A stretch of DNA of 64,000 nucleotides from Kordiimonas sp. Lineage in GTDB: Bacteria > Pseudomonadota > Alphaproteobacteria > Sphingomonadales > Emcibacteraceae. The DNA is taken from positions 62,001-126,000 of the forward strand of contig PADB01000012.1 in the NCBI GenBank assembly GCA_002700365.1, written 5' to 3'. The notes under the pieces are model-generated. The model did no database searches, had not been told where the DNA came from, and was given only the letters and a program-made list of their open reading frames with translations. A program made the position numbers and the translations under genes. Shown here in pieces: positions 1 through 64,000 of the stretch; position 1 is the stretch's first letter, and every line of letters starts with the position of its first letter.

Positions 1-79
1 TGATTGCCGCGATGAGGTGCTGGCGAATGCGCCGGCGGCAGAGCATGGCTTCTTTGCTGTGCCGAAAGTAATCGAATAG
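1..79 (+). CDS. gatC: GatC, amidotransferase subunit C (3' end only)
   Basis: Only the last 25 codons are in the window, read from position 2 and ending with TAG at 77-79. The tail ends in FFAVPKVIE, the conserved C-terminus of GatC, the small subunit of the GatCAB Asp-tRNA(Asn)/Glu-tRNA(Gln) amidotransferase that wraps around GatA. gatA begins 9 bases downstream, which fits the usual gatCAB operon. The 5' part lies outside the window. Confidence 0.88.
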
Positions 80-87
80 GGGCGGGA

Positions 88-1572
88 ATGATGACTGAAC
101 TTACTGCATTGACGCTGGCGGAGGCACGTGATGGCCTGGTGGCCGGTGACTTTAGTGCCCGGGAATTAACGCAAAGCTATGTAACGGCGATGGAGACGGC
201 CACAGAATTAAATGCCTATATCGTTGATACGCCGGAACAGGCATTTTCTATGGCGGATGCGGCCGATGCGCGCCTGAAGGACGGCACGGCCAAGGCCATG
301 ACAGGCATCCCGCTGGCGATCAAAGACTTGTTCTGTACCCGGGATGTCCATTCCTGTTCTGCCAGCCATATATTAAATGGCTTTCAACCGCAGTATGAAT
401 CAACGGTGACCCAGAACCTGTGGGATGACGGCGCGGTGATGCTGGGTAAGGTGAATATGGATGAATTCGCCATGGGGTCTTCAAATGAGACCAGCTATTA
501 TGGTCCTGTCAGAAACCCCTGGAAAGCATCGGGCAGTGAAAAAGAGCTGGTGCCAGGTGGGTCGTCCGGGGGATCGTCAGCGGCGGTTGCTGCGGAAATT
601 GCTGTGGCGGCCACAGGGACAGATACCGGTGGTTCGATCCGCCAGCCTGCAGCCTTTACAGGGACTGTGGGGCTAAAGCCAACATATGGCCGTTGTTCAC
701 GGTGGGGCATTATTGCTTTTGCGTCTTCACTGGATCAGGCGGGTCCAATTACCAGGACGGTCCGGGATGCAGCAATTATGCTGGAAAGCATGGCCAGCTT
801 CGATCCAAAGGATACGACATCTGTCGACTGTCCGGTTCCAAATTATGAAGCGGCCCTGACGGGTGATATCCGTGGCCTGAAAGTAGGTATTCCTAAAGAA
901 TACCATGCGGACGGCGTGCCGGAAGATATTGAGAAGATCTGGAAACAGGGTATTGAATGGCTGAAGGACGCTGGTGCGGAAGTAGTGGACATCAGCCTGC
1001 CGCATACAAAATATGCGCTGCCGACTTACTATATTGTTGCGCCTGCGGAGGCATCATCAAATCTGGCACGCTATGATGGCGTGAAATATGGTCTGCGTGT
1101 TACGGGAGAAAGCCTGGATGACATGTATGCCCTGACACGCGCTGAAGGTTTTGGTGATGAGGTAAAACGCCGGATTTTGATAGGCACATATGTGTTATCT
1201 GCGGGGTATTACGATGCCTACTATCTGAAGGCACAAAAGGTCCGCAGTCTAATCGCGCGTGACTTTGCCAATGCCTATGAAAAAGTTGACGTTATATTGA
1301 CGCCAACGGCCCCCTCCGCAGCTTTTGCGCTGGGTGAAAAGTCCAGTGATCCTTTGGAGATGTATTTGAATGATATCTTCACGGTTCCGGCTAGTTTGGC
1401 GGGGCTGCCCGGTATTTCGGTCCCCGCAGGTTTAAGTCAGGACGGTCTGCCTTTGGGGCTGCAGCTTATAGGTCGGGCTTTTGACGAAGAAACGGTGTTG
1501 AAAGTGGGCGGCGTGCTGGAGAGTGCAGCGCAATTTTCAGCAAAACCCGCAAAATGGTGGGGGGCAAAATAA
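88..1572 (+). CDS. gatA: Asp-tRNA(Asn)/Glu-tRNA(Gln) amidotransferase subunit A
   Basis: GatA is the glutaminase subunit of cytoplasmic GatCAB. It releases ammonia from glutamine for amidation of mischarged Glu-tRNA(Gln) or Asp-tRNA(Asn). The 494-residue product has the full amidase signature: the catalytic Lys in PLAIKDLF near residue 79, the cis-Ser in [11 protein letters not shown] near 155, and the nucleophile Ser in [11 protein letters not shown] near 180. Length is typical. Two ATGs are adjacent (88 and 91), so the start is uncertain by one codon. It sits between gatC and gatB, and its stop overlaps the gatB start. Confidence 0.97.
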
Positions 1573-3056
1573 TGTCAAATTATATACAAGGGGCAACTGG
1601 TGACTGGGAAATTGTGATCGGGCTTGAGGTTCATGCACAGGTGATCTCTCAATCAAAGTTGTTTTCAGGAGCGGCAACAGCCTTCGGTTCGGAACCAAAC
1701 ACACAAGTGAGCCTTGTGGATTCGGCAATGCCGGGAATGCTGCCTGTTATTAATGGTGAATGTGTGCGGCAGGCCGTCCGAACAGGACTGGCCTTGGGCG
1801 CGACTATTAATCTGTATTCGGTTTTTGATCGCAAGAACTACTTTTATGCAGATTTGCCGCAGGGCTATCAGATTTCACAGTTTAAACATCCGATTGTTGG
1901 TGAAGGTGACGTGGTCATCGATCTGGATAATGAGCAGAGCAAAGTTGTTGGTATTGAACGCATCCATCTTGAACAAGATGCGGGTAAATCCATGCATGAC
2001 CAGCATCCGACGATGACGTATGTGGATCTTAATCGATCAGGCGTCGCATTGATGGAAATCGTCTCTAAGCCGGATATGCGTTCAGCAGAAGAGGCAGGGG
2101 CTTACCTGCGGAAGCTGCGGACGATCGTACGTTATATCGGCTCCTGTGACGGTAATATGGAACAAGGGTCCATGCGGGCAGACGTGAATGTATCTGTGCG
2201 CCGCCCGGGAGAGGAATTAGGGACGCGTTGTGAAATTAAAAACGTGAATTCCATTCGCTTTGTTCAACAGTCCATTGACTATGAGGCCCGTCGTCAGGTT
2301 GATATCCTGGAAGATGGGGGGCAGATCGATCAGGAAACACGTCTGTTTGATGCCAATAGCGGGGTGACACGCTCCATGCGTTCCAAGGAAGAGGCGCATG
2401 ATTATCGTTACTTCCCGGACCCCGATTTATTACCGTTGCAACTGGATCAGGCCTTTGTTGATGCACAAAAGGAAAGTCTGCCAGAATTACCGGATGCAAA
2501 AAAAGCCCGCTTCATCAAAGATCTGGGTATTACAGCATATAATGCATCGGTTCTGGTGGCGGAGCAGGTCAGTGCGGCCTATTTTGAAGATATGCTGGCA
2601 GATTTGGCAAAGCGGACTGGAAAAGCTGAGAAGGATGTGGCGACAGCCGCTTCTAATTGGATTACGGGCGAATTATTCGGTGCATTAAATAAATTGGGCC
2701 AGTCCATAACCGATAGCCCGATTGCCGCAGGTCAGGCCGCCGAGTTGCTGGCCTTGCAATTAGATGGCACCATTTCAGGACGTATCGCCAAAGACGTCTT
2801 TGAAATCATGCTGGAAAGCGGTAAAGGCGCAGAAGAAATTGTTGAAGAGAAGGGACTGAAGCAAGTTTCCGACACTGGCGCTATTGAAGGCTTTATCGAT
2901 CAGGTTATGACCGAGAACGCCGCGAAAGTAGAAGAATACCGTGGCGGTAAAGATAAACTATTTGGTTTCTTTGTCGGTCAGGTCATGAAAAAAACCCAGG
3001 GCAAAGCGAACCCGAAAGTGGTCAATGAAATGCTGAAAGAAAAACTGGACGCATAA
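1572..3056 (+). CDS. gatB: Asp-tRNA(Asn)/Glu-tRNA(Gln) amidotransferase subunit B
   Basis: GatB is the kinase/transamidase subunit that phosphorylates the tRNA-bound Glu or Asp and amidates it with ammonia channelled from GatA. The product carries the N-terminal catalytic core ([26 protein letters not shown]) and the C-terminal YqeY-like tRNA-binding tail ending in [14 protein letters not shown] start it at ATG 1572, which overlaps the gatA TAA (TAATG) and has a G-rich ribosome site (GGTGGGGGG) just upstream. An in-frame ATG 18 bases earlier lies inside gatA and lacks a ribosome site. A strong terminator follows. Confidence 0.97.
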
Positions 3057-3079
3057 ACCTGCGGGATATTTTTTGTTTT

Positions 3080-3112
3080 AAAAGGGGGCAATTTAGGTTG
3101 CCCCCTTTTTAT
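3080..3112 (+). terminator. Rho-independent terminator after gatB
   Basis: Stem AAAAGGGGGCAA / TTGCCCCCTTTT with a 7-base loop, running into a T-rich tail, about 25 bases after the gatB stop. It closes the gatCAB operon. Confidence 0.9.
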
Positions 3113-3221
3113 ATGATTAAATAGAGACCTGCACATATTTTGCAGTTATGCTTAATTATTGTTAGTATGCGCTACGTTAACTGAAATATTGGTTTATAAT
3201 CTGGCTCGAAAGGGGAGAAAT

Positions 3222-3614
3222 ATGAAGACAGTAGAATTTTTGAAAGTATCGGCAGTGGCCGCTGTGATGGCTTTTGGTCTGGCAGCTTGTGGTGATGATA
3301 GTGAAACTGCTGGCGGTGACGCGGGCGGTGAAAAGTCCATGATGGAATCTATGAAAGACTCCGCAGGCGGCGCGATGGATAAAGCAGGGGAAATGGCCGG
3401 TAGTGCTGCGGATGCCGTAGGTGATGCGGCGAATGACGCAATGGACGCAGCCGGTGATGCCGTTGATGCCGCCGGTGAAATGGCAGGTGATGCGGCCGAT
3501 GCCGTGGGCGATGCCGCGAATGATGCAATGGACGCGGCCGGGGACATGGGCAGCGATGCTGCGGATGAAGCCGAAGATGCCGCGGCAGGACTTAAAGGGA
3601 GTATGGGCCAGTAA
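3222..3614 (+). CDS. Ala/Asp-rich repeat lipoprotein, function unknown
   Basis: A 130-residue predicted lipoprotein. The start is ATG 3222, preceded by AGGGGAGAAAT; an upstream in-frame codon at 3159 lacks a ribosome site. A lipobox LAAC ends at Cys23, so the mature protein should be acylated and envelope-anchored. The rest is very low complexity (Ala, Asp, Gly, Met) and contains two almost identical 24-residue blocks (residues 56-79 and 85-108, one Ser/Asp difference) separated by a spacer. The spacing of small residues predicts a long amphipathic, acidic helix. No catalytic motif is visible. It is flanked by terminators on both sides, so it is probably transcribed alone. Similar low-complexity envelope proteins exist, but I cannot assign a function. 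Confidence 0.75.
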   Translation: MKTVEFLKVSAVAAVMAFGLAACGDDSETAGGDAGGEKSMMESMKDSAGGAMDKAGEMAGSAADAVGDAANDAMDAAGDAVDAAGEMAGDAADAVGDAANDAMDAAGDMGSDAADEAEDAAAGLKGSMGQ

Positions 3615-3653
3615 GGTCGAGTACTTTTTAAGGACAGGTCTTGATTAAAAAGG

Positions 3654-3681
3654 AAAGCCCCCACAACGGGGGCTTTTTTTA
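3654..3681 (+). terminator. Rho-independent terminator after the repeat lipoprotein
   Basis: Stem AGCCCCC / GGGGGCT with a 5-base loop followed by a run of Ts, about 40 bases after the lipoprotein stop. Confidence 0.88.
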
Positions 3682-3708
3682 TTTGATTCGCAAAAAAAAC
3701 TGTTATGG

Positions 3709-3741
3709 GTGGCTTAAAGCCGCTTTTTTTTATTTTTTTTA
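3709..3741 (+). terminator. Second terminator-like hairpin
   Basis: Short stem GTGGCT / AGCCGC (one G-T pair) with a TAA loop, followed by a long T-rich run. It sits 30 bases after the first terminator and may be a back-up terminator for the same transcript. Confidence 0.5.
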
Positions 3742-3829
3742 TTTTTAATGGCTGTGAAAATAATCATGCTCTCAGGCTATTAGGAGGCAGTTTAGAGGCG
3801 GTCTGGTATGGGAACGATCTGGCTGGAAA

Positions 3830-3901
3830 TTATTAACCATATGAGGCAAAATTCCATAGAGGCCAGACAATGCTTAATAAAAATGGTTAATAACTTTTTT
3901 T
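3830..3901 (+). other. Long inverted repeat, possible structured RNA, in a gene-free stretch
   Basis: The 459 bases between the lipoprotein and the Sel1 gene hold no convincing gene. Within them TTATTAACCAT (3830-3840) is perfectly complementary to ATGGTTAATAA (3883-3893), which is followed at once by CTTTTTTT. The loop between the arms can fold further: CCAGA near 3863 matches TCTGG near 3818, and ATTCCA near 3851 pairs with TGGAAT-like sequence near 3824. This could be a small RNA ending in a long-loop terminator, or only AT-rich chance pairing. Confidence 0.3.
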
Positions 3902-4073
3902 GCTTTGGGATATGGGGGCGTGTACCAACACGGTTTCAAAGGTTTTAAAATTCACGATTTCTGAAAAGTTATAGATAACAAGCAATTAACTAAATTTTTA
4001 AATTTATTGCTTCAATCTACACATATCGACGCAGCAGAAGCTGTGCAGGGCTTTGGAAAAGTGGAGAAAACTG

Positions 4074-4343
4074 ATGGGCCAAATTGATCAAGACTATCTT
4101 ATGTCACGGATGCATGCCGCGGAAAAGGGGACAGCCGAGGCACTTTATGATCTCGGTTTGCTATATTCAACAGGAATGGGCGTAGAACAGGACCTGATCG
4201 AAGCGCATAAATGGTTCAATCTTGCTGTGATGCGGGGCTTGGCGACCGCAAAGATTGATCGGGCCGAGGTGGCACAGGATATGTCTTTTCAGCAGATCGC
4301 AGCCGCACAGAAAAAGGCCCGCGAATGGCTGTCTTGCCATTAG
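4074..4343 (+). CDS. Small Sel1-repeat protein
   Basis: An 89-residue protein with one clear Sel1-like (TPR-related) repeat: AEALYDLGLLYSTGMGV followed by DLIEAHKWFNLAVMRG at about residues 20-56. Sel1 repeats are alpha-helical protein-interaction modules. The start ATG 4074 has GGAG 8 bases upstream; an in-frame ATG at 4053 has none. There is no signal peptide, so it is likely cytoplasmic. Its Sel1 block, GMGV-DL-EAHKWFNLA, matches a family of short Sel1 proteins frequent in alphaproteobacteria. The partner is unknown. Confidence 0.8.
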   Translation: MGQIDQDYLMSRMHAAEKGTAEALYDLGLLYSTGMGVEQDLIEAHKWFNLAVMRGLATAKIDRAEVAQDMSFQQIAAAQKKAREWLSCH

Positions 4344-4401
4344 GCAGGACGACTTGACGTCCGGACAATTGTTCTTCTCCTCATCCTTGATGATGAATTT
4401 T

Positions 4402-4430
4402 AAAGTCAGCCTTTAGGCTGGCTTTTTTTG
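4402..4430 (+). terminator. Rho-independent terminator after the Sel1 gene
   Basis: Stem AAAGTCAGCC / GGCTGGCTTT (one G-T pair) with a TTTA loop, followed by a T run. Confidence 0.85.
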
Positions 4431-4489
4431 TTGCAGATTTAAAAGTTTAGCGGCGGTCATAAAAAGACTTCATTTGATCCAGAGAGTTG

Positions 4490-4519
4490 TTGACACGGCG
4501 CGATGAACTAAGCTATTCA
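4490..4519 (+). promoter_or_regulatory. Sigma-70 promoter of tRNA-Ser
   Basis: A perfect -35 box TTGACA (4490-4495) is followed after 18 bases by TATTCA (4514-4519). The expected transcription start falls almost at the first base of the tRNA at 4527. Confidence 0.65.
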
Positions 4520-4526
4520 CGGTCTC

Positions 4527-4616
4527 GGAGAGGTGGCCGAGTGGCTTAAGGCGCTCGCCTGCTAAGCGAGTTGGGGTTTGCGCCCCTCGCGGGTTCGAAT
4601 CCCGTCCTCTCCGCCA
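4527..4616 (+). tRNA. tRNA-Ser, anticodon GCU
   Basis: A 90-base class II tRNA. The acceptor stem GGAGAGG (4527-4533) pairs with CCTCTCC (4606-4612), followed by discriminator G and an encoded CCA. The anticodon stem CTCGC/GCGAG holds the loop CTGCTAA, giving anticodon GCT, which reads AGC/AGU serine codons. The long variable arm and the T arm CGGGTTCGAATCCCG are as expected for tRNA-Ser. Confidence 0.97.
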
Positions 4617-4704
4617 TTTCCCTTTATTCAATTCATGTTAATAGCAGAGTATGCGCTGCTGCGGTGCCGTTCTGTGTCTTTATGGCTGTGTTGCCTGACA
4701 TGAA

Positions 4705-4752
4705 CCGTAAAAAAACGCCAGAAAGCTATACCGATCGGGGTATATCTTACGG
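4705..4752. other. Nested hairpin in the gene-free stretch after tRNA-Ser
   Basis: The 424 bases between the tRNA and the FAH-family gene hold no convincing gene. Here CCGTA (4705) pairs with TACGG (4748), and inside it TATACC (4727) pairs with GGTATA (4739); a T run follows near 4758. It may act as a tRNA transcript terminator or be incidental. Confidence 0.25.
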
Positions 4753-4871
4753 CCCGTCTTTTTGTGAATTTGCCATTTGAATAGAAGCCTCTTTACAGGA
4801 TTGATCGTTTGCTGATTATGTTCTGTAATACCCCCGTGGGACAGGGGGATATAAGAACGGGTATTGAGAAA

Positions 4872-4919
4872 AAATTTGCCAATAAATTTGCCAATAAATT
4901 TGCCAGTAAATTTACCAGT
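4872..4919. repeat. Four tandem 12-bp repeats (AAATTTGCCAAT)
   Basis: Four head-to-tail copies with no gap: two exact AAATTTGCCAAT copies (4872-4883, 4884-4895), then AAATTTGCCAGT (4896-4907) and AAATTTACCAGT (4908-4919). They lie about 120 bases upstream of the FAH-family gene start. The 12-bp period is near, but not equal to, one helical turn. They could be regulator-binding iterons or slipped-strand repeats; the graded divergence suggests duplication followed by decay. Confidence 0.9.
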
Positions 4920-5040
4920 ATATATGGTAGCTTTTGGGAGATAGCCTGTAAGCTATAAGGGCCGTTCTGGGCGTTGACCAGAACAGGAAAGCCATACGCC
5001 AAGACTATATTTTTAAAGAAGAATGAAGAGGGAATGTTAC

Positions 5041-6045
5041 ATGGGCTTGTCAATTATTCGTTATCAGGATCCGAAAGAAGGTACGGCGGCACAGGGCGGC
5101 GATCAGGCGGCGGGCAATGGTGAGCGATGGGGGGTTCTGGAAGGGGATATTGTTTATCCCTTGCCTTTGTCCCTTGTTGTAACCGCAGACCTGTTGCGCG
5201 CGGGGGCGGCGTCCTTAAGAGAGCAATGTGATCGTGATAAGGGGCTGGCCTATGACAGCCTGCAAATCCTTTCCCCCGTGACAACCCCGGCGAAGCTCAT
5301 TTGTTTGGGGGTGAATTATGCCCCGCATCGGGCAGAAGCAGGCCTGAAGACAACCCGCCCGGCACAAATGTTGATGTTTGGCAAGGACAGCAGTTCAGTA
5401 ACGGGGCCATTTCATGATGTCATAAGACCTGAAAATGTAGAGCTTCTGGATTACGAAATTGAACTGGGGCTGGTGCTGGGCCGCGATATCACCGGGGCTG
5501 AGACATTCCGGCAGGGGTCGTTATTTCCAACGGTGGCCGCTATGGTAATTTGCAATGATATATCTGCGCGTTGTGACCAATTCGGCCAGGCCTTTATGCA
5601 GTGGTTCCAAGGCAAAAGCTACCGCACGTTTAGTCCTATGGGGCCGGTTTTATATGTGTTGGAAGACGGCGATGAGGACCTGATCTATAACCTGTCGCTG
5701 ACGCTCACCGTGAACGGGGACGTCCGCCAACAGGCACAGACAGCGGAACTTGTTTTCAGCCCGGCGGAGGCATTGACGCGCATATCCGCGGTTGTGGATA
5801 TGGCCGCGGGTGATGTTATTCTAACCGGGACCCCGGGTGGGGTGGCATTGAAGCTGGAAGAGGCGGACCGGGCGAACCTGCGCGATAATCTGTTTCAGGA
5901 TACGGCGCGGCGGTCAATATTGCTGGATAGCCAGCGGGGAAAGGAAGCCTTTTTGCGCCCGGGTGACGTGGTCACTGCCCGTATCGCCAGCACGGACGGG
6001 AGCCTTTCGCTGGGTGAGCAACGCAATAAGATTGTCGAGCCTTAG
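5041..6045 (+). CDS. Fumarylacetoacetate hydrolase (FAH) family protein
   Basis: A 334-residue cytoplasmic enzyme of the FAH superfamily, which cleaves, decarboxylates or isomerises oxo-acids using a divalent metal. The conserved block LICLGVNYAPHRAEAG is followed by the metal-ligand segment LDYEIELGLVLGRD, then NDISARCDQ, KSYRTFSPMGP and VILTGTPGGVA. This is the order seen in fumarylpyruvate hydrolase, acylpyruvase and HpcE-type isomerase/decarboxylase. The exact substrate cannot be read from sequence. I use ATG 5041 because AGAGGGA lies 7 bases upstream; an in-frame ATG at 5023 is less well placed. It is transcribed alone, downstream of the 12-bp repeats. Confidence 0.9.
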   Translation: MGLSIIRYQDPKEGTAAQGGDQAAGNGERWGVLEGDIVYPLPLSLVVTADLLRAGAASLREQCDRDKGLAYDSLQILSPVTTPAKLICLGVNYAPHRAEAGLKTTRPAQMLMFGKDSSSVTGPFHDVIRPENVELLDYEIELGLVLGRDITGAETFRQGSLFPTVAAMVICNDISARCDQFGQAFMQWFQGKSYRTFSPMGPVLYVLEDGDEDLIYNLSLTLTVNGDVRQQAQTAELVFSPAEALTRISAVVDMAAGDVILTGTPGGVALKLEEADRANLRDNLFQDTARRSILLDSQRGKEAFLRPGDVVTARIASTDGSLSLGEQRNKIVEP

Positions 6046-6051
6046 GGGCGT

Positions 6052-6133
6052 TCCGGCATTCGAATGCTGCCGGATTCCGGGGGCACGGATTCCGATTCCG
6101 CGAAATCCGAAATCCGGGGACAGTATATAATTA
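6052..6133. repeat. REP-like palindromic element
   Basis: A compact block of inverted repeats between two convergent genes: the perfect palindrome GCATTCGAATGC (6056-6067), CCGGATTCCGG (6070-6080), then CGGATTCCGATTCCG facing CGAAATCCGAAATCCGG with wobble pairing. It ends in CCGGGGACAGTATATAATTAA. From memory, the GGGGACAGTATA...AATTAA motif recurs in many proteobacterial genomes near REP-associated tyrosine transposases. No transposase is present here, so it would be a solo element. It may also act as a terminator for the converging genes. Confidence 0.5.
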
Positions 6134-6209
6134 AGGGGGGTTATTTATGGCCCGCATGGCGCGTTTGGTTGTGCCGGGATATGACGGGAAGGGGCTGATT
6201 TTCTTAACA

Positions 6210-7268
6210 TTAAGAGGCCGTGGTTTGTCGCTGCCGTCGTTTTAGCATTTTGGCGGAAAGAGGCCCTGCAACGCCGGGCATGCTCCATGGGCATGAGGTC
6301 AGACAGAGGGCGCATCCCTGTTTTTCGCTCATGAATGGGGCGCATTTGTCAAAGTCCACATACCATTTTTCCACACCACGGACCAATTGCTTGCTGTCGC
6401 TGATGGCACCGGGTGGGCAGTGATTGGTGCAGGCCTGACAGCTGAGGCAGAAATCATCAGCACCATTGTCATAGGGGGCGTCCGGGATCAGTGGTATGTC
6501 GGTGACGATATCAGCAAGACGAAAGGCACTGCCGAGTTTGTCACTTAACATCGAACCGTTCTTCCCAAGTTGGCCTAGCCCTGCATCTATAGCTGCAGGA
6601 ATACCCATCAAAATATTCCCCGGTGCCGCGTCAAATCCACCATGGCCGTCGGCGGCGTAGCCCTGCGCACGTATCCAGTTAGCGATCTGAACGGCGGCCT
6701 TTTTTGATTTTTCATAACCCCCGAACACCTGTGCGACCGTAGAGGTGAAATCACCATCCAAATTCTTTTTGGCCTGCTCATAATCCATGGCGCGGCCAAT
6801 CATCACGACCCACTTAAATTTTTTGAAGGGGGCTGTGCTATCTTCCTGATAGATATATTCCTCTTTCATATTGGTAATGCCAATGATATCCACATCGGGA
6901 AGGGAGAGGGCGTATTCTTTCAGGCGACGTGTGAAGTTTTCCGGGCTGTCATGAATTTTGCGCGGGTTGATTCTTCTGGGACGTATATGTGTATGCACAA
7001 GATCTAAGATCATATGAAATCCCGTGCGCCATGTAGACGTAAACAGGCGGAATGCCCAGAGCAAGAGCCATTTGTTCAGCGGGTGGGATTTGTCACCGGG
7101 GGCAGGGAACATACGGCTGGGCCGTCTGACCTTTGCTTCGCCCAAGCCGTTCAGGCGATTGCCAACGGTCTTATCGGGGAGGGCCCTGTCTGTCAGGGTG
7201 GACGGGATATAATGACCATGTTCAGCCAGATGTCCGTTATAATATCCCATGGTGACCGCCTTTGTCAT
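6210..7268 (-). CDS. Short cytoplasmic reductive-dehalogenase-like / QueG-like Fe-S protein
   Basis: A 352-residue protein with the C-terminal architecture shared by reductive dehalogenases and epoxyqueuosine reductase: a cobalamin-domain-like segment (DAGLGQLGKNGSMLS ... VTDIPLIPDAP) followed by two 4Fe-4S motifs, CLSCQACTNHCP and CALCLTSCPW. The TDIPL and FCLSC-x2-C-x3-CP spacing and the CPW ending resemble RdhA more than QueG. There is no twin-arginine signal, so it should be cytoplasmic. It lies 124 bases downstream of nasA on the same strand and may ride on the nitrate operon. ATG 7268 or ATG 7250 (AAGGCGG upstream) could be the start. Corrinoid binding and substrate are unproven. Confidence 0.7.
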   Translation of the reverse strand: MTKAVTMGYYNGHLAEHGHYIPSTLTDRALPDKTVGNRLNGLGEAKVRRPSRMFPAPGDKSHPLNKWLLLWAFRLFTSTWRTGFHMILDLVHTHIRPRRINPRKIHDSPENFTRRLKEYALSLPDVDIIGITNMKEEYIYQEDSTAPFKKFKWVVMIGRAMDYEQAKKNLDGDFTSTVAQVFGGYEKSKKAAVQIANWIRAQGYAADGHGGFDAAPGNILMGIPAAIDAGLGQLGKNGSMLSDKLGSAFRLADIVTDIPLIPDAPYDNGADDFCLSCQACTNHCPPGAISDSKQLVRGVEKWYVDFDKCAPFMSEKQGCALCLTSCPWSMPGVAGPLSAKMLKRRQRQTTAS

Positions 7269-7392
7269 TTTATTGTGTTCTGGCTAATAGCATAGGCGAT
7301 CAGTATGTTCAGGCAGAAGTCATAAGGCTGCCATTCCCGGTTGCAGTATTGCAGGGTTGGGCATCAGCGTGCGTTTGGCGGTGCTGTGTATA

Positions 7393-10089
7393 TTATGCCC
7401 TCTCGTTCGCGGCAGGGGCGAATTTCTCCACAATATTACGGATTTCAGAACGACAGGAACCGCAATTTGTACCTGCCTTTAATATTTCGCCAATACCGTC
7501 CAGTTCGATGTGGGGATTGTCCTGACAGACGGTCTTGATCTGGTTGGCGCCTACGCCAAAACAGGAGCATATCAAGGGGCCGACATCCTCCTGGGGTTGG
7601 GCACTTTTCCCGGCAAGCAGGCTGCGGCGGTCTTCAGTGGAAATCTGTTCTTTTGCAAACAGTTTTTCCAGCCATGCGGATTGATATTGTACCGTGCCGC
7701 TATGGGTGAAGAAAAGGCGTTCCAGTCGATTTTGATGAAAGGCGGCAATGGCCGCTGTAGACTTTTTGCGGTCCTGAACGCTTTGAATGTTTTGTGCAGG
7801 GAAGTCGTCAAAAACGTGATCAATAAATTGTTGCGGGGTGATTTCCACATTCTTTGCGGCAATTTGATACACAAAGCAATCGGTGCTGAGGCGTTTTGTC
7901 CAATAAGACAAATTAGGCAGGGTGAGCGCGGTGCGGGTTATGAGGAGGCCGGACCAGTCGGGTTTCCATAACGCCATATTGATCGGGGTATATTTCATTT
8001 CCGGTTGGCCGGATAGCGGGTCGGTATTATTCTGGGCTAATTGAGCCACGCACGCCTGCGCTGCATATTGATTGTTCCAGTGCATGGGCATGAAAGCTTC
8101 GCCGCGGCGTTGGTTGTCAGAAATATCGCATCGGAGAATGGCGTCGCCCTGACGGCTTTTGACCTTAATGAAGCTGCCGCTGACAAGATTGTGTTTTTTG
8201 GCGTCTTCAGGATGGAGCGTCAACAGCGGTTCTTTGATATGGTCATTCAGGCGCGCGGATTTTCCGGTACGCGTCATGGTGTGCCATTGATCGCGCAGAC
8301 GGCCGCTGTTGAGGACGATGGGGAATGTGGGGGATGTTTCCTGCTGCGGGGGGATGTAACGCACGGGGACAAAGCGGGCGCGGCCATCGGGCGTGAAATA
8401 GCCGCCTTGGGCAAAAAAGCGTTGGTCATTAGCGTGTGTGGCTGGCGCGGTGGCAGGATTATTCGCCGCCGCTGGAACAGGCCATTGTATTGGGGAGAGA
8501 TGATTGTATTCATCCGCCGCCAGATCCGCCAGTCCCGATAGATTAAGGCCACGGTGGTTGTCGTTTTTATAGGCTGTCAGTGCGCTGTATTCACGAAAAA
8601 CATCCGCGGGGCTTTCATAGTCAAAGGCGTCCTGCCACCCCATGCGTTTTGCCACCTCTGCCAAAATCCAGAAATCGGCCTTGGCCTGACCGGCGGGGGC
8701 GAGGAATCGGCGTTGGCGGCTGATCCGTCTTTCGGAATTTGTAACGGTTCCGTCTTTTTCGCCCCACCCCTGGGCAGGAAGAGCAATATGGGCATGTTGC
8801 AGGGTATCTGTATTATCAATACAGTCAGAGACAATAACGAGCGGGCATTTTTGCAGGGCATCATGTACCAGGTTCGCATTGGGGACGCTCGCGGCCGGGT
8901 TGGTCCCCATGACCCATAAGGCTTTTATTTTTCCTTCAGCCATATGATTAAAAAGGTCAATGGCTTTGAGCCCAGGCTGCGTTGCAACCGTCTCTGTTTG
9001 CCAGAACTCTTTGACAATCTGGATACTGTCATCGTCAAAATCCATATGGGCGGCCAGCGTGTTAGCCAGCCCACCAACTTCGCGGCCGCCCATGGCATTA
9101 GGTTGTCCGGTGACGGAAAAGGGACCTTGACCCGGACGACCAATGCGACCCGTAAACAGGTGACAATTAATAATGGCATTGACTTTGTCAGTGCCTTGAC
9201 TGGATTGATTGACGCCTTGTGAGTAGATTGTCAGGCTGTTTTCTGTCTGGGAAAACAGTTGATAGAATGCTTCAAGACGGTCTGGTGAAATATCACAGCG
9301 TTGGGCGACAGTGAGAAGGTCCGGGGCATCTTCGCGTGCAGCCTGTAACGCGTCGGGGTGGCCCCGTGTGTATTCCCGGCAATAGTGGGAATCTTCAAAA
9401 CCGTTATCCGCCAGATAAACCAACAAGCCATTGAATAAGCTGACGTCTGTGCCGGGGCGGATGGGGAGGTGCAAATCGGCACTATCGCAGCTGGGAGTGC
9501 GGCGCGGATCTATGATGACCATCTTCATGCCGCGTTCATTTTGATTGCGGATCAGACGTTGAAACAGGATGGGATGACACCATGCGGCGTTAGAGCCGAC
9601 AAGAACCGCAAGGTCGGTTTTGTCCCAATCGTCATAATGACCAGGAACGATATCTTCGCCAAAGGCGCGTTTGTGCCCGGCCACACTCGAAGACATGCAT
9701 AGCCGGGAATTAGTATCGATGTTTGCCGAGCCGATAAAGCCTTTCATAAGCTTATTGGCGACATAATAATCTTCGGTCAAAAGCTGCCCCGACACATAAA
9801 AGGCAACGGAATCGGGGCCATATTCGCGTATGGTTGCGGTAAGCTGTGCCGCGACATGGTCCAGGGCCTGAGCCCAGCTGACATCCTGTCCATATAGGCG
9901 GGGGGTTAGCAGGCGGTCTTTTGTGCCAAGCGTGTCACCAAGGGCGGAACCCTTGGAACACAGTTTGCCATAGTTTGCAGGGTGATCCGGGTCACCGGCA
10001 ACATGCGTTTTGCCGTCGGCGTCCGTTGTGGTGATTACACCGCACCCGACCCCGCAATAGGGACATGTGGTTTTGACAGGGCTGGTCAT
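7393..10089 (-). CDS. nasA: Assimilatory nitrate reductase, catalytic subunit
   Basis: A molybdopterin-guanine-dinucleotide enzyme that reduces nitrate to nitrite in the cytoplasm. Near the N-terminus the 4Fe-4S motif CPYCGVGCGV is completed by KLCSKGSALG. The long middle region is the bis-MGD fold (GTDVSLFNGLL; NCHLFTGRIGRPGQGPFS). The molybdopterin dinucleotide-binding domain contains NSGRLRDQWHTMTRTGKS. The C-terminal 60 residues form a BFD-type 2Fe-2S domain (CSCFGVG ... CGSC), typical of NasA/NarB forms fed by a separate electron donor. I start at ATG 10089, 10 bases after the nirD stop; a longer TTG-started reading would overlap nirD. Last core gene of the operon. Confidence 0.95.
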   Translation of the reverse strand: MTSPVKTTCPYCGVGCGVITTTDADGKTHVAGDPDHPANYGKLCSKGSALGDTLGTKDRLLTPRLYGQDVSWAQALDHVAAQLTATIREYGPDSVAFYVSGQLLTEDYYVANKLMKGFIGSANIDTNSRLCMSSSVAGHKRAFGEDIVPGHYDDWDKTDLAVLVGSNAAWCHPILFQRLIRNQNERGMKMVIIDPRRTPSCDSADLHLPIRPGTDVSLFNGLLVYLADNGFEDSHYCREYTRGHPDALQAAREDAPDLLTVAQRCDISPDRLEAFYQLFSQTENSLTIYSQGVNQSSQGTDKVNAIINCHLFTGRIGRPGQGPFSVTGQPNAMGGREVGGLANTLAAHMDFDDDSIQIVKEFWQTETVATQPGLKAIDLFNHMAEGKIKALWVMGTNPAASVPNANLVHDALQKCPLVIVSDCIDNTDTLQHAHIALPAQGWGEKDGTVTNSERRISRQRRFLAPAGQAKADFWILAEVAKRMGWQDAFDYESPADVFREYSALTAYKNDNHRGLNLSGLADLAADEYNHLSPIQWPVPAAANNPATAPATHANDQRFFAQGGYFTPDGRARFVPVRYIPPQQETSPTFPIVLNSGRLRDQWHTMTRTGKSARLNDHIKEPLLTLHPEDAKKHNLVSGSFIKVKSRQGDAILRCDISDNQRRGEAFMPMHWNNQYAAQACVAQLAQNNTDPLSGQPEMKYTPINMALWKPDWSGLLITRTALTLPNLSYWTKRLSTDCFVYQIAAKNVEITPQQFIDHVFDDFPAQNIQSVQDRKKSTAAIAAFHQNRLERLFFTHSGTVQYQSAWLEKLFAKEQISTEDRRSLLAGKSAQPQEDVGPLICSCFGVGANQIKTVCQDNPHIELDGIGEILKAGTNCGSCRSEIRNIVEKFAPAANERA

Positions 10090-10099
10090 GGCTATGGGC

Positions 10100-10438
10100 T
10101 TAATCGTTTGTTCCTGTTGCTTCTGCTGTGATGGCAATCTGAATTTTACCGTCTGTAATCTTTACGGGAATGGTGGGAACAGTTCCTTGATCCGGCCCGC
10201 GGGCTTCACCGCTTTGCAGGTCGATGACCCAGTTATGCAAAGGACAGGTGACGGCGCAGTCATGGACAATCCCCTGAGAGAGGGGGCCGTTTTTATGGGG
10301 GCAGCGGTCTTCGAGCGCATAAATTTTATCACCTTCTGCCCGAAAAAGGGCAATGCGGCCGGTTTTGGTGTTTATGGTGCGGGCTCCCAATGGGGGGATA
10401 TCATTTATCTGTCCTACTTCGATCCAATATGTGGTCAT
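10100..10438 (-). CDS. nirD: Nitrite reductase (NADH) small subunit, Rieske type
   Basis: A 112-residue Rieske-fold protein, partner of NirB in the cytoplasmic siroheme nitrite reductase that converts nitrite to ammonium. It retains a complete 2Fe-2S signature: RCPHKNGPLS (Cys-x-His) and TCPLHNW (Cys-x2-His). Many NirD proteins have lost these ligands, so this one may really carry a cluster. It lies between nirB and nasA with short spacing, consistent with one transcript. Confidence 0.95.
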   Translation of the reverse strand: MTTYWIEVGQINDIPPLGARTINTKTGRIALFRAEGDKIYALEDRCPHKNGPLSQGIVHDCAVTCPLHNWVIDLQSGEARGPDQGTVPTIPVKITDGKIQIAITAEATGTND

Positions 10439-10510
10439 GTTTCTTCCTTAAAGCTCTGTGTGATATTCTCTGCATTTAATCGGGTAGTCGGGGGATGATG
10501 CGGTGGAGGC

Positions 10511-12958
10511 CTACCCGACCTGAGCTAATGGCGAGAATTCATGCGCATGTACCTTGTCACGGGCGCGTTCGGCCCATGGGTCAATTTGTGCATAACGTTG
10601 GGAAATGAGGAATCGTTGATAGAGCTGCTTTCGGCTTTCCTCGTTCTCAACAACATGGGCTTTGATATGATCTAACCCGACCCTTTCGACATAGGGGGCG
10701 GTGCGTTCCAGATAGTGTCCTTCTTCGCGGTAGAGCTGCATAAAGGCGCCGCAGTATTCTTTAACGTCTTCTTCTGTTTCGACTTTGCATAGGAGATCTG
10801 TGGCGCGAACGACCATACCGCCATTCCCGCCGACATGTAGCTCCCATCCAGAGTCAACCGCCACGACGCCAAAGTCTTTAATGGTGGCTTCGGCACAATT
10901 GCGCGGACAGCCAGAGACAGCCATTTTAAATTTATGGGGTGTCCAGCTGGCCCAGCTTAATTTCTCAAGCTCGATACCCATGGTCATAGCGGCCTGGGTG
11001 CCAAAGCGACACCATTCCGATCCCACGCATGTCTTGACCGTCCGCAGAGACTTCCCATAAGCATGTCCAGAGACCATGCCGGCGGCATTCAAATCGGCCC
11101 AGACATCTGTGAGGTCTTCTTTTTTTACGCCCAACAGGTCAATGCGTTGTCCCCCCGTAACTTTAACTGTGGGAATATCAAATTTATCAACAACATCGGC
11201 AATGGCGCGAAGTTCATTCGCATTTGTCAGGCCGCCCCATATCCGTGGAACGACAGAATAGGTGCCATCTTTTTGAATATTGGCGTGGGCGCGTTCGTTA
11301 ATGAAGCGGGATTGATAATCGTCATTGTATTCCCCCGGCCACTGACAAAGCAGATAATAATTCAAGGCCGGCCGGCATTTGCCACAGCCGTTTGGCGTGG
11401 ACCAGCGTAATGCCTGCAGGACTTCGGGTATGGATTTCAGGCCTTGTTCGCGTATCTGCTGGCGTACATAGTCATGGCCATGTGTTGTACAGCCGCAGAC
11501 AGGTTCGATTGCATGGGCAACAGCGGCATCTCCGGCTGTGGCCTGTAAGATCATTTCAACCTGAGGCGTACAGCTTCCGCATGAGGCGGATGCCTTTGTA
11601 TGCGAACGCACCTCTGCCAGTGTTGTCAGCCCTTTGTCCTGGATCGCAGTGACAATATCGCCTTTGCAAATTCCGTTACAGCCGCAAACCTCCGCCTCAT
11701 CCGGTAAGGCGGAGATGAGTGCAAAAGGGTCGGCGTCTTGTCCGCCTCCTGTCGCATAGGCCTGTCCAAAGATCAGCATGTCGCGCATATCGCTGATATT
11801 TTTTTGTTCGCGGATCATTTGGAAATACCATGGACCATCCGCTGTATCACCGTACAATACGACACCGATGAGAATATCATCTTTTATGACAAGGCGTTTG
11901 TAGACATTCAGCCCCGGGTCACGGTAGACGATGTCTTCACTATCTTCAGTTGCGAGGAACTCTCCACAGGAAAAGACATTAACGCCGGAGACTTTGAGCT
12001 TTGTGCTGGTAATGGAGCCTTCATAGTTTTCAAGGCTGTCAGTACAAAGATTATTAGCGAGGACCCGGCCCATTTCATAAAGTGGTGCAACCAGACCATA
12101 ACATTGCCCGCGATGCTGAACACATTCACCTACGGCATAGACATCTGGCGCACTGGTTTGCATGTGGTCATCTACAACGATGCCGCGTTCCACATCAAGC
12201 TGTGCGGCCTGGCCTAATTCCGTATTCGGACGAATACCAACAGCCATGACAACCAAATCAGCCGGTATTTCTTCGCCCGATTTGAGGCGGACGGCTTCGA
12301 CCCGGTCCGTTCCGATGATTTCCTGTGTATCAGCACCGGTTATCACGTTTATTCCGCGACTTTCCAGTTCTTTTTGCAGCAAGTGCCCTGCGGCCTCATC
12401 AAGCTGACGTTCCATGAGAGTAGGCATTAAGTGCAGAACAGTTACATTCATGCCATTTAGCTGAAGGCCATGTGCTGCTTCCAGCCCCAGCAGTCCGCCG
12501 CCGATGACAACCGCGTTTTTGTAGGACTTCGCTGCATCACGCATCATATTGACGTCATTAATGTCACGGAAACTAATAACACCTGGCAGGTCTTTACCCG
12601 GTACGGGGATAATAAAAGGAGATGAGCCTGTCGCGATAATCAGTTTGTCATATTCAAAGTTATTGTCTTTTTCAGTGGTTAGTGTTTTTGCGGTGCTATC
12701 AAGGGCTGTTACTTTTTCCCCGCAATGTAATGTAATGTTATTTTCCGCATACCATTCCTTTGAATGGATCACGATATCGTCTAATTCCTGTTCTCCCGCC
12801 AAAACAGGGGAGAGCATGATGCGATTGTAATTTCCATGCGGTTCGGCCCCGAAAACAGTAATGTCGTATTTGGCTGAATCTTTTTTCAGGATGTCTTCTA
12901 CTGCCTGCATACCGGCCATGCCATTGCCGATAAGAACGAGTTTTTGTTTCTGTGTCAT
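10511..12958 (-). CDS. nirB: Nitrite reductase (NADH) large subunit
   Basis: An 815-residue multidomain siroheme enzyme. The N-terminal FAD/NAD(P) pyridine nucleotide-disulfide oxidoreductase part starts KLVLIGNGMAG and includes VVIGGGLLGLEAAHGL. Two BFD-like 2Fe-2S segments follow (CGCNGICKGD ... ASCGSC; VCGCTTHG ... GCGKC). The nitrite/sulfite reductase half carries the 4Fe-4S-siroheme cysteines in TCVGSEWCRFG and SGCPRNCAEA. Length and order are standard for NirB. GGGAAATAAC precedes the ATG. It forms an operon with nrtABD upstream and nirD-nasA downstream. Confidence 0.97.
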   Translation of the reverse strand: MTQKQKLVLIGNGMAGMQAVEDILKKDSAKYDITVFGAEPHGNYNRIMLSPVLAGEQELDDIVIHSKEWYAENNITLHCGEKVTALDSTAKTLTTEKDNNFEYDKLIIATGSSPFIIPVPGKDLPGVISFRDINDVNMMRDAAKSYKNAVVIGGGLLGLEAAHGLQLNGMNVTVLHLMPTLMERQLDEAAGHLLQKELESRGINVITGADTQEIIGTDRVEAVRLKSGEEIPADLVVMAVGIRPNTELGQAAQLDVERGIVVDDHMQTSAPDVYAVGECVQHRGQCYGLVAPLYEMGRVLANNLCTDSLENYEGSITSTKLKVSGVNVFSCGEFLATEDSEDIVYRDPGLNVYKRLVIKDDILIGVVLYGDTADGPWYFQMIREQKNISDMRDMLIFGQAYATGGGQDADPFALISALPDEAEVCGCNGICKGDIVTAIQDKGLTTLAEVRSHTKASASCGSCTPQVEMILQATAGDAAVAHAIEPVCGCTTHGHDYVRQQIREQGLKSIPEVLQALRWSTPNGCGKCRPALNYYLLCQWPGEYNDDYQSRFINERAHANIQKDGTYSVVPRIWGGLTNANELRAIADVVDKFDIPTVKVTGGQRIDLLGVKKEDLTDVWADLNAAGMVSGHAYGKSLRTVKTCVGSEWCRFGTQAAMTMGIELEKLSWASWTPHKFKMAVSGCPRNCAEATIKDFGVVAVDSGWELHVGGNGGMVVRATDLLCKVETEEDVKEYCGAFMQLYREEGHYLERTAPYVERVGLDHIKAHVVENEESRKQLYQRFLISQRYAQIDPWAERARDKVHAHEFSPLAQVG

Positions 12959-12996
12959 GTTATTTCCCTTTCCGTCTATAGTCTTGGTGTGGCGGT

Positions 12997-13800
12997 TCAG
13001 GCCGCAGACGGTAGCGCGTGGCGATCATGAAGGAACTTCAGTACTTCGGCGCGGTAATGGTTGTATTGTGGGTCATCAGCAAGCTCCAGTCGCAGGCGTG
13101 GACGTTCCAGATCGATTTTCAGAACTTCACCAATGGTGGCTGCAGGCCCGTTTGTCATCATGACGATACGGTCTGAAAGCAGTACGGCTTCGTCCACATC
13201 ATGCGTAATCATGATGATGGTATTCCCCAGATCTTTTTGTATTTCCATCAGGCTGTCTTGCAGGTGGGCACGTGTTAAGGCGTCCAAAGCGCCAAAGGGC
13301 TCATCCATCAGCAAAACTTTGGGTTCCATGGCCAAGGCCCGGGCAATACCCACACGTTGCTTCATGCCCCCGGAAATCTCATTGGGGTATTTGTCTGCCG
13401 CATGGTCCATACGTACCAGATTCAGATTATGTCTGATCCATTGGTCACGTTCCGCTTTGCTTTTGCTTTTTCTAAAGACCTTGTTGACGGCCAGCGCAAT
13501 ATTTTCATAGACCGTAAGCCAGGGGAGTAAGCTGTGGTTTTGGAAGACAATAGCCCGATCAGGACCGGGTGTGTTGACCTCTTTTCCTTCTAAAATTACG
13601 CCGCCTTTTGTGGCTTGAAGAAGACCGCCGACAATATTCATTACGGTGGATTTGCCACATCCTGAATGACCAATAATTGAGATGACTTCGCCCTTGTCGA
13701 TGCTGAGATTGACATCTTTGAGAGCAACAAAAGGTTCGCTGCCACCAGTTTCAAAAGCCATATCAACGGCGGAAATAAGAAGATAATCGTTTTTCATCAT
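12997..13800 (-). CDS. nrtD: Nitrate ABC transporter, ATP-binding protein
   Basis: A 267-residue ABC ATPase of the NrtD/SsuB/TauB family that powers nitrate import. Visible motifs: Walker A GHSGCGKST, Q-loop VFQNHSLLPW, signature ISGGMKQRVG, Walker B VLLMDEP, and the switch His in ITHDVDEA. Only one ATPase gene is present; there is no NrtC-type fusion with a substrate-binding domain, so it probably acts as a homodimer. It is encoded 22 bases after the permease gene. Two ATGs in a row make the start uncertain by one codon. Confidence 0.92.
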   Translation of the reverse strand: MMKNDYLLISAVDMAFETGGSEPFVALKDVNLSIDKGEVISIIGHSGCGKSTVMNIVGGLLQATKGGVILEGKEVNTPGPDRAIVFQNHSLLPWLTVYENIALAVNKVFRKSKSKAERDQWIRHNLNLVRMDHAADKYPNEISGGMKQRVGIARALAMEPKVLLMDEPFGALDALTRAHLQDSLMEIQKDLGNTIIMITHDVDEAVLLSDRIVMMTNGPAATIGEVLKIDLERPRLRLELADDPQYNHYRAEVLKFLHDRHALPSAA

Positions 13801-13822
13801 TTTTTCCCTTTTTACGAGTGAC

Positions 13823-14785
13823 TTATGACTGATAGCTAAGACGTTTTTGCAATAAGTTCATCCCTGCTTCGAGGGCGATGCCCACCAAGCCGATGACAAC
13901 GATGGCCACAATAATGCTGGTGACGCTGAGGTTGTTCCATTCGTCCCAGATATAAAAACCAATGCCAATACCGCCAGTCAGCATTTCAGCAGCGACAATC
14001 ACCATCCAGGCGGTGGAAAGTGATAACTGCATCCCTGTGAGGATGTGCGGCAATGTCGCGGGCAACAGAATTTTGCGGGCGATTTCAAGTTGGCTTAATT
14101 TTAATACCTGCGCGACGTTCATATAATCTGAGGGAATATTCCGCACACCGGCAGCGGTGTTTATGATGACGGGCCAGATGCTTGTGATGAAAATCACGAA
14201 AATTGCAGAAGGATCAACGGCTTTAAAGATCAACAAGCCTATTGGCAGCCAGGCAAGCGGGCTTACGGGCCGTAAAATCTTAATTAATGGGTTCCAGGCG
14301 CGGCTGAAAGTGTCGCTCATACCGATCAGGAAGCCGACCGGGACACCGACCAGTGAGGCAAGCAGGAAGCCTGCAAGAACGCGGCCCACGGAATACATGA
14401 CCTGCCAGCCAATGCCCATGTCATTTGGTCCATATTCATAAAACGGGTCGCCAAAGATTTCCATGGCCTTACCCCATGTTTCTACAGGGGTTGGCAGGTC
14501 AGGCGCGATGGTATGTTGAATGCCGGACCAAATAGCAATAACAAACAGGAATGTAAGCCCGGGTAGAAAGATAACATTTGTTGCTTTGCGGATGAGATCT
14601 TCAAGTGGAGCAAAACGGTCAACTGTTTGGGGCGGTGTTACATCCGTCTTTGCAGATGTGGCGGACGCTGTTGTCGTGTCATTTGCCACGACAACAGTAT
14701 CCTGAACATTAGTGCTTTGCGGAGATGTTTCAGTCTCAGCCCCCGTATCGAGAGAAGAAACTTTATTTGAAGTGGTGATCGTCAT
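13823..14785 (-). CDS. nrtB: Nitrate ABC transporter, permease
   Basis: A 320-residue inner-membrane permease of the NrtB/CmpB type. About 80 N-terminal residues are Ser/Thr/Ala-rich and probably disordered. They are followed by a first membrane helix (VIFLPGLTFLFVIAIWSG) and the BPD transporter core, with the EAA-like loop around LKLSQLEIARKILLPATLPHILTG that docks on the ATPase. The long polar N-terminus is unusual in length but occurs in alphaproteobacterial homologues. An AGGAG site lies upstream of the ATG. It lies between nrtA and nrtD. Confidence 0.93.
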   Translation of the reverse strand: MTITTSNKVSSLDTGAETETSPQSTNVQDTVVVANDTTTASATSAKTDVTPPQTVDRFAPLEDLIRKATNVIFLPGLTFLFVIAIWSGIQHTIAPDLPTPVETWGKAMEIFGDPFYEYGPNDMGIGWQVMYSVGRVLAGFLLASLVGVPVGFLIGMSDTFSRAWNPLIKILRPVSPLAWLPIGLLIFKAVDPSAIFVIFITSIWPVIINTAAGVRNIPSDYMNVAQVLKLSQLEIARKILLPATLPHILTGMQLSLSTAWMVIVAAEMLTGGIGIGFYIWDEWNNLSVTSIIVAIVVIGLVGIALEAGMNLLQKRLSYQS

Positions 14786-14837
14786 GAGTTTTATACTCCT
14801 TTTTCCGATGACGTGGGCTGAGACGTGAAGCGCTCCG

Positions 14838-16265
14838 TTAAGCGTTCATTGCCATTAACTGGTCCATTGGTACCTTCATGTTGTGCACCTTGAAGGACTG
14901 CAAATAAGCAATGAGTTGTGAAGGATCATAAACTTTGCCATCGAAGAATTTATCCGGCCCCATCGGGATCGGACTAGAGGCATCAGTGAGTGTCCATGGT
15001 TCTGCGTGTGTCCCTTCGATTTTATAGTTGGATGTTGGGTAGGGGACACCAACCGCTTTTGCGGCTTCGGCATATAGGTCAGCACGATAGATTTTCTTTG
15101 AAGCCGCAAGAATATCTAACGGTTCAGAAATCTGGCCCCAACGGATCATCTGGCTGATAAACCATGCCGCATGGGATTCCCATGGATAGGTCGCGGCATA
15201 ACGATAGAAGACGTTAAAGTCTGGCAATGGCCGCGGGGCTTCATTTTTCACGTATTTGAAGCTGCCCGTCATAGACATTTTCACAACATCTTCAGGGGCA
15301 TTAACGTAAGAACGCCGTGAGATGATTTTGACGACTTCCATACGGTTCTCAGGCTTGTCTGCCCACCGCCCGGCTTCGATCAGGGCTTTAAGAAGTGCCA
15401 GATGCGTATTCGGGTGTTTTTCTGCCCATTCTTCGTTCACACCAAAAACTTTTTCCGGGTTGTTGTTCCAGATTTCGTAATTGGTAATCAGGGTGCGGCC
15501 AATGCCCAGAACAACAGCACGTTCATTCCATGGCTCACCAACGCAATAGCCCACAATGTTTTTCGCACGCAGGTTGGCGACCATCTGTGGCGGTGGGATC
15601 ACAATCAGGCGTACATCTTTGTCCGGGTCGATGCCCGCGGCGGCCATCCAGTAACGAATTTCATAGTTATGGGTGGAGACAGGAAAAACCTGTGCAAAGG
15701 TCATGGGCGGTTTGCCAGCGGCCTTGTCCATATCAATGACTTTTTTCAGGGCGCGCGCGGACACCGGACTTTCTTTCATAGCTTCCGGGTCTGCTTCCAT
15801 CATGCGGTCATAAAGATCATTGGACACAGTGATGGCATTGCCATTCAGATCCATGCTGAAGCCGGTAATGGTAGGCTTTTTAATGGCCCCCACACCGAGA
15901 CTAGCCGCAATAGGCATACCCGCCAGCATGTGGGCACCATCCAACGCACCGATGGATACCTTGTCGCGGATATTTGCCCAGGACGCTTCTTTTGAAACAT
16001 TTACGTCGAGGCCATATTTTTTGAAGAAACCTTTTTCTTTCGCGATGACGATAGGCGCACAGTCAGTTAGGGGAATAATGCCTAATGACAGTTTGGTTTT
16101 TTCCAGCCCTTCTGAGCCAGCGGCCCATGCAGCGGTCTTCATCATTGGTGAAATGGCAGCAAGGGTTGCCGCTGCACCAGCAGCTTTAGCACTGGAACGT
16201 ATAACCTTTCGACGCCCCATCTCTGTTTGTAGAAAGGTACTCAGTTTATTGCGTTTTTCGGGCAT
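14838..16265 (-). CDS. nrtA: Nitrate ABC transporter, substrate-binding protein (Tat signal)
   Basis: A 475-residue NrtA/CmpA-family periplasmic protein that binds nitrate (and nitrite). I start at ATG 16265, which has AAGGAG 7 bases upstream; the longer frame to 16319 would run into the attenuator stem. The N-terminus holds a twin-arginine motif in MGRRKVIRSSA followed by a hydrophobic stretch ending TAAWA, so export by Tat is likely. The ligand-binding core contains LGIIPLTDCAPIVIAKEKG and GYCVGEPWNERAV. It is the first structural gene after the NasT-responsive leader. The signal argues that this is the transporter subunit and not the cytoplasmic sensor NasS. Confidence 0.93.
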   Translation of the reverse strand: MPEKRNKLSTFLQTEMGRRKVIRSSAKAAGAAATLAAISPMMKTAAWAAGSEGLEKTKLSLGIIPLTDCAPIVIAKEKGFFKKYGLDVNVSKEASWANIRDKVSIGALDGAHMLAGMPIAASLGVGAIKKPTITGFSMDLNGNAITVSNDLYDRMMEADPEAMKESPVSARALKKVIDMDKAAGKPPMTFAQVFPVSTHNYEIRYWMAAAGIDPDKDVRLIVIPPPQMVANLRAKNIVGYCVGEPWNERAVVLGIGRTLITNYEIWNNNPEKVFGVNEEWAEKHPNTHLALLKALIEAGRWADKPENRMEVVKIISRRSYVNAPEDVVKMSMTGSFKYVKNEAPRPLPDFNVFYRYAATYPWESHAAWFISQMIRWGQISEPLDILAASKKIYRADLYAEAAKAVGVPYPTSNYKIEGTHAEPWTLTDASSPIPMGPDKFFDGKVYDPSQLIAYLQSFKVHNMKVPMDQLMAMNA

Positions 16266-16280
16266 ATTTACTCCTTCCCA

Positions 16281-16336
16281 AAATGATAAGGCGCCTGAAC
16301 ATGAATGCTTTTGGGGCATAAATGTTCAGGCGCCTT
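16281..16336 (-). terminator. Attenuator stem-loop in front of nrtA
   Basis: A perfect 15-bp inverted repeat: AAGGCGCCTGAACAT (16288-16302) against its complement at 16322-16336, with a 19-base loop. In the direction of transcription it is followed by ATCATTTT, a short T tract, and ends 12 bases before the nrtA ribosome site. Lying after nasT and before nrtA, it fits the terminator that NasT antitermination would overcome. The weak T tract leaves room for another reading, such as an mRNA-processing stem. Confidence 0.7.
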
Positions 16337-16346
16337 TGCCTTACTG

Positions 16347-16406
16347 AAGAGACGACCGTTGCCTCTCCTATGTTCTATAGTATGTTGCGTAACGCCATTG
16401 CTACGC
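16347..16406 (-). promoter_or_regulatory. ANTAR-type two-hairpin leader (NasT target)
   Basis: Read on the minus strand, hairpin P1 (16406-16387) has stem GCGTAGC/GTTACGC and hexaloop AATGGC. After a 19-base linker, hairpin P2 (16367-16347) has stem GAGAGGC/GTCTCTT and loop AACGGTC. ANTAR proteins recognise paired hairpins whose loops have A at position 1 and G at position 4; both loops fit. P2 has seven loop bases by simple pairing, one more than the norm. The attenuator stem begins 10 bases downstream, the expected order for NasT-controlled antitermination of nrtABD-nirBD-nasA. Confidence 0.75.
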
Positions 16407-16414
16407 TATGACTC

Positions 16415-16999
16415 TTAGCCTAAAAGCTCTGCGGCCTTGATAATTTCTTGTGCCAGGTCCGTCACTTTCATTTGTCGGTCCATGGCTAATTTACGTAATG
16501 CCTTGTGGGCATCAGGTTCTGACATGCCTTTACGCGACATTAAAATGCCTTTGGCGCGGTCTGTTAATTTGCGTTCTTCCAAGGCATTCTGAGCGGCATT
16601 TAGTTCTGCCTTCAGTTTGCTGTAGCTGGAGAAACGGGCAATGGCTACATCCATCACGTTCTGCACGCGTTCTTGTGTTAAGGTGTCAGATACGTAAGCA
16701 CTGACACCTGCATCAATCGCTTCGGCAATTTTTTGCGGCCGCGCATCATCGGTGAACATTACAATGGGGCAGGGATAGATGGTGTTGACGTCCTGAACCT
16801 GTTCCAGCGTGTCGCGGTCAGGTGAATCGGCGTCGATAATAACTACATCAGGATTATGGCTCACGACCCGTGCCATAAAGGCGGGTCCTTCTTCCATAAT
16901 ATGTCGGACTTCACATCCGATGTCCTGCAATGCAGCACACACTATCTCTGCCCTTTCTTTATTCTGATCTGTCACAAGGACTTTTAAATTCTTTTTCAT
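16415..16999 (-). CDS. nasT: Nitrate-responsive ANTAR antiterminator NasT
   Basis: A 194-residue RNA-binding response regulator. The N-terminal receiver-like domain (VLVTDQNKERAEIVCAAL ... VVIIDADSPDRD) is followed by a coiled linker (residues about 125-145) and the ANTAR domain (LTDRAKGILMSRKGMSEPDAHKALRKLA at about 143-170, key for RNA hairpin binding). In Paracoccus, Bradyrhizobium and Azotobacter, NasT stops transcription termination in the nitrate operon leader and is held inactive by NasS until nitrate is sensed. Here its target hairpins lie directly downstream. A sigma-54 promoter precedes it. No nasS is seen in the window. Confidence 0.95.
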   Translation of the reverse strand: MKKNLKVLVTDQNKERAEIVCAALQDIGCEVRHIMEEGPAFMARVVSHNPDVVIIDADSPDRDTLEQVQDVNTIYPCPIVMFTDDARPQKIAEAIDAGVSAYVSDTLTQERVQNVMDVAIARFSSYSKLKAELNAAQNALEERKLTDRAKGILMSRKGMSEPDAHKALRKLAMDRQMKVTDLAQEIIKAAELLG

Positions 17000-17046
17000 A
17001 CTCGTTTCTAATGATCACGATTACTGCCGTGTCTGAAATGTGTAGA

Positions 17047-17063
17047 TGCAAAGGGTGTGCCAA
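17047..17063 (-). promoter_or_regulatory. Sigma-54 (RpoN) promoter of nasT
   Basis: On the minus strand the sequence TTGGCACACCCTTTGCA fits the -24/-12 consensus TGGCAC-N5-TTGC exactly. The predicted start is near 17036, about 37 bases before the nasT ATG. RpoN dependence implies an activator, most likely NtrC. A dyad GCATTGCAATATGC at 17171-17184 is a weak candidate enhancer; I see no clear NtrC consensus. The remaining bases between this site and ilvD hold no gene. Confidence 0.8.
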
Positions 17064-17305
17064 AAATAAAAATGCAGATTAACAAGAGGTTAAAAAAGCA
17101 GGGCCGTCAAAAGTGATTAAAAAATAGCCGGCCAAAATAGGTATGTATATTTTTTAGGCAAATTGTGTGTGCATTGCAATATGCCGCATGCTTTGTCTAA
17201 ATAATGAACAGGGCAAGGGTACAGTGGCGGATACGTGAAGAGGTCATTTGGGGGGATGATTTTGGCCATAATGGTGCCGACGTCCTGTATTTTAACGTCT
17301 TTCTC

Positions 17306-17335
17306 TTGACAGAAGTGTGGGGCAGTGCCTATGTG
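17306..17335 (+). promoter_or_regulatory. Candidate sigma-70 promoter of ilvD
   Basis: TTGACA (17306-17311), an 18-base spacer, then TATGTG (17330-17335). The -10 match is modest. It would start transcription about 55 bases before the ilvD ATG; a small hairpin CCGTC-TAG-GACGG lies in the leader. Confidence 0.4.
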
Positions 17336-17395
17336 CCATGAGAAGAAAAGCCGTCTAGGACGGTCGCATTGATGTCTTACTCTGAGGAGCCTTTT

Positions 17396-19252
17396 ATGCC
17401 AGCTTATCGCTCAAAAACGTCTACACATGGTCGCAACATGGCGGGCGCGCGTGCCTTGTGGCGGGCGACAGGTGTTAAAGAGGGGGACTTTGGCAAACCG
17501 ATTATTGCGGTGGTAAATTCTTTCACGCAATTTGTGCCAGGTCATGTGCACTTAAAAGACCTTGGGCAGATGGTGGCGCGTGAAATAGAGGCCGCAGGCG
17601 GATTGGCAAAGGAATTCAATACTATTGCCGTGGATGATGGCATTGCCATGGGTCATGACGGTATGCTGTATTCCCTGCCAAGCCGTGAAGTCATCGCGGA
17701 TTCCGTTGAATATATGGTGCAGGCCCACTGTGCTGACGCCATGGTCTGCATATCCAATTGCGATAAAATTACCCCGGGAATGCTTATGGCGGCAATGCGC
17801 CTGAATATTCCGGCGGTATTTGTTTCGGGTGGCCCGATGGAAGCCGGAAAAGTTGATGGCATTGAGCACGGTCTGGATCTTGTGGATGCGATTGTTATGG
17901 GAACGGATCCGACCGTCACTGACGAGGAAGTTGAGCAGGTGGAACGGTCCGCCTGTCCCACATGCGGGTCATGTTCTGGCATGTTCACGGCCAATTCAAT
18001 GAATTGTTTGACAGAAGCCTTGGGACTGTCATTGCCGGGTAATGGGTCATTGCTGGCAACCCATGCAGATCGTAAAGAATTATTCCTAAAGGCGGCACGC
18101 CTGATTGTGGAGCTGACGGACCGCCATTATAAACAGGATGATGACGCAGTGTTGCCTAGAAATGTGGCGAACTTTGCTGCGTTTGAAAATGCCATGACGC
18201 TGGATATAGCGATGGGTGGCTCAACAAATACGGTTCTGCATCTATTGGCGGCGGCGCAAGAAGGCTATGTAAATTTCACGATGAAGGACATTGATCGTTT
18301 ATCGAGAAACGTACCGAATTTGTGTAAAGTGGCCCCCGCGACACAGAAATATCATATGGAAGACGTGCACCGCGCCGGCGGTGTTTATGGAATATTGGCG
18401 GAATTGGACAGAGCAGGTTTGATCCATACGGATACCTATACAGTTCATTCGCCAACGATGGGTGAGGCCCTGAAGAAATACGACATAATGGTGTGTGAAG
18501 ACGATGACGTTCGTACGATGTATCGTGCGGCGCCGGGGGGCGTGCCGACAACGGAAGCTTTCTCACAAAGTAGGCGTTATGCAACGTTGGATGATGATCG
18601 TGAAGGGGGCTGCATTCGTACGAAAGAAAATGCGTATAGCCAAGATGGCGGTTTAGCGGTTCTTTATGGTAACCTTGCGGAAAATGGCTGCATCGTGAAG
18701 ACTGCAGGTGTTGATGAAAGTATTTTAACGTTTTCTGGTCCTGCGCGTATATTTGAGGCACAGGATGATGCCGTGGCGGCCATCACAAAAGGTGAGATTA
18801 AAGCCGGAGACGTGGTGATTATCCGGTATGAGGGGCCGCGGGGTGGCCCCGGTATGCAGGAAATGCTCTATCCTACGTCTTATTTGAAAGCGATGGGGCT
18901 GGGTAAAGAATGTGCGTTGATTACGGATGGGCGTTTCTCTGGCGGAACGTCAGGCCTTTCTATTGGTCATGTCTCTCCGGAAGCTGCTTCGAAAGGGGCT
19001 ATCGGCCTTGTGAATGAAGGGGACATGATTGATATTGATATTCCTAACCGAAAAATTGATATACGCGTGAGTGAAGCAGAGCTGCAAATGCGGCGCGATG
19101 CAATGAATGAAAAAGGGGCGGGGGCGTGGCTTCCAGGCGTGAAACGCGAGCGTAAGGTTTCAAAAGCCCTGAAGGCTTATGGTCTTATGGCCACATCTGC
19201 GGATCGTGGTGCTGTGCGTGACATATCACATCTGCATAGTGACGATGAATAA
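17396..19252 (+). CDS. ilvD: Dihydroxy-acid dehydratase
   Basis: A 618-residue Fe-S dehydratase of branched-chain amino acid and pantothenate synthesis, converting 2,3-dihydroxy-3-methylbutanoate (or pentanoate) to the 2-oxo acid. I start at ATG 17396 ([20 protein letters not shown], matching E. coli IlvD), with GAGGAG 6 bases upstream. Cluster ligands are visible in [12 protein letters not shown] and [11 protein letters not shown], and the C-terminal active-site block [11 protein letters not shown] is intact. Length agrees with the E. coli enzyme (616). It is transcribed divergently from nasT and convergently with rpoE-chrR. Confidence 0.97.
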
Positions 19253-19286
19253 AAAAAAGCCAGCAAGTAAGAGGAACTTGCTGGCT
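19250..19286 (-). terminator. Terminator of rpoE-chrR (minus strand)
   Basis: A perfect 11-bp stem AGCCAGCAAGT / ACTTGCTGGCT (19258-19268 with 19276-19286). On the minus strand it is followed by eight Ts, so it terminates the chrR transcript; on the plus strand it has no T tail but may still hinder ilvD read-through. A further inverted repeat GGTATCTG/CAGATACC spans the chrR stop codon (19323-19350). Confidence 0.85.
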
Positions 19287-19341
19287 AGTCTCACGCTTGT
19301 TAGGGGCTTGGGGAGGAAGACGGGTATCTGCGCCCTAATAT

Positions 19342-20070
19342 TCAGATACCGATAAAAGACTGAAGCATACGCGGCACAAGCCCTGTAAATTTAAGCGGTG
19401 CGTCTGTTGCAATCAGACAAATACAATCTTCATGTGTATCAGCGATGGGTTGGTGACGGATATCTTCGTTGATGTCCGCAATGTCACCTGCTTTAAAGCG
19501 GCCGATTTCATCGCTATAAGCTCCTTTGAGTACTAAGGTCAGCTCGGAACCGTGGTGGTCATGTTCCGGCAGGCATGTGCCGGGAGCAATTTTTAACAGT
19601 CGCGTTGTCCCTTTGTGGTGGTCATCAACAGGCAGTGGGTAATGTTTAATGCCGGGTGCTAATGTGCGCCATTGTAGGTTGTTAAAATCAGTCGGCAGCA
19701 TATCGCGCAGTGGTAATGGCAATTCGGGAATTTGTTCCGCCGAAGGTTCTCCGCTTTTGGGAGAATTTAAAGAAAGATATTTTCCAGAAGATGCACCGGC
19801 CTGGGAAGTGTTTGCCTGCGTAGAGGATGTCATTTCCAAAGCATCTAGCTTGGACATGACATTTTCCAGTGCACCTTCTGAAACCGTAATGCCTTCATCT
19901 TGTGCAAAGACGGCCCCGCCTATGTTTTCCAGTCTTTGTATTTCAGCGCGGCATTGAGGGCAAAAGGCAAGGTGTGTTGCCAACAATAAAGAATAACCAC
20001 CAGTAATGTTACCGTTCGCATAGGCGATCAAGGTTTCTTCTGTAGGATGATGATGTATATCTTTGGTCAT
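19342..20070 (-). CDS. chrR: ChrR-type zinc anti-sigma factor with cupin domain
   Basis: A 242-residue anti-sigma factor. The N-terminal zinc anti-sigma domain shows the ligand pattern of His near residue 6 and H-x3-C-x2-C in ATHLAFCPQC. A flexible linker (about residues 75-110) leads to a C-terminal cupin domain with CLPEHDHHGSELTLVLKG and GDIADINEDIRHQPI, as in Rhodobacter sphaeroides ChrR. ChrR binds RpoE and releases it in response to singlet oxygen; the cupin domain is needed for that signal. It is encoded 3 bases after rpoE, so the pair is co-transcribed. Confidence 0.93.
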   Translation of the reverse strand: MTKDIHHHPTEETLIAYANGNITGGYSLLLATHLAFCPQCRAEIQRLENIGGAVFAQDEGITVSEGALENVMSKLDALEMTSSTQANTSQAGASSGKYLSLNSPKSGEPSAEQIPELPLPLRDMLPTDFNNLQWRTLAPGIKHYPLPVDDHHKGTTRLLKIAPGTCLPEHDHHGSELTLVLKGAYSDEIGRFKAGDIADINEDIRHQPIADTHEDCICLIATDAPLKFTGLVPRMLQSFIGI

Positions 20071-20073
20071 AAT

Positions 20074-20760
20074 CTATTCCAATACAGAACGCATTTTTTG
20101 TAGAGCCAAGCGCATGCGTGATTTCACTGTGCCTAAGGGAATATCAAGTTTTTCAGCAATTTCCCTGTGTGCAAGGCCTTCGTAAAAAGACAGCATCACA
20201 ACCTTTCTTTGGTCGACAGATAAGCTTTCCATGGCCTTGCGGACTTCTTCATCTTTCTGATGCCCTGCGACGATAGCTTCGGTATCAGGGCTTTCCTGCG
20301 TGACAAGGGTTGGATCATTAACATCTATCTCATACCTTTTGAGCTTCCGTATGCGGTCGATGCGCAAATTTCTGCAGACTGTCATAATCCAGGTTGAGGC
20401 CGCTGCCTTCTCGGGGTTGTAACGATCTGCTTTTCTCCATACTTGAAGCATTGTTTCCTGTACCAGCTCTTCACAAGTTGTTTCATCAGCCCCGCTTTTG
20501 TACATAAAAGCCTTAATTTTGGGGGCAAAGCGCACAAACAATTCGGCAAAAGCGTCTTTTCGTCGTTCCTGCGCAATAATCACAATCAGGTCTTCCGAAG
20601 TGATGCCATCATCTATGGCCACATTTACGTCTTTCTTTTTTTCTGTAGCCAAGGCAAGCGTGTCCACCTCTGAGCCCTTTTCATTACGTTTATCTGTAGG
20701 TTTATACGGCATGCTTTCAATCTTGGATCTGTGAGAAGAATATTTTCTGTATTTCGGCAT
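20074..20760 (-). CDS. rpoE: ECF sigma factor RpoE (ECF11, singlet-oxygen type)
   Basis: An ECF sigma factor with region 2 (DAFAELFVRFAPKIKAFM ... ELVQETMLQVWRKADRYNP ... TWIMTVCRNLRIDRIR) and region 4 (LSVDQRKVVMLSFYEGL ... IPLGTVKSRMRLAL). Immediate linkage to chrR and to the lipid-modifying cluster identifies it as ECF11. The first 60 residues are polar and longer than usual. Starts at ATG 20760 or ATG 20712 are both possible; neither has a strong ribosome site. It is divergent from the amine-oxidase-like gene, which carries a matching promoter. No TGATCC promoter faces rpoE itself, so autoregulation is not evident here. Confidence 0.92.
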   Translation of the reverse strand: MPKYRKYSSHRSKIESMPYKPTDKRNEKGSEVDTLALATEKKKDVNVAIDDGITSEDLIVIIAQERRKDAFAELFVRFAPKIKAFMYKSGADETTCEELVQETMLQVWRKADRYNPEKAAASTWIMTVCRNLRIDRIRKLKRYEIDVNDPTLVTQESPDTEAIVAGHQKDEEVRKAMESLSVDQRKVVMLSFYEGLAHREIAEKLDIPLGTVKSRMRLALQKMRSVLE

Positions 20761-20818
20761 TAATGCCAAAGTATGCCATGCTTTTTTACTGCAACATAAT
20801 GTTTGGCGATAATCGTGG

Positions 20819-20848
20819 TGATCCGGTTTTGGGCAGGTGACGTATTCT
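20819..20848 (+). promoter_or_regulatory. RpoE (ECF11) promoter of the lipid-modification operon
   Basis: The -35 element TGATCC (20819-20824) matches the R. sphaeroides RpoE consensus. It is followed after exactly 18 bases by TATTCT (20843-20848). The start would be near 20855, leaving a 20-base leader that contains AGGA before ATG 20875. The same TGATCC-N18-TATnnT pattern precedes the minus-strand operon at 28141-28170. Confidence 0.75.
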
Positions 20849-20874
20849 GTAGGTATAAAAATTAGGAAAACTTA

Positions 20875-22263
20875 ATGCTTCAATATCAAAATGTTATCCC
20901 CATGCAGAATATTGCTGTTATTGGCACCGGTATTAGCGGTATGTCAGCAGCATGGTTATTATCGCATAGTTGTAATGTAACGGTGTACGAGAAAGATGAT
21001 CGTATCGGGGGACATTCTAATACTGTGAGTATTGGTGAAGATCATATCGATACAGGTTTCATCGTATACAATGAGCCGAATTATCCAAATCTAACGGCCC
21101 TATTTTCTCACCTGGGCGTGGAGACAGCAGAGACAGATATGTCATTTGCAGTTTCACTGGGGGGGAAATTGGAATATGCGGGGCATGGACTGGACGGGTT
21201 ATTTGCACAACGCCGTAATGTGTTCAATGCACGCTTTTTGACGATGGTCTATGATCTATTGAGATTTTACAGGCAAGCTTCCGATTTGGACTTGGCGGGT
21301 TTGCAAAAGCAGACACTGGGGGACTATCTTCGTCAGAACGGCTACAGCGACGCATTTATATATGATCACTTGCTGCCTATGGGGGCGGCGATCTGGTCTA
21401 CGCCCGTGGGAAAAATGCTGGATTACCCCTTGGCATCATTTTTACGCTTCTGTCAGAATCATGGTCTGATACGTTTGAAAGGCCGCCCGCAATGGCGGAC
21501 AGTCTGTCGTGGTTCACAGGCATATGTCGACAAACTAACAGCAACGTACAAAAAAAATATCCGTCTCAATTGTGCTGTCGATAAGATCAAACGTTATGAA
21601 AGTCATGTGGAGATCATTGACAGACAGGGACAATCAAATCGTTATGACCAGATTATTATTGCCACCCATGCAGATCAAGCCCTGAAGCTTTTGGCGTCTC
21701 CTAGCCGGGCTGAAGAGGAAATTCTTGGTGCTTTTTCTTACAGCCGAAACCTCGCGATATTGCATAGTGACCCCGCACTTATGCCAAAGAATAAAAGGGC
21801 CTGGGCGAGCTGGAATTATCTATCGCAAGAAAGTGGGGAAACACAGGCTGATGATAGCAAGGTTAGCGTGACCTATTGGATGAACCGACTACAACACATC
21901 CCATCTGCGCGGCCATACTTCGTAACGCTAAACCCCATAGAAATGCCAGCGGAGGGCAGTATTTATCGTAGTTTCCTGTATGACCATCCGGTCTTTGACA
22001 CGGGTGCATTGGCGGCACAGAAAAATATATGGGGGATGCAGGGCAAGCAACGGACATGGTATTGTGGAAGTTATCTGGGTTATGGTTTCCATGAAGATGG
22101 TTTACAATCTGGTCTGGCTGTTGCGGAAAAAGTTGGTGCGGTCAAACGTCCCTGGGCTGTAGAGCAACAGAATGGTCGTATTGATTTGCCAGAGGACTGG
22201 GGGGCGTTAGCGAAAATTGAGCCCGGTCAGGCAGTCGTGAAAGAGAGATTAAAGCATGGGTAA
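20875..22263 (+). CDS. FAD-dependent amine-oxidase-like protein of the RpoE/ChrR locus (Ufa pathway candidate)
   Basis: A 462-residue flavoprotein. The Rossmann dinucleotide motif IAVIGTGISGMSAAWLL lies at residues 13-29, then YEKDDRIGGHSNTV; the C-terminal FAD segment has GLQSGLAVAEKVG. It belongs to the NAD/FAD-dependent oxidoreductase family next to DUF1365 and Cfa-like genes in many proteobacteria. In R. sphaeroides, proteins of the same locus (UfaM, UfaD, UfaO) convert membrane vaccenoyl chains to methylated furan fatty acids; the flavoprotein is a candidate for the desaturase or oxidation step. I do not claim which. AGGA precedes the ATG. Its stop overlaps the next gene by 8 bases. Confidence 0.85.
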   Translation: MLQYQNVIPMQNIAVIGTGISGMSAAWLLSHSCNVTVYEKDDRIGGHSNTVSIGEDHIDTGFIVYNEPNYPNLTALFSHLGVETAETDMSFAVSLGGKLEYAGHGLDGLFAQRRNVFNARFLTMVYDLLRFYRQASDLDLAGLQKQTLGDYLRQNGYSDAFIYDHLLPMGAAIWSTPVGKMLDYPLASFLRFCQNHGLIRLKGRPQWRTVCRGSQAYVDKLTATYKKNIRLNCAVDKIKRYESHVEIIDRQGQSNRYDQIIIATHADQALKLLASPSRAEEEILGAFSYSRNLAILHSDPALMPKNKRAWASWNYLSQESGETQADDSKVSVTYWMNRLQHIPSARPYFVTLNPIEMPAEGSIYRSFLYDHPVFDTGALAAQKNIWGMQGKQRTWYCGSYLGYGFHEDGLQSGLAVAEKVGAVKRPWAVEQQNGRIDLPEDWGALAKIEPGQAVVKERLKHG

Positions 22264-23062
22264 TGGGGACCCGGTTTCATGTCTTTATCAAGGAGTGGTT
22301 TTGCACCGCAGGTTGCGGCCAGTGAAGCATTTGTTTCGCTATAACGTATTCTCTCTTTTCCTTGATATAGATGAACTAGGGAGCCTCCACAAACGTCTTC
22401 GGCTTTTCTCCCATAACCGGTTTAATTTATTTAGCTTCTGGAATAAGGATCATGGCCCCGCTACGGGACAGGAATTGCGGCCATATGTGGATCACATATT
22501 ACAATCCGGGGGGATGGACCTTAAGGATACAAAAGTGTTTCTGCTCTGTTATCCCCGTATAATGGGATACGTATTTAATCCATTAGCTATTTATTATGTA
22601 TACGATTGTGACGCAAAGTTACGTGCGGTGATTTATGAAGTCACCAATACCTTTGGCGAACGTCACAGTTATTTATTTTCCATTTCATGGGACGATGAAC
22701 AGAAAAAAGTAATACGTCATCGTTGTGATAAGGCTTTTTATGTGTCGCCTTTTATCAGCCAGCAGTCTTCTTATGATTTTCGGTTGATGGTTCCGGGCAC
22801 AAGGCTATCGGTTGTTATTTGCCAGTCTGAATATAGTCAACCAGTGCTCAATGCATCGTTTACTGCGACGCAAGATGAGTTGAGTGATCGTAAATTGGCC
22901 GTGATGTTTTTCAAATATCCGCTTATGACGGCAAAAATTATCCTGGCAATTCATTGGCAGGCTTTTCGTTTATGGCGGAAAGGGGTGACGTTTTTGCGTC
23001 ATACGGTTGCCCCAAAGCAGGCTTTAACCATTACAACATCCCACAAAGACAATGCGGAGTGA
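22256..23062 (+). CDS. DUF1365 family protein
   Basis: A 268-residue protein with the DUF1365 hallmarks: CLYQGVVLHRRLRPVKHLFRYNVFSL-type N-terminus (split here as GVVLHRRLRP and HLFRYNVFSL), LLCYPRIMGYVFNPLAIYY and EVTNTFGERHSYLF. No signal peptide is seen, and the protein is probably membrane-associated through its hydrophobic C-terminal half. Function within the RpoE/ChrR lipid locus is thought to be in furan fatty acid formation; the exact reaction is not readable from sequence. It is translationally coupled with both neighbours (8- and 11-base overlaps). Confidence 0.85.
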   Translation: MGNGDPVSCLYQGVVLHRRLRPVKHLFRYNVFSLFLDIDELGSLHKRLRLFSHNRFNLFSFWNKDHGPATGQELRPYVDHILQSGGMDLKDTKVFLLCYPRIMGYVFNPLAIYYVYDCDAKLRAVIYEVTNTFGERHSYLFSISWDDEQKKVIRHRCDKAFYVSPFISQQSSYDFRLMVPGTRLSVVICQSEYSQPVLNASFTATQDELSDRKLAVMFFKYPLMTAKIILAIHWQAFRLWRKGVTFLRHTVAPKQALTITTSHKDNAE

Positions 23063-24314
23063 TAGAGTGACAGAATTCGATCCCATAAAATCACAGACGA
23101 TGCCGGTTCTTTTAAAGGCTCCCAAATATAGAAAGCGTCGCATGCGCCACAGTTTTTGGTTAAAGCCTGTGGTTCAATCCTTGCAAAGGTGTGTGTTTGG
23201 ACGCTTGAAAGTTGTGCTTCCCGATCAAGAAATCATGTATTTCGGGCCGCCAAGCAATCATCAGGCAGCGCAGATTTTCGTGCGGGATTACGCAATGTTC
23301 CGCCGTATGGCATTGGGCGGCATTATTGGATTGGCTGAAAGCTATATGGCCGGAGAGTGGGAGAGCCCGGATCTCTCTGCGTTGTTTGTCTTTGCTATTC
23401 AGAATAAAGCGGTTCTCAGAGGGCATATGCGGGGTGGACAGGTTATGCGGCTTATTAACAGGGCGTATCATTTGGTCCACGCGAATACCCGCAGGGGCTC
23501 ACGCCGTAACATTGCCTATCATTATGATTTGGGGAACGCCTTTTACAAGCATTGGCTGGATTCAAGTATGACTTATTCATCCGCGCTGTACGCACAACAA
23601 GATGAGGCGTTAGAGACGGCGCAGGACCGTAAATATGCGCGTATCTGTACATTGGCAGAACTGAAGGCCGGTCAATCGGTACTGGAAATCGGCTGTGGGT
23701 GGGGGAGCTTCGCCCGTACGGCAGTACAGAAGCATGGTGTTGACGTAACGGGGTTAACTTTATCGCGTGAGCAAAAGTCTTATGCGATTTCCCAGAATAA
23801 AGATATCGGGGACAAAGCGGAGTTCTCGTTAACAGACTACCGAGATGCAACAGGACAGTATGATCGTATTGTTTCTATTGAAATGTTCGAAGCGGTGGGT
23901 GAGGAAAACTGGGGACAGTATTTCCATAAATTAAAACAGTGCCTTAAGCCGGGTGGCGTTGCAGTGTTACAGGTTATATCCATTGATGATGAGGCTTTTA
24001 AAACATATCGGCGGTCTGCGGATTTCATCCAACGATATATTTTCCCCGGAGGACTACTGCCCTCAAAGGCGGCCTTGAGCGATGCTATTAACGAGGCAGG
24101 GTTGATATTGGAATATGTAGAAAATTTTGGACAATCCTATGCCAAAACACTGGCCGTTTGGAGGGAGAGTTTCGTGAAGGCCTGGCCGGACATCAAGGCG
24201 CAAGGTTTTGACGAACGTTTCAGACGGATGTGGCAGTTTTATTTGTCATATTGTGAAGCCGGTTTTTTGACAGGCCAGACAGATGTGGGTTTTTATAAAA
24301 TCCGCCGTCGCTAA
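23052..24314 (+). CDS. Cyclopropane-fatty-acid-synthase-like SAM methyltransferase
   Basis: A 420-residue SAM-dependent methyltransferase acting on unsaturated chains of membrane phospholipids. The SAM motif I is VLEIGCGWGSFA at about residue 214, followed by VTGLTLSREQ; further Cfa blocks are NIAYHYDLGNAFYKHWLD, MTYSSALY, IVSIEMFEAVGEENW and YIFPGGLLPS. Cfa relatives of the UfaM type methylate vaccenate at the double bond without closing a cyclopropane, the first step to furan fatty acids. Starts at ATG 23052 (overlapping the previous gene by 11 bases) or GTG 23067 are possible. The end overlaps the MFS frame by 32 bases. Confidence 0.92.
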   Translation: MRSDRVTEFDPIKSQTMPVLLKAPKYRKRRMRHSFWLKPVVQSLQRCVFGRLKVVLPDQEIMYFGPPSNHQAAQIFVRDYAMFRRMALGGIIGLAESYMAGEWESPDLSALFVFAIQNKAVLRGHMRGGQVMRLINRAYHLVHANTRRGSRRNIAYHYDLGNAFYKHWLDSSMTYSSALYAQQDEALETAQDRKYARICTLAELKAGQSVLEIGCGWGSFARTAVQKHGVDVTGLTLSREQKSYAISQNKDIGDKAEFSLTDYRDATGQYDRIVSIEMFEAVGEENWGQYFHKLKQCLKPGGVAVLQVISIDDEAFKTYRRSADFIQRYIFPGGLLPSKAALSDAINEAGLILEYVENFGQSYAKTLAVWRESFVKAWPDIKAQGFDERFRRMWQFYLSYCEAGFLTGQTDVGFYKIRRR

Positions 24315-25539
24315 TATAGCGCGGCAGAACCGGATCCCGCTATATAGCCTACCTGCAATAGCATTTGCTATTCCGATGGTTCCGGCCTTTGTGCTCTTGC
24401 CAGCATTTTATGCTGAGGATATTGGCCTGGGCCTCACACTGACGGGCGGTGCTTTTTTCATTATTCGTATTGTAGATATGACGAGTGACCCTTTAGTAGG
24501 GTGGTTAACGTCTACGGATCACCCGGTGTGGGGTAAGAAAAAAATCTGGATAGCCATTGGCAGTGTCATCGCAGGGGTATCTCTATGGGCATTATTCACG
24601 CCACCACCCGATGCTAACTCACGTTATTTGATATCGTGGGGATGTGCCATGTTTATTGGCTGGACGATGGTGCAGATACCTTATCTTGCATGGGGGCTGG
24701 AAATTGCGCCCGAATATCACCAAAAGACGAAATTGGCGGCCTATCGAGAAGGGGCAACCTTACTGGGGATATTAGGGGCACTGACATTACCGGTTTTGCT
24801 GCTGACCGGAGATGATCGCCATAACCTGGTTCTTATTGCCGCTGTAGCCCTGAGTATAGGGTTTGTGGGGACGTTATGTGCTTTGGCATTTGTGCCGGAG
24901 GGCACAACGGGGCGGTTCCAAAATTACTCTCTTATATCGTTAAAAAAAGTTGCAGCGAACCGCCTCCTTCTCAGAACAATAACGGCATGGTTGTTAAATG
25001 GTATCGGGAATGGTGTTCCTGCTGTCTGCTTTGCCCTTTATGCCACTTACGTACTTCAGATAAGCGATGCTGAACGTAATATTTTGTTACTGGTTTATTT
25101 TCTTACGGCTGTCCTGTCAGTACCAGTTTGGTTGTATTTTAGCCGCCGGTTGGGGAAAGTGCGGGCGTGGTGCTGCGGCATTATTTTAGCCTGCGTGACT
25201 TTTCCTGCAGCCCTATTCCTCGGGGCAGGGGATTTTTGGTTTTTCTTTGTTGTCTGTGTGCTGACAGGGTTTGCCTTAGGCGCGGACAGTATCCTGCCCC
25301 CTGCTATTCAGGCTGATGTGCTGGACTGGGACCGTTTGCGATACCGGCGGCAGATCGAAACGATCGCTTTTTCGTTGTGGACCGTGTCGGCAAAATTTTC
25401 TTTGGCACTGGCCGCAATTGTAGCCTTCCCCCTGTTAGATTTTTTAGGACTGCAAGAGGGGGCACAGGCCGGCCTTTGGGGGCTGAAGGTGATCTATGCG
25501 CTTCTTCCTATCGTATTAAGGTATTGGTTGTCATGGTGA
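24283..25539 (+). CDS. MFS transporter (GPH-like), C-terminus lost by a probable frameshift
   Basis: A 418-residue multi-helix permease of the MFS_2/GPH type (IRIVDMTSDPLVGWLTSTDH; PYLAWGLEIAPEYHQKTKLAAYREG; GADSILPPAIQADVLDWD). The reading frame ends early at 25539 with RYWLSW. In the next frame the expected family tail continues (KVLVVMVMWSFPLTIKSQ ...) to 25616, so one base, probably an A near 25518, is missing. The full protein would be about 444 residues and complete the last membrane helix. The substrate is unknown; conserved position in RpoE/ChrR loci suggests a role with modified lipids. Confidence 0.85.
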   Translation: MWVFIKSAVANIARQNRIPLYSLPAIAFAIPMVPAFVLLPAFYAEDIGLGLTLTGGAFFIIRIVDMTSDPLVGWLTSTDHPVWGKKKIWIAIGSVIAGVSLWALFTPPPDANSRYLISWGCAMFIGWTMVQIPYLAWGLEIAPEYHQKTKLAAYREGATLLGILGALTLPVLLLTGDDRHNLVLIAAVALSIGFVGTLCALAFVPEGTTGRFQNYSLISLKKVAANRLLLRTITAWLLNGIGNGVPAVCFALYATYVLQISDAERNILLLVYFLTAVLSVPVWLYFSRRLGKVRAWCCGIILACVTFPAALFLGAGDFWFFFVVCVLTGFALGADSILPPAIQADVLDWDRLRYRRQIETIAFSLWTVSAKFSLALAAIVAFPLLDFLGLQEGAQAGLWGLKVIYALLPIVLRYWLSW

Positions 25540-25616
25540 TGTGGTCATTTCCGCTCACGATAAAAAGTCAAATCGCAATCGAAAAACGTTTACGCAAATA
25601 TGATGAAAAGACATGA
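25516..25616 (+). other. Out-of-frame C-terminal tail of the MFS gene
   Basis: The frame that starts with AAG at 25518 encodes KVLVVMVMWSFPL followed by a basic tail and ends in TGA at 25614-25616. That stop overlaps the next ATG (ATGA), the classic coupling for operon neighbours. This strongly suggests the ancestral MFS gene ended at 25616 and that the sequence here lacks one base in the AA run at 25518-25519. Confidence 0.75.
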
Positions 25617-26149
25617 AAAAAGCTTTTTTACGTTTATCGGTAATGTTGCTGCTTTTTCCGTTATTGGCGGGATGTACAGGTATGAATATTCAGAATTATA
25701 AAGCGACAACGCCTGAATTGGATCTCTTCGCATATTTTACGGGAGAGACCACGGCCTGGGGAATTTTTCAGGACCGTAGCGGTAATGTGCGCAGGGCGTT
25801 TACTGTCGCGATTAAGGGCGATGTAAAAGATAATACCCTCACGTTAGTTGAGGACTTTCAATACAGTGATGGTGAGACAGAACAGCGTATTTGGGTGATT
25901 ACACGCCATAAGGAAGGACATTACACGGGCGTAGCTAAAGGCGTCGTTGGGGAAGCAGAGGGGCAAGTGCAAGGCAACGCCCTTAACTGGAAATATGATT
26001 TTGATTTGCAGGTTGGTAAAAAAACGTATCGTGTGCATTTTGACGACTGGATGTTTTTACAGACGGGCGGCGTGTTAATTAACCGGGCCTACGTGAGTAA
26101 GTGGGGCATAAACGTGGGCGAGGTGACGTTGTTCTTTCAGCGCCCATAA
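25613..26149 (+). CDS. DUF3833 family lipoprotein
   Basis: A 178-residue predicted lipoprotein. The signal MKKAFLRLSVMLLLFPLLAGC places the lipidated Cys at residue 21. The mature part matches DUF3833: ELDLFAYFTGETTAWGIFQDRSG, split at FAYFTGETTAWGIFQDR, and later YDFDLQVGKKTYRVHFDDWMF. It looks like a lipocalin-type beta protein anchored in the envelope, conceivably handling oxidised or modified lipids; that is inference from context. It is the last gene of the RpoE plus-strand operon, coupled to the (frameshifted) MFS tail by ATGA. A 62-base gap separates it from the convergent SnoaL-like gene. Confidence 0.88.
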   Translation: MKKAFLRLSVMLLLFPLLAGCTGMNIQNYKATTPELDLFAYFTGETTAWGIFQDRSGNVRRAFTVAIKGDVKDNTLTLVEDFQYSDGETEQRIWVITRHKEGHYTGVAKGVVGEAEGQVQGNALNWKYDFDLQVGKKTYRVHFDDWMFLQTGGVLINRAYVSKWGINVGEVTLFFQRP

Positions 26150-26211
26150 GCGTCCTATAGCGACAGAATGGTTAAGTTGATTAATTTGCCCAGTACCTTA
26201 ATCAGCGAGAA

Positions 26212-26646
26212 TTAACGGACGACCTGCATTTTACGTAGAATCGCGCGTACGCATGTGCCGATAAGCGGGAGTTTAACTAAAAAATGGCCAGCGGCATCCC
26301 AGTGATCTATGTGACGACAAATCAGTCCTGAATCATTAAAGTGAATTTCGCTCATTCCGGTGATTTCCCATTTGCTCAATAAGCGGACCTGTCCAGAAAA
26401 ATTCCATCTTAAAAAACAGACGTCCTGGTCCCAGGCTGTATGCGTGACAGTGAAGTCCGCCATTTCGACCGTGTTCAATGTGTGCTGCAAAAGGTCATAT
26501 AGCTTTTGGCGCCCTGTAATATCATGAAAAGGATCGATGAAGTGAATGTTCTGCGCCGTAATGCGGTCAAGGGCACCAGGGGTGAGTGCCGAATGCAGGT
26601 TTTCAAATAGATAAATGTATTTCTGAATGGCTTGTGATTTGTTCAT
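26212..26646 (-). CDS. SnoaL-like / NTF2-fold protein
   Basis: A 144-residue NTF2-fold protein (residues about 8-125): YIYLFENLHSALTPGALDRI, FIDPFHDITGRQKLYDLL and SGLICRHIDHWDAAGHF are typical of the SnoaL-like DUF2358/nuclear transport factor 2 group. Such folds bind small hydrophobic ligands or act as cyclases and isomerases; no specific reaction can be named. It starts 1 base after the SDR stop, so the two are co-transcribed in the minus-strand RpoE-type operon. Confidence 0.82.
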   Translation of the reverse strand: MNKSQAIQKYIYLFENLHSALTPGALDRITAQNIHFIDPFHDITGRQKLYDLLQHTLNTVEMADFTVTHTAWDQDVCFLRWNFSGQVRLLSKWEITGMSEIHFNDSGLICRHIDHWDAAGHFLVKLPLIGTCVRAILRKMQVVR

Positions 26647-26647
26647 T

Positions 26648-27391
26648 TTATTGCTTGGTCAGTTTTCGGACTAAATAAAAATATAAACTATAAGGTAACA
26701 GGCGCATGACTTTTAAGAATGTTGCAAAAGGGTGAGGAAAAGAAATTTCAAACTTCTTTTTTTCTAACCCCGCGATAATTTTTTCTGCGGCGATGTCAGC
26801 AGATATTAATTGCGGCATGTGAAAGTCATTTTGTGCCGTCATTGGTGTTTTAACGAAGCCGGGGTTAACCAGCGTGACGTCGAGGCCCAAGGGACGCAGG
26901 TCAATATATAAAGTTTCCGCCAGATTGATAAGAGCGGCTTTACTGGGACCGTATGCGGCCGCTTTGGGAAGGCCGCTATACCCGGCGACAGAAGCGATTA
27001 TAGCTATATGCCCGCGCCCCCGTTCTCTCATGGAGGGCAACAGAGTCGTTATGGGTGTGATAACCCCTAGGTAGTTCACGTCCATATGTTGTTGGAATAC
27101 ATCTGGCGTATAATGTTCCGGTGTTAAGGGACGATACATGCCCGCCGCGCAAATCAAAAGATCTATGGGGCCGTATTGGTCAAAAAGTTTATGTGCCGTT
27201 TTGTGGACAGCGGATTGATCAGTCACATCCAAAGGAAATGCCATAAGGTTTGGGTGTTGGTCGCAGAAGTCTGTAACTATTTGTGCCCTGCGTGAGGAGA
27301 CAATCACTGTGCTTCCGCTCTCTGCCAGTTTTAGGGATAACGCTGCTCCTATGCCGGTAGCACCGCCCGTGATCCAGACTGTTTTCCACAT
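26648..27391 (-). CDS. Short-chain dehydrogenase/reductase (SDR)
   Basis: A 247-residue classical SDR. The cofactor-binding motif TGGATGIGAAL lies at residues 8-18, the NAG-equivalent is CAAGMYR, and the catalytic Ser-Tyr-Lys set is in ASVAGYSGLPKAAAYGPSK. Arg at the end of beta-2 (VSSRR) suggests NADP(H). The C-terminal 30 residues (FATFLKVMRLLPYSLYFYLV) are hydrophobic and may touch the membrane. I start at ATG 27391, 13 bases after the DUF6134 gene; a longer reading overlaps that gene. SDRs are common members of RpoE/ChrR lipid loci. Confidence 0.88.
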   Translation of the reverse strand: MWKTVWITGGATGIGAALSLKLAESGSTVIVSSRRAQIVTDFCDQHPNLMAFPLDVTDQSAVHKTAHKLFDQYGPIDLLICAAGMYRPLTPEHYTPDVFQQHMDVNYLGVITPITTLLPSMRERGRGHIAIIASVAGYSGLPKAAAYGPSKAALINLAETLYIDLRPLGLDVTLVNPGFVKTPMTAQNDFHMPQLISADIAAEKIIAGLEKKKFEISFPHPFATFLKVMRLLPYSLYFYLVRKLTKQ

Positions 27392-27404
27392 ATAAGCCCC
27401 GCTT

Positions 27405-28118
27405 TTATTCTGATTGTATTTCTGCAATATTTGTACAGCCGGCACAGATATATTCTATTTCTGCGCCATCTTCCCCATCAAAGGCCAGTTTAACCCACCG
27501 GCCCTGTTCGTCATACCATGCCGTGGTTTGTAACTGCCCGGAATATTCGTAACGATGGGCTGTAATGCTGTGATCCTGTATGCTTATTTTTTCCGGGGGC
27601 TGTTTGGTAATATCTACTTCATTGACATAGCCGGTCAGTGTATTGAGGACCCGGTTTTGCTGAATGACCTTTTTGTGCCAATGGTTTGTTGGAAAAATTA
27701 ATCCGGAAATAACCTCGACTTGCGCGTTTTCATTGCGGTTATTTTTAACAATGAATGTCCCGTCCTTTGCTGTCCCCGTGATTGTGTATTTCTTACCGTT
27801 GTCATTAACGACAGCATCCAATTTTTTCAGGACCTGGTTATCCCAAACCTCCGTACAGTCATAAGTAAATTCGTATAACGTTAGAAAGAGTAATTTTACC
27901 TTGATACGTGTTTTTGCATTAACCGTAAGGGTGTCCCCTTGTTGCGAGAAACGCAAATGATGGGATCCGATTTTCTTACCATTACGCTGGATGTCAAATT
28001 TGTATTCCTGACCATAAATTTGTATGGGATTGATGGCCGCATTGGGGAGGGAGGCCCACGTTATATTGGGGGTGGCATAGCTAAAAAACAACATGGATAA
28101 GATGATGATGACGCGCAT
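27405..28118 (-). CDS. DUF6134 / DUF3108-like periplasmic protein
   Basis: A 237-residue exported protein with a signal peptide (MRVIIILSMLFFSYATPNITWA). The mature part is predominantly beta: YKFDIQRNGKKIGSHHLRF, YDCTEVWDNQVLKKLDAVVND, VISGLIFPTNHWHKKVI and TAWYDEQGRWVKLAFDGEDG are the blocks of the DUF6134 family. Its role is unknown; the fold resembles lipid- or polymer-binding beta proteins. GGAGG lies 8 bases before the ATG. It is the first gene of the minus-strand operon and follows a TGATCC promoter by only about 16 bases of leader. Confidence 0.85.
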   Translation of the reverse strand: MRVIIILSMLFFSYATPNITWASLPNAAINPIQIYGQEYKFDIQRNGKKIGSHHLRFSQQGDTLTVNAKTRIKVKLLFLTLYEFTYDCTEVWDNQVLKKLDAVVNDNGKKYTITGTAKDGTFIVKNNRNENAQVEVISGLIFPTNHWHKKVIQQNRVLNTLTGYVNEVDITKQPPEKISIQDHSITAHRYEYSGQLQTTAWYDEQGRWVKLAFDGEDGAEIEYICAGCTNIAEIQSE

Positions 28119-28140
28119 TTTGGCCTCCGTATGCTGGTAT

Positions 28141-28170
28141 ATGATACGGTGGGAAGCCTTGCGTGGATCA
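28141..28170 (-). promoter_or_regulatory. Second RpoE (ECF11) promoter, minus strand
   Basis: On the minus strand TGATCC (28170-28165) is followed after exactly 18 bases by TATCAT (28146-28141), then a short leader with GGAGG and the DUF6134 ATG at 28118. Spacing and both boxes match the promoter at 20819-20848. It lies in the gap after the K+-channel gene, giving the DUF6134-SDR-SnoaL operon its own start. Confidence 0.75.
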
Positions 28171-28184
28171 GTTTGCCGCGCTTG

Positions 28185-29141
28185 TTACTTTTGATCCGAA
28201 GGTGGAGGCGCATGACGGTTTTTGCGCCCGCGAGGAGAATATTGGATGAGGCTATGGACCCCGAATATCAGCAGCAGCACGCCGATAAACACCTGAACGG
28301 AGACAAGAGCCATAATCGTATTGCTGACGGGGACAATATCGCCGTAGCCCAATGTGCTCATGGTGACGATGGAAAAATACAGACTTTCAATAAAACTAAG
28401 GCTGCGGGCCTCGCCGTGGACAATAAAGTTTGTACTGTAACTGAGCTGGTCAGCTAAGCGGTAGAGGGCAGAAAAGACCACGACAATAAAGGAATAGAAG
28501 GTAAAAAACGCAAAAGCTGGTTTAATAATACCCTTTACCTCATCAAAAATATCAGCGAAGAGCAGTCCCGTATCTACCAGAAAGATAGCAACCTCCTGAC
28601 TGACAAGTAGCACTGTCAGGGAAATAGCCACCATAATAATATAGAAAATCCATGTATTTGTGATGAGGGGAAGGGCCTCTATCGGGGCGGCGATACTCAC
28701 AATGCCAACAAACATTATGGCCATAATCCAGATCAGGCTGCGCGAAAATGTTCTTTCAGGACTGCGTTTCTCAACAGTGACAATCTTTTGAATTTTGTTC
28801 TTTTTCCAGACGGACCCTAATAAGAACGCCATCAGCGGTAAGACAAAGCCGATGGATTGGTGACGTTGTGAGAGCAAGGGATAGTTGGTTTCAATAAAGA
28901 AAATAAAAATGCAGGCATATATGGCGATGGAATTGGCAAAGACAACAATGAAAAATTTGCTATTGGGAAAGTAAAAATAATAGAAACCGCTGAGAGTAAT
29001 GACAGCCCCGATCACGACACCCTGGCCCGCGATGCTTTGCATGGGAAGTGAAAAAATTAATAAGGCCAAGAGTGAGGCCGTCCAGAATATGGACATTAAC
29101 CACCCGGTAGTGGTCATTTGTTTTTTGAAGGGGTCAGGCAT
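28185..29141 (-). CDS. Potassium-channel-like membrane protein
   Basis: A 318-residue integral membrane protein with about four N-terminal helices, a charged loop (residues 112-130), further helices, and a C-terminal 2TM pore domain. The pore helix and selectivity filter read SLYFSIVTMSTLGYGDIVP, the K+ channel signature with TLGYGD in place of TVGYGD. There is no RCK/TrkA-N or cyclic-nucleotide domain after the last helix, only a short basic tail. It may belong to the ion-channel family seen in voltage-gated-like bacterial proteins, but no S4 Arg ladder is visible. Transcribed alone. Confidence 0.85.
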   Translation of the reverse strand: MPDPFKKQMTTTGWLMSIFWTASLLALLIFSLPMQSIAGQGVVIGAVITLSGFYYFYFPNSKFFIVVFANSIAIYACIFIFFIETNYPLLSQRHQSIGFVLPLMAFLLGSVWKKNKIQKIVTVEKRSPERTFSRSLIWIMAIMFVGIVSIAAPIEALPLITNTWIFYIIMVAISLTVLLVSQEVAIFLVDTGLLFADIFDEVKGIIKPAFAFFTFYSFIVVVFSALYRLADQLSYSTNFIVHGEARSLSFIESLYFSIVTMSTLGYGDIVPVSNTIMALVSVQVFIGVLLLIFGVHSLIQYSPRGRKNRHAPPPSDQK

Positions 29142-29153
29142 GAGATTATCAAC

Positions 29154-29176
29154 ATAGTCGTTTATGTAATGACTAT
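29154..29176. promoter_or_regulatory. Inverted repeat, possible operator
   Basis: ATAGTC (29154-29159) faces GACTAT (29171-29176) with inner TT/AA also symmetric, just upstream of the K+-channel start. It has the look of a regulator half-site pair, but no known regulator is recognised. Confidence 0.3.
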
Positions 29177-29270
29177 AGCAGGGGGAGTGCCATTTTCCAG
29201 AGGGAAAGCGGGTATATAAAAAGGACTATTCCTGAGTGCGCGCCCATCAATACATATTTTATTAACCTCT

Positions 29271-29297
29271 AATGGCATATAAAGAATGGCATATAAA
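29271..29297. repeat. Direct repeat AATGGCATATAAA x2
   Basis: Two exact 13-base copies (29271-29283 and 29285-29297) separated by one G, about 100 bases upstream of the PAS histidine kinase. The remaining bases of this gap hold no gene. Confidence 0.8.
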
Positions 29298-29397
29298 CAT
29301 ACAAAAAATTGGGTAGAAGCTGCGAAAGTAGCCACAGGGATGCTGCGGGAAAGAGATTTCTTCGGGGTTTTTTTGTTGTTATACCAAGGTTTATTGT

Positions 29398-31671
29398 ATG
29401 AGTGCCTCTATCACCAGTTTTTTGACCGATGCGTTTGCGCAGACCGATGACGCGGTCCTTATTATTGATAATACAGGCTTTATCGTTTACGCGAATAGGG
29501 CGGCATTAAACCTGCTGCAAATTGCGGATAAAGATGTCTATAAAATAGACTTTTACGCTTATCTTACACAATTGGCAAAACCGGAACGAGGGACATGGCA
29601 AGAAGCGTCTCTTGATGAGCTTCTGAAAACATTACCTCGTAACATTGGAATAGAACAGGGTGAGTGCACCACAGCATTTTATCAATTAAATGCCCTGAGT
29701 TTTCATAACATGGAAGGTGGATACCGGATATTCTCTTTATCTGCTGTGAAATCCGAGAGGGTTACAGGCTGCGGTGCTGATGTGACGTCATTTCTGGCTG
29801 AGAATGATTTGGCAATGATTGTACGTTACTTGCCAGATACCACGATTATTGATGCAAATGAGTTGTTTATCAAAAAAGTGTCGCAGAACTGTCAGGATAT
29901 CATCGGGAAATCTTTTCGCCCCTTGTTACCGGAAGATTCACTGAAAGCGGTGGAAAAGGCAGTGAGAAATGTCACGCCAGACAACCCAGCATTCCATAGC
30001 ATTAATAAGATATACGACGCCCAAGGCGAAGTAACATGGTCACATTGGTTTAACCATTGCACGTTTGATGCCGCAGGGCAGCCAAGCGAATATATGGCCG
30101 TAGGCTTTGATATGAGTGAATTGCAAGCCTTCAAGCGGCGTTTTGAGCTTGTGGAAGACTTAGCGGAAATAGCGTATTGGAGTTACCGTCCACATATAGA
30201 CTTTATGGATTATAGTCCGCAATTTCTTACTATATGTGGCTGGGGCAGCGAAGAGAAAGTGAACTTTGGCGCTTTTAAAAACATGGTGCACCCGGACGAT
30301 AAAGCCTTAATGGAAAGGCACATGACCGGGTTGCTTAAGTATCATATTCCTTTCAGTGAAGAGTTTAGGTTACTTCCTGCAGGCGGCAACGAACGTTACG
30401 TGCAATGCATTGCCGAAGCCGAAGTTGATAAGACAGGTAAAACCCGAAAAATTTATGGCATTTTGCAGGATAATACAGACTTAAAGCATATGCGAAATGC
30501 CGTTCAGGATACGCAGCAAAGTCTGGCGTACAGCAGCAGTATGGCGACTAATTTGCGCCGCACGATTGATGAGCATTGTATCGTTTCTATTACGGATACA
30601 AAAGGCAAAATCATATATGCGAATGATAAGTTCTGCCGGGCGTCTGGTTATACGTTACGGGAATTAATTGGGCAAAGTCACTGTTTAATTAAATCCGGTG
30701 AACATGACCGGGCCTTTTATCGGGAAATGTGGGATACGATAACAGCAGGGAAAATCTGGCAAGGCGAAATTTGCAATCAGCGTAAAGATGGCCGCCTGTA
30801 CTGGGTGCATTCAACAATTGTTCCTTTTGTGGATAGAGATGGGAAGCCCTTTCAATTTGTTTCCGTTCGCACAGACATTACAGCGATGAAAGAAAACGAG
30901 AAAGCCTTGGTGACCGCGCGGGATGTGGCCGCGGCAGCGAACCGCGCAAAAAGCAGGTTCCTGGCCAATACCAGTCATGAATTGCGTACGCCCTTAAATG
31001 CGATTTTGGGTTTTTCTGAATTGATGCGGGAGGGCATTGTTGGCGAATTACCCCCGGCATATAAAGAATATGCTGAAAATATCTATGCCAGCGGACAAAG
31101 ACTTCTGAAGGCGGTGGAGGGAGTGTTAGATATCACGTCCCTTGAGGAAGGAACGTTTAATATAAACTGTGAAAAAATATCGGTACGACGTTTGATCCTG
31201 GAAGAGATTATTCCCGCCATGAACGATTATATAGAACCGAGCAATATAAATTTGCAGGTGGAAATAGCAGACGGGCTTCCGGACATAGAGGCTGATGCCA
31301 GCCGGATGATACAGGCCTTAGCCGCGGTCGTTGAAAACGCCTGTAAATTTAATCATCAGGAAGGGACCGTCTGCATTAGTGCCCGACAACATGACCCGGA
31401 TTATTTAGATATTAAAATATCAGATAGCGGCATTGGCATGACTGAGGATGAAATAAAGTTGGTCATGGAGCCATTTAATATGGCGGATGATAGCAAGTCC
31501 CGAAACCAGGAAGGGCTTGGGGTTGGGTTGAGCCTTGCTAAAGGTATCGTTGATAATCACCATGGGGATTTATTATTATCCAGTGAGCCGGGTGTGGGGA
31601 CCACCGTGACATTGCGTCTTCCTGTTTCATGCCAATGTGGGGCGCATGCCGAACACCGCCGCAGTGCATAG
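29398..31671 (+). CDS. Orphan multi-PAS hybrid-free sensor histidine kinase
   Basis: A 757-residue cytoplasmic sensor kinase with no membrane segment. Four PAS-like domains can be traced at about residues 8-115, 130-240, 245-365 and 385-500; the last (SITDTKGKIIYANDKFCRAS ... GEICNQRKDGRLYWVHST) is a canonical PAS/PAC that could bind a cofactor. The HisKA dimerisation domain carries the phospho-accepting His in ANTSHELRTPLNAILGFSEL near 527. The HATPase domain has the N box VVENACKFN, G1 box DSGIGM and G2 box GLGVGLSLAKG. No response regulator is adjacent, and no receiver domain is fused. AAGG lies 8 bases before the ATG. Signal unknown; redox or energy sensing is a guess from the PAS type. 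Confidence 0.92.
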   Translation: MSASITSFLTDAFAQTDDAVLIIDNTGFIVYANRAALNLLQIADKDVYKIDFYAYLTQLAKPERGTWQEASLDELLKTLPRNIGIEQGECTTAFYQLNALSFHNMEGGYRIFSLSAVKSERVTGCGADVTSFLAENDLAMIVRYLPDTTIIDANELFIKKVSQNCQDIIGKSFRPLLPEDSLKAVEKAVRNVTPDNPAFHSINKIYDAQGEVTWSHWFNHCTFDAAGQPSEYMAVGFDMSELQAFKRRFELVEDLAEIAYWSYRPHIDFMDYSPQFLTICGWGSEEKVNFGAFKNMVHPDDKALMERHMTGLLKYHIPFSEEFRLLPAGGNERYVQCIAEAEVDKTGKTRKIYGILQDNTDLKHMRNAVQDTQQSLAYSSSMATNLRRTIDEHCIVSITDTKGKIIYANDKFCRASGYTLRELIGQSHCLIKSGEHDRAFYREMWDTITAGKIWQGEICNQRKDGRLYWVHSTIVPFVDRDGKPFQFVSVRTDITAMKENEKALVTARDVAAAANRAKSRFLANTSHELRTPLNAILGFSELMREGIVGELPPAYKEYAENIYASGQRLLKAVEGVLDITSLEEGTFNINCEKISVRRLILEEIIPAMNDYIEPSNINLQVEIADGLPDIEADASRMIQALAAVVENACKFNHQEGTVCISARQHDPDYLDIKISDSGIGMTEDEIKLVMEPFNMADDSKSRNQEGLGVGLSLAKGIVDNHHGDLLLSSEPGVGTTVTLRLPVSCQCGAHAEHRRSA

Positions 31672-31739
31672 CGGCATATGTAATTCGCCGTAGCTTGTGC
31701 CTGTATTATCCAGTCCACTATTATCCAGTTATGTGAGGG

Positions 31740-32648
31740 CTAAAGGGACTGTTCGCAGGTGGAAAAGGCCTGCACGTGGCGGTTAATCAAGTGGGTATAA
31801 TAGTTTCCATCAAGGGGGAGTTGGCGTCCCAAAGGGTCCACAGAAATTAATTTCAGATTATATCGTGCAGCAAGAGCCTGACTGGTGCGGGACGGGCGAG
31901 ACTTATCATAAATCAAGCAGTTTACCGGGGTCTGCCGTAGCATGTTTTGTAAGTCTTTTATGTGTTTGGCAGAGGGGGGAATGTCTTCTGTGGGTTTTAC
32001 ATGCCCGATATGGTGCAGATCAAACTGTTCTTCAAAATAGCCATAGGCAGGGTGTTCGACAACAAAAGCGACTTTTTTCATATTATCAAGTATATCTGCG
32101 GCGTTTTGTTCAATCTTTGTGATCTGTTGTATCAGAGATTGGCTATTCTGACGGTATAGTGCGGCATGCGCGGGATCTTTTTCCATTAAGATACGGCTGA
32201 TTTCTTGCGCCATAATTTTCATATTATAAGGGGCTAACCAAATATGCGGGTCCGCTGCCTTCACGCCGCTATGTGGGTGATGATTAAGAGATTTGTGCCC
32301 CAGAGAAGTCGGCAGCGAGCGAAGTATTAGCCCCCTTGTATGGATTAATGCGATGTACTTTTCATCATCATGACCCGCCGGCAAGAAGCTTTCCAGTGAT
32401 GGGCTGACATAAAGGACAAGATCAGCTTTGGCAATGGCATGGCGTTGTGATGGTTTGAGCTGGAAATGATGCGGTGAATGATAGCCCGTGATGATCTGCG
32501 TAGGTTCTGCCACGCCTTTCATGACCTGTTGCGCGATAAACTGAAGAGGGGCAATTGTCGTCACGACACCATATGCCCAGAGAGGCCGGGAGAGGAGTAT
32601 ATTTACAGCCAATACAACTGTAAAAAATGCAATGAAATGGGCGCGCAA
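31740..32648 (-). CDS. znuA: Zinc ABC transporter substrate-binding protein ZnuA
   Basis: A 302-residue cluster-A-I metal-binding protein (TroA/ZnuA fold) with a signal peptide ending near RPLWA. Metal ligands are expected at His in GYHSPHHFQLKPS, His in DPHIWLAP, His in VEHPAYGYF and Asp in ISVDPLGRQ. The His-rich loop between the first two (GHKSLNHHPHSG) is typical of zinc-specific members. No znuB or znuC gene is next to it, so the rest of the transporter must lie elsewhere. A Zur-like operator lies 34 bases upstream. Confidence 0.93.
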   Translation of the reverse strand: MRAHFIAFFTVVLAVNILLSRPLWAYGVVTTIAPLQFIAQQVMKGVAEPTQIITGYHSPHHFQLKPSQRHAIAKADLVLYVSPSLESFLPAGHDDEKYIALIHTRGLILRSLPTSLGHKSLNHHPHSGVKAADPHIWLAPYNMKIMAQEISRILMEKDPAHAALYRQNSQSLIQQITKIEQNAADILDNMKKVAFVVEHPAYGYFEEQFDLHHIGHVKPTEDIPPSAKHIKDLQNMLRQTPVNCLIYDKSRPSRTSQALAARYNLKLISVDPLGRQLPLDGNYYTHLINRHVQAFSTCEQSL

Positions 32649-32681
32649 AACGTATCCTTTAGTTCCGAGGCGATCACCGGC

Positions 32682-32696
32682 TGTAATATTATAACA
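32682..32696. promoter_or_regulatory. Zur-like operator upstream of znuA
   Basis: TGTAATATTATAACA is a 15-base near-perfect palindrome (six of seven pairs) of the alphaproteobacterial Zur type, and continues into AACATATGTAA. Its position 34 bases before the znuA ATG fits repression by zinc-loaded Zur. Confidence 0.65.
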
Positions 32697-32784
32697 TATG
32701 TAAAATATTCAAGTAGAAAAGCGTAATCAGACTGTTTCCTGATCGGGTGGGGAGCATTGTGTGTGTTGTCGGTTGCAATAATAC

Positions 32785-32823
32785 AAATAAGCCAGAAAAC
32801 GAGCTGTATGGCGGGCTTTATTT
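32785..32823. other. Inverted repeat in the znuA-PAS intergenic region
   Basis: AAATAAGCC faces GGGCTTTATTT with one bulge and a 17-base loop. It may terminate transcription on either strand. The other roughly 270 bases between znuA and the PAS gene show no gene. Confidence 0.35.
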
Positions 32824-32961
32824 AACTGTTTATTTAGGTATAGGCCTTAGGCTCTACCCATAAAGTAATAATACAAAAAATAATCTTTAATCGTCAGGGT
32901 GCGTCTTTGAATGGCAGCAAGGGATATTTAGACAGCTATTGTTAGCCAAAGGTATTTTAGT

Positions 32962-33534
32962 ATGATTAATCCGACACAGAATGCACGCGAATTTGGCCAG
33001 GATGAAATTATCGTCAGCAAGACAGATCTCACAGGCCGAATTACATATGTAAACGATACTTTCCAGAGAGTTAGCCTCTTTTCCGAAAGTGAACTTTTGG
33101 GGCAACCCCATAACCTTATTCGTCATCCCGATATGCCGCGATGTGTCTTCAAATTATTATGGGAGACGATTGCGCAGGGCAGGGAGCTGTTCGCATACGT
33201 GAAGAATATCGCTGCGAATGGCGACTATTATTGGGTTTTCGCTCATGTAACGCCATCCTTTGATGAGGCAGGAAATATAGTCGGTTATCATTCGAACCGC
33301 CGTTATCCCGATCCGTCAACGGTCGAAATTATTGCTGCCCTGTATCGTCATCTTCTGGAAGAAGAAAACCGTCATGCTAATGCCAAAGACGGGGTGAACG
33401 CCGGGTATGAGATGCTGTTAAAACTGATGGAGGCGCAGGGTGTTTCCTATGATGAATTTATTTTCACTTTGGGGAACATCCAGAATACGGAAGATTTAGA
33501 TCAGGCTTTGTTCTCTTTTAGGAAAGCGAGTTAG
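32962..33534 (+). CDS. Aer-type PAS sensor protein, copy 1 (split aerotaxis receptor)
   Basis: A 190-residue soluble protein. Residues about 15-115 form a PAS domain closely like that of the aerotaxis receptor Aer: [33 protein letters not shown] and [18 protein letters not shown]. The RHPDMP stretch and following Trp correspond to FAD-contacting positions in Aer. The remainder is helical, with no membrane segment, HAMP or signalling domain. The chemoreceptor gene starts 5 bases after its stop, so the two probably work as one split receptor sensing redox state or oxygen. A second, similar pair follows at 35001. Confidence 0.88.
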
Positions 33535-33538
33535 GGCG

Positions 33539-34792
33539 ATGAGCATGTTAAATGGATTATTAAAAAAAACGCAGCCCGTAGACAACATAGGCCATACAGA
33601 AACAGCGGTTAACGATGACCATGATACGGCTGCGGAACTGGCTTTATATAAAGAGGCCTTTGAAAAAATAAAGAATGTTTGCCAGGCTGCGGAGCAAGGC
33701 GACCTGGAAAGCCGGATTACCCATAATGAAGGCTTTGGTGATTTGGTCAGCGGATTTAATGCGATCAATAATCTGCTGGATTTGGTTGATGCCTTTGTCC
33801 GGGAAAGTGGTGCGTCTTTGGAGCATGCCTGCGAACATAAATATTACCGCAGTTTTATGGAGCGCGGTAAGAAAGGGAGTTTCCGCCGGGGTGCTAAAGT
33901 TATTAATCAGGCACGCCTCCAGATGGAGGCCGGTGAGAAACGCGTAGCAGATGAACGCCGTGTGTTGGCGGATCAATTCGAAGAAAAAATTTCCGGCGTG
34001 GTGAATGCATTTTCCGCCTCTGTTGGTGAGTTGGAAACAACCGCAGAGCATATGAAGAACACGGCCCGTCAAACCCATGATGAAAGTGTGGCGGTGTCGA
34101 CATCCGCTAATGAAGCCACTTCAAACGTGAATGCCGTCGCCGCGGCAACAGAGGAATTGTCGACATCTGTCGGGGCTATTTTGGAGCAGGTCAATTCATC
34201 AGCAGAAACGACAAAATCTGCGGTGGCTGAGGTGGAAAATGCCTCTGCTGCGGTGCAGGGGTTGGCCACATCTGCGAATGAAATTGATAAAGTGGTTGAG
34301 TTAATTCGCGGCATTGCAGGCCAGACAAACCTGTTGGCGTTAAATGCGACTATCGAAGCGGCCCGGGCAGGGGAAGCCGGTAAGGGCTTTGCTGTGGTGG
34401 CTTCAGAAGTAAAAAATCTGGCCAATGAAACGGCGAATGCCACCGATGACATTGTTTTACAGGTGGACCAAATTCAGCAGGCAATAAACAATACGGTGAC
34501 CACGATTGAAAATATCAGCACCCGTATTTCAGAGGTTAGCGATTTTTCAGCAGCGATTGAAGCTACGGTCGATGAACAGAACGAAGCGACAATTGAAATT
34601 TCCCGTAGTGTCCAGGACGCAGCAACAGGAACAGAACATGCGGCGCAAAGTGTTGACAGTATTGCCGCAGCCTCACGTGAGACCGAGGAAGTCGCACAGC
34701 AAGTACGTGAGGAGACGGGCTCCCTGTCACAGCAGACAGAAGTGCTGATGTCTGAAGTCAGTAATTTTCTGAATTCAATCCGCAGTCAGTAA
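33539..34792 (+). CDS. Cytoplasmic methyl-accepting chemotaxis protein, copy 1
   Basis: A 417-residue chemoreceptor without membrane segments. The N-terminal part (residues about 35-140, [20 protein letters not shown] ... [12 protein letters not shown]) looks like tandem HAMP-type coiled coil. The signalling domain contains the invariant hairpin tip [20 protein letters not shown] followed by [19 protein letters not shown]. No CheR-tethering pentapeptide is present at the C-terminus. It presumably receives its signal from the preceding PAS protein and acts on CheA/CheW, which are not in this window. Confidence 0.93.
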
Positions 34793-34819
34793 TACGCGGG
34801 AAAAATGCTTTGATTTTGT

Positions 34820-34850
34820 AAGGCGGCTGACTTCCAGCCGCCTTAAATAT
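34820..34850 (+). terminator. Hairpin after chemoreceptor copy 1
   Basis: Perfect 10-bp stem AAGGCGGCTG / CAGCCGCCTT with loop ACTTC, followed by AAATATTTG, a poor T tail. Probably a terminator separating the two receptor pairs. A second hairpin (CGGTTGTAT / ATATAACCG) lies near 34880-34912. Confidence 0.6.
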
Positions 34851-35000
34851 TTGTTAGCGAATAAGACCTATAAATAAGATTGCGGTTGTATAAAAACAAA
34901 CAATATAACCGGGGCTAATGAAGAATAATTAAGTTACATATTAGTCATAAATACAGGGTGAAAGAGGCATTGGATTAATTGTTGAGAGGCGCGCAGTCTT

Positions 35001-35576
35001 ATGGTCAAAATACAGGTCACCCCGACCCAAAATGAGATAACATTTGGCGATGGTGAATTAATCGTCAGTAAAACAGACCTTAAAGGCCATATCACTTATG
35101 CCAATGATGTCTTTATGCGTGTGAGCCAGTTTGATGAACACGAACTGATCGGCCAACCTCATAGCGTAATTCGCCACCCTGATATGCCGCGATGTGTTTT
35201 CAAATTATTATGGGACACTATTTCGCAAGGGGGTGAAGTCTTTGCTTATGTGAAGAATATTGCCCGAAACGGAGATTACTACTGGGTCTTTGCGCATGTT
35301 ACGCCGACTTTTGATGAAGGTGGCAATATCATTGGTTATCATTCAAATCGCCGCAGCCCTGATCGTCATGCCGTAGAGGTCATGTCTGTACTATATGCGC
35401 ACCTTCTGAAAGAAGAACGTCGCCATTCCAATGCCAAAGACGGGCTTAACGCAGGTTTTCAGATGTTGAGCAATATTCTGGAAACACAGGGCATCCCTTA
35501 TGATGAATTCATTTTTACCATGGGTAATATTGAATCTTCTGATGGTCTGGCCAAGGCCTTATCAGGCTATAATTAA
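35001..35576 (+). CDS. Aer-type PAS sensor protein, copy 2 (split aerotaxis receptor)
   Basis: A 191-residue homologue of the protein at 32962, alignable from end to end: [57 protein letters not shown] and GYHSNRRSPD. The putative FAD-contact residues are kept. Differences are spread throughout, so the duplication is not recent. The C-terminal helical tail (YDEFIFTMGNI) is also conserved between the copies and may be the contact to the chemoreceptor. The start ATG has GAGAGG upstream. Confidence 0.88.
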   Translation: MVKIQVTPTQNEITFGDGELIVSKTDLKGHITYANDVFMRVSQFDEHELIGQPHSVIRHPDMPRCVFKLLWDTISQGGEVFAYVKNIARNGDYYWVFAHVTPTFDEGGNIIGYHSNRRSPDRHAVEVMSVLYAHLLKEERRHSNAKDGLNAGFQMLSNILETQGIPYDEFIFTMGNIESSDGLAKALSGYN

Positions 35577-35590
35577 GCAGAGTGGTAACG

Positions 35591-36871
35591 ATGATGAATA
35601 TCTTTAAAATGTCTTCTAATAGCAGCCAGCTAAAGGGGCGTATTGATAAAGGAAATGCGGTTAACATGGCTGCGGAAAATGCGCCTGATTTAGCATCTGA
35701 TGATGCTGCGCAATTGGCAAACTATCGTTTGGCGCATAAAAAAATCGAAGACGTTTGTAAGGCCGCGGCAGAGGGTGATTTAGAGCGGCGTGTCATCAGT
35801 GAAGCTGATGGGCGCGATGAAGAATTCAGATCTATTTATAATGCGGTGAATAGTGTTTTGGACCGTATGGATGCCTTTATTCGCGAAAGTGGCGCGTCTT
35901 TGGAATATGCCTGTGAAAAAAAATATTATCGCCGTTTTGTTGAACGGGGTATGCATGGCAGTTTCCGTCGTGGGGCAGAGGTGATTAATGAGGCGAGGGC
36001 ACAAATGGAGTCCGTTGAAGCCAAAGTATCACGGGAACGTCAGGCATTGTCGGATGAATTCGAAGAGAAAATATCCAGTGTGGTCAGTGCGTTCTCCGCA
36101 TCAGTTGAAGAATTGGATAAGACCGCTATCCAGATGAAAGAAACCGCACGTCAAACCCATGATGAAAGCATGGCAGTATCATCGTCGGCCAATGAGGCTA
36201 CAGCAAATGTTAATGCGGTTGCGGCCGCGACAGAGGAACTGGCCACATCAGTGAACGCGATTTTAGGGCAGGTGAATTCATCGTCAGAGACAACCCGTAC
36301 AGCGGTGAGTGATGTGGAAAGTGCTTCGCAGGCTGTTCAGGGGCTGGCGGAGTCTGCGCATGAAATTGATAAGGTGGTGGAGTTAATCAGGGGGATCGCA
36401 GGACAGACGAACTTATTAGCTTTGAACGCCACCATTGAGGCGGCACGGGCGGGGGAGGCCGGTAAAGGTTTTGCCGTCGTGGCGTCTGAGGTGAAAAATC
36501 TGGCTAATGAGACGGCGAATGCCACTGATGATATTGTTTTGCAGGTTGAAGAAATACAACATGCGATTGAAAACACTGTTTCCACAATTCGTAATATCAG
36601 TGATCGCATTAATCAGGTGAATGAATTTTCTTCTGCCATTGAAGATACAGTGGGGGAACAGAATATGGCGACTATAGAAATTTCCCGCAGTGTTCAGGAC
36701 GCGGCCACTGGTACGCAACATGCGGCGGACAGGGTTGATAGTATTGCAGCAGCATCGCGTGAAACAGAGGCTATTGCTGGTGAAGTTGGGCGGGCGACAC
36801 ATGATCTGACAAAACAGACAGACTTTTTGAGAAATGAAGTCAATGCCTTCTTACAATCAATCCGCGGTTAA
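35591..36871 (+). CDS. Cytoplasmic methyl-accepting chemotaxis protein, copy 2
   Basis: A 426-residue homologue of the receptor at 33539. The HAMP-like N-terminal half (YRLAHKKIEDVCKAAAEGDL ... RRGAEVINEARA) is more divergent, while over 60 residues around the signalling tip ([20 protein letters not shown] onward) are identical to copy 1. It also lacks a membrane segment and a C-terminal pentapeptide. I start at ATG 35591; a GTG at 35582 is possible. It forms a two-gene unit with the PAS protein 14 bases upstream. Confidence 0.93.
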   Translation: MMNIFKMSSNSSQLKGRIDKGNAVNMAAENAPDLASDDAAQLANYRLAHKKIEDVCKAAAEGDLERRVISEADGRDEEFRSIYNAVNSVLDRMDAFIRESGASLEYACEKKYYRRFVERGMHGSFRRGAEVINEARAQMESVEAKVSRERQALSDEFEEKISSVVSAFSASVEELDKTAIQMKETARQTHDESMAVSSSANEATANVNAVAAATEELATSVNAILGQVNSSSETTRTAVSDVESASQAVQGLAESAHEIDKVVELIRGIAGQTNLLALNATIEAARAGEAGKGFAVVASEVKNLANETANATDDIVLQVEEIQHAIENTVSTIRNISDRINQVNEFSSAIEDTVGEQNMATIEISRSVQDAATGTQHAADRVDSIAAASRETEAIAGEVGRATHDLTKQTDFLRNEVNAFLQSIRG

Positions 36872-36896
36872 ATAGAGAACGAAATAACGACATAAA

Positions 36897-36930
36897 AAAG
36901 CGGCGAACTATGTTCGCCGCTTTGTTTTTG
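36897..36930. terminator. Bidirectional terminator between chemoreceptor copy 2 and mscS
   Basis: A perfect 12-bp stem AAAGCGGCGAAC / GTTCGCCGCTTT with loop TAT, a T run on the plus side (TTTGTTTTT) and an A run before it that gives a T tail on the minus strand. It serves both converging genes. Confidence 0.9.
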
Positions 36931-36946
36931 CTTATTGTCGGAAATG

Positions 36947-37792
36947 CTAGGATTTAGCACCGACATTTTCCGGCAGGGAAATAACATGAAGGTCCTGCTG
37001 CGGATAGGGAATAGAAACACCGACATCGTCCAATTTGAGTTTAATGTTTTTAACCAGATCAAAACGGACAGGCCAGTAGTTACCGTTTGCACACCATGCC
37101 CGTACGATCAGGTTGACAGAGCTATCGGCCAGTTCACTGACGACAATTTGATGGGCCGGGTCTTTTAGAATACGGTTGTCCTGACCGATGACATCGGCGA
37201 TGGCCTGTGTTGCGGTGTCAATGTTATCGCCATAACCAATACCAATAACCAGATCAACACGGCGGTTGTCGTGATGGCTGTAATTTTTCACAGCGGCACC
37301 CCAAACCTGACCATTGGGAATGACAATCTGAACGTTGTCGCCAGTGCTCATTTCCGTAGTGAAAAGGCTTAGATTCCTGATGACGCCAGCATGACCAGCG
37401 ACTTCAACAAAATCGCCGATTTTAAAGGGCCGGAAGATTAAAAGCATAACCCCTGCGGCAACGTTGCTGAGTGTTCCTTGCAGGGCCAGACCAATGGCAA
37501 GACCCGCCGCACCGAAGACAGCCAAGAGGCTGGCTGTTTGCACGCCAAATTGATCAAGTACGGCCAACAGCGTGAAAATGAGAATAATGTATTTAACGAT
37601 GCTGGCGAAAAAACCGGCTAACATAGCATCAAATTTAGGACTTTTGAGTAAGGCGCGACGTGTGGCCCCAGAGGCCCAGCCAGCAACAATCCAGCCAAGG
37701 ATAAGAATAATAAGCGCGCCGAGAACGCTAAATCCATAGGTCGTGGACATCTCAATCACAATGTCCGTTATTTCCTGCATTTGGTCTTCCAT
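36947..37792 (-). CDS. mscS: Small-conductance mechanosensitive channel
   Basis: A 281-residue MscS-family channel, close to the E. coli MscS length (286). Three N-terminal helices are followed by the pore helix TM3 with its Gly/Ala pattern (FGAAGLAIGLALQGTLSNVAAGVMLL) shown in part here as GLAIGLALQGTLSNVAAG, then the beta domain (RPFKIGDFVEVAGHAGVI; VIPNGQVWGAAVKNYS) and the cytoplasmic vestibule. It opens under membrane tension to release solutes during osmotic downshock. Transcribed alone, convergent with the chemoreceptor. Confidence 0.94.
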   Translation of the reverse strand: MEDQMQEITDIVIEMSTTYGFSVLGALIILILGWIVAGWASGATRRALLKSPKFDAMLAGFFASIVKYIILIFTLLAVLDQFGVQTASLLAVFGAAGLAIGLALQGTLSNVAAGVMLLIFRPFKIGDFVEVAGHAGVIRNLSLFTTEMSTGDNVQIVIPNGQVWGAAVKNYSHHDNRRVDLVIGIGYGDNIDTATQAIADVIGQDNRILKDPAHQIVVSELADSSVNLIVRAWCANGNYWPVRFDLVKNIKLKLDDVGVSIPYPQQDLHVISLPENVGAKS

Positions 37793-37939
37793 ACGATGCC
37801 CCTTTCATGTCCGATTAGATCACGGCAAGATATTTAAGTGTATATCCCGCCAATGTAATTTCGGATTTTATAGCAAAAACTTCGCGTGGAGAAGGATTAT
37901 CGTTAACAAAAAGTAAATTCGTAGACGGGGGCATTATCA

Positions 37940-37970
37940 CACGGGTTCACGAAATTTGTGATGAACCGTG
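37940..37970. other. Hairpin upstream of the bufferin operon
   Basis: CACGGGTTCA faces TGAACCGTG with one bulged G and a 12-base loop, followed by ATTTTCATTT. Possible terminator or regulatory stem. Together with the next palindrome it is the only structure I see in the 301 bases between mscS and bufA. Confidence 0.35.
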
Positions 37971-37984
37971 ATTTTCATTTGATC

Positions 37985-37997
37985 TTCCACTGTGGAA
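37985..37997. promoter_or_regulatory. 13-bp palindrome, candidate operator of the bufferin operon
   Basis: TTCCACTGTGGAA is a perfect palindrome about 100 bases before the bufA ATG. Such short dyads are usually bound by dimeric regulators. It does not match the longer CueR box, and I do not find a clear ECF SigF-type promoter, which controls bufferins in Caulobacter. Confidence 0.4.
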
Positions 37998-38093
37998 AAG
38001 TTGGCCTGTTGCCGCTGCTGATTGCGCTAACCTTACAGCAAAATCGAAGGGGCAGATCACAGGGTGAAATGGATTAAGGAAAAGGAAGAGAAA

Positions 38094-38357
38094 ATGAGTA
38101 CTTCAACAGCAAAAAATAGCGCGTTAGTTGCCTCAGCCATGGCGGTCGCATTGAGCATGGCATCAACCACACCGGCTACGGCTGGTGCTAAGAATATGGA
38201 AAAATGCTACGGCGTGGTGAAAGCCGGGAAAAATGATTGTCAGACCGCGACTTCTTCATGCGCGGGAACGTCCAAAATAGATGGCCAGAAAGATGCCTGG
38301 ATTTATGTACCTAAGGGGACATGCGCGAAAATCGTGGGTGGTTCTACACAGTCATAA
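38094..38357 (+). CDS. bufA: Bufferin precursor BufA (DUF2282 RiPP precursor)
   Basis: An 87-residue exported RiPP precursor. ATG 38094 has GGAAG upstream and gives a Sec signal peptide (hydrophobic stretch at about 9-23, Ala-x-Ala region near TPATAGA). The mature region has the four conserved cysteines of bufferin 1 at residues 38 (EKCYGV), 49 (NDC), 56 (SSCAGTS) and 77 (PKGTCAKIVGG). In characterised bufferins some cysteines become 5-thiooxazoles that bind copper, helping cells cope with excess metal. The partner enzymes are encoded directly downstream. A longer reading from ATG 38064 would add ten charged residues before the signal peptide. Confidence 0.92.
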   Translation: MSTSTAKNSALVASAMAVALSMASTTPATAGAKNMEKCYGVVKAGKNDCQTATSSCAGTSKIDGQKDAWIYVPKGTCAKIVGGSTQS

Positions 38358-38435
38358 GCAGGCCTGATGCTGCCAGATAAGGACCAGAACAGACACAAGT
38401 TGACGTAAAAAGACGACCTGAGACAGGAGTATCCT

Positions 38436-39356
38436 ATGTTTGCATCTTCCCACGCTAAACAGTCCTTCCCACGGGATTTCCTGTCTCAACCGTCCTTTGA
38501 AAAGATGGTCGGTGAAAATATGGTCGGCGTGAGCCTAAAGGCACAGCATTATCAAACCATATTGGAGCAACTGCCGCCATTGGGCTGGTTCGAAGTGCAT
38601 TGTGAAAATTATATGGGGGCAGGGGGGGCGCCACATTATTATCTAGGTCGAATTGCGGAAAATTACCCGATCTCTTTTCATGGTGTGGGAATGTCACTGG
38701 GGAGTTGTCAGCGTCTTGATAAAGATCATCTTTTCAAATTAAGGGAACTGGTTGATCGTTATTGCCCGTTTCTGGTGTCAGAACATCTCGCGTGGTGCGG
38801 GACTGAACAGCGGTATTTAAATGATCTTCTGCCGATGCCGTATACCGCAGAAAGTCTTGACGTCTTGGTGCGCCATGTTGATGAAATGCAAACGACGTTA
38901 AGGCGACAGATATTAATCGAAAACCCGTCCAGCTATCTGGAATACAGAGGGCAGGATTATGATGAAGCGGCGTTTCTCGTAGAACTTGCGCGGCGGAGCG
39001 GCTGTAAAATTCTGCTCGATATCAATAATATCTACGTTTCCAGCTGCAATCATGGCTGGGACGCATTGGCCTATCTGCGGTCAATACCGGCTGATATTGT
39101 CGGGGAAATACACTTGGCTGGTCATCATGTGCGCCAGTGGCGCGGTCAGGAAATTCGCATTGATGATCATGGTAGTAATGTCTGCGAGGCGGTGTGGGCA
39201 CTCTTTGAGAACGCTGTCGGTATGGTGGGGATAAAGCCCACCTTGGTTGAATGGGACAGCAATGTACCTTCTTTGTTAACCCTGCTGCAGGAGGCAGGGC
39301 GTGCGTCATTAATTATGGACAAAATATCCGACAGGGTGGGTTGCCATGGCGGATAA
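38436..39356 (+). CDS. bufB: BufB, DUF692 multinuclear iron-dependent oxidase (MNIO)
   Basis: A 306-residue DUF692/MNIO enzyme with a TIM-barrel fold that modifies precursor cysteines using iron and oxygen. Conserved blocks with expected metal ligands: GWFEVHCENYMG, ISFHGVGMSLG, FLVSEHLAW, ILIENPSSYLEY, KILLDINNIYVS, GEIHLAGHH and IDDHGSNV. CAGGAG precedes the ATG by 8 bases. It follows bufA by 78 bases and overlaps bufC by 11 bases. By family knowledge it converts BufA cysteines to thiooxazoles together with the DUF2063 partner. Confidence 0.95.
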   Translation: MFASSHAKQSFPRDFLSQPSFEKMVGENMVGVSLKAQHYQTILEQLPPLGWFEVHCENYMGAGGAPHYYLGRIAENYPISFHGVGMSLGSCQRLDKDHLFKLRELVDRYCPFLVSEHLAWCGTEQRYLNDLLPMPYTAESLDVLVRHVDEMQTTLRRQILIENPSSYLEYRGQDYDEAAFLVELARRSGCKILLDINNIYVSSCNHGWDALAYLRSIPADIVGEIHLAGHHVRQWRGQEIRIDDHGSNVCEAVWALFENAVGMVGIKPTLVEWDSNVPSLLTLLQEAGRASLIMDKISDRVGCHGG

Positions 39357-40191
39357 ATGTTCTCTTTCAGAAGCCCCATTGCGCCTTCCTTCATTAGGAC
39401 GATTGCAGTCGTCCTTTCAAAGAAACATCATTGGTCATAGCCATATGGATGTGGACGATAAAGAGCTACTCCCCTTTATTATCGAAAACGGCATTCCAGC
39501 TGGAGAACGGTTGGATATATATCGCAATAATAGCTTTATTACCCTGCGGGAGGCTTTAAAGGCCACATTTCCTGTCGTGTGCCAATTGGGGGGAGAGGAC
39601 TTCTTTAATATGTTGGCCGCGGCGTATATTCGGCAATGCCCCCCCGCAAAGGCATCATTGATATTTTATGGTGACCGGTTTGCTGCATTGATTGATGAAG
39701 ATAAAAGGACGGCGTCCATTCCCTATCTGGGAGATGTGGCCCGGCTGGAATGGGCCTGGCATTGTTGTTATCACGGGCAGGATGACACGCCGCTTGTGGC
39801 GCAAGATATGCAAACGCTGGATGATACTGATTTCCCGGAAATACATTTTAAACTTTTGGCGAATAGGCAATGGGTAAAGTCCAATTACCCTGTCCTGCAT
39901 ATCTGGCAAATACATCAGGAACCTGATGAGGGCATGGAGATGGTGTCTTTGGAAGAGGGCGGATGTGATCTGCTGGTTATGCGTCATGAGCTTGATATAC
40001 AGATCGTCAACTTTGCACCAGATGCAGCACTGTTTTTACGATATTTAGATCATGAAAAAAGTCTGGCAGACGCCACACAACTGACCCAGGACGCTTATGC
40101 CGGGTTTGATCTGCAAAGCTGCCTGCAGGAAATGTTGACGTTAGGGGTCTTTAGCCAATTTTACTTCAAAGATAGAAGGAGCCAGTCATGA
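39346..40191 (+). CDS. bufC: BufC, DUF2063 partner protein of the MNIO enzyme
   Basis: A 281-residue protein with the DUF2063 putative DNA-binding-like N-terminal helical domain (LDIYRNNSFITLREALKATFPVV; LAAAYIRQCPPAKASL; IPYLGDVARLEWAW) and a C-terminal RRE-like region. In MNIO systems this partner binds the precursor and presents it to the enzyme. Its start overlaps the bufB end, and its end overlaps the DoxX gene by 4 bases (ATGA), so the three are translationally coupled. No membrane segment is seen. Confidence 0.92.
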   Translation: MADKCSLSEAPLRLPSLGRLQSSFQRNIIGHSHMDVDDKELLPFIIENGIPAGERLDIYRNNSFITLREALKATFPVVCQLGGEDFFNMLAAAYIRQCPPAKASLIFYGDRFAALIDEDKRTASIPYLGDVARLEWAWHCCYHGQDDTPLVAQDMQTLDDTDFPEIHFKLLANRQWVKSNYPVLHIWQIHQEPDEGMEMVSLEEGGCDLLVMRHELDIQIVNFAPDAALFLRYLDHEKSLADATQLTQDAYAGFDLQSCLQEMLTLGVFSQFYFKDRRSQS

Positions 40192-40712
40192 CACATTCAA
40201 ATCTTGCCTTTGGGGACTTAATGTCACGATTGGCGGTATGGCCAATGACATTAGGGACGATGATTCCTATGGGCGCCATTGGTTTATTGGCGCGCCTTGG
40301 TATTGCGGGCATATTTTGGCGATCGGCAATGACAAAAATCACGTTGTTTGTAGATGTCGGCAACTTTTCTTTCGCGCAGTTTTGGGCTGTGCTGACGTTG
40401 AATTGGGAGGTTAGCCCCGTCACATATACTCTTTTTGAATATGAATATGCGCTGCCCGTAATCCCCCCCGCGTGGGCCGCACATCTGGCGTTGATGGCGG
40501 AAATAATACTGCCGTTGTTATTATTGTTGGGGCTTGCAACACGGCTCTCCGCCATGGCTGTTTTTGTCATGACATTGGTAATCCAGTTATTTGTTTACCC
40601 TAATCTTTGGCCGGATCATGCGTTGTGGTCTGCTGCCGCGTTATACTTAATGGCAAAAGGGGCGGGGGTGATGTCTCTGGATTATCTCATTACACGCAGA
40701 TTTTTACCCTAG
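40188..40712 (+). CDS. DoxX family membrane protein of the bufferin operon
   Basis: A 174-residue DoxX-type protein with about four helices (IGLLARLGIAGIFWRSAMTK; AAHLALMAEIILPLLLLLGL; AMAVFVMTLVIQLFVYP; AALYLMAKGAG). DoxX proteins regularly close bufferin operons (GigD in Caulobacter); their role there is not settled, with quinone-linked redox or membrane partnering proposed. The ATG overlaps the bufC stop. Confidence 0.9.
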   Translation: MTHSNLAFGDLMSRLAVWPMTLGTMIPMGAIGLLARLGIAGIFWRSAMTKITLFVDVGNFSFAQFWAVLTLNWEVSPVTYTLFEYEYALPVIPPAWAAHLALMAEIILPLLLLLGLATRLSAMAVFVMTLVIQLFVYPNLWPDHALWSAAALYLMAKGAGVMSLDYLITRRFLP

Positions 40713-40803
40713 TCGTAAAAATTATTTTTTGTCGCAGGTTTTCTGCGGGGATAGCGTATTATAGTTATGATGTTGGGAGGGGCCTCATTTTCAGGAGAGA
40801 GGT

Positions 40804-41280
40804 ATGACAAAGAAGATTATCATTACAGCCATTTCTATGGTGGCATTGGGAACAACCGTTGCTATTGCCGATGGTCATATGAAAAAGAAAGAGGCCATGC
40901 GGGATATGATGTCAGGTCATGGTGGCAAAGCACATCATGGTGCTGTGATGCTGCATATGTATGACCGTAACGAAGATGGTGTTGTTTCTGCAGACGAATT
41001 TAAGCAACAACATAAAAAAACATTTGTCGCTGCCGATGATGACGGCAATGCGGCATTGGACTTTGAAGAATTCGAAAGCTTTGCCGAAATGCAGAAGGCT
41101 GCCCATCAACGTGCCATGCGCCAACATAAATTTAAAATGATGGACAGCAATGGTGATGGTAAAGTGAGTGCGGATGAATTTAGTGCCAAGATGGACAAAC
41201 GTTTTGCCCGCATGGATCGCAATGATGATGGGACATTGGATAAAAAAGACCGAAAATCACTGCATAAGCCAAAGAATTAA
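40804..41280 (+). CDS. Periplasmic EF-hand protein
   Basis: A 158-residue secreted protein with a signal peptide (MTKKIIITAISMVALGTTVAIA) and four EF-hand-like loops: DRNEDGVVSADEF, DDDGNAALDFEEF, DSNGDGKVSADEF and DRNDDGTLDKKD. Loops 1 and 3 are canonical; loop 2 is one residue irregular and loop 4 ends in Asp. A Met/His-rich segment after the signal (HMKKKEAMRDMMSGHGGKAHHG) could bind copper or another metal, in keeping with the bufferin operon 91 bases upstream, though it has its own AGGAG and probable promoter. Calcium binding is inferred. Confidence 0.88.
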   Translation: MTKKIIITAISMVALGTTVAIADGHMKKKEAMRDMMSGHGGKAHHGAVMLHMYDRNEDGVVSADEFKQQHKKTFVAADDDGNAALDFEEFESFAEMQKAAHQRAMRQHKFKMMDSNGDGKVSADEFSAKMDKRFARMDRNDDGTLDKKDRKSLHKPKN

Positions 41281-41337
41281 TGCTTTTAAGCCTGCGTGGC
41301 TGTGCCAAAATATCGGCATAACAACCTGTTGAGGCGC

Positions 41338-41380
41338 AAAAAGGGAAGATGGCACACGGTCATTTTCCCTTTTTCTATTT
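41338..41380 (+). terminator. Terminator after the EF-hand gene
   Basis: Long A/T and G/C stem AAAAAGGGAAGAT / ATTTTCCCTTTTT with an 11-base loop and trailing TCTATTT. Confidence 0.8.
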
Positions 41381-41552
41381 CAATTGTTAAAATATCAGTG
41401 TGGTGATATGAACTGGCTGTTGCAGTAATGACAAAGCCGCAGTATTTTCGCGCAGATATTAAGTGACATTGCATAAGTCATCCGGCCAATGGTGAGGGCC
41501 ATGGCAGATAACGAGCATGCAAACGAATATGCATAAGAACAGGAGCACACAG

Positions 41553-42431
41553 ATGTTCAAAGGCTCTATACCCGCTCTGATTACCCCGTTTGCGAACGGC
41601 CGTGTTGATTATGATGGGTTTCAGAAGTTGGTGAACTGGCAAATTGAAGAAGGATCACACGGTTTAGTGCCTTGTGGGACAACAGGTGAGTCGCCAACAT
41701 TGGACCATGATGAACATCGTAAAGTGACGGAAATAGCGATTGACGTTTCTGCAGGGCGGGTGCCGGTTATTGCGGGATGCGGTTCTAATTCCACCCGTGA
41801 GGCTGTAGGCCTGATGGAACATGCTGCCAAGGCGGGTGCGGATGCGGCGCTGGTCGTTGTGCCTTATTACAATAAGCCGACGCAAGAGGGAATGTTTCAG
41901 CATTTCAAGGCCTTAAATGATGCGGCTGATTTGCCGATCATTATATACAATATTCCCGGGCGCAGCATTGTCGATATGAGCGTAGAGACAATGGCGCGTT
42001 GCTATGGGGAATTGAAAAATGTTATTGGCGTTAAGGATGCTACGGGCGATGTTGCCCGTGTGGCGTTGCAGCGCGTTGCCTGTGGGCCAGACTTTTTGCA
42101 ATTGTCCGGGGAAGATCAAACAGCCCTGGCTTTGATGGCGCATGGGGGGCATGGGTGCATTTCAGTGACCGCAAATATTGCGCCGTCTCTTTGTGCCGCT
42201 TTTCAGAATGCCTGCATGGAAGGTGATTATCAAACCGCACTGACATATCAGGACCGATTAACACGGCTACATGACGCGATGTTTGTAGAGGCAAGCCCGG
42301 GACCTGTTAAATATGCAGCATCATTATTGGGGCTATGCAGTGATGAAATGCGTTTACCTATGGTGCCTGTCAGTACGCAGACGCAGAAAACGGTACGCTC
42401 TGCCCTGGAAGATGCGGGCTTATTAGGATAA
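41553..42431 (+). CDS. dapA: 4-hydroxy-tetrahydrodipicolinate synthase
   Basis: A 292-residue TIM-barrel aldolase that condenses pyruvate with aspartate semialdehyde in lysine and diaminopimelate synthesis. The Schiff-base lysine is in IGVKDATGD, the catalytic Tyr in IIYNIPGRS, and the substrate loop is [12 protein letters not shown] use ATG 41553 ([13 protein letters not shown]), which has AGGAG 8 bases upstream and matches the family N-terminus; an upstream in-frame ATG at 41517 has no ribosome site. smpB follows after 4 bases. Confidence 0.97.
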
Positions 42432-42435
42432 AGAC

Positions 42436-42906
42436 GTGACAAAGAATCAGGGGGCGCGCCGGATCGTAGCGGATAACCGTAAGGCGCGTCACAATTATTT
42501 TGTAGAAGAAGAACTGGAAACCGGCATTGTATTGCAGGGGACTGAGGTTAAGGCCTTAAGGGCAGGGGCAACCAATGTGACTGATGCCTATGCCGAGGTG
42601 CGTGGGAACGAAGTATATCTGCTGAATATGCATATCCCTGTGTATGAGCAGGGCAATCGTTTTAACCACGATCCATTGCGGCCCCGAAAATTATTACTGC
42701 ATCGTCGTGAAATCAGTCGTTTGCTGGGGGCAACCCAGCGTAAAGGGCTGACCCTAATTCCTCTGTCCTTGTATTTTAACGACAAAGGGCGGGCAAAAGT
42801 TAAATTAGGACTGTGCAAAGGTAAAAAGCTGCATGACAAGCGCGCGACTGAGAAAGACCGCGACTGGGCACGAGAAAAAAGCCGTCTGATGAAAGAAAAC
42901 GGCTGA
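42436..42906 (+). CDS. smpB: SsrA-binding protein
   Basis: A 156-residue SmpB, which binds tmRNA and delivers it to stalled ribosomes. Family blocks are clear: [25 protein letters not shown], given here as [17 protein letters not shown], plus [17 protein letters not shown] and the C-terminal helix [17 protein letters not shown]. The start is GTG 42436. Pairing dapA-smpB is common in alphaproteobacteria. The tmRNA gene is not in the window. Confidence 0.96.
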
Positions 42907-42984
42907 ACCGAACCCTTAGTAATATAGGGTGCTTCGCAAACATAAAGTGCCAATGTTTTAAGGTAAAGGAAGACCACTCTGCTG

Positions 42985-43344
42985 TTATTGGCTTCTTTTA
43001 TTAACGTGGTGCTCTGTTTCGGATAATTTGCGGGGGCAGCCCCACGCTTCCAATACGTTTTCCATATCATTAGCACAAAAAAACCGGGCTTCATCCTTGC
43101 TATAGCCATCGGAGAGCATCTCGTCATAGCATGTAAAATTATGACGGACATAGGATGTGAGGGACAGCCATATGGCGTTTTCTGGCCGGGCTTTATTTAG
43201 CGGTTTGGTATGTAAGGCGTGTTCCAGTATGGCCCTTTGGTCCTTTGAAGGGGCTAGCGGGCAGAAAAAGTCTAATGCTTTTTCCAGCTGTAGTAGACGG
43301 GCGCTGTGGGACGCGGAATGGTCAATCATGACGAAAAATGACAA
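42985..43344 (-). CDS. DUF2293 family protein
   Basis: A 119-residue small basic protein. The segment NAIWLSLTSYVRHNFTCYDEMLSDGYSKDEARFFCANDMENVLEAWG is the DUF2293 module (here split: AIWLSLTSYVRHNFTCYDEM and SKDEARFFCANDMENVLEAW), widespread in alphaproteobacteria beside smpB or dapA. Function unknown. Starts at 43344 or at the internal Met 43329 are possible; neither has a good ribosome site. Confidence 0.75.
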   Translation of the reverse strand: MSFFVMIDHSASHSARLLQLEKALDFFCPLAPSKDQRAILEHALHTKPLNKARPENAIWLSLTSYVRHNFTCYDEMLSDGYSKDEARFFCANDMENVLEAWGCPRKLSETEHHVNKRSQ

Positions 43345-43454
43345 TTGTTAAAAAAGGTCTATTTTTAAGCAAGACGCGGTTATGATGCTGACATAGCTAG
43401 GGATAAAAAACCAGTCATTCCCTATGAAGCATGATAATGGGAGAGGGCAACGTC

Positions 43455-44957
43455 GTGGATACTTTTGCTTATATCAATACGGTGATGGACTTTTTGGCGG
43501 CGTTGTTTTTGCTGGCTGTGGGCGTTGGTGTGGTTGCTGTGGCTATATTGTATGTGGTTGATGTGACCCAGACAAAACACGCTATCCGCCGTAATTACCC
43601 TGTTATCGGCCGCTTTCGTTATTTGTTTGAAAAACTGGGGGAATATTTTCGGCAATATTTCTTTGCTATGGACCGTGAAGAAATGCCGTTTAATCGTGCG
43701 CAGCGGGCGTGGGTATATCGAGCGGCAAAAAATGTGGATAGCATGGTTGCGTTTGGTTCAACGCGGGATTTAAGCAAGCCGGGAACGGTTTTTTTCGTGA
43801 ATAGTGCTTTTCCTGCACTTGATACTGATAAGGCCCCGATTAGCGAGCGTATTGTGGGTGAAGGGTGTGGGCATCCCTATACAGCGAAGTCATTATTAAA
43901 TATTTCGGGTATGAGTTATGGGGCTCTCTCTAAACCTGCTGTGAGAGCATTGTCCCGGGGGGCAAAACAGGCGGGATGTTGGATGAATACCGGCGAAGGG
44001 GGATTGTCACCCTGGCATGAAGAAGGGGGCGCAGATATTGTTTTTCAGATTGGAACGGCCAAATACGGGGTAAGAGATGCACAAGGTCGTTTAAGTGATG
44101 AAAAGCTCAAAGCATTGGCGGCCAAAGACTGTGTCAAAATGTTTGAAATCAAGTTGAGTCAGGGGGCGAAGCCAGGCAAGGGGGGAATATTACCCGGAGG
44201 CAAGGTCACAGCGGAGATTGCAACAATACGGGGTATTCCAGAAGGGCAAGATTCAATCAGCCCTAATCGGCATCCGGATATCGAAAATGTTGATAACTTA
44301 CTCGATATGATCAATCGTATCAGAGAAGTTACGGGAAAACCCGTTGGCTTTAAGGCGGTGATCGGCTCAATGTTCTGGTTTGATAATCTGATACGCGCAA
44401 TCAAGGCCCGTGGTATTGAATCCGCCCCGGACTTTATCACCATCGACGGTGCCGGAGGGGGTACGGGGGCTGCGCCGCAAAGCCTGATTGATTATATGGG
44501 TTTGCCGCTGGTTGAAAGCCTGCCGCTCGTAGTTAATGCATTATACAAGGCGGGATTAAAAGACAGGGTGCGTGTTATTGCTTCCGGTAAGTTGCTGACA
44601 CCTGCGGATGTGGCATGGGCCTTGTGTGTTGGTGCAGATTTCATCGTAACGGCCCGTGGCTTTATGTTTGCACTGGGCTGTATCCAGGCCATGCAATGTA
44701 ATAAAAACACATGTCCAACAGGGATTACCACGCATGAAGCCCATTTGCAGCGGGGGTTGGTCATTAAGGATAAGGCTGAACGTGTCACCCACTATGCCAG
44801 GAACATCCAGAAGGAAGTTGAAATTATTGCCCATTCATGCGGGGTGAAAGAGCCACGTCAATTACGCCGTCGCCATGCACGCATTATGATGCCTGAAGGG
44901 GTGTCTGTACCCATGGATGAGTTGAATCCATATCCAATGGAGACCATAGCCGAATAG
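43455..44957 (+). CDS. FMN-binding glutamate-synthase-family protein with N-terminal membrane helix
   Basis: About 500 residues. An N-terminal membrane helix (MDFLAALFLLAVGVGVVAVAILYVV region, residues about 10-32) is followed by a glutamate synthase central/FMN-like TIM barrel: GMSYGALSKPAVRALSRGA, MNTGEGGLSPWH, FEIKLSQGAKPGKGG, FITIDGAGGGTGAAP, and the cluster-like cysteines in CNKNTCPTGITTH. It lacks the glutaminase and FAD/NADPH domains, so it is not a full GltB. Such membrane-tethered relatives are common, with uncharacterised substrates. The start is GTG 43455 (GGAGAGGG upstream) or ATG 43431. Confidence 0.88.
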   Translation: MDTFAYINTVMDFLAALFLLAVGVGVVAVAILYVVDVTQTKHAIRRNYPVIGRFRYLFEKLGEYFRQYFFAMDREEMPFNRAQRAWVYRAAKNVDSMVAFGSTRDLSKPGTVFFVNSAFPALDTDKAPISERIVGEGCGHPYTAKSLLNISGMSYGALSKPAVRALSRGAKQAGCWMNTGEGGLSPWHEEGGADIVFQIGTAKYGVRDAQGRLSDEKLKALAAKDCVKMFEIKLSQGAKPGKGGILPGGKVTAEIATIRGIPEGQDSISPNRHPDIENVDNLLDMINRIREVTGKPVGFKAVIGSMFWFDNLIRAIKARGIESAPDFITIDGAGGGTGAAPQSLIDYMGLPLVESLPLVVNALYKAGLKDRVRVIASGKLLTPADVAWALCVGADFIVTARGFMFALGCIQAMQCNKNTCPTGITTHEAHLQRGLVIKDKAERVTHYARNIQKEVEIIAHSCGVKEPRQLRRRHARIMMPEGVSVPMDELNPYPMETIAE

Positions 44958-45057
44958 TCATTATGTTCAGAACTGTTACCTGACAGGTCTTTGCTGGTAC
45001 ATATGTATAATTTAAGATATTCTGCGTTAGCTAATGATCGTTTCAGGAGGGAGAAGC

Positions 45058-45621
45058 ATGGCTTTACATAATACGGAACAAGAATGGGGCAGTCTTGCAA
45101 AGGGGTTGCATTGGATTGTCGCGATATTGCTTATCGGCTTAGTACCGTCAGGGATCTATATGGACAGGCTAGATACATCTATCCCGGCCGAACGTGAAAT
45201 ATTCCTGCAGTTAGTGTTTTGGCATAAGTCCTGCGGGATGCTGGTACTGCTGTTGATGTTGGTGCGGTTATGCTGGCGATGGATGAGCTCCACGGTTCCG
45301 GCTTTACCGGAAGAAAGTAAAACGTGGGAACGCCATATGGCGCATTCTATCCATGGTCTCTTATATATAATTGTAATTGCACAAGTCTTAAGTGGTTGGC
45401 TGATGTCCTCCGCTGGTGGTCACCCTGTGACATTGTTTGGATGGTTTGAATTCCCGCCGCTCGTAGACAAAAATAAGGAAATTGGTGAAGCTGGAAGAGC
45501 TGCCCATGCCATTATGGGTAAGCCGTTACTGATCCTAATTTTTGTATTGCACGTGGTGGGCGCGTTAAAACATCATTATGTTAACAAGAATAATGTCCTG
45601 AAACGTATGATGCCCTGGTAA
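45058..45621 (+). CDS. Cytochrome b561
   Basis: A 187-residue four-helix membrane cytochrome b. Haem-ligand His residues are expected in AKGLHWIVAIL, LVFWHKSCGML, MAHSIHGLLYII and LIFVLHVVGALKHHY. The family mediates electron transfer from quinol, for example to superoxide or to periplasmic acceptors. ATG 45058 has AGGAGGGA 6 bases upstream. Transcribed alone and closed by a strong terminator. Confidence 0.92.
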   Translation: MALHNTEQEWGSLAKGLHWIVAILLIGLVPSGIYMDRLDTSIPAEREIFLQLVFWHKSCGMLVLLLMLVRLCWRWMSSTVPALPEESKTWERHMAHSIHGLLYIIVIAQVLSGWLMSSAGGHPVTLFGWFEFPPLVDKNKEIGEAGRAAHAIMGKPLLILIFVLHVVGALKHHYVNKNNVLKRMMPW

Positions 45622-45643
45622 GTGGCAAAGTGATAAGTCAGTG

Positions 45644-45676
45644 AAGGCGGCCTGATTATTTTCAGGCCGCCTTTTA
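45644..45676 (+). terminator. Terminator after cytochrome b561
   Basis: Perfect 12-bp stem AAGGCGGCCTGA / TCAGGCCGCCTT with a short T tail. It also lies in front of the 3' end of the convergent His-rich gene. Confidence 0.88.
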
Positions 45677-45687
45677 TTATTACGGGC

Positions 45688-46251
45688 TTAGCGAACTGGT
45701 TGAGGCGGACCCATTTTCCAACTGCCGTCCGGCTGGAGACACGCCGTACCATATGCCGGGACCGTTTCATTGCCAACGGTAATGGTTGTTGTGTATTCAC
45801 GTTCCTGTAGACAGTTGCGGGTTGTATTTTGTTTGTATTGTGGTGTGTGACTTACCCATTTGTTTGTTGTGGATACACTGGCACTGTTGTGCGAATGGGT
45901 GTGGTCGTGACGGCTGTTATGCTGACGTGAGAGGTTGTAGGCTGCAGTTGCCGTAACGGCCCCCAGAACAAAACCGGTAAAGAGACGACTATGTCCGTGA
46001 TGACGATGGCGCGGATAACTGTGATAATAGACATGGTGGTGCCGATTGACATTATAATGCTTTTTATAGTGTTTTTTATGGTGCTTCTTATAATGTCGAT
46101 AGTGTTTCCCGTGATAGTGAACACTGTGGCGGTCGTGATAGCTTTTTCCACCGCCAGCCGCTGCGGGGGCGGTGCCATAAGTGAGGGTGAGCGCACAGGT
46201 TAGCCCCAGAACAAGGGTGTGGCGCAGAATGTTTTGCTTCAACAGTTTCAT
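45688..46251 (-). CDS. His/Tyr/Lys-rich exported protein, unknown function
   Basis: A 187-residue protein with a signal peptide (LVLGLTCALTLTYGTAPAAA). The mature N-terminal half (about residues 36-90) is extremely rich in His, Tyr, Lys and Arg (motifs such as HYRHYKKHHKKHYKKHY and HHHVYYHSYPRHRHHGH), suggesting metal, haem or polyanion binding. A hydrophobic segment (FTGFVLGAVTATAAYNL) follows, then a second His stretch. The end resembles the RT0821/Lpp0805 surface-antigen tail with two cysteines (NCLQEREYTTTITVGN; AYGTACLQPDGSW). I start at ATG 46251, where GGAGACGAT precedes. Confidence 0.78.
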   Translation of the reverse strand: MKLLKQNILRHTLVLGLTCALTLTYGTAPAAAGGGKSYHDRHSVHYHGKHYRHYKKHHKKHYKKHYNVNRHHHVYYHSYPRHRHHGHSRLFTGFVLGAVTATAAYNLSRQHNSRHDHTHSHNSASVSTTNKWVSHTPQYKQNTTRNCLQEREYTTTITVGNETVPAYGTACLQPDGSWKMGPPQPVR

Positions 46252-46327
46252 TATCGTCTCCACTTCTTTCTTACCCCTCAACCTTGATAAGGATAAGGAG
46301 GTAAGGCTGAATGGAGGATGAATGCCC

Positions 46328-46978
46328 TTATGGGGATATAAAATCCTTTATATCGCTAAAGACTTTTTCGAACATTTCCGTTGTGAGCCGCCCGGTATTG
46401 GTATTGTAGCGCGAACAATGATAACTATCGAACAAGCGCAAAGTCTTGGAAAGTTGATGCTGTTGGGCGTGTCCGAATTTAAAGGCCGCTTTTTTAAGCC
46501 CTAATGTGCTGAGAACAGCGTTATGCGCGACAAGCCCTAATGCCAGTATAGCGTGAACAGAGGTGAGATGAGCAATTTGTTCTTGAAGATAGGGGCGGCA
46601 TGCCTTTTCTTCTGTTGTGAGCGGTTTATTTTGCGGGGGGACGCAACGTACCGCATTTGTAATCATTGCTTGGTTAAGTTGCAGTCCATCATTGCTTTTG
46701 GCCTTATATTCACCATAGGCAAAGCCGAATTTCTGTAAAGTTGGATAAAGAAGGTCGCCAGCATAATCGCCAGTGAAAGGGCGCCCGGTGCGATTGGCAC
46801 CTTTCAGACCAGGGGCAAGGCCAACGATAAGAAGTTTAGGATTATGGTCGCCAAAAGACGGAACGGGGCCGTTGTGCCAATCGGGATATTTCGCAGTGTT
46901 TTCTTCACGAAATGATACGAGGCGCGGACAAAGAGTGCAATCTAGCGGAGCATCCCCTATTACGTTTGTAGACGACAT
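46328..46978 (-). CDS. Uracil-DNA glycosylase, family 5 (UdgB)
   Basis: A 216-residue Fe-S uracil-DNA glycosylase that removes uracil, and in this family also other deaminated bases, from DNA. Motif A is GLAPGLKGANRTGRPFTGD, where family 4 has GEAPG-x-ED; motif B is SYHCSRYNTNTGRLT. Cluster cysteines are in LDCTLCPRL, NAVRCVPP and EKACRPY. The ANRTGRPF pattern and the lack of the family-4 acidic residue place it in family 5. It is encoded 166 bases after the NYN gene on the same strand. Confidence 0.9.
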   Translation of the reverse strand: MSSTNVIGDAPLDCTLCPRLVSFREENTAKYPDWHNGPVPSFGDHNPKLLIVGLAPGLKGANRTGRPFTGDYAGDLLYPTLQKFGFAYGEYKAKSNDGLQLNQAMITNAVRCVPPQNKPLTTEEKACRPYLQEQIAHLTSVHAILALGLVAHNAVLSTLGLKKAAFKFGHAQQHQLSKTLRLFDSYHCSRYNTNTGRLTTEMFEKVFSDIKDFISP

Positions 46979-47144
46979 TGATTTTCCTAAATATGTAAAA
47001 GAATAGCCAGCGTAATCTTAGGTCTTAGATGTCTTATAGCAACTCTGAAAATGGCACGTGTTGAGCAGGCCGTAAATAACCGTGCCCTATAATGGCGGTT
47101 TCAGATAAGGTGTCAAAACTCACTGTAGGGAATATTCGGGGAAA

Positions 47145-47699
47145 CTACATTATTTCAATGGGTTTGTCTGTGCCTTTGCGACCGAATTCATTATGCATAT
47201 CGGCAATTTCAAGGAAATTATCTGCTTGTCTACGTAGTTCGTCTGCGATCATAGGGGGGCTGGTCTTCATACTGCTGATGACTGTAACACGAACCCCTTT
47301 GCGTTGAACGGCTTCGACCAGACGGCGGAAGTCGCCATCGCCTGAGAACAGGACCATATGATTAACATGTTCGGCCATGCCCATCATGTCTATGGCAAGT
47401 TCCATATCCATATTGCCTTTGATTTTACGGTCGCCGCGCTGATCGGTGAATTCTTTTGTCGGTTTGGTAATCAGGGTATAACCATTATAGTCAAGCCAAT
47501 CCACCAAAGGGCGCAAGGGTGAATATTCCTGATCTTCCAGAAGGGCGGTATAATAATTGGCCCTGACTAAAATGCCTTGTTCCGCAAAGAAATTGCGAAG
47601 CCGTTTATAGTCTATATCAAAGTTTAACGATTTGGCGGTTGCAAAAAGATTTGATCCGTCAATAAAAAGGGCAATGCGCTCATTGGGATAAAAAATCAT
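47145..47699 (-). CDS. NYN domain (LabA/DUF88) protein
   Basis: A 184-residue PIN-like NYN nuclease-fold protein. Acidic residues that would bind metal are at ALFIDGSNLFA, GNMDMELAIDMM and LFSGDGDFRRLVE, giving the family Asp set. The family includes LabA of cyanobacteria and many putative RNases. No extra domain is present. The position opposite folK and next to a uracil glycosylase is conserved in Rhodospirillales as far as I recall. Ribonuclease activity is plausible but unproven. Confidence 0.9.
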   Translation of the reverse strand: MIFYPNERIALFIDGSNLFATAKSLNFDIDYKRLRNFFAEQGILVRANYYTALLEDQEYSPLRPLVDWLDYNGYTLITKPTKEFTDQRGDRKIKGNMDMELAIDMMGMAEHVNHMVLFSGDGDFRRLVEAVQRKGVRVTVISSMKTSPPMIADELRRQADNFLEIADMHNEFGRKGTDKPIEIM

Positions 47700-47829
47700 G
47701 AGTATGTCCTTAAAAAATAACTTAAATATGCCTTTACCATATCATAATGATAGCCATTCTTGCTATACAACGAACTACTATGCATGTAAGTAGGCGCGGG
47801 AACGCTTTAAAGAGTTTGAATGATAAATA

Positions 47830-48360
47830 ATGACATTAGTTTTTTTGGGCTTGGGCGCGAATTTACCTGATGAAAATGGGCGGTTGCCACGAGATACGCT
47901 ATTGGCGGCAGTGGACGTTTTGGCGCAAAAGGGGCTGGAAGTTGAGGCCGTGGCCCCATGGTACGAAAGCGAGCCTGTGCCTGCAACCAGCGAACAACCA
48001 TGGTATGTAAATGGTGTGTTAGCGGTTGAGACGGATCTGAGCCCGTCGTCACTTATGGCCGTACTGCTGGACGTTGAGGCGCAGTTTGGGCGGGACCGCA
48101 CAAAAAAATGGGCCCCGCGGATAATTGATCTGGATATATTGTCTTATGGAAGCACGATATTACCGTCAAAGGTCAGATGGGCCGCCGGCGTGAAAGGTAA
48201 AGAGTTGGTGATTCCACACCCCTATATGCATGAGCGCCGCTTTGTGTTAGCCCCGTTAGCCGATATCGCACCAACGTGGCGTCATCCGGTGTTAGGTAAA
48301 ACGGCAGAAGAGCTGTTAGGGTCTTTGCCGCATGATGACATTGTACGGCCCATGACATAA
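47830..48360 (+). CDS. folK: 2-amino-4-hydroxy-6-hydroxymethyldihydropteridine pyrophosphokinase
   Basis: A 176-residue HPPK that transfers pyrophosphate from ATP to the pterin in folate synthesis. Visible blocks: FLGLGANLPD, WYESEPV, QPWYVNGVLAVET, KKWAPRIIDLDILSYG (with the metal-binding Asp pair) and IPHPYMHERRFVLAPLADI. It diverges from the NYN gene; the 130-base gap between them contains the palindrome TATCATAATGATA (47740-47752) of unknown meaning. Confidence 0.95.
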   Translation: MTLVFLGLGANLPDENGRLPRDTLLAAVDVLAQKGLEVEAVAPWYESEPVPATSEQPWYVNGVLAVETDLSPSSLMAVLLDVEAQFGRDRTKKWAPRIIDLDILSYGSTILPSKVRWAAGVKGKELVIPHPYMHERRFVLAPLADIAPTWRHPVLGKTAEELLGSLPHDDIVRPMT

Positions 48361-48538
48361 ACCTTTATTGAAAATATTCATTATTGTAGGCGTTTGGCTG
48401 GCTTGTACTATCGAGTGGCAATGTATATGCTTCAGGATGAAATTTGCGGTAAAATATAGCGGCTAAATGGTTTACATGACCGGTAAAGACGCGTATAAGC
48501 CACGGTTCATTTAGGAATAGACACGGGAGTTAGATCCT

Positions 48539-48922
48539 ATGGCACGGGTAACCGTTGAAGATTGTGTAGATAAAGTCACTAACCGTTTTGATTTGGTGCT
48601 GGTTGCAGCCCAGCGTGCCCGTCAAGTATCGTCAGGTGCCCCGCTTACAGTGGAACGGGATAATGATAAAAATCCTGTGGTGGCATTGCGTGAAATCGCA
48701 GATGAAACCATCGATCCAAATGAACTGGAAGAAAGCCTGGTCCATGGCATGCAAAAACATGTCGAAGTCGATGAGCCTGAAGAAGACGATATTTCACTTC
48801 TGTTAGCTGGTCGTAAGCTGGAAGAAGACAAACTGGATATCACGGAAGAGAATTTGGCGAAGGCGGCGGCTGAGATGCTGGCAGAACTGAATATTGATGA
48901 CCCGACTGCCGGGGGCGAATAG
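48539..48922 (+). CDS. rpoZ: RNA polymerase omega subunit
   Basis: A 127-residue omega subunit that helps fold and assemble RNA polymerase and forms part of the ppGpp site. The N-terminal signature [20 protein letters not shown] and [12 protein letters not shown], and VALREIADE, are canonical. The C-terminal extension is acidic, as in alphaproteobacteria. It lies directly upstream of the (p)ppGpp synthetase gene, a conserved arrangement. Confidence 0.97.
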
Positions 48923-48959
48923 ACGCCGTTCTCATTTGCGAAAAAAATGCAAAAGGCAT

Positions 48960-48993
48960 GGGCCTGCCGTTGCCACGGTGGGCCCTTATTTTA
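48960..48993 (+). terminator. Terminator after rpoZ
   Basis: An 11-bp stem GGGCCTGCCGT / ACGGTGGGCCC with two G-T pairs and loop TGCC, followed by TTATTTTAT. Separates rpoZ from rsh. Confidence 0.75.
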
Positions 48994-49028
48994 TATAGTC
49001 AGGATGTCAATAAAGAGAGTGTTGGGAT

Positions 49029-51161
49029 TTGATACGGCAATATGAACTGGTTGAGAGGGTGCGGGCTTATGACGAAGACCTGGACGAGAACCTGCTGAAC
49101 CGTGCTTATGTCTTTTCGATGAAAGCCCATGGAAAACAAATCCGGGCGTCAGGCGATCCCTATTTCTCCCATCCTTTGGAAGTTGCGGGCATTCTGACGA
49201 AGATGCAACTGGACAGTGCAACGATTATCACGGCACTGTTGCATGATACAATTGAAGATACAGTTGCCACCTATGAACAACTGGAAGAGTTGTTTGGGGA
49301 AGAGGTCGCCAAATTAGTTGATGGCGTTACAAAGCTTTCCCAGATCGAAGTCATGTCCGAAAGTGCCAAGCAGGCGGAAAACTTCCGTAAATTTTTGCTG
49401 GCGATGTCAAATGATATTCGTGTGCTATTGGTGAAACTGGCCGATCGGCTGCATAATATGCGTATGCTGAACCATATTAAGAAGCCAGAAAAACAAATAC
49501 GTATTGCCCGTGAAACGCTGGAAATTTATGCGCCGTTAGCAGAACGCATCGGTATGCATGAAATGAAAGATGAGCTGGAAGACCTCGCTTTTCGTTATCT
49601 TCATCCTGAGGCCCGTGAGTCCATTATCAAGCGGTTAGAATTTCTTTACGCGAATTCCGAAGAAGTACGTGAGAAAGTTATTGTCCAATTGGGATATGCT
49701 CTGAAAGAGGGGGGCATAGATGCGGAAGTTAACGGTCGTTTAAAAAGACCGTATTCTATCTGGCGCAAGATGGAGCTGCGTCACATTAGTTTTGAGCAGC
49801 TTTCCGATATTGTTGCATTTCGCATTATCGTCGATGATATTCCCACATGTTATCGGGTGATGGGGATTGTCCATGGCAAATGGCCTGCGGTTCCCGGTTT
49901 GTTTAAGGATTATATTTCCACACCAAAACCTAATGGCTATCGTTCGTTACGTACCGCTGTGCTTGGTCCGGAATTGCAACGCATTGAAATTCAGATACGC
50001 ACCGCAGAGATGCATGCAACGGCGGAGCTGGGCGTAGCAGCCCATTGGCAGTATAAACAACATTCCGATGATCAGGAGGGTGAACAGTATAAGTGGCTGC
50101 GTGAGCTCTTGGAAATTCTGGAACACGGGTCCAGCCCTGAAGAGTTTCTGGAGCATACGAAGCTCAGTATGTACCGTGATAAAGTTTTTTGCTTTACGCC
50201 GAAGGGGGATCTCATTGCTCTACCCATGGGGGCGACTGTCGTGGATTTTGCTTATGCGGTTCATAGTGAGGTGGGGGATACCTGTGTCGGGGCAAAGGTA
50301 AATAAGAAAACTGTACCATTGCGGGCTGTGCTCAAAAATGGCGATCAGGTGGAGATCTTGCGATCCAAGGCGCAGACACCGTCACCGGGATGGGAAAGTT
50401 TCGTCATAACGGGAAAGGCTCGCTCTGCCATTCGTCGTTTTATTCGCCACCAGCAGAAGACCGAATATATTGCGCTGGGGCGTACAATTCTGGAAAGGGC
50501 TTTTCGTAAAGAAAAAAGAGAATTTTCGGATAAGGCCTTCGAACAGGCAGCACAGAAACTACAATATGCGAATGTGGATGAGTTGCTTGTTGATGTTGGG
50601 GCCGGACTTGTGAGCGAAAGACGTGTTTTGGAGTTAGTCTTTCCTGGGGTGAAGTTGGTAGGTGAATACCACAATCAGGCCATACATCAGGAAGAGGACG
50701 CGATACCGACCGCCATACCAATTCGTGGATTGACACCGGGCATGGCTGTTCACCTTTCAGAATGTTGCCACCCCTTGCCGGGTGACCGTATTGTCGGGAT
50801 AGTGACACCCGGAAAAGGGATTATGGTGCATACGATTGATTGCGAAGCATTAGAAGCTTTTGCAGAGGTGCCGGAATCATGGCTTGATATCAGCTGGTAT
50901 GCGTCAGAAGACATCAATGCTGTCTATGTCGGACGTCTGGATATCTACATTTCCCATGAGCCAGGCGCGCTGGCCTCACTTGCAACTGTCGTCGCGCGTG
51001 ATATGGGAAATATATCGAATTTAAAATTTGTGGAACGAAAGCCGGATTTCTTTCGTGTAGAAGTTGATATTGAGGTCAGGGATGTTAAACATCTGGTCAG
51101 CATTATTGCTGCTTTAAGGGCCACGCCGTCTGTCAATGCAGTGGAAAGAATTCATGGATAA
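49029..51161 (+). CDS. rsh: Bifunctional (p)ppGpp synthetase/hydrolase (RelA/SpoT, Rsh)
   Basis: A 710-residue stringent-response enzyme. The N-terminal HD hydrolase domain has YFSHPLEVAGIL and ALLHDTIEDT with the catalytic His-Asp; the synthetase domain has ISFEQLSDIVAFRIIV and KPNGYRSLRT; a TGS domain (VFCFTPKGDLIALPMGATVVDFAY region) and a C-terminal ACT domain (YISHEPGALASLATVVARD) follow. All key motifs are intact, so it should both make and degrade the alarmone. The start is TTG 49029 (MIRQYELVERV, the usual alphaproteobacterial N-terminus). Confidence 0.96.
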   Translation: MIRQYELVERVRAYDEDLDENLLNRAYVFSMKAHGKQIRASGDPYFSHPLEVAGILTKMQLDSATIITALLHDTIEDTVATYEQLEELFGEEVAKLVDGVTKLSQIEVMSESAKQAENFRKFLLAMSNDIRVLLVKLADRLHNMRMLNHIKKPEKQIRIARETLEIYAPLAERIGMHEMKDELEDLAFRYLHPEARESIIKRLEFLYANSEEVREKVIVQLGYALKEGGIDAEVNGRLKRPYSIWRKMELRHISFEQLSDIVAFRIIVDDIPTCYRVMGIVHGKWPAVPGLFKDYISTPKPNGYRSLRTAVLGPELQRIEIQIRTAEMHATAELGVAAHWQYKQHSDDQEGEQYKWLRELLEILEHGSSPEEFLEHTKLSMYRDKVFCFTPKGDLIALPMGATVVDFAYAVHSEVGDTCVGAKVNKKTVPLRAVLKNGDQVEILRSKAQTPSPGWESFVITGKARSAIRRFIRHQQKTEYIALGRTILERAFRKEKREFSDKAFEQAAQKLQYANVDELLVDVGAGLVSERRVLELVFPGVKLVGEYHNQAIHQEEDAIPTAIPIRGLTPGMAVHLSECCHPLPGDRIVGIVTPGKGIMVHTIDCEALEAFAEVPESWLDISWYASEDINAVYVGRLDIYISHEPGALASLATVVARDMGNISNLKFVERKPDFFRVEVDIEVRDVKHLVSIIAALRATPSVNAVERIHG

Positions 51162-51195
51162 CTTTAATAAATGACCATAAGTAACTGGATTTATT

Positions 51196-51780
51196 ATGAA
51201 TAGAGAAGAAGTATTGGGCCAGTTTAGAACGGCAGGGGCTCTATTGGAAGGGCACTTTGTTCTGTCTTCCGGTCTGCATAGTGCGGTTTATTTGCAATGT
51301 GCCCGCGTGCTTATGGACGCGAAACGGGCGGCATTATTATGCGGTGCTTTAGCTGAAAGAATAACAAGTGAATTGGAAAGCGAGATTGATTTGGTTGTCT
51401 CTCCCGCGATGGGGGGCGTTGTTGTCGGTTATGAAATGGGTCGGCAGTTGGGAGTGCCTTCAATTTTTACAGAACGGGTTGATGGAGAATTCCAATTACG
51501 CCGTGGTTTCGATATTCCCGAAGGCGCACGGGTACTGATGGCCGAAGATGTTGTGACTACAGGTCTCTCTTCGCGTGAATGTATTGATGTAATTACGCGC
51601 CTGGGGGGGGACGTTGTTGCTGCGAGCTGTCTTGTAGATCGGAGCAATGGCAAGGTTGATGTAGGCGTGCCGCTTTTTTCCTTACTGGGTTTGGAGGTGC
51701 CAGCTTACGAAGAAACTAATCTTCCGCCTGAACTGGCGTCTACGCCTGCAATAAAACCGGGTAGTCGTGGTTTGAAATAA
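51196..51780 (+). CDS. pyrE: Orotate phosphoribosyltransferase
   Basis: A 194-residue type I phosphoribosyltransferase that makes OMP from orotate and PRPP. The PRPP-binding loop is VLMAEDVVTTGLSS with the acidic pair; GHFVLSSGLHSAVYLQC and SPAMGGVVVGYEMGRQLG are family blocks. Length is typical for the short alphaproteobacterial form. It lies between rsh and the DUF2062 gene. Confidence 0.95.
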   Translation: MNREEVLGQFRTAGALLEGHFVLSSGLHSAVYLQCARVLMDAKRAALLCGALAERITSELESEIDLVVSPAMGGVVVGYEMGRQLGVPSIFTERVDGEFQLRRGFDIPEGARVLMAEDVVTTGLSSRECIDVITRLGGDVVAASCLVDRSNGKVDVGVPLFSLLGLEVPAYEETNLPPELASTPAIKPGSRGLK

Positions 51781-51882
51781 CATCGTTATGGCGGCCTGGC
51801 CAAGTCAGAAGGGGCAGGTGCAGCATGGCGATTACATCTAAAGTTGATTTGTGTAATGTGTTTTTTGCTGTCAGTGTAAACC

Positions 51883-52563
51883 ATGCTTTTTAGACGCCGT
51901 CATAAAAAAACATTTTGGGTTTCTTTACGTGATATTCTCTGGCCCAGTACGGGGTGGAGGCGTGCGGCGTTATATTTTAAACATCGTCTTGGCCGATTAC
52001 CGGGGACATCGCACGCCTTGGCTGCCGGTTTTGCCTGCGGGGCAGCAGTATCGTTTACGCCTTTCGTTGGTCTTCATTTTGTATTAGCCGCGTTGCTGGC
52101 CTGGGTAATGCGCGCCAATATTTTGACATCTGCCTTGGGCACGATCGTGGGTAACCCCTGGACCTTTCCGCTTATTTGGGTGATTAGCTTTAAATTTGGG
52201 AGCTTCCTGTTAGGGGTGACGCCTGATGAGGCCGGGGAAGGACAAGTGACAGAAGTCATGTCAGCCCTGACATTTAATGATTTGATCGAGCGTCCGGGTG
52301 AAGTGATTTTACCCTTCTTTGATACGGTATTTGTACCGGTTATGTTAGGGGGAGCGGTCATCGGATTTATTTCATGGGGGATAATTTATTATCCGTTACG
52401 TAAACTCATCAGGGAATACAAACGGAAACGTCTGGAAAAGCTGATGGCAAAATATCCACCGCGCTTAGAAAAGCATTTTGCAGATGCTATGGAATATGAA
52501 AAAATCAGCCTGCCGCAAATGAGCCAGGGTCTTGAGCAAAATGATACATCTCAGAAAGAATGA
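51883..52563 (+). CDS. DUF2062 membrane protein
   Basis: A 226-residue protein with the DUF2062 core: HALAAGFACGAAVSFTPFVG, LLAWVMRANILTSALGTIVGNPWTFPLIW (here as LTSALGTIVGNPWTFPLIW) and several membrane helices between about residues 45 and 175. The C-terminal 50 residues are charged and cytoplasmic. The family is widespread beside pdxJ/acpS in alphaproteobacteria, but its function is unknown. It ends 9 bases before pdxJ. Confidence 0.9.
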   Translation: MLFRRRHKKTFWVSLRDILWPSTGWRRAALYFKHRLGRLPGTSHALAAGFACGAAVSFTPFVGLHFVLAALLAWVMRANILTSALGTIVGNPWTFPLIWVISFKFGSFLLGVTPDEAGEGQVTEVMSALTFNDLIERPGEVILPFFDTVFVPVMLGGAVIGFISWGIIYYPLRKLIREYKRKRLEKLMAKYPPRLEKHFADAMEYEKISLPQMSQGLEQNDTSQKE

Positions 52564-52572
52564 AGTAAGTGT

Positions 52573-53298
52573 ATGCTGCGTTTAGGGGTAAATATTGATC
52601 ATGTTGCGACTGTTCGTAATGCACGTGGTGGCCTGCACCCAGATCCGGTGCGCGCGGCACGTTTAGCCAAAAAGGCTGGCGCACAGGGGATTACAGCGCA
52701 TTTACGTGAAGATCGTCGTCATATCCGTGATGAAGATGTCTTTCGATTAAAGGCAGAGGTGGCATTGCCACTTAATTTGGAAATGGCGGCCACAGAAGAG
52801 ATGCTTTGTATCGCGTTAGAGGTCAGGCCTAATGCGTGTTGTCTGGTGCCTGAGCGCCGCGAGGAACTTACGACAGAGGGCGGCTTGAACCTGCTGGCTG
52901 ACGAAACATACCTGAAAACATATGTAGGTAAATTGTCTGATGCTGGCATCCGTGTAAGTTTGTTTATTGACCCTGATGAAGAGCAGATATCAGCAGCGGC
53001 ACGTATTGGTGCGGATATTGTTGAGTTACATACAGGACGGTATTGCGAAGCTTTGGGTGCGGCCCATACAGATGAAATAGGCCGTATTGCAAGAGGGGCT
53101 AAACACGCGGCCGCATTAGGATTAGAAGTGCATGCGGGACATGGTCTCGATTACGCGACTGTGGGGCCTATTGCTGCGATCCCGGAAATAATTGAATTGA
53201 ATATCGGACATTTTTTGATGGGTGAAGCAATTTTCGAAGGTCTGGATGTTGCAATCCGGAGAATGAGAAGCCTTATGCAACGTGGACGAAGTGGATAG
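52573..53298 (+). CDS. pdxJ: Pyridoxine 5'-phosphate synthase
   Basis: A 241-residue TIM-barrel enzyme that condenses 1-deoxy-xylulose 5-phosphate with 3-amino-2-oxopropyl phosphate in vitamin B6 synthesis. Signature stretches: [55 protein letters not shown] and [11 protein letters not shown]. acpS follows 6 bases later and the two are usually linked. Confidence 0.97.
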
Positions 53299-53304
53299 TT
53301 GCTT

Positions 53305-53718
53305 ATGCGTGTTATTGGCTTGGGCAATGATATGATTGATATTAATCGCATTGAAAGTTCGCTGGATCGATTTGGTGTGCGTTTTATCAATCGCATTTTT
53401 ACAGAAACTGAAATTACAAAATCTGAAGGGCGTGCGGCGAGGGCGGCGAGTTATGCGAAACGCTTTGCCGCGAAAGAGGCGTGCTCAAAGGCATTAGGCA
53501 CGGGTTTTCGCCAAGGTATTTATTGGCGTGATATGGGCGTAGTCAACGATGCATCCGGCAAACCGACAATGCAACTGACCGGAGGGGCGTTAGCCCGGTT
53601 ACAAGCGATTACACCACAGGGAATGGTTGCGCAGATAGATTTGACGATTACGGATGATAATCCGTGGGCACAGGCGATTGTTTTGATTACAGCATACCCG
53701 GAAGGCGATAAGCTGTGA
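53305..53718 (+). CDS. acpS: Holo-[acyl-carrier-protein] synthase
   Basis: A 137-residue phosphopantetheinyl transferase that activates ACP with coenzyme A. The metal-binding Asp is in [16 protein letters not shown], and the second site is [17 protein letters not shown] start at ATG 53305; a TTG two codons earlier also lies in frame. It is between pdxJ and lepB. Confidence 0.95.
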
Positions 53719-53766
53719 GTCATTTTGGGGACATCAGCTTCCGGCGGTTGGAGACGGAAAGATAAC

Positions 53767-54534
53767 GTGGATATGTATAATAAAATGACGGAAAAAAAAG
53801 AACGAGAAGGATTTTTTGGGGAAACGGCGCGCACCGTATTTTATGCAGTGATTATTGCGCTTGTCTTTAGAAGCTTTCTATTTCAGCCTTTCAGTATTCC
53901 TTCGGAGTCTATGTTGCCTAATTTACAGACAGGTGACTATCTTCTTGTTTCCAAATATAGCTATGGTTACAGCCATCATTCACTGCCCTTAAGCCCAAAG
54001 CTCTTTTCCGGGCGGATTATGGGGTCGCCCGTTGAGCGGGGGGATGTCGTGGTATTTCGTCTGCCACGTGATCCCGGTGTATATTATATCAAGCGTATTA
54101 TCGGTTTGCCCGGGGATACAGTGCAGATGAAGGGGGGTAGGCTTTATCTGAACGGCACTGCTGTGAAACGCGAGAAGGTGGAGAATTATGTATTGCCTGA
54201 TGAGCAGGGCAATCAGCGCAATTTTGAACAGTATCGGGAAACACTGCCGAATGGTAAGCAGTATATGACATTGGATATGGGCTATCGCCCTTCTGATAAT
54301 ACCAAAATATTCCATGTACCCGCTGGGACATATTTTGCCTTGGGGGATAACAGAGATAATTCTATTGATAGTCGCTGGCCTTCCAGTGTGGGTGTAGGGC
54401 TGGTACCAGATGAAAATGTGATTGGTTTAGCTGAATTCATCACTTTTTCTGTTGATAGCCATAGTCAATGGTGGGAAGTATGGAATTGGTTTTCCGCGGC
54501 ACGTTTCGATCGTTTTTTCAATACTATTCATTAA
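53767..54534 (+). CDS. lepB: Signal peptidase I
   Basis: About 255 residues. One N-terminal membrane helix (FYAVIIALVFRSFLFQPFSI) precedes the periplasmic catalytic domain. The nucleophile Ser is in IPSESMLPNLQ and the general-base Lys in YYIKRIIGLPGD; box E is FALGDNRDNSIDSR. It removes Sec signal peptides from exported proteins such as those encoded elsewhere in this window. The start is GTG 53767 or ATG 53773 (GGAAAG upstream). Confidence 0.95.
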   Translation: MDMYNKMTEKKEREGFFGETARTVFYAVIIALVFRSFLFQPFSIPSESMLPNLQTGDYLLVSKYSYGYSHHSLPLSPKLFSGRIMGSPVERGDVVVFRLPRDPGVYYIKRIIGLPGDTVQMKGGRLYLNGTAVKREKVENYVLPDEQGNQRNFEQYRETLPNGKQYMTLDMGYRPSDNTKIFHVPAGTYFALGDNRDNSIDSRWPSSVGVGLVPDENVIGLAEFITFSVDSHSQWWEVWNWFSAARFDRFFNTIH

Positions 54535-54545
54535 GGTAATTTCCT

Positions 54546-55241
54546 TTGGACAATGAGGCGGGCATAGATAATCTCTTAAAAGAGATGATGGGCGTATTGG
54601 ATTATGAATTCAATGACCATAGCCTGTTAAAGATGGCGTTAACGCATCCCAGCCTGGAAGGGCAGCGCAATTATCAACGTCTGGAATTTGTTGGTGACCG
54701 TGTTCTGGGGCTGGTGATATCGTCATGGCTTTACGAGTATTACCCGCATGTTGATGAAGGGGGGCTGTCCAGCCGCCACGTGGCATTGGTGCGCGGAGAA
54801 ACCTGTGCGGATGTGGCAAAACGTCTGTCGTTTGGCCAATATATTATTATGGCTGATAGCGCGGATGATATTGGCGCCCGTAAAAGAAAAGCCATACTAG
54901 CTGATGTATGCGAAGCGGTGATCGGGGCGTTATATATAGATGGTGGATTGGCCCCGGCGAAAAAGTTCATCCAGCATCATTGGGCGCAGGCAATAGAAGA
55001 TGTCCGCGAAGCCCAACGTGATGCAAAGACCCGTTTACAGGAATGGGCTCAGGCCCGCAAATTACCGATAACACGTTATAAGGTGGTAGAGCGTACCGGA
55101 CCCGCGCATGCCCCGACCTTCACGGTGTGTGCGGAGGTTGAAGGATATGACCCGGAGTATGGGGAAGGGAAGTCAAAGCGGGATGCGGAACAGATGGCGG
55201 CAGACAGATTATTATCCCGGTTAGAGACCAGTAAGGCGTAG
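54546..55241 (+). CDS. rnc: Ribonuclease III
   Basis: A 231-residue double-strand-specific RNase for rRNA and mRNA processing. The signature YQRLEFVGDRVLGLVIS holds catalytic acidic residues, and VCEAVIGALYIDGG the second set; the C-terminal dsRNA-binding domain begins near residue 158 (DAKTRLQEWAQARKLP). The start codon is TTG 54546 with AAGG upstream. It lies in the conserved lepB-rnc-era-recO order. Confidence 0.96.
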   Translation: MDNEAGIDNLLKEMMGVLDYEFNDHSLLKMALTHPSLEGQRNYQRLEFVGDRVLGLVISSWLYEYYPHVDEGGLSSRHVALVRGETCADVAKRLSFGQYIIMADSADDIGARKRKAILADVCEAVIGALYIDGGLAPAKKFIQHHWAQAIEDVREAQRDAKTRLQEWAQARKLPITRYKVVERTGPAHAPTFTVCAEVEGYDPEYGEGKSKRDAEQMAADRLLSRLETSKA

Positions 55242-55297
55242 GTAAAGATACCCTGTGGTTGCTACCAATATCGTATGAATAAGGATGTGTGTTTGAA

Positions 55298-56200
55298 ATG
55301 ACACAAAAAGAGATGAGATGCGGTTTTATTGCGTTAGTGGGGGCACCTAATGCAGGGAAATCAACATTATTGAATGCGATGGTTGGGGCGAAGCTTTCCA
55401 TTGTTACGCATAAAGTGCAGACAACCCGCAGCCGTGTAATCGGCGTGATTACCGAAAACGAGAACCAATTGGTTTTTGTGGATACACCGGGAATTTTCCG
55501 TCCTAAAAGGCGGTTGGACCGGGCTATGGTTTCGGCAGCATGGGGGGGGGCTGTCGATGCGGATGAGGTGGTCCTCCTTGTGGACGCAACCCGCGATATT
55601 GATAGCGATACCCGCGATATTATCAAAACGCTGAAAGATCAGGGGCGGCAAGTTATTCTGGCCTTAAACAAAATTGACAAGGTGAAACGCGATACCTTAT
55701 TGGCCCTATCGCAAACATTGTATAATGAAGGCGTTTTCAAAGAGGTTTTCATGATTTCCGCGCTGAAAGAAGACGGTTTGGACGCGTTGAAAAACTATTT
55801 ATGTCAGCAGATCCCGTCAGGTCACTGGCTGTATCCCGAAGATCAGATGACGGATATAACAGAGCGTTTATTAGCGGCGGAAATTACCCGTGAGAAGGCG
55901 TATTTGCGTCTGCATGAAGAATTGCCTTATGCCCTTACGGTGGAAACAGAAAAGTGGCAAGACCGAAAAGACGGGGCCGTAAGGATCGAGCAGGTTATCT
56001 ATGTGCAGCGGGATACACAAAAGCGGATTGTGATCGGTAAACAAGGGCAATCATTAAAAATCATAGGTCAGATGGCGCGTGAAGAAATGGAGCAGAGTTT
56101 TGGTCGCAAAGTACATCTGTTCTTATTTGTGAAAGTTCGTCAAAACTGGATAGATGATCGGGAACGTTATCAGGAAATCGGTCTGGATTATGTGGATTAA
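55298..56200 (+). CDS. era: GTPase Era
   Basis: A 300-residue GTPase that binds 16S rRNA and helps 30S maturation. G motifs: G1 GAPNAGKSTL, G2 with TTRSR, G3 DTPGI, G4 NKIDK; the C-terminal KH domain contains RIVIGKQGQSLKIIGQMARE. ATG 55298 is used; GTG 55289 would add three residues and lies nearer to AAGGA. Both are possible. Confidence 0.95.
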   Translation: MTQKEMRCGFIALVGAPNAGKSTLLNAMVGAKLSIVTHKVQTTRSRVIGVITENENQLVFVDTPGIFRPKRRLDRAMVSAAWGGAVDADEVVLLVDATRDIDSDTRDIIKTLKDQGRQVILALNKIDKVKRDTLLALSQTLYNEGVFKEVFMISALKEDGLDALKNYLCQQIPSGHWLYPEDQMTDITERLLAAEITREKAYLRLHEELPYALTVETEKWQDRKDGAVRIEQVIYVQRDTQKRIVIGKQGQSLKIIGQMAREEMEQSFGRKVHLFLFVKVRQNWIDDRERYQEIGLDYVD

Positions 56201-56232
56201 ACGGATATCAATTATCGTGACTTTGGCACGTT

Positions 56233-56961
56233 ATGGATTGGCATGATAAAGGTATAATTCTCCAGACACGTAAATTGGGAGAACATGACTGTATCGTGGA
56301 GGCCCTTACGGCAGAACACGGCCGCCATAGTGGTGTTGTGAAGGGGGGCTGTGGACGCCGGTTCAGGGGTGTTTTGCAGCCTGGTAATGAAGTGGACCTG
56401 AATTGGCGCGGACGGATTGAAACGCATTTGGGGACATATCAGGTAGAAGCACATCATAATCGTAGTGCGGCCATTTTTCATGAGCCAGGAAAATTAGCCG
56501 CGTTAACTTCGGCATTGGCACTGGTCACGTTGACATTGCCAGAACGAGAACCCCATCCCAATTTATTCAAGGCAACACAGTCTTTATTGTCAGGTCTGGA
56601 AGCTGGTGAAGACCATACTGGTTTCTGGTGTAGTCTTTTGGTGCATTGGGAATTGGGCTTGTTGCGGGAACTCGGCTTTGGTCTGGACTTGAGTTGCTGT
56701 GCTGCAACAGGGACGAATGAAGAGTTGGTCTATGTCTCCCCAAAGTCAGGGCGTGCGGTAAGCCGTATGGCGGGGAGGCCCTATCATGATAAGCTGTTGC
56801 CGCTGCCGTCTTTCTTGCGACAGCCGGGGCCTGACCTCCCCGGAGAAAAAGAATTGCGTGACGCCATGACATTAACAACGTTCTTTCTTGAACGGTTCCT
56901 CTTGTCCCCTCAGGCACGAAAGTTGCCGCCGGCGCGGCTGCGGGTGCTGGACTATATTTAA
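56233..56961 (+). CDS. recO: DNA repair protein RecO
   Basis: A 242-residue RecO that loads RecA on gapped DNA with RecR. The N-terminal OB fold has DKGIILQTRKLGEHDCIVE and HGRHSGVVKGG; the helical C-terminal part has FWCSLLVHWELGLLRELGFGLDL with a Cys pair (SCC) and the ending KLPPARLRVLDYI, close to the family norm of RLPPARRR. It follows era by 32 bases. Confidence 0.93.
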   Translation: MDWHDKGIILQTRKLGEHDCIVEALTAEHGRHSGVVKGGCGRRFRGVLQPGNEVDLNWRGRIETHLGTYQVEAHHNRSAAIFHEPGKLAALTSALALVTLTLPEREPHPNLFKATQSLLSGLEAGEDHTGFWCSLLVHWELGLLRELGFGLDLSCCAATGTNEELVYVSPKSGRAVSRMAGRPYHDKLLPLPSFLRQPGPDLPGEKELRDAMTLTTFFLERFLLSPQARKLPPARLRVLDYI

Positions 56962-57055
56962 GCGGTCAGCAAAGCCGGAGGAAAAGTGGTATTTTTTGTC
57001 ATGACGGACTGATTTTCTATGGAGCATTGTCAGTGACCTGCTTATAGTACAGGCC

Positions 57056-59296
57056 ATGACTATACAGCCTGATACCCCTGATAATATTGTTGATGTTCCG
57101 CTTAGCGATGCGCTCAGCGAACGTTACCTATCATATGCCTTGTCCACGATCATGTCGCGGTCGCTACCAGACGTGCGGGACGGACTAAAACCCGTACACC
57201 GGCGTTTGCTTTTTGCCATGCAGCAGCTAAAACTGGACCCAAAGTCTGGCTTTAAGAAATGCGCGCGTGTTGTGGGGGATGTAATTGGTAAATATCACCC
57301 TCATGGAGACCAGTCTGTCTATGATGCCATGGTGCGCTTGGCTCAGGATTTCGCCGTGCGTTATCCATTGGTAGATGGACAGGGGAATTTCGGCAACATC
57401 GATGGCGATAATGCTGCGGCGATGCGTTATACCGAGGCTCGCCTGACAGATGTGGCGACCGCATTGTTGGAAGGCATAGGCCAAAATACGGTGGATTTTC
57501 GTGAGACCTATGACGGGGAAGACGAAGAGCCGGTGATCTTACCGGCGGGGTTCCCAAATTTACTGGCAAATGGTGCAACGGGTATTGCGGTGGGAATGGC
57601 CACCAGCATACCACCACATAATGCCGCAGAATTGTGTGATGGGTTGCTGTATCTTATTAAACATCCCGGGGCCTCTATTCAGCAATTGGTGCAACGTGTA
57701 CAGGGGCCGGATTTTCCTACAGGTGGTGTGATTGTCGAACCGCAGGATTCGATTATTCAGGCGTATCAGACCGGGCGTGGGTCCTTCCGCGTACGTGCCC
57801 GTTGGGAAGTGGAAGAGTTGGGGCGCGGTCAGTACCAGATTGTCATTACCGAAATTCCTTATCAGGTGCAGAAGTCACGCTTGATTGAGAAAATTGCTGA
57901 TCTGATTAACGCAAAGAAAATACCGATACTTACCGATTGTCTTGATGAATCTGCTGAAGATATTCGCATTGTTCTAGAGCCAAAAAACAGAACAGTTGAT
58001 GCGGAAATGTTGATGGAGAGCCTCTTCAGATTAACGGATTTGGAAAGTCGCTTCTCTCTTAATATGAATGTATTGGACAAGAACGGTGTCCCGCGGGTCA
58101 TGCCCCTGAACGAGGCATTACAGGCTTTTCTTGACCACCAGCAAGAAGTTCTGCAACGGCGTAGCCGTTACCGTTTGGAAAAAATAAATCATCGTTTGGA
58201 AGTGCTGGCAGGTTATCTTGTTGCCTATTTAAATCTGGATGAAGTTATTCGCATTATCCGTGAAGAGGATGAGGCGAAGGCCGTACTCATGCGGACCTTT
58301 AGCCTGACGGATGTGCAGGCCGAAGCCATATTGAATATGCGCTTGCGGTCTTTGCGTAAGCTAGAAGAAATGGAAATACGAACTGAACACAGTGCGCTTG
58401 AAGCGGAAAAGCTAGGATTGGAAGAGTTACTGGCTGATGTGTCTTTGCAGTGGCAAAAAATTGCGGCCAATATCAAAGAAATAAAGAAAAAGTTTGGCCC
58501 GCAGACCGAGCTTGGCCGACGGCGTACCGCTTTCAGTGATGCGCCGGTTATTGGGGAAGTCCCGCTGGAAGCCATGATCGAAAAAGAACCTATTACGGTT
58601 ATTTGTTCGGTCAAGGGATGGATAAGGGCGATGAAAGGCCATGTCGGGCCGGATACTGATATTAAATACAAAGAAGGTGATAGCGGTCAGTTTATCTTCC
58701 ACGCCCAGACGACAGATAAGATATTGCTCTTTGCCTCTAATGGCCGTTTCTATACGTTGGCGGCAGATAAGCTGCCCGGTGGCCGCGGGCATGGTGAGCC
58801 AGTCCGTTTGATGGTCGAACTCCCCAACGAAGATGATATTGTCAATGTAATGGTTTACCGTCCCAAAAGCCAAATATTATTGGCCTCAACCGCAGGGCGC
58901 GGCTTTATTGTTGAAGCCGATAGCGTTATTGCATCGACCCGTAATGGTAAGCAAACGTTGAATACGGACCCACTGGCCAAGGGCTTTATCTGCCGTCCTG
59001 TGGGAGAAGAGGAAGATATGATTGCCGTCATTGGGGAGAATAGGAAACTATTGGTGTTTCCGCGTGCGGAACTGCCCGTGATGACCCGCGGTCGGGGGGT
59101 TATTCTGCAAAAGTATAAAGATGGCACGATAAGTGATATTTGCACGTTTAGCGCGGATGAGGGGCTGAGCTGGACAATCAAGGGCGGAAGAACCCGTAAC
59201 GAGACGGATTTAACACAATGGCGTGGAAAACGTGGCGGGGCAGGACGCATGCCACCGCATGGTTTCCCCAGTGATAACAAGTTTACTGACATATAA
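57056..59296 (+). CDS. parC: DNA topoisomerase IV subunit A
   Basis: A 746-residue ParC, which cuts and rejoins DNA to decatenate chromosomes. The N-terminal block [20 protein letters not shown] leads to the quinolone-determining region [17 protein letters not shown] (wild-type-like Ser) and the catalytic Tyr in [10 protein letters not shown]. Linker and C-terminal beta-propeller-like repeats ([20 protein letters not shown]) follow. Length and the [17 protein letters not shown] start separate it from GyrA. An ACAGG site precedes the ATG. It closes the conserved housekeeping run. Confidence 0.95.
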
Positions 59297-59335
59297 ATAC
59301 GTATGAAGCTAAATACGTATAAAGCGTTGTTAAAG

Positions 59336-59364
59336 CGGGCGGCCAGTGGTCGCCCGTTTTTTTA
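59336..59364 (+). terminator. Terminator after parC
   Basis: A 9-bp stem CGGGCGGCC / GGTCGCCCG (one G-T pair) with loop AGT and a run of seven Ts. Two copies of AATACGTAT lie just upstream of it. Confidence 0.9.
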
Positions 59365-60942
59365 GGGCGAAAAGATAACCTGAGGCAGCCATGTTGTCAG
59401 GGATGGAAATGTCCATAAGATATACAAGGCGGCAATTTGAATGGCGACAAAGGGCAGGACACCCTTATAAATTTGCCATGTTGTCACGCCTTTTGGAGCA
59501 ACGCCGCGAAGGTAAAATAGCGCAAAACCAAAAGGCGGGGTCAGGAAAGATGTTTGTAAATTCATGGCCATCATAACACCCAGCCAAATCGGATGTATGT
59601 CCATTTGTAACAACACGGGGGCCACGATCGGTACAACCACAAAAGTGATTTCAATAAAATCGAGGAAGAAGCCTAAAAAGAACATGACTAGCATGACGAG
59701 GATCAGCGCGCTGGCCTTGCCACCGGGCAGGTCTGACAGGAAATCATAAATAAACTCGTCGCCTTCAAAGCCCTTAAAAACCAGTGAGAATAACGCGGCA
59801 CCAATAAGAATCACAAAAACCATGGAGCTTATTTTTGTGGTTGATTGCATGACATCGGACAGAATGTTGTGCTGGATGACACGCCGGAGGCTCAGGATAA
59901 GGCCAGCAAATATAAACAGGCAGAGCAAGATTGCAGCGCCGAAGGCGAAGAGAGTTAGAAAGTCATTATTTTCACCGTGCAAGCGTAAGTCTATCTGGCT
60001 GGCCAATAAAAGAAGGGCAATAATCGACAGACCAGCCCATACAATCAGGCGTCCGCGGTCCGGTGCGAGTTTATAGCCAGCAAGTAAGAGTGCGCCAACG
60101 GCGCCAACGGCGGAGGCTTCGGTGGGGGTGGCTATCCCCGCAAGGATAGAGCCCAATACGGCGATAATAAGCAATATGGGGGGCAGCAATGCGCCGAATG
60201 CACGCAGGAGAAAGCCGTTTCCTGTATCATTGAGACTTTGATCGCGGGAAATGGCGGGTGACATATGCGGAAGAAATAAAGCAACGAATAGTTGGTAGAG
60301 GATATACAGCCCAACCAGTCCCAGCCCGGGAATGAGGGCCCCGGCAAAAAGATCCCCCACGGATAAAGGTTCCGGCGAAAAGATCCCCATTTCAAGCTGT
60401 GCCTGTTGATAAGCGGAAGAGAGCTGGTCTCCCAATAGAACCAGAACAATGGAAGGGGGGATGATTTGTCCCAGAGTACCTGCTGCTGCAATAGACCCTG
60501 AGGCCAGTGATGGATTATATCCCCGCCGTAGCATTGTGGGCAGGGATAAAAGTCCCATTGTGACAACGGTTGCCCCTACAATCCCGGTGGAGGCGGCAAG
60601 TAACGCGCCGACAATGGTTACAGATATGCCAAGGCCGCCACGGAGGCGCCCCATGAGTTGCCCCATACTGTCCAGCAAATCTTCCGCAACCTTTGACCGT
60701 TCCAGCATAACCCCCATAAACACAAAGAGCGGTACGGCAAGCAATACTTCATTGGTCATGGTGCCGAAAATACGTTGAGGGATATATCCGATAAAATCGA
60801 GATCGAATTCCCCTAGGCCATAACCGATGAAGGCGAAGATTAAAGCTGTGCCTGCCAGGGTAAAGGCAACAGGATATCCAGCCATTAAAAGCAGGCAGGC
60901 CGTGGCAAACATTGATAGGTCGAGGATAATATTGAGGTCCAT
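59362..60942 (-). CDS. dctM: TRAP transporter large permease
   Basis: A 526-residue DctM-type permease with about 13 helices, which couples Na+ flow to uptake of an organic acid. Family blocks: MLLMAGYPVAFTLAG-type N-terminus (here CLLLMAGYPVAFTLAGTALI), AVPLFVFMGVMLE, STGIVGATVVTMGLLSLP, AGTLGQIIPPSIVLVLLGD and GIATPTEASAVGAVGALLLAG. It is longer than classic DctM because of an extra membrane segment region around residues 300-360, typical of forms paired with TakP-like binding proteins. Confidence 0.95.
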   Translation of the reverse strand: MDLNIILDLSMFATACLLLMAGYPVAFTLAGTALIFAFIGYGLGEFDLDFIGYIPQRIFGTMTNEVLLAVPLFVFMGVMLERSKVAEDLLDSMGQLMGRLRGGLGISVTIVGALLAASTGIVGATVVTMGLLSLPTMLRRGYNPSLASGSIAAAGTLGQIIPPSIVLVLLGDQLSSAYQQAQLEMGIFSPEPLSVGDLFAGALIPGLGLVGLYILYQLFVALFLPHMSPAISRDQSLNDTGNGFLLRAFGALLPPILLIIAVLGSILAGIATPTEASAVGAVGALLLAGYKLAPDRGRLIVWAGLSIIALLLLASQIDLRLHGENNDFLTLFAFGAAILLCLFIFAGLILSLRRVIQHNILSDVMQSTTKISSMVFVILIGAALFSLVFKGFEGDEFIYDFLSDLPGGKASALILVMLVMFFLGFFLDFIEITFVVVPIVAPVLLQMDIHPIWLGVMMAMNLQTSFLTPPFGFALFYLRGVAPKGVTTWQIYKGVLPFVAIQIAALYILWTFPSLTTWLPQVIFSP

Positions 60943-60989
60943 TGGTCTGTCCGCTCTGACGGCCTATTTGCAAAAAATTATGTTGAGGT

Positions 60990-61532
60990 TTAGAGAATAT
61001 TTTGTGCGGGTTCTTCAGGCATATGTGTCGTCCCCGTGAGTTCACATAAGCAATGGAAAATCAAAGATAATCCTTGCAGAAATAGACTTGCTGTAAAGAT
61101 CAGGATGATTGTTTTAAGTAAGTAAACGGCTTGCAATCCGCTGCTTTCCATTGAACCTTCAAGAATTGCCCAGCTGTCTACAACATACGGATAGGCCATC
61201 CAGCTAATCAAAATCGTAACAGGCAGAAGAAAGAGCAGGGTGCCAAGCAAGTCTATCCAGGCTTTTGTTCTTGCGGACAAATTGCCATAAATCACATCGA
61301 CGCGAACATGACCATTATGGAAGAGTGTATATCCTGCACCCATCAGGAAGATCATACTATGCAAGTAGAGCAGGCTTTCTTGCAGCAGGACAGAACCGAT
61401 ATGAAAAACATAGTGCATAAGCACGATGCCAAATTGGAGTATGACTAATCCCAGTGTCAGCCATGAGACCAGTCGTCCTAAATAGTCGTTGCCACGGTCT
61501 ATCAATTTTGCAAAACGGGCTATGGCCAGCAA
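60990..61532 (-). CDS. dctQ: TRAP transporter small permease
   Basis: A 180-residue DctQ-type protein with four helices (LVSWLTLGLVILQFGIVLMHYVF; LLYLHSMIFLMGAGYTLFHNGHVRVDV, here as HSMIFLMGAGYTLFHNGHVR; LGTLLFLLPVTILISW; a last helix near 140). It supports the large permease and contacts the binding protein. It is between dctM and dctP, with 47 and 28 base gaps. Confidence 0.93.
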   Translation of the reverse strand: MLAIARFAKLIDRGNDYLGRLVSWLTLGLVILQFGIVLMHYVFHIGSVLLQESLLYLHSMIFLMGAGYTLFHNGHVRVDVIYGNLSARTKAWIDLLGTLLFLLPVTILISWMAYPYVVDSWAILEGSMESSGLQAVYLLKTIILIFTASLFLQGLSLIFHCLCELTGTTHMPEEPAQNIL

Positions 61533-61560
61533 GTCAGTATCCTTTTTTGCCTATAAATGT

Positions 61561-62652
61561 TTAGGAAAAGACCGTTTTACGGGCTTTGAGATAGGGCGTT
61601 TCGGCAATGTCCTGCCAACGGGAAGAGTTTTTCATGCTTCGCACATAGCTTTCGTATATGCGCCGCGCAAGATCATCAGTTTGACTAACGTCCTTTAAGA
61701 CGTCCGCCGAGGTCGTCGCCAGTTGTGCCATAATATCATCAGAAAAAGTTCTCAGTTGAACGCCATGTTTTTTAACAAGTGTTTCCAAGGCCTTTGCATT
61801 ACGGAAGTTATATTCGGCAAGGGAGCGAATATAATGATGACTAGCTATCGTTTTCATAAGGGTTTGATTAGCCTTACCTAAGGAGTCCCAAACTTCTTTA
61901 TTAAATCCGAGAGCGATCGCGGCACCGGGCTCATGAAAACCGGATGTGTAGTAATAGGGGGCGACCTTGTAAAAGCCAAAGGCCAGATCGTTCCATGGCC
62001 CTACCCATTCTGACGCATCAATATTTCCCTGTGACAGGGCCAGAAATATTTCGCCGCCGGGGCGTGTGACGGGAGTGGCTCCCAAACGTTTGATGACCTC
62101 ACCCCCAAGGCCGGGTATGCGCATGCGCAATCCTTGGAAGTCGTCAATCGTATTTATTTCTTTTTTGAACCAGCCCCCCATTTGCACACCGGTATTTGTG
62201 CCGGCAAGAGCCTTGATATTAAAGCGGCCTGAGAGTTCATCCCATAGTTGCTGTCCGCCACCAAAGGCCAGCCATTCATACATTTCATTTGCTGTCATGC
62301 CAAACGGGACGGTTGTGAAAAAGGCATAGGATTTATGTTTACCCTGCCAATAATAATCCCCCGCATGATAGAGGTCGGCTTTGCCCTGGGATACGGCATC
62401 AAATACGCCAAAAGCCGGCACCAGTTCACCAGCGGCATATACCTTGATACGAATTTGGCCATCGGTGGCTTTTTCAACATCCTTGGCAAAACCGGCAGCA
62501 CTGGTGCCCAGTCCGGGAAAGTTTTTTGGCCATGTGGTCACCATTTTTAATTTGCGCTTACCACTGGCTATGGCCGGAGCACTGAGACTGCTGGCCGCAA
62601 CGGCGGCACCTGCGCCAATTGTCGCTTGCTTTAAAAAATGACGGCGTTCCAT
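61561..62652 (-). CDS. dctP: TRAP transporter substrate-binding protein (TakP-like, Tat signal)
   Basis: A 363-residue periplasmic binding protein. The N-terminus MERRHFLKQATIGAGAA matches the Tat motif RRxFLK, followed by a hydrophobic stretch ending APAIA. Core blocks KMVTTWPKNFPGLGTSAAGF, YYWQGKHKSYAFFTTVPFG and GNIDASEWVGPWNDLAFGF are close to TakP of R. sphaeroides, which binds 2-oxo acids such as pyruvate as a dimer with a cation. GGGAAG lies upstream of the ATG. It is the first gene of the dctPQM operon. Confidence 0.93.
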   Translation of the reverse strand: MERRHFLKQATIGAGAAVAASSLSAPAIASGKRKLKMVTTWPKNFPGLGTSAAGFAKDVEKATDGQIRIKVYAAGELVPAFGVFDAVSQGKADLYHAGDYYWQGKHKSYAFFTTVPFGMTANEMYEWLAFGGGQQLWDELSGRFNIKALAGTNTGVQMGGWFKKEINTIDDFQGLRMRIPGLGGEVIKRLGATPVTRPGGEIFLALSQGNIDASEWVGPWNDLAFGFYKVAPYYYTSGFHEPGAAIALGFNKEVWDSLGKANQTLMKTIASHHYIRSLAEYNFRNAKALETLVKKHGVQLRTFSDDIMAQLATTSADVLKDVSQTDDLARRIYESYVRSMKNSSRWQDIAETPYLKARKTVFS

Positions 62653-62743
62653 TGGGACTTCCCTATATTGCTAACGGATTCACTCTATGCTGTTTAACAT
62701 AGATTATAGGGCAGATAACAGGGGGAAAGTGGGGAAGGGGCGG

Positions 62744-63505
62744 TCACTTTGTCTGTATAACGCGCCAACCATGGGGGGTTAGGGTCTCAAGGGGAGTGAA
62801 GCTGGCCTTATATGCCATTTTAGGGCTGTCATCGACCCAATAGCCCAGATACACATGGGGCAGTCCAAAGTCTTCTGCCGTGGCGATGTGTTCCAAGATC
62901 ATATAGGTGCCCAGTGATCTTTTCGTGAATTTGGGATCAATATCAAAAAAGGAATAGACTAACGACAAACCGTCCTGCATTTGATCCGTAAGGCAAACAG
63001 CGATCAATTGGCCACGATTGCGCGTAGGGCCATGGCCCTGATCGTCCGGTGGCAGACGGTATTCAACAAGATGCGTACGGATAGGGCTGCTTTGCACCAT
63101 GTCTGCGTATTCTTCAAATGACATATTTGTCATACCGCCTTCGGGGTGACGATTTTCCAGATAGCGACTTAGGAGCTGATATTGTTCGCGGGTTGCAATA
63201 TTGGGGACTTCGCTGCTGTGCAGATCATTATTTTTCTTAATCAGCCTTTTTTGTGTGCGATTGGCAATAAAGTCCTGCACGGGAATACGGACTGAAATGC
63301 AGGCATTGCAATCTTCGCAAGTCGGTCGGTAGACAATATCCTGACTGCGGCGGAAACCAACCTGCGCTAATGCTTCATGCAGACCTTCCGGATCATTCCC
63401 TTTTAATTCGGTAAAGACTTTTCGTTCTACATTGCCGCTGCGATAAGGGCAAGTAGACGGGGCCGTTACATAAAACCGGGGAAATTGTGTGGACTGGTCA
63501 GTCAA
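62744..63505 (-). CDS. bpt: Aspartate/glutamate leucyltransferase (arginyl-tRNA--protein transferase family)
   Basis: A 253-residue tRNA-dependent aminoacyl transferase of the N-degron pathway. It attaches Leu to N-terminal Asp or Glu and marks the protein for ClpS/ClpAP. The N-terminal cysteine set (STCPYRSGN; RPTCEDCNACISVRIP) and the C-terminal acetyltransferase-like block (LSLVYSFFDIDPKFTKRSLGTYMILE; VYLGYWVDDSPKMAYKASF) are present. Length is typical for bacterial Bpt/Ate. It is transcribed apart from the TRAP operon. Confidence 0.95.
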   Translation of the reverse strand: MTDQSTQFPRFYVTAPSTCPYRSGNVERKVFTELKGNDPEGLHEALAQVGFRRSQDIVYRPTCEDCNACISVRIPVQDFIANRTQKRLIKKNNDLHSSEVPNIATREQYQLLSRYLENRHPEGGMTNMSFEEYADMVQSSPIRTHLVEYRLPPDDQGHGPTRNRGQLIAVCLTDQMQDGLSLVYSFFDIDPKFTKRSLGTYMILEHIATAEDFGLPHVYLGYWVDDSPKMAYKASFTPLETLTPHGWRVIQTK

Positions 63506-63562
63506 AGTTGCTCCGCTTTTTCGTTTTGCAATGCAATATATTATCAGAAAACTAGAATAATT

Positions 63563-64000
63563 CTACCATAGACCGTAGTACCACGGTGCGAAAATGCTGT
63601 AAGCCAGCCAGATTAATATAATCAATGGGCCACCAACTTTTAAGAAGTCTTTGAATTTATAATTTCCGGGCCCCATGACCAATAGATTGGTTTGATAACC
63701 CATAGGGGTTGCAAAGGAACAATTTGCCGCAAAAATGACGGCATAAACGAAAATTAAGGGATCAACACCGAGTTCCGCGGCAAGATTTAGGGCAATGGGC
63801 GTGAATAATACCGCCGTTGCATTATTGCTGAGCACATTGGTCAAGACGGCGATCAATAAAAAGAAACCAGATAAGATTAGAGGGATTGGCGCTGCGGAGA
63901 GTGCCTCTACCATGGCATGGGCGAGGAAGGCCGCCCCGCCAGTCGCTTGTAACGACGTCCCCATGGCCAGTGCAGCGCCAACTAATAAAAACACGCGACG
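63563..64000 (-). CDS. SLC13/DASS-type permease (C-terminal part, cut by the window edge)
   Basis: The frame is open to the end of the window and ends at 63563. The visible 146 residues show hydrophobic helices and the motif LTNVLSNNATAVLFTPIALNLA, which matches the substrate-binding SNT/SNN-type loop of the DASS (citrate/sulfate/dicarboxylate) family, followed by CSFATPMGYQTNLLVMGPGNYKF. RCK (TrkA-C) domains, common in this family, would lie upstream. Substrate cannot be assigned from this fragment. Confidence 0.85.
   Translation of the reverse strand, partial: RRVFLLVGAALAMGTSLQATGGAAFLAHAMVEALSAAPIPLILSGFFLLIAVLTNVLSNNATAVLFTPIALNLAAELGVDPLIFVYAVIFAANCSFATPMGYQTNLLVMGPGNYKFKDFLKVGGPLIILIWLAYSIFAPWYYGLW

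Follow-up and report, generated by a model that had tools for sequence, protein, structure and literature searches.

The window analyzed here, a stretch of 64,000 nucleotides from a Kordiimonas sp. contig (PADB01000012.1), carries a bufABC-doxX operon that is followed directly by a gene for an exported EF-hand protein. It is highly probable that the operon is an ordinary Buf1 bufferin operon and that the EF-hand gene lies outside this system and is linked to dapA and smpB; the adjacency of the two is most likely an old junction.

An ordinary Buf1-type operon

The bufferin operon consists of the following genes.

38094-38357, + strand, bufA: Buf1/DUF2282 precursor (PF10048, E = 9.8e-26, above the cut-off)
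38436-39356, + strand, bufB: MNIO-family maturase (PF05114, MbnB_TglH_ChrH, 3e-101, above the cut-off)
39346-40191, + strand, bufC: DUF2063 partner protein of the PME type (PF09836, 1.3e-20, above the cut-off)
40188-40712, + strand, doxX: bufD-like membrane protein (PF07681, 3.6e-13, above the cut-off)

These genes span 38094-40712 in the canonical order, and the DUF2282 precursor, MNIO enzyme, DUF2063 partner, and DoxX protein named in a preliminary description of the sequence were all found in the order and orientation given there. The overlapping starts that it reported hold for two gene pairs, with an overlap of 11 bp between bufB and bufC and of 4 bp between bufC and doxX, but not for bufA and bufB, which are separated by a 78-bp gap, or for doxX and the EF-hand gene, which lie 91 bp apart on the same strand. 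Against the NCBIfam model MNIO_BufB, bufB scored 375 bits (cut-off, 310); the NCBIfam matches of bufC to the HvfC family and of doxX to HvfX fell below their cut-offs. The genome has one MNIO gene and one DUF2282 gene.

The earlier identification of a bufferin operon is borne out by the published Buf1 core of DUF2282, MNIO, DUF2063, and DoxX proteins (PMC12452194). Judged from its sequence, the operon is another member of this known cluster type, with the same four-Cys precursor and the same MNIO, DUF2063, and DoxX order as clusters such as that of Caulobacter vibrioides bufferin 1 (Antoine et al. 2025, PMC12452194), and we found no feature of it beyond the known Buf1 range. The sigma factor/NrsF control of some Buf1 clusters (PMC12452194) is absent or different here, the window's genome having no NrsF gene.

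The four cysteines of BufA that had been described as conserved (C38, C49, C56, and C77) were indeed invariant in an alignment of eight precursors, one of which was of a divergent second-copy type. By eye, the BufA N terminus resembles a signal peptide, with a charged start, an A/M-rich stretch, and an ATAGA-like cleavage site; it did not reach the hydropathy cut-off. Across 50 homologues, each putative metal ligand of BufB (H82, H117, E162, D195, N197/N198, H226, D243, and H245) was at least 97% conserved. In an alignment to 3bww, N197/N198, D243, and H245 were the counterparts of HvfB N175, D242, and H244, which are essential residues whose replacement abolishes activity (PMC13419390).

In published Buf1 bufferins, the modification falls on the two central cysteines, and a disulfide links the outer pair (PMC12452194). 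By analogy with these relatives, BufA would be exported by Sec, after BufB together with BufC had probably converted its two central cysteines into 5-thiooxazoles, and the outer pair would form a disulfide. The mature peptide would then bind excess periplasmic copper, with an accessory role likely for DoxX. Captophorins, which are peptidic 5-thiooxazole metallophores (PMC13097082), share the gene makeup of this operon, in which an MNIO enzyme with a partner of the DUF2063 type would modify a DUF2282 precursor.

No motif shared among relatives was found upstream of bufA by eye or by regular expression, and a scan for sigma-70-type promoters gave no more matches than did shuffled sequences. An imperfect inverted repeat, GGTTCA-N12-TGAACC, lies about 150 bp upstream of bufA (37945-37968, a position estimated from its offset) and was absent from the relatives examined.

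The EF-hand gene lies in a dapA-smpB block

Downstream of doxX, the strand continues with three further genes.

40804-41280, + strand, EF-hand gene: exported protein (EF-hand_5, 2.7e-16, above the cut-off)
41550-42431, + strand, dapA: downstream neighbor of the EF-hand gene (TIGR00674, 2.9e-98, above the cut-off; Pfam DHDPS, above the cut-off)
42436-42906, + strand, smpB: in the same block as dapA (named from sequence similarity and context)

We compared this region with that of relatives, which were genomes of one order, several of them incomplete. Homologues of the EF-hand gene lay directly upstream of dapA in 11 of them, all from the window's family (G024, G002, G008, G010, G007, G005, G022, G003, G001, G031, and G015), and smpB homologues came after dapA at the same site. 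In G013 and G017, which belong to this family too, the EF-hand homologues adjoined smpB. None of the 11 homologues preceding dapA adjoined a bufferin operon; in G003, G001, and G002 the operon was about 22, 52, and 98 kb away, respectively. Upstream of the EF-hand gene, most of these relatives had an MFS gene, complete or partial in the fetched stretch, and it is this position that the bufferin operon happens to fill in the window.

The same block was found in a second family (f4), in which the EF-hand gene was upstream of dapA-smpB in G040, G046, and G051. In G046 and G051, a bufferin operon lay directly upstream of the EF-hand gene. G046 and G040 share 94 to 95% identity across 6.3 kb on the upstream side and across 2.0 kb plus 3.3 kb on the downstream side, with the alignment breaking at 6256/8964 in L051 versus 8063/7973 in L128. 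The difference is a 2.7-kb bufferin operon that is present in G046 and missing from G040, while the EF-hand-dapA-smpB block is present in both. As the operon occupies this site in G051, another f4 genome, as well, loss from G040 is the simpler reading. Whether the operon was gained or lost, the EF-hand gene was kept with or without it and is thus independent of it. On these sequence comparisons, the EF-hand gene belongs with dapA and smpB, a block of housekeeping genes, and lies outside the bufferin operon. Two blocks thus meet in the window, mscS/bufABC-doxX on one side and EF-hand-dapA-smpB on the other.

Farther downstream, at 45691-46281 on the - strand, the window encodes an exported protein that is strongly enriched in His and matches no Pfam family. 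Homologues of this protein were also found downstream of smpB in G001, G002, and G003.

A probably old junction

The doxX-EF-hand-dapA-smpB adjacency is not unique to the window's genome, as it recurs in family f4 (G046 and G051). In a tree of concatenated BufB, BufC, and DoxX sequences, the window fell among its family's doxX-containing operons (100/98), and a separate clade (97/96) united the two f4 operons at this site (G046 and G051). This tree is consistent with vertical inheritance of the operon. In the EF-hand tree, the window grouped with its own family without strong support, and in the dapA tree it fell in a weakly supported group that mixed its family with f4.

One ancestral bufferin-EF-hand-dapA-smpB junction that the window's genus and f4 retained, and that was broken in other lineages, fits, and the adjacency is probably an old junction from an ancestor shared with f4. 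The operon and the block might also have been joined independently in the two families, possibly under selection for proximity. The operons found 22 to 98 kb away in G001, G002, and G003, which are of the same family as the window but outside its genus, show that not every member of the family has the junction and speak for such independent joining. However, the operon groups of the window's family and of f4 each follow their own family and join each other, if weakly (87/49), which also suits one ancestral junction that was later lost or rearranged, and we consider two separate joinings unlikely.

Is the EF-hand protein a bufferin associate?

The preliminary description had suggested that the EF-hand protein could work together with the bufferin system. 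As a periplasmic metal-binding protein cotranscribed with doxX, it might store or hand over copper or sense Ca2+. The layout lends itself to this idea, since no terminator-like site was found in the 91-bp gap between doxX and the EF-hand gene on the same strand, so that read-through from the bufferin promoter is possible. The doxX-EF-hand adjacency in G046 and G051, the Met/His-rich leader of the protein, and the published fusions of Buf_EGKC to EF-hand_5 domains, which place some EF-hand proteins in MNIO systems (PMC12452194), point the same way.

The neighborhoods of bufferin genes, however, argue against it. We scanned 40 neighborhoods from the order and five others with models seeded from the window's genes, recognizing EF-hand open reading frames by their loop pattern. 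Of the 44 MNIO genes flanked by 2.8 kb or more of downstream and 1.5 kb or more of upstream sequence, only two, those of the window and G046, had an EF-hand open reading frame within 4 kb. A third neighboring pair occurs in G051, where the MNIO gene is at a contig edge. G046 and G051, like the window, have the pair at the dapA-smpB site. The adjacency is rare, it occurs at that site only, and the EF-hand gene remains where the operon is missing from it. The EF-hand gene is thus not conserved beside bufferin operons, a result that the preliminary description had itself named as counting against its proposal.

Nor is the presence of the two genes correlated across genomes. Among 31 relatives of the family, 9 had both MNIO and EF-hand genes, 5 had MNIO only, 12 had the EF-hand gene only, and 5 had neither (Fisher P = 1). 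Among the 21 that were at least 90% complete, the corresponding numbers were 9, 4, 8, and 0 (P = 0.13, leaning toward a negative association). These counts are approximate, since MNIO genes were detected by Pfam family and EF-hand genes by alignment A1 at 1e-10, with unequal sensitivities.

The EF-hand protein contains four EF loops, whose first residues are 54, 78, 114, and 138, and its gene has no second homologue in the window's genome. The Met/His-rich segment reported earlier is present, as a leader with a Met-plus-His content of 0.35, and it may bind metal. Unlinked homologues have comparable leaders (0.48 in G010, 0.38 in G022, and 0.42 in G030; leader boundaries are crude throughout). 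These three genomes have no MNIO match, and Met/His leaders were seen in the homologues of five MNIO-less genomes, G007, G008, G010, G022, and G024. Being common to unlinked homologues, the segment is not evidence for a bufferin role, and the leader was discarded as a sign of a role in copper handling. The protein also lacks the cysteines and EGKC motif of a fusion-type precursor. Taken together, the synteny with dapA-smpB, the two loci out of 44, the persistence of the gene without the operon, and the lack of co-occurrence make a functional association very unlikely. That the protein was recruited to copper handling specifically in the window's genus and in f4, through cotranscription from the bufferin promoter, has likewise only a slender chance of being true.

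Proline in EF loops is a feature of lanmodulin, and the EF-hand protein has none at position 2 of its loops. It is small and exported, as lanmodulin is, and matches the lanmodulin profile NF053806 weakly (45 bits; cut-off, 135). With a score below the cut-off and no proline at loop position 2, a lanmodulin-like protein was ruled out.

That the EF-hand protein is itself an MNIO substrate can be dismissed with near certainty: EF-hand_5 precursors are known from MNIO clusters, including published chimeras in which Buf_EGKC precursors are fused to EF-hand_5 domains (PMC12452194), and share with our protein an EF-hand_5 domain in an MNIO gene context, but the protein here is separate and syntenic with dapA-smpB, has no EGKC motif or Cys-containing N-terminal domain, and, like most of its homologues, contains no cysteine at all, leaving nothing for an MNIO enzyme to convert to a thiooxazole.

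Other neighbors of the operon

On its other side, the bufferin operon is flanked by a divergent channel gene, with further genes beyond it.

36947-37792, - strand, mscS: mechanosensitive channel, divergent from bufA (Pfam MS_channel_2nd, 4e-20)
32962-34792 and 35001-36871, + strand: two tandem gene pairs, each encoding a PAS-domain protein and then a methyl-accepting-chemotaxis-like protein
31743-32648, - strand: ZnuA-type zinc-binding protein (PF01297, 1e-54)

A divergent mscS gene flanked 10 of the 15 bufferin loci of family relatives, two bufferin subtypes included, as well as that of the window. It is better conserved beside bufferin operons than is the EF-hand gene, which possibly reflects only vertical inheritance; as a bufferin neighbor, mscS is not mentioned in PMC12452194. 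Three of the relatives (G003, G001, and G002; loci L039, L046, and L047) had bufferin operons of two subtypes in tandem, of which the first lacked doxX. The tandem PAS/chemotaxis-like pairs (32962-36871) apparently arose by local duplication. No transporter partner for the ZnuA-type protein was found among the open reading frames on either side of it.

Implications for the bufferin gene set

For the bufferin family, the window adds one Buf1 operon to the thousands already catalogued. The value of the result is mainly negative, in that synteny and a pair of occupied and empty sites assign the EF-hand gene to the dapA-smpB block. The tempting fifth gene belongs to that block and should stay out of the bufferin gene set.
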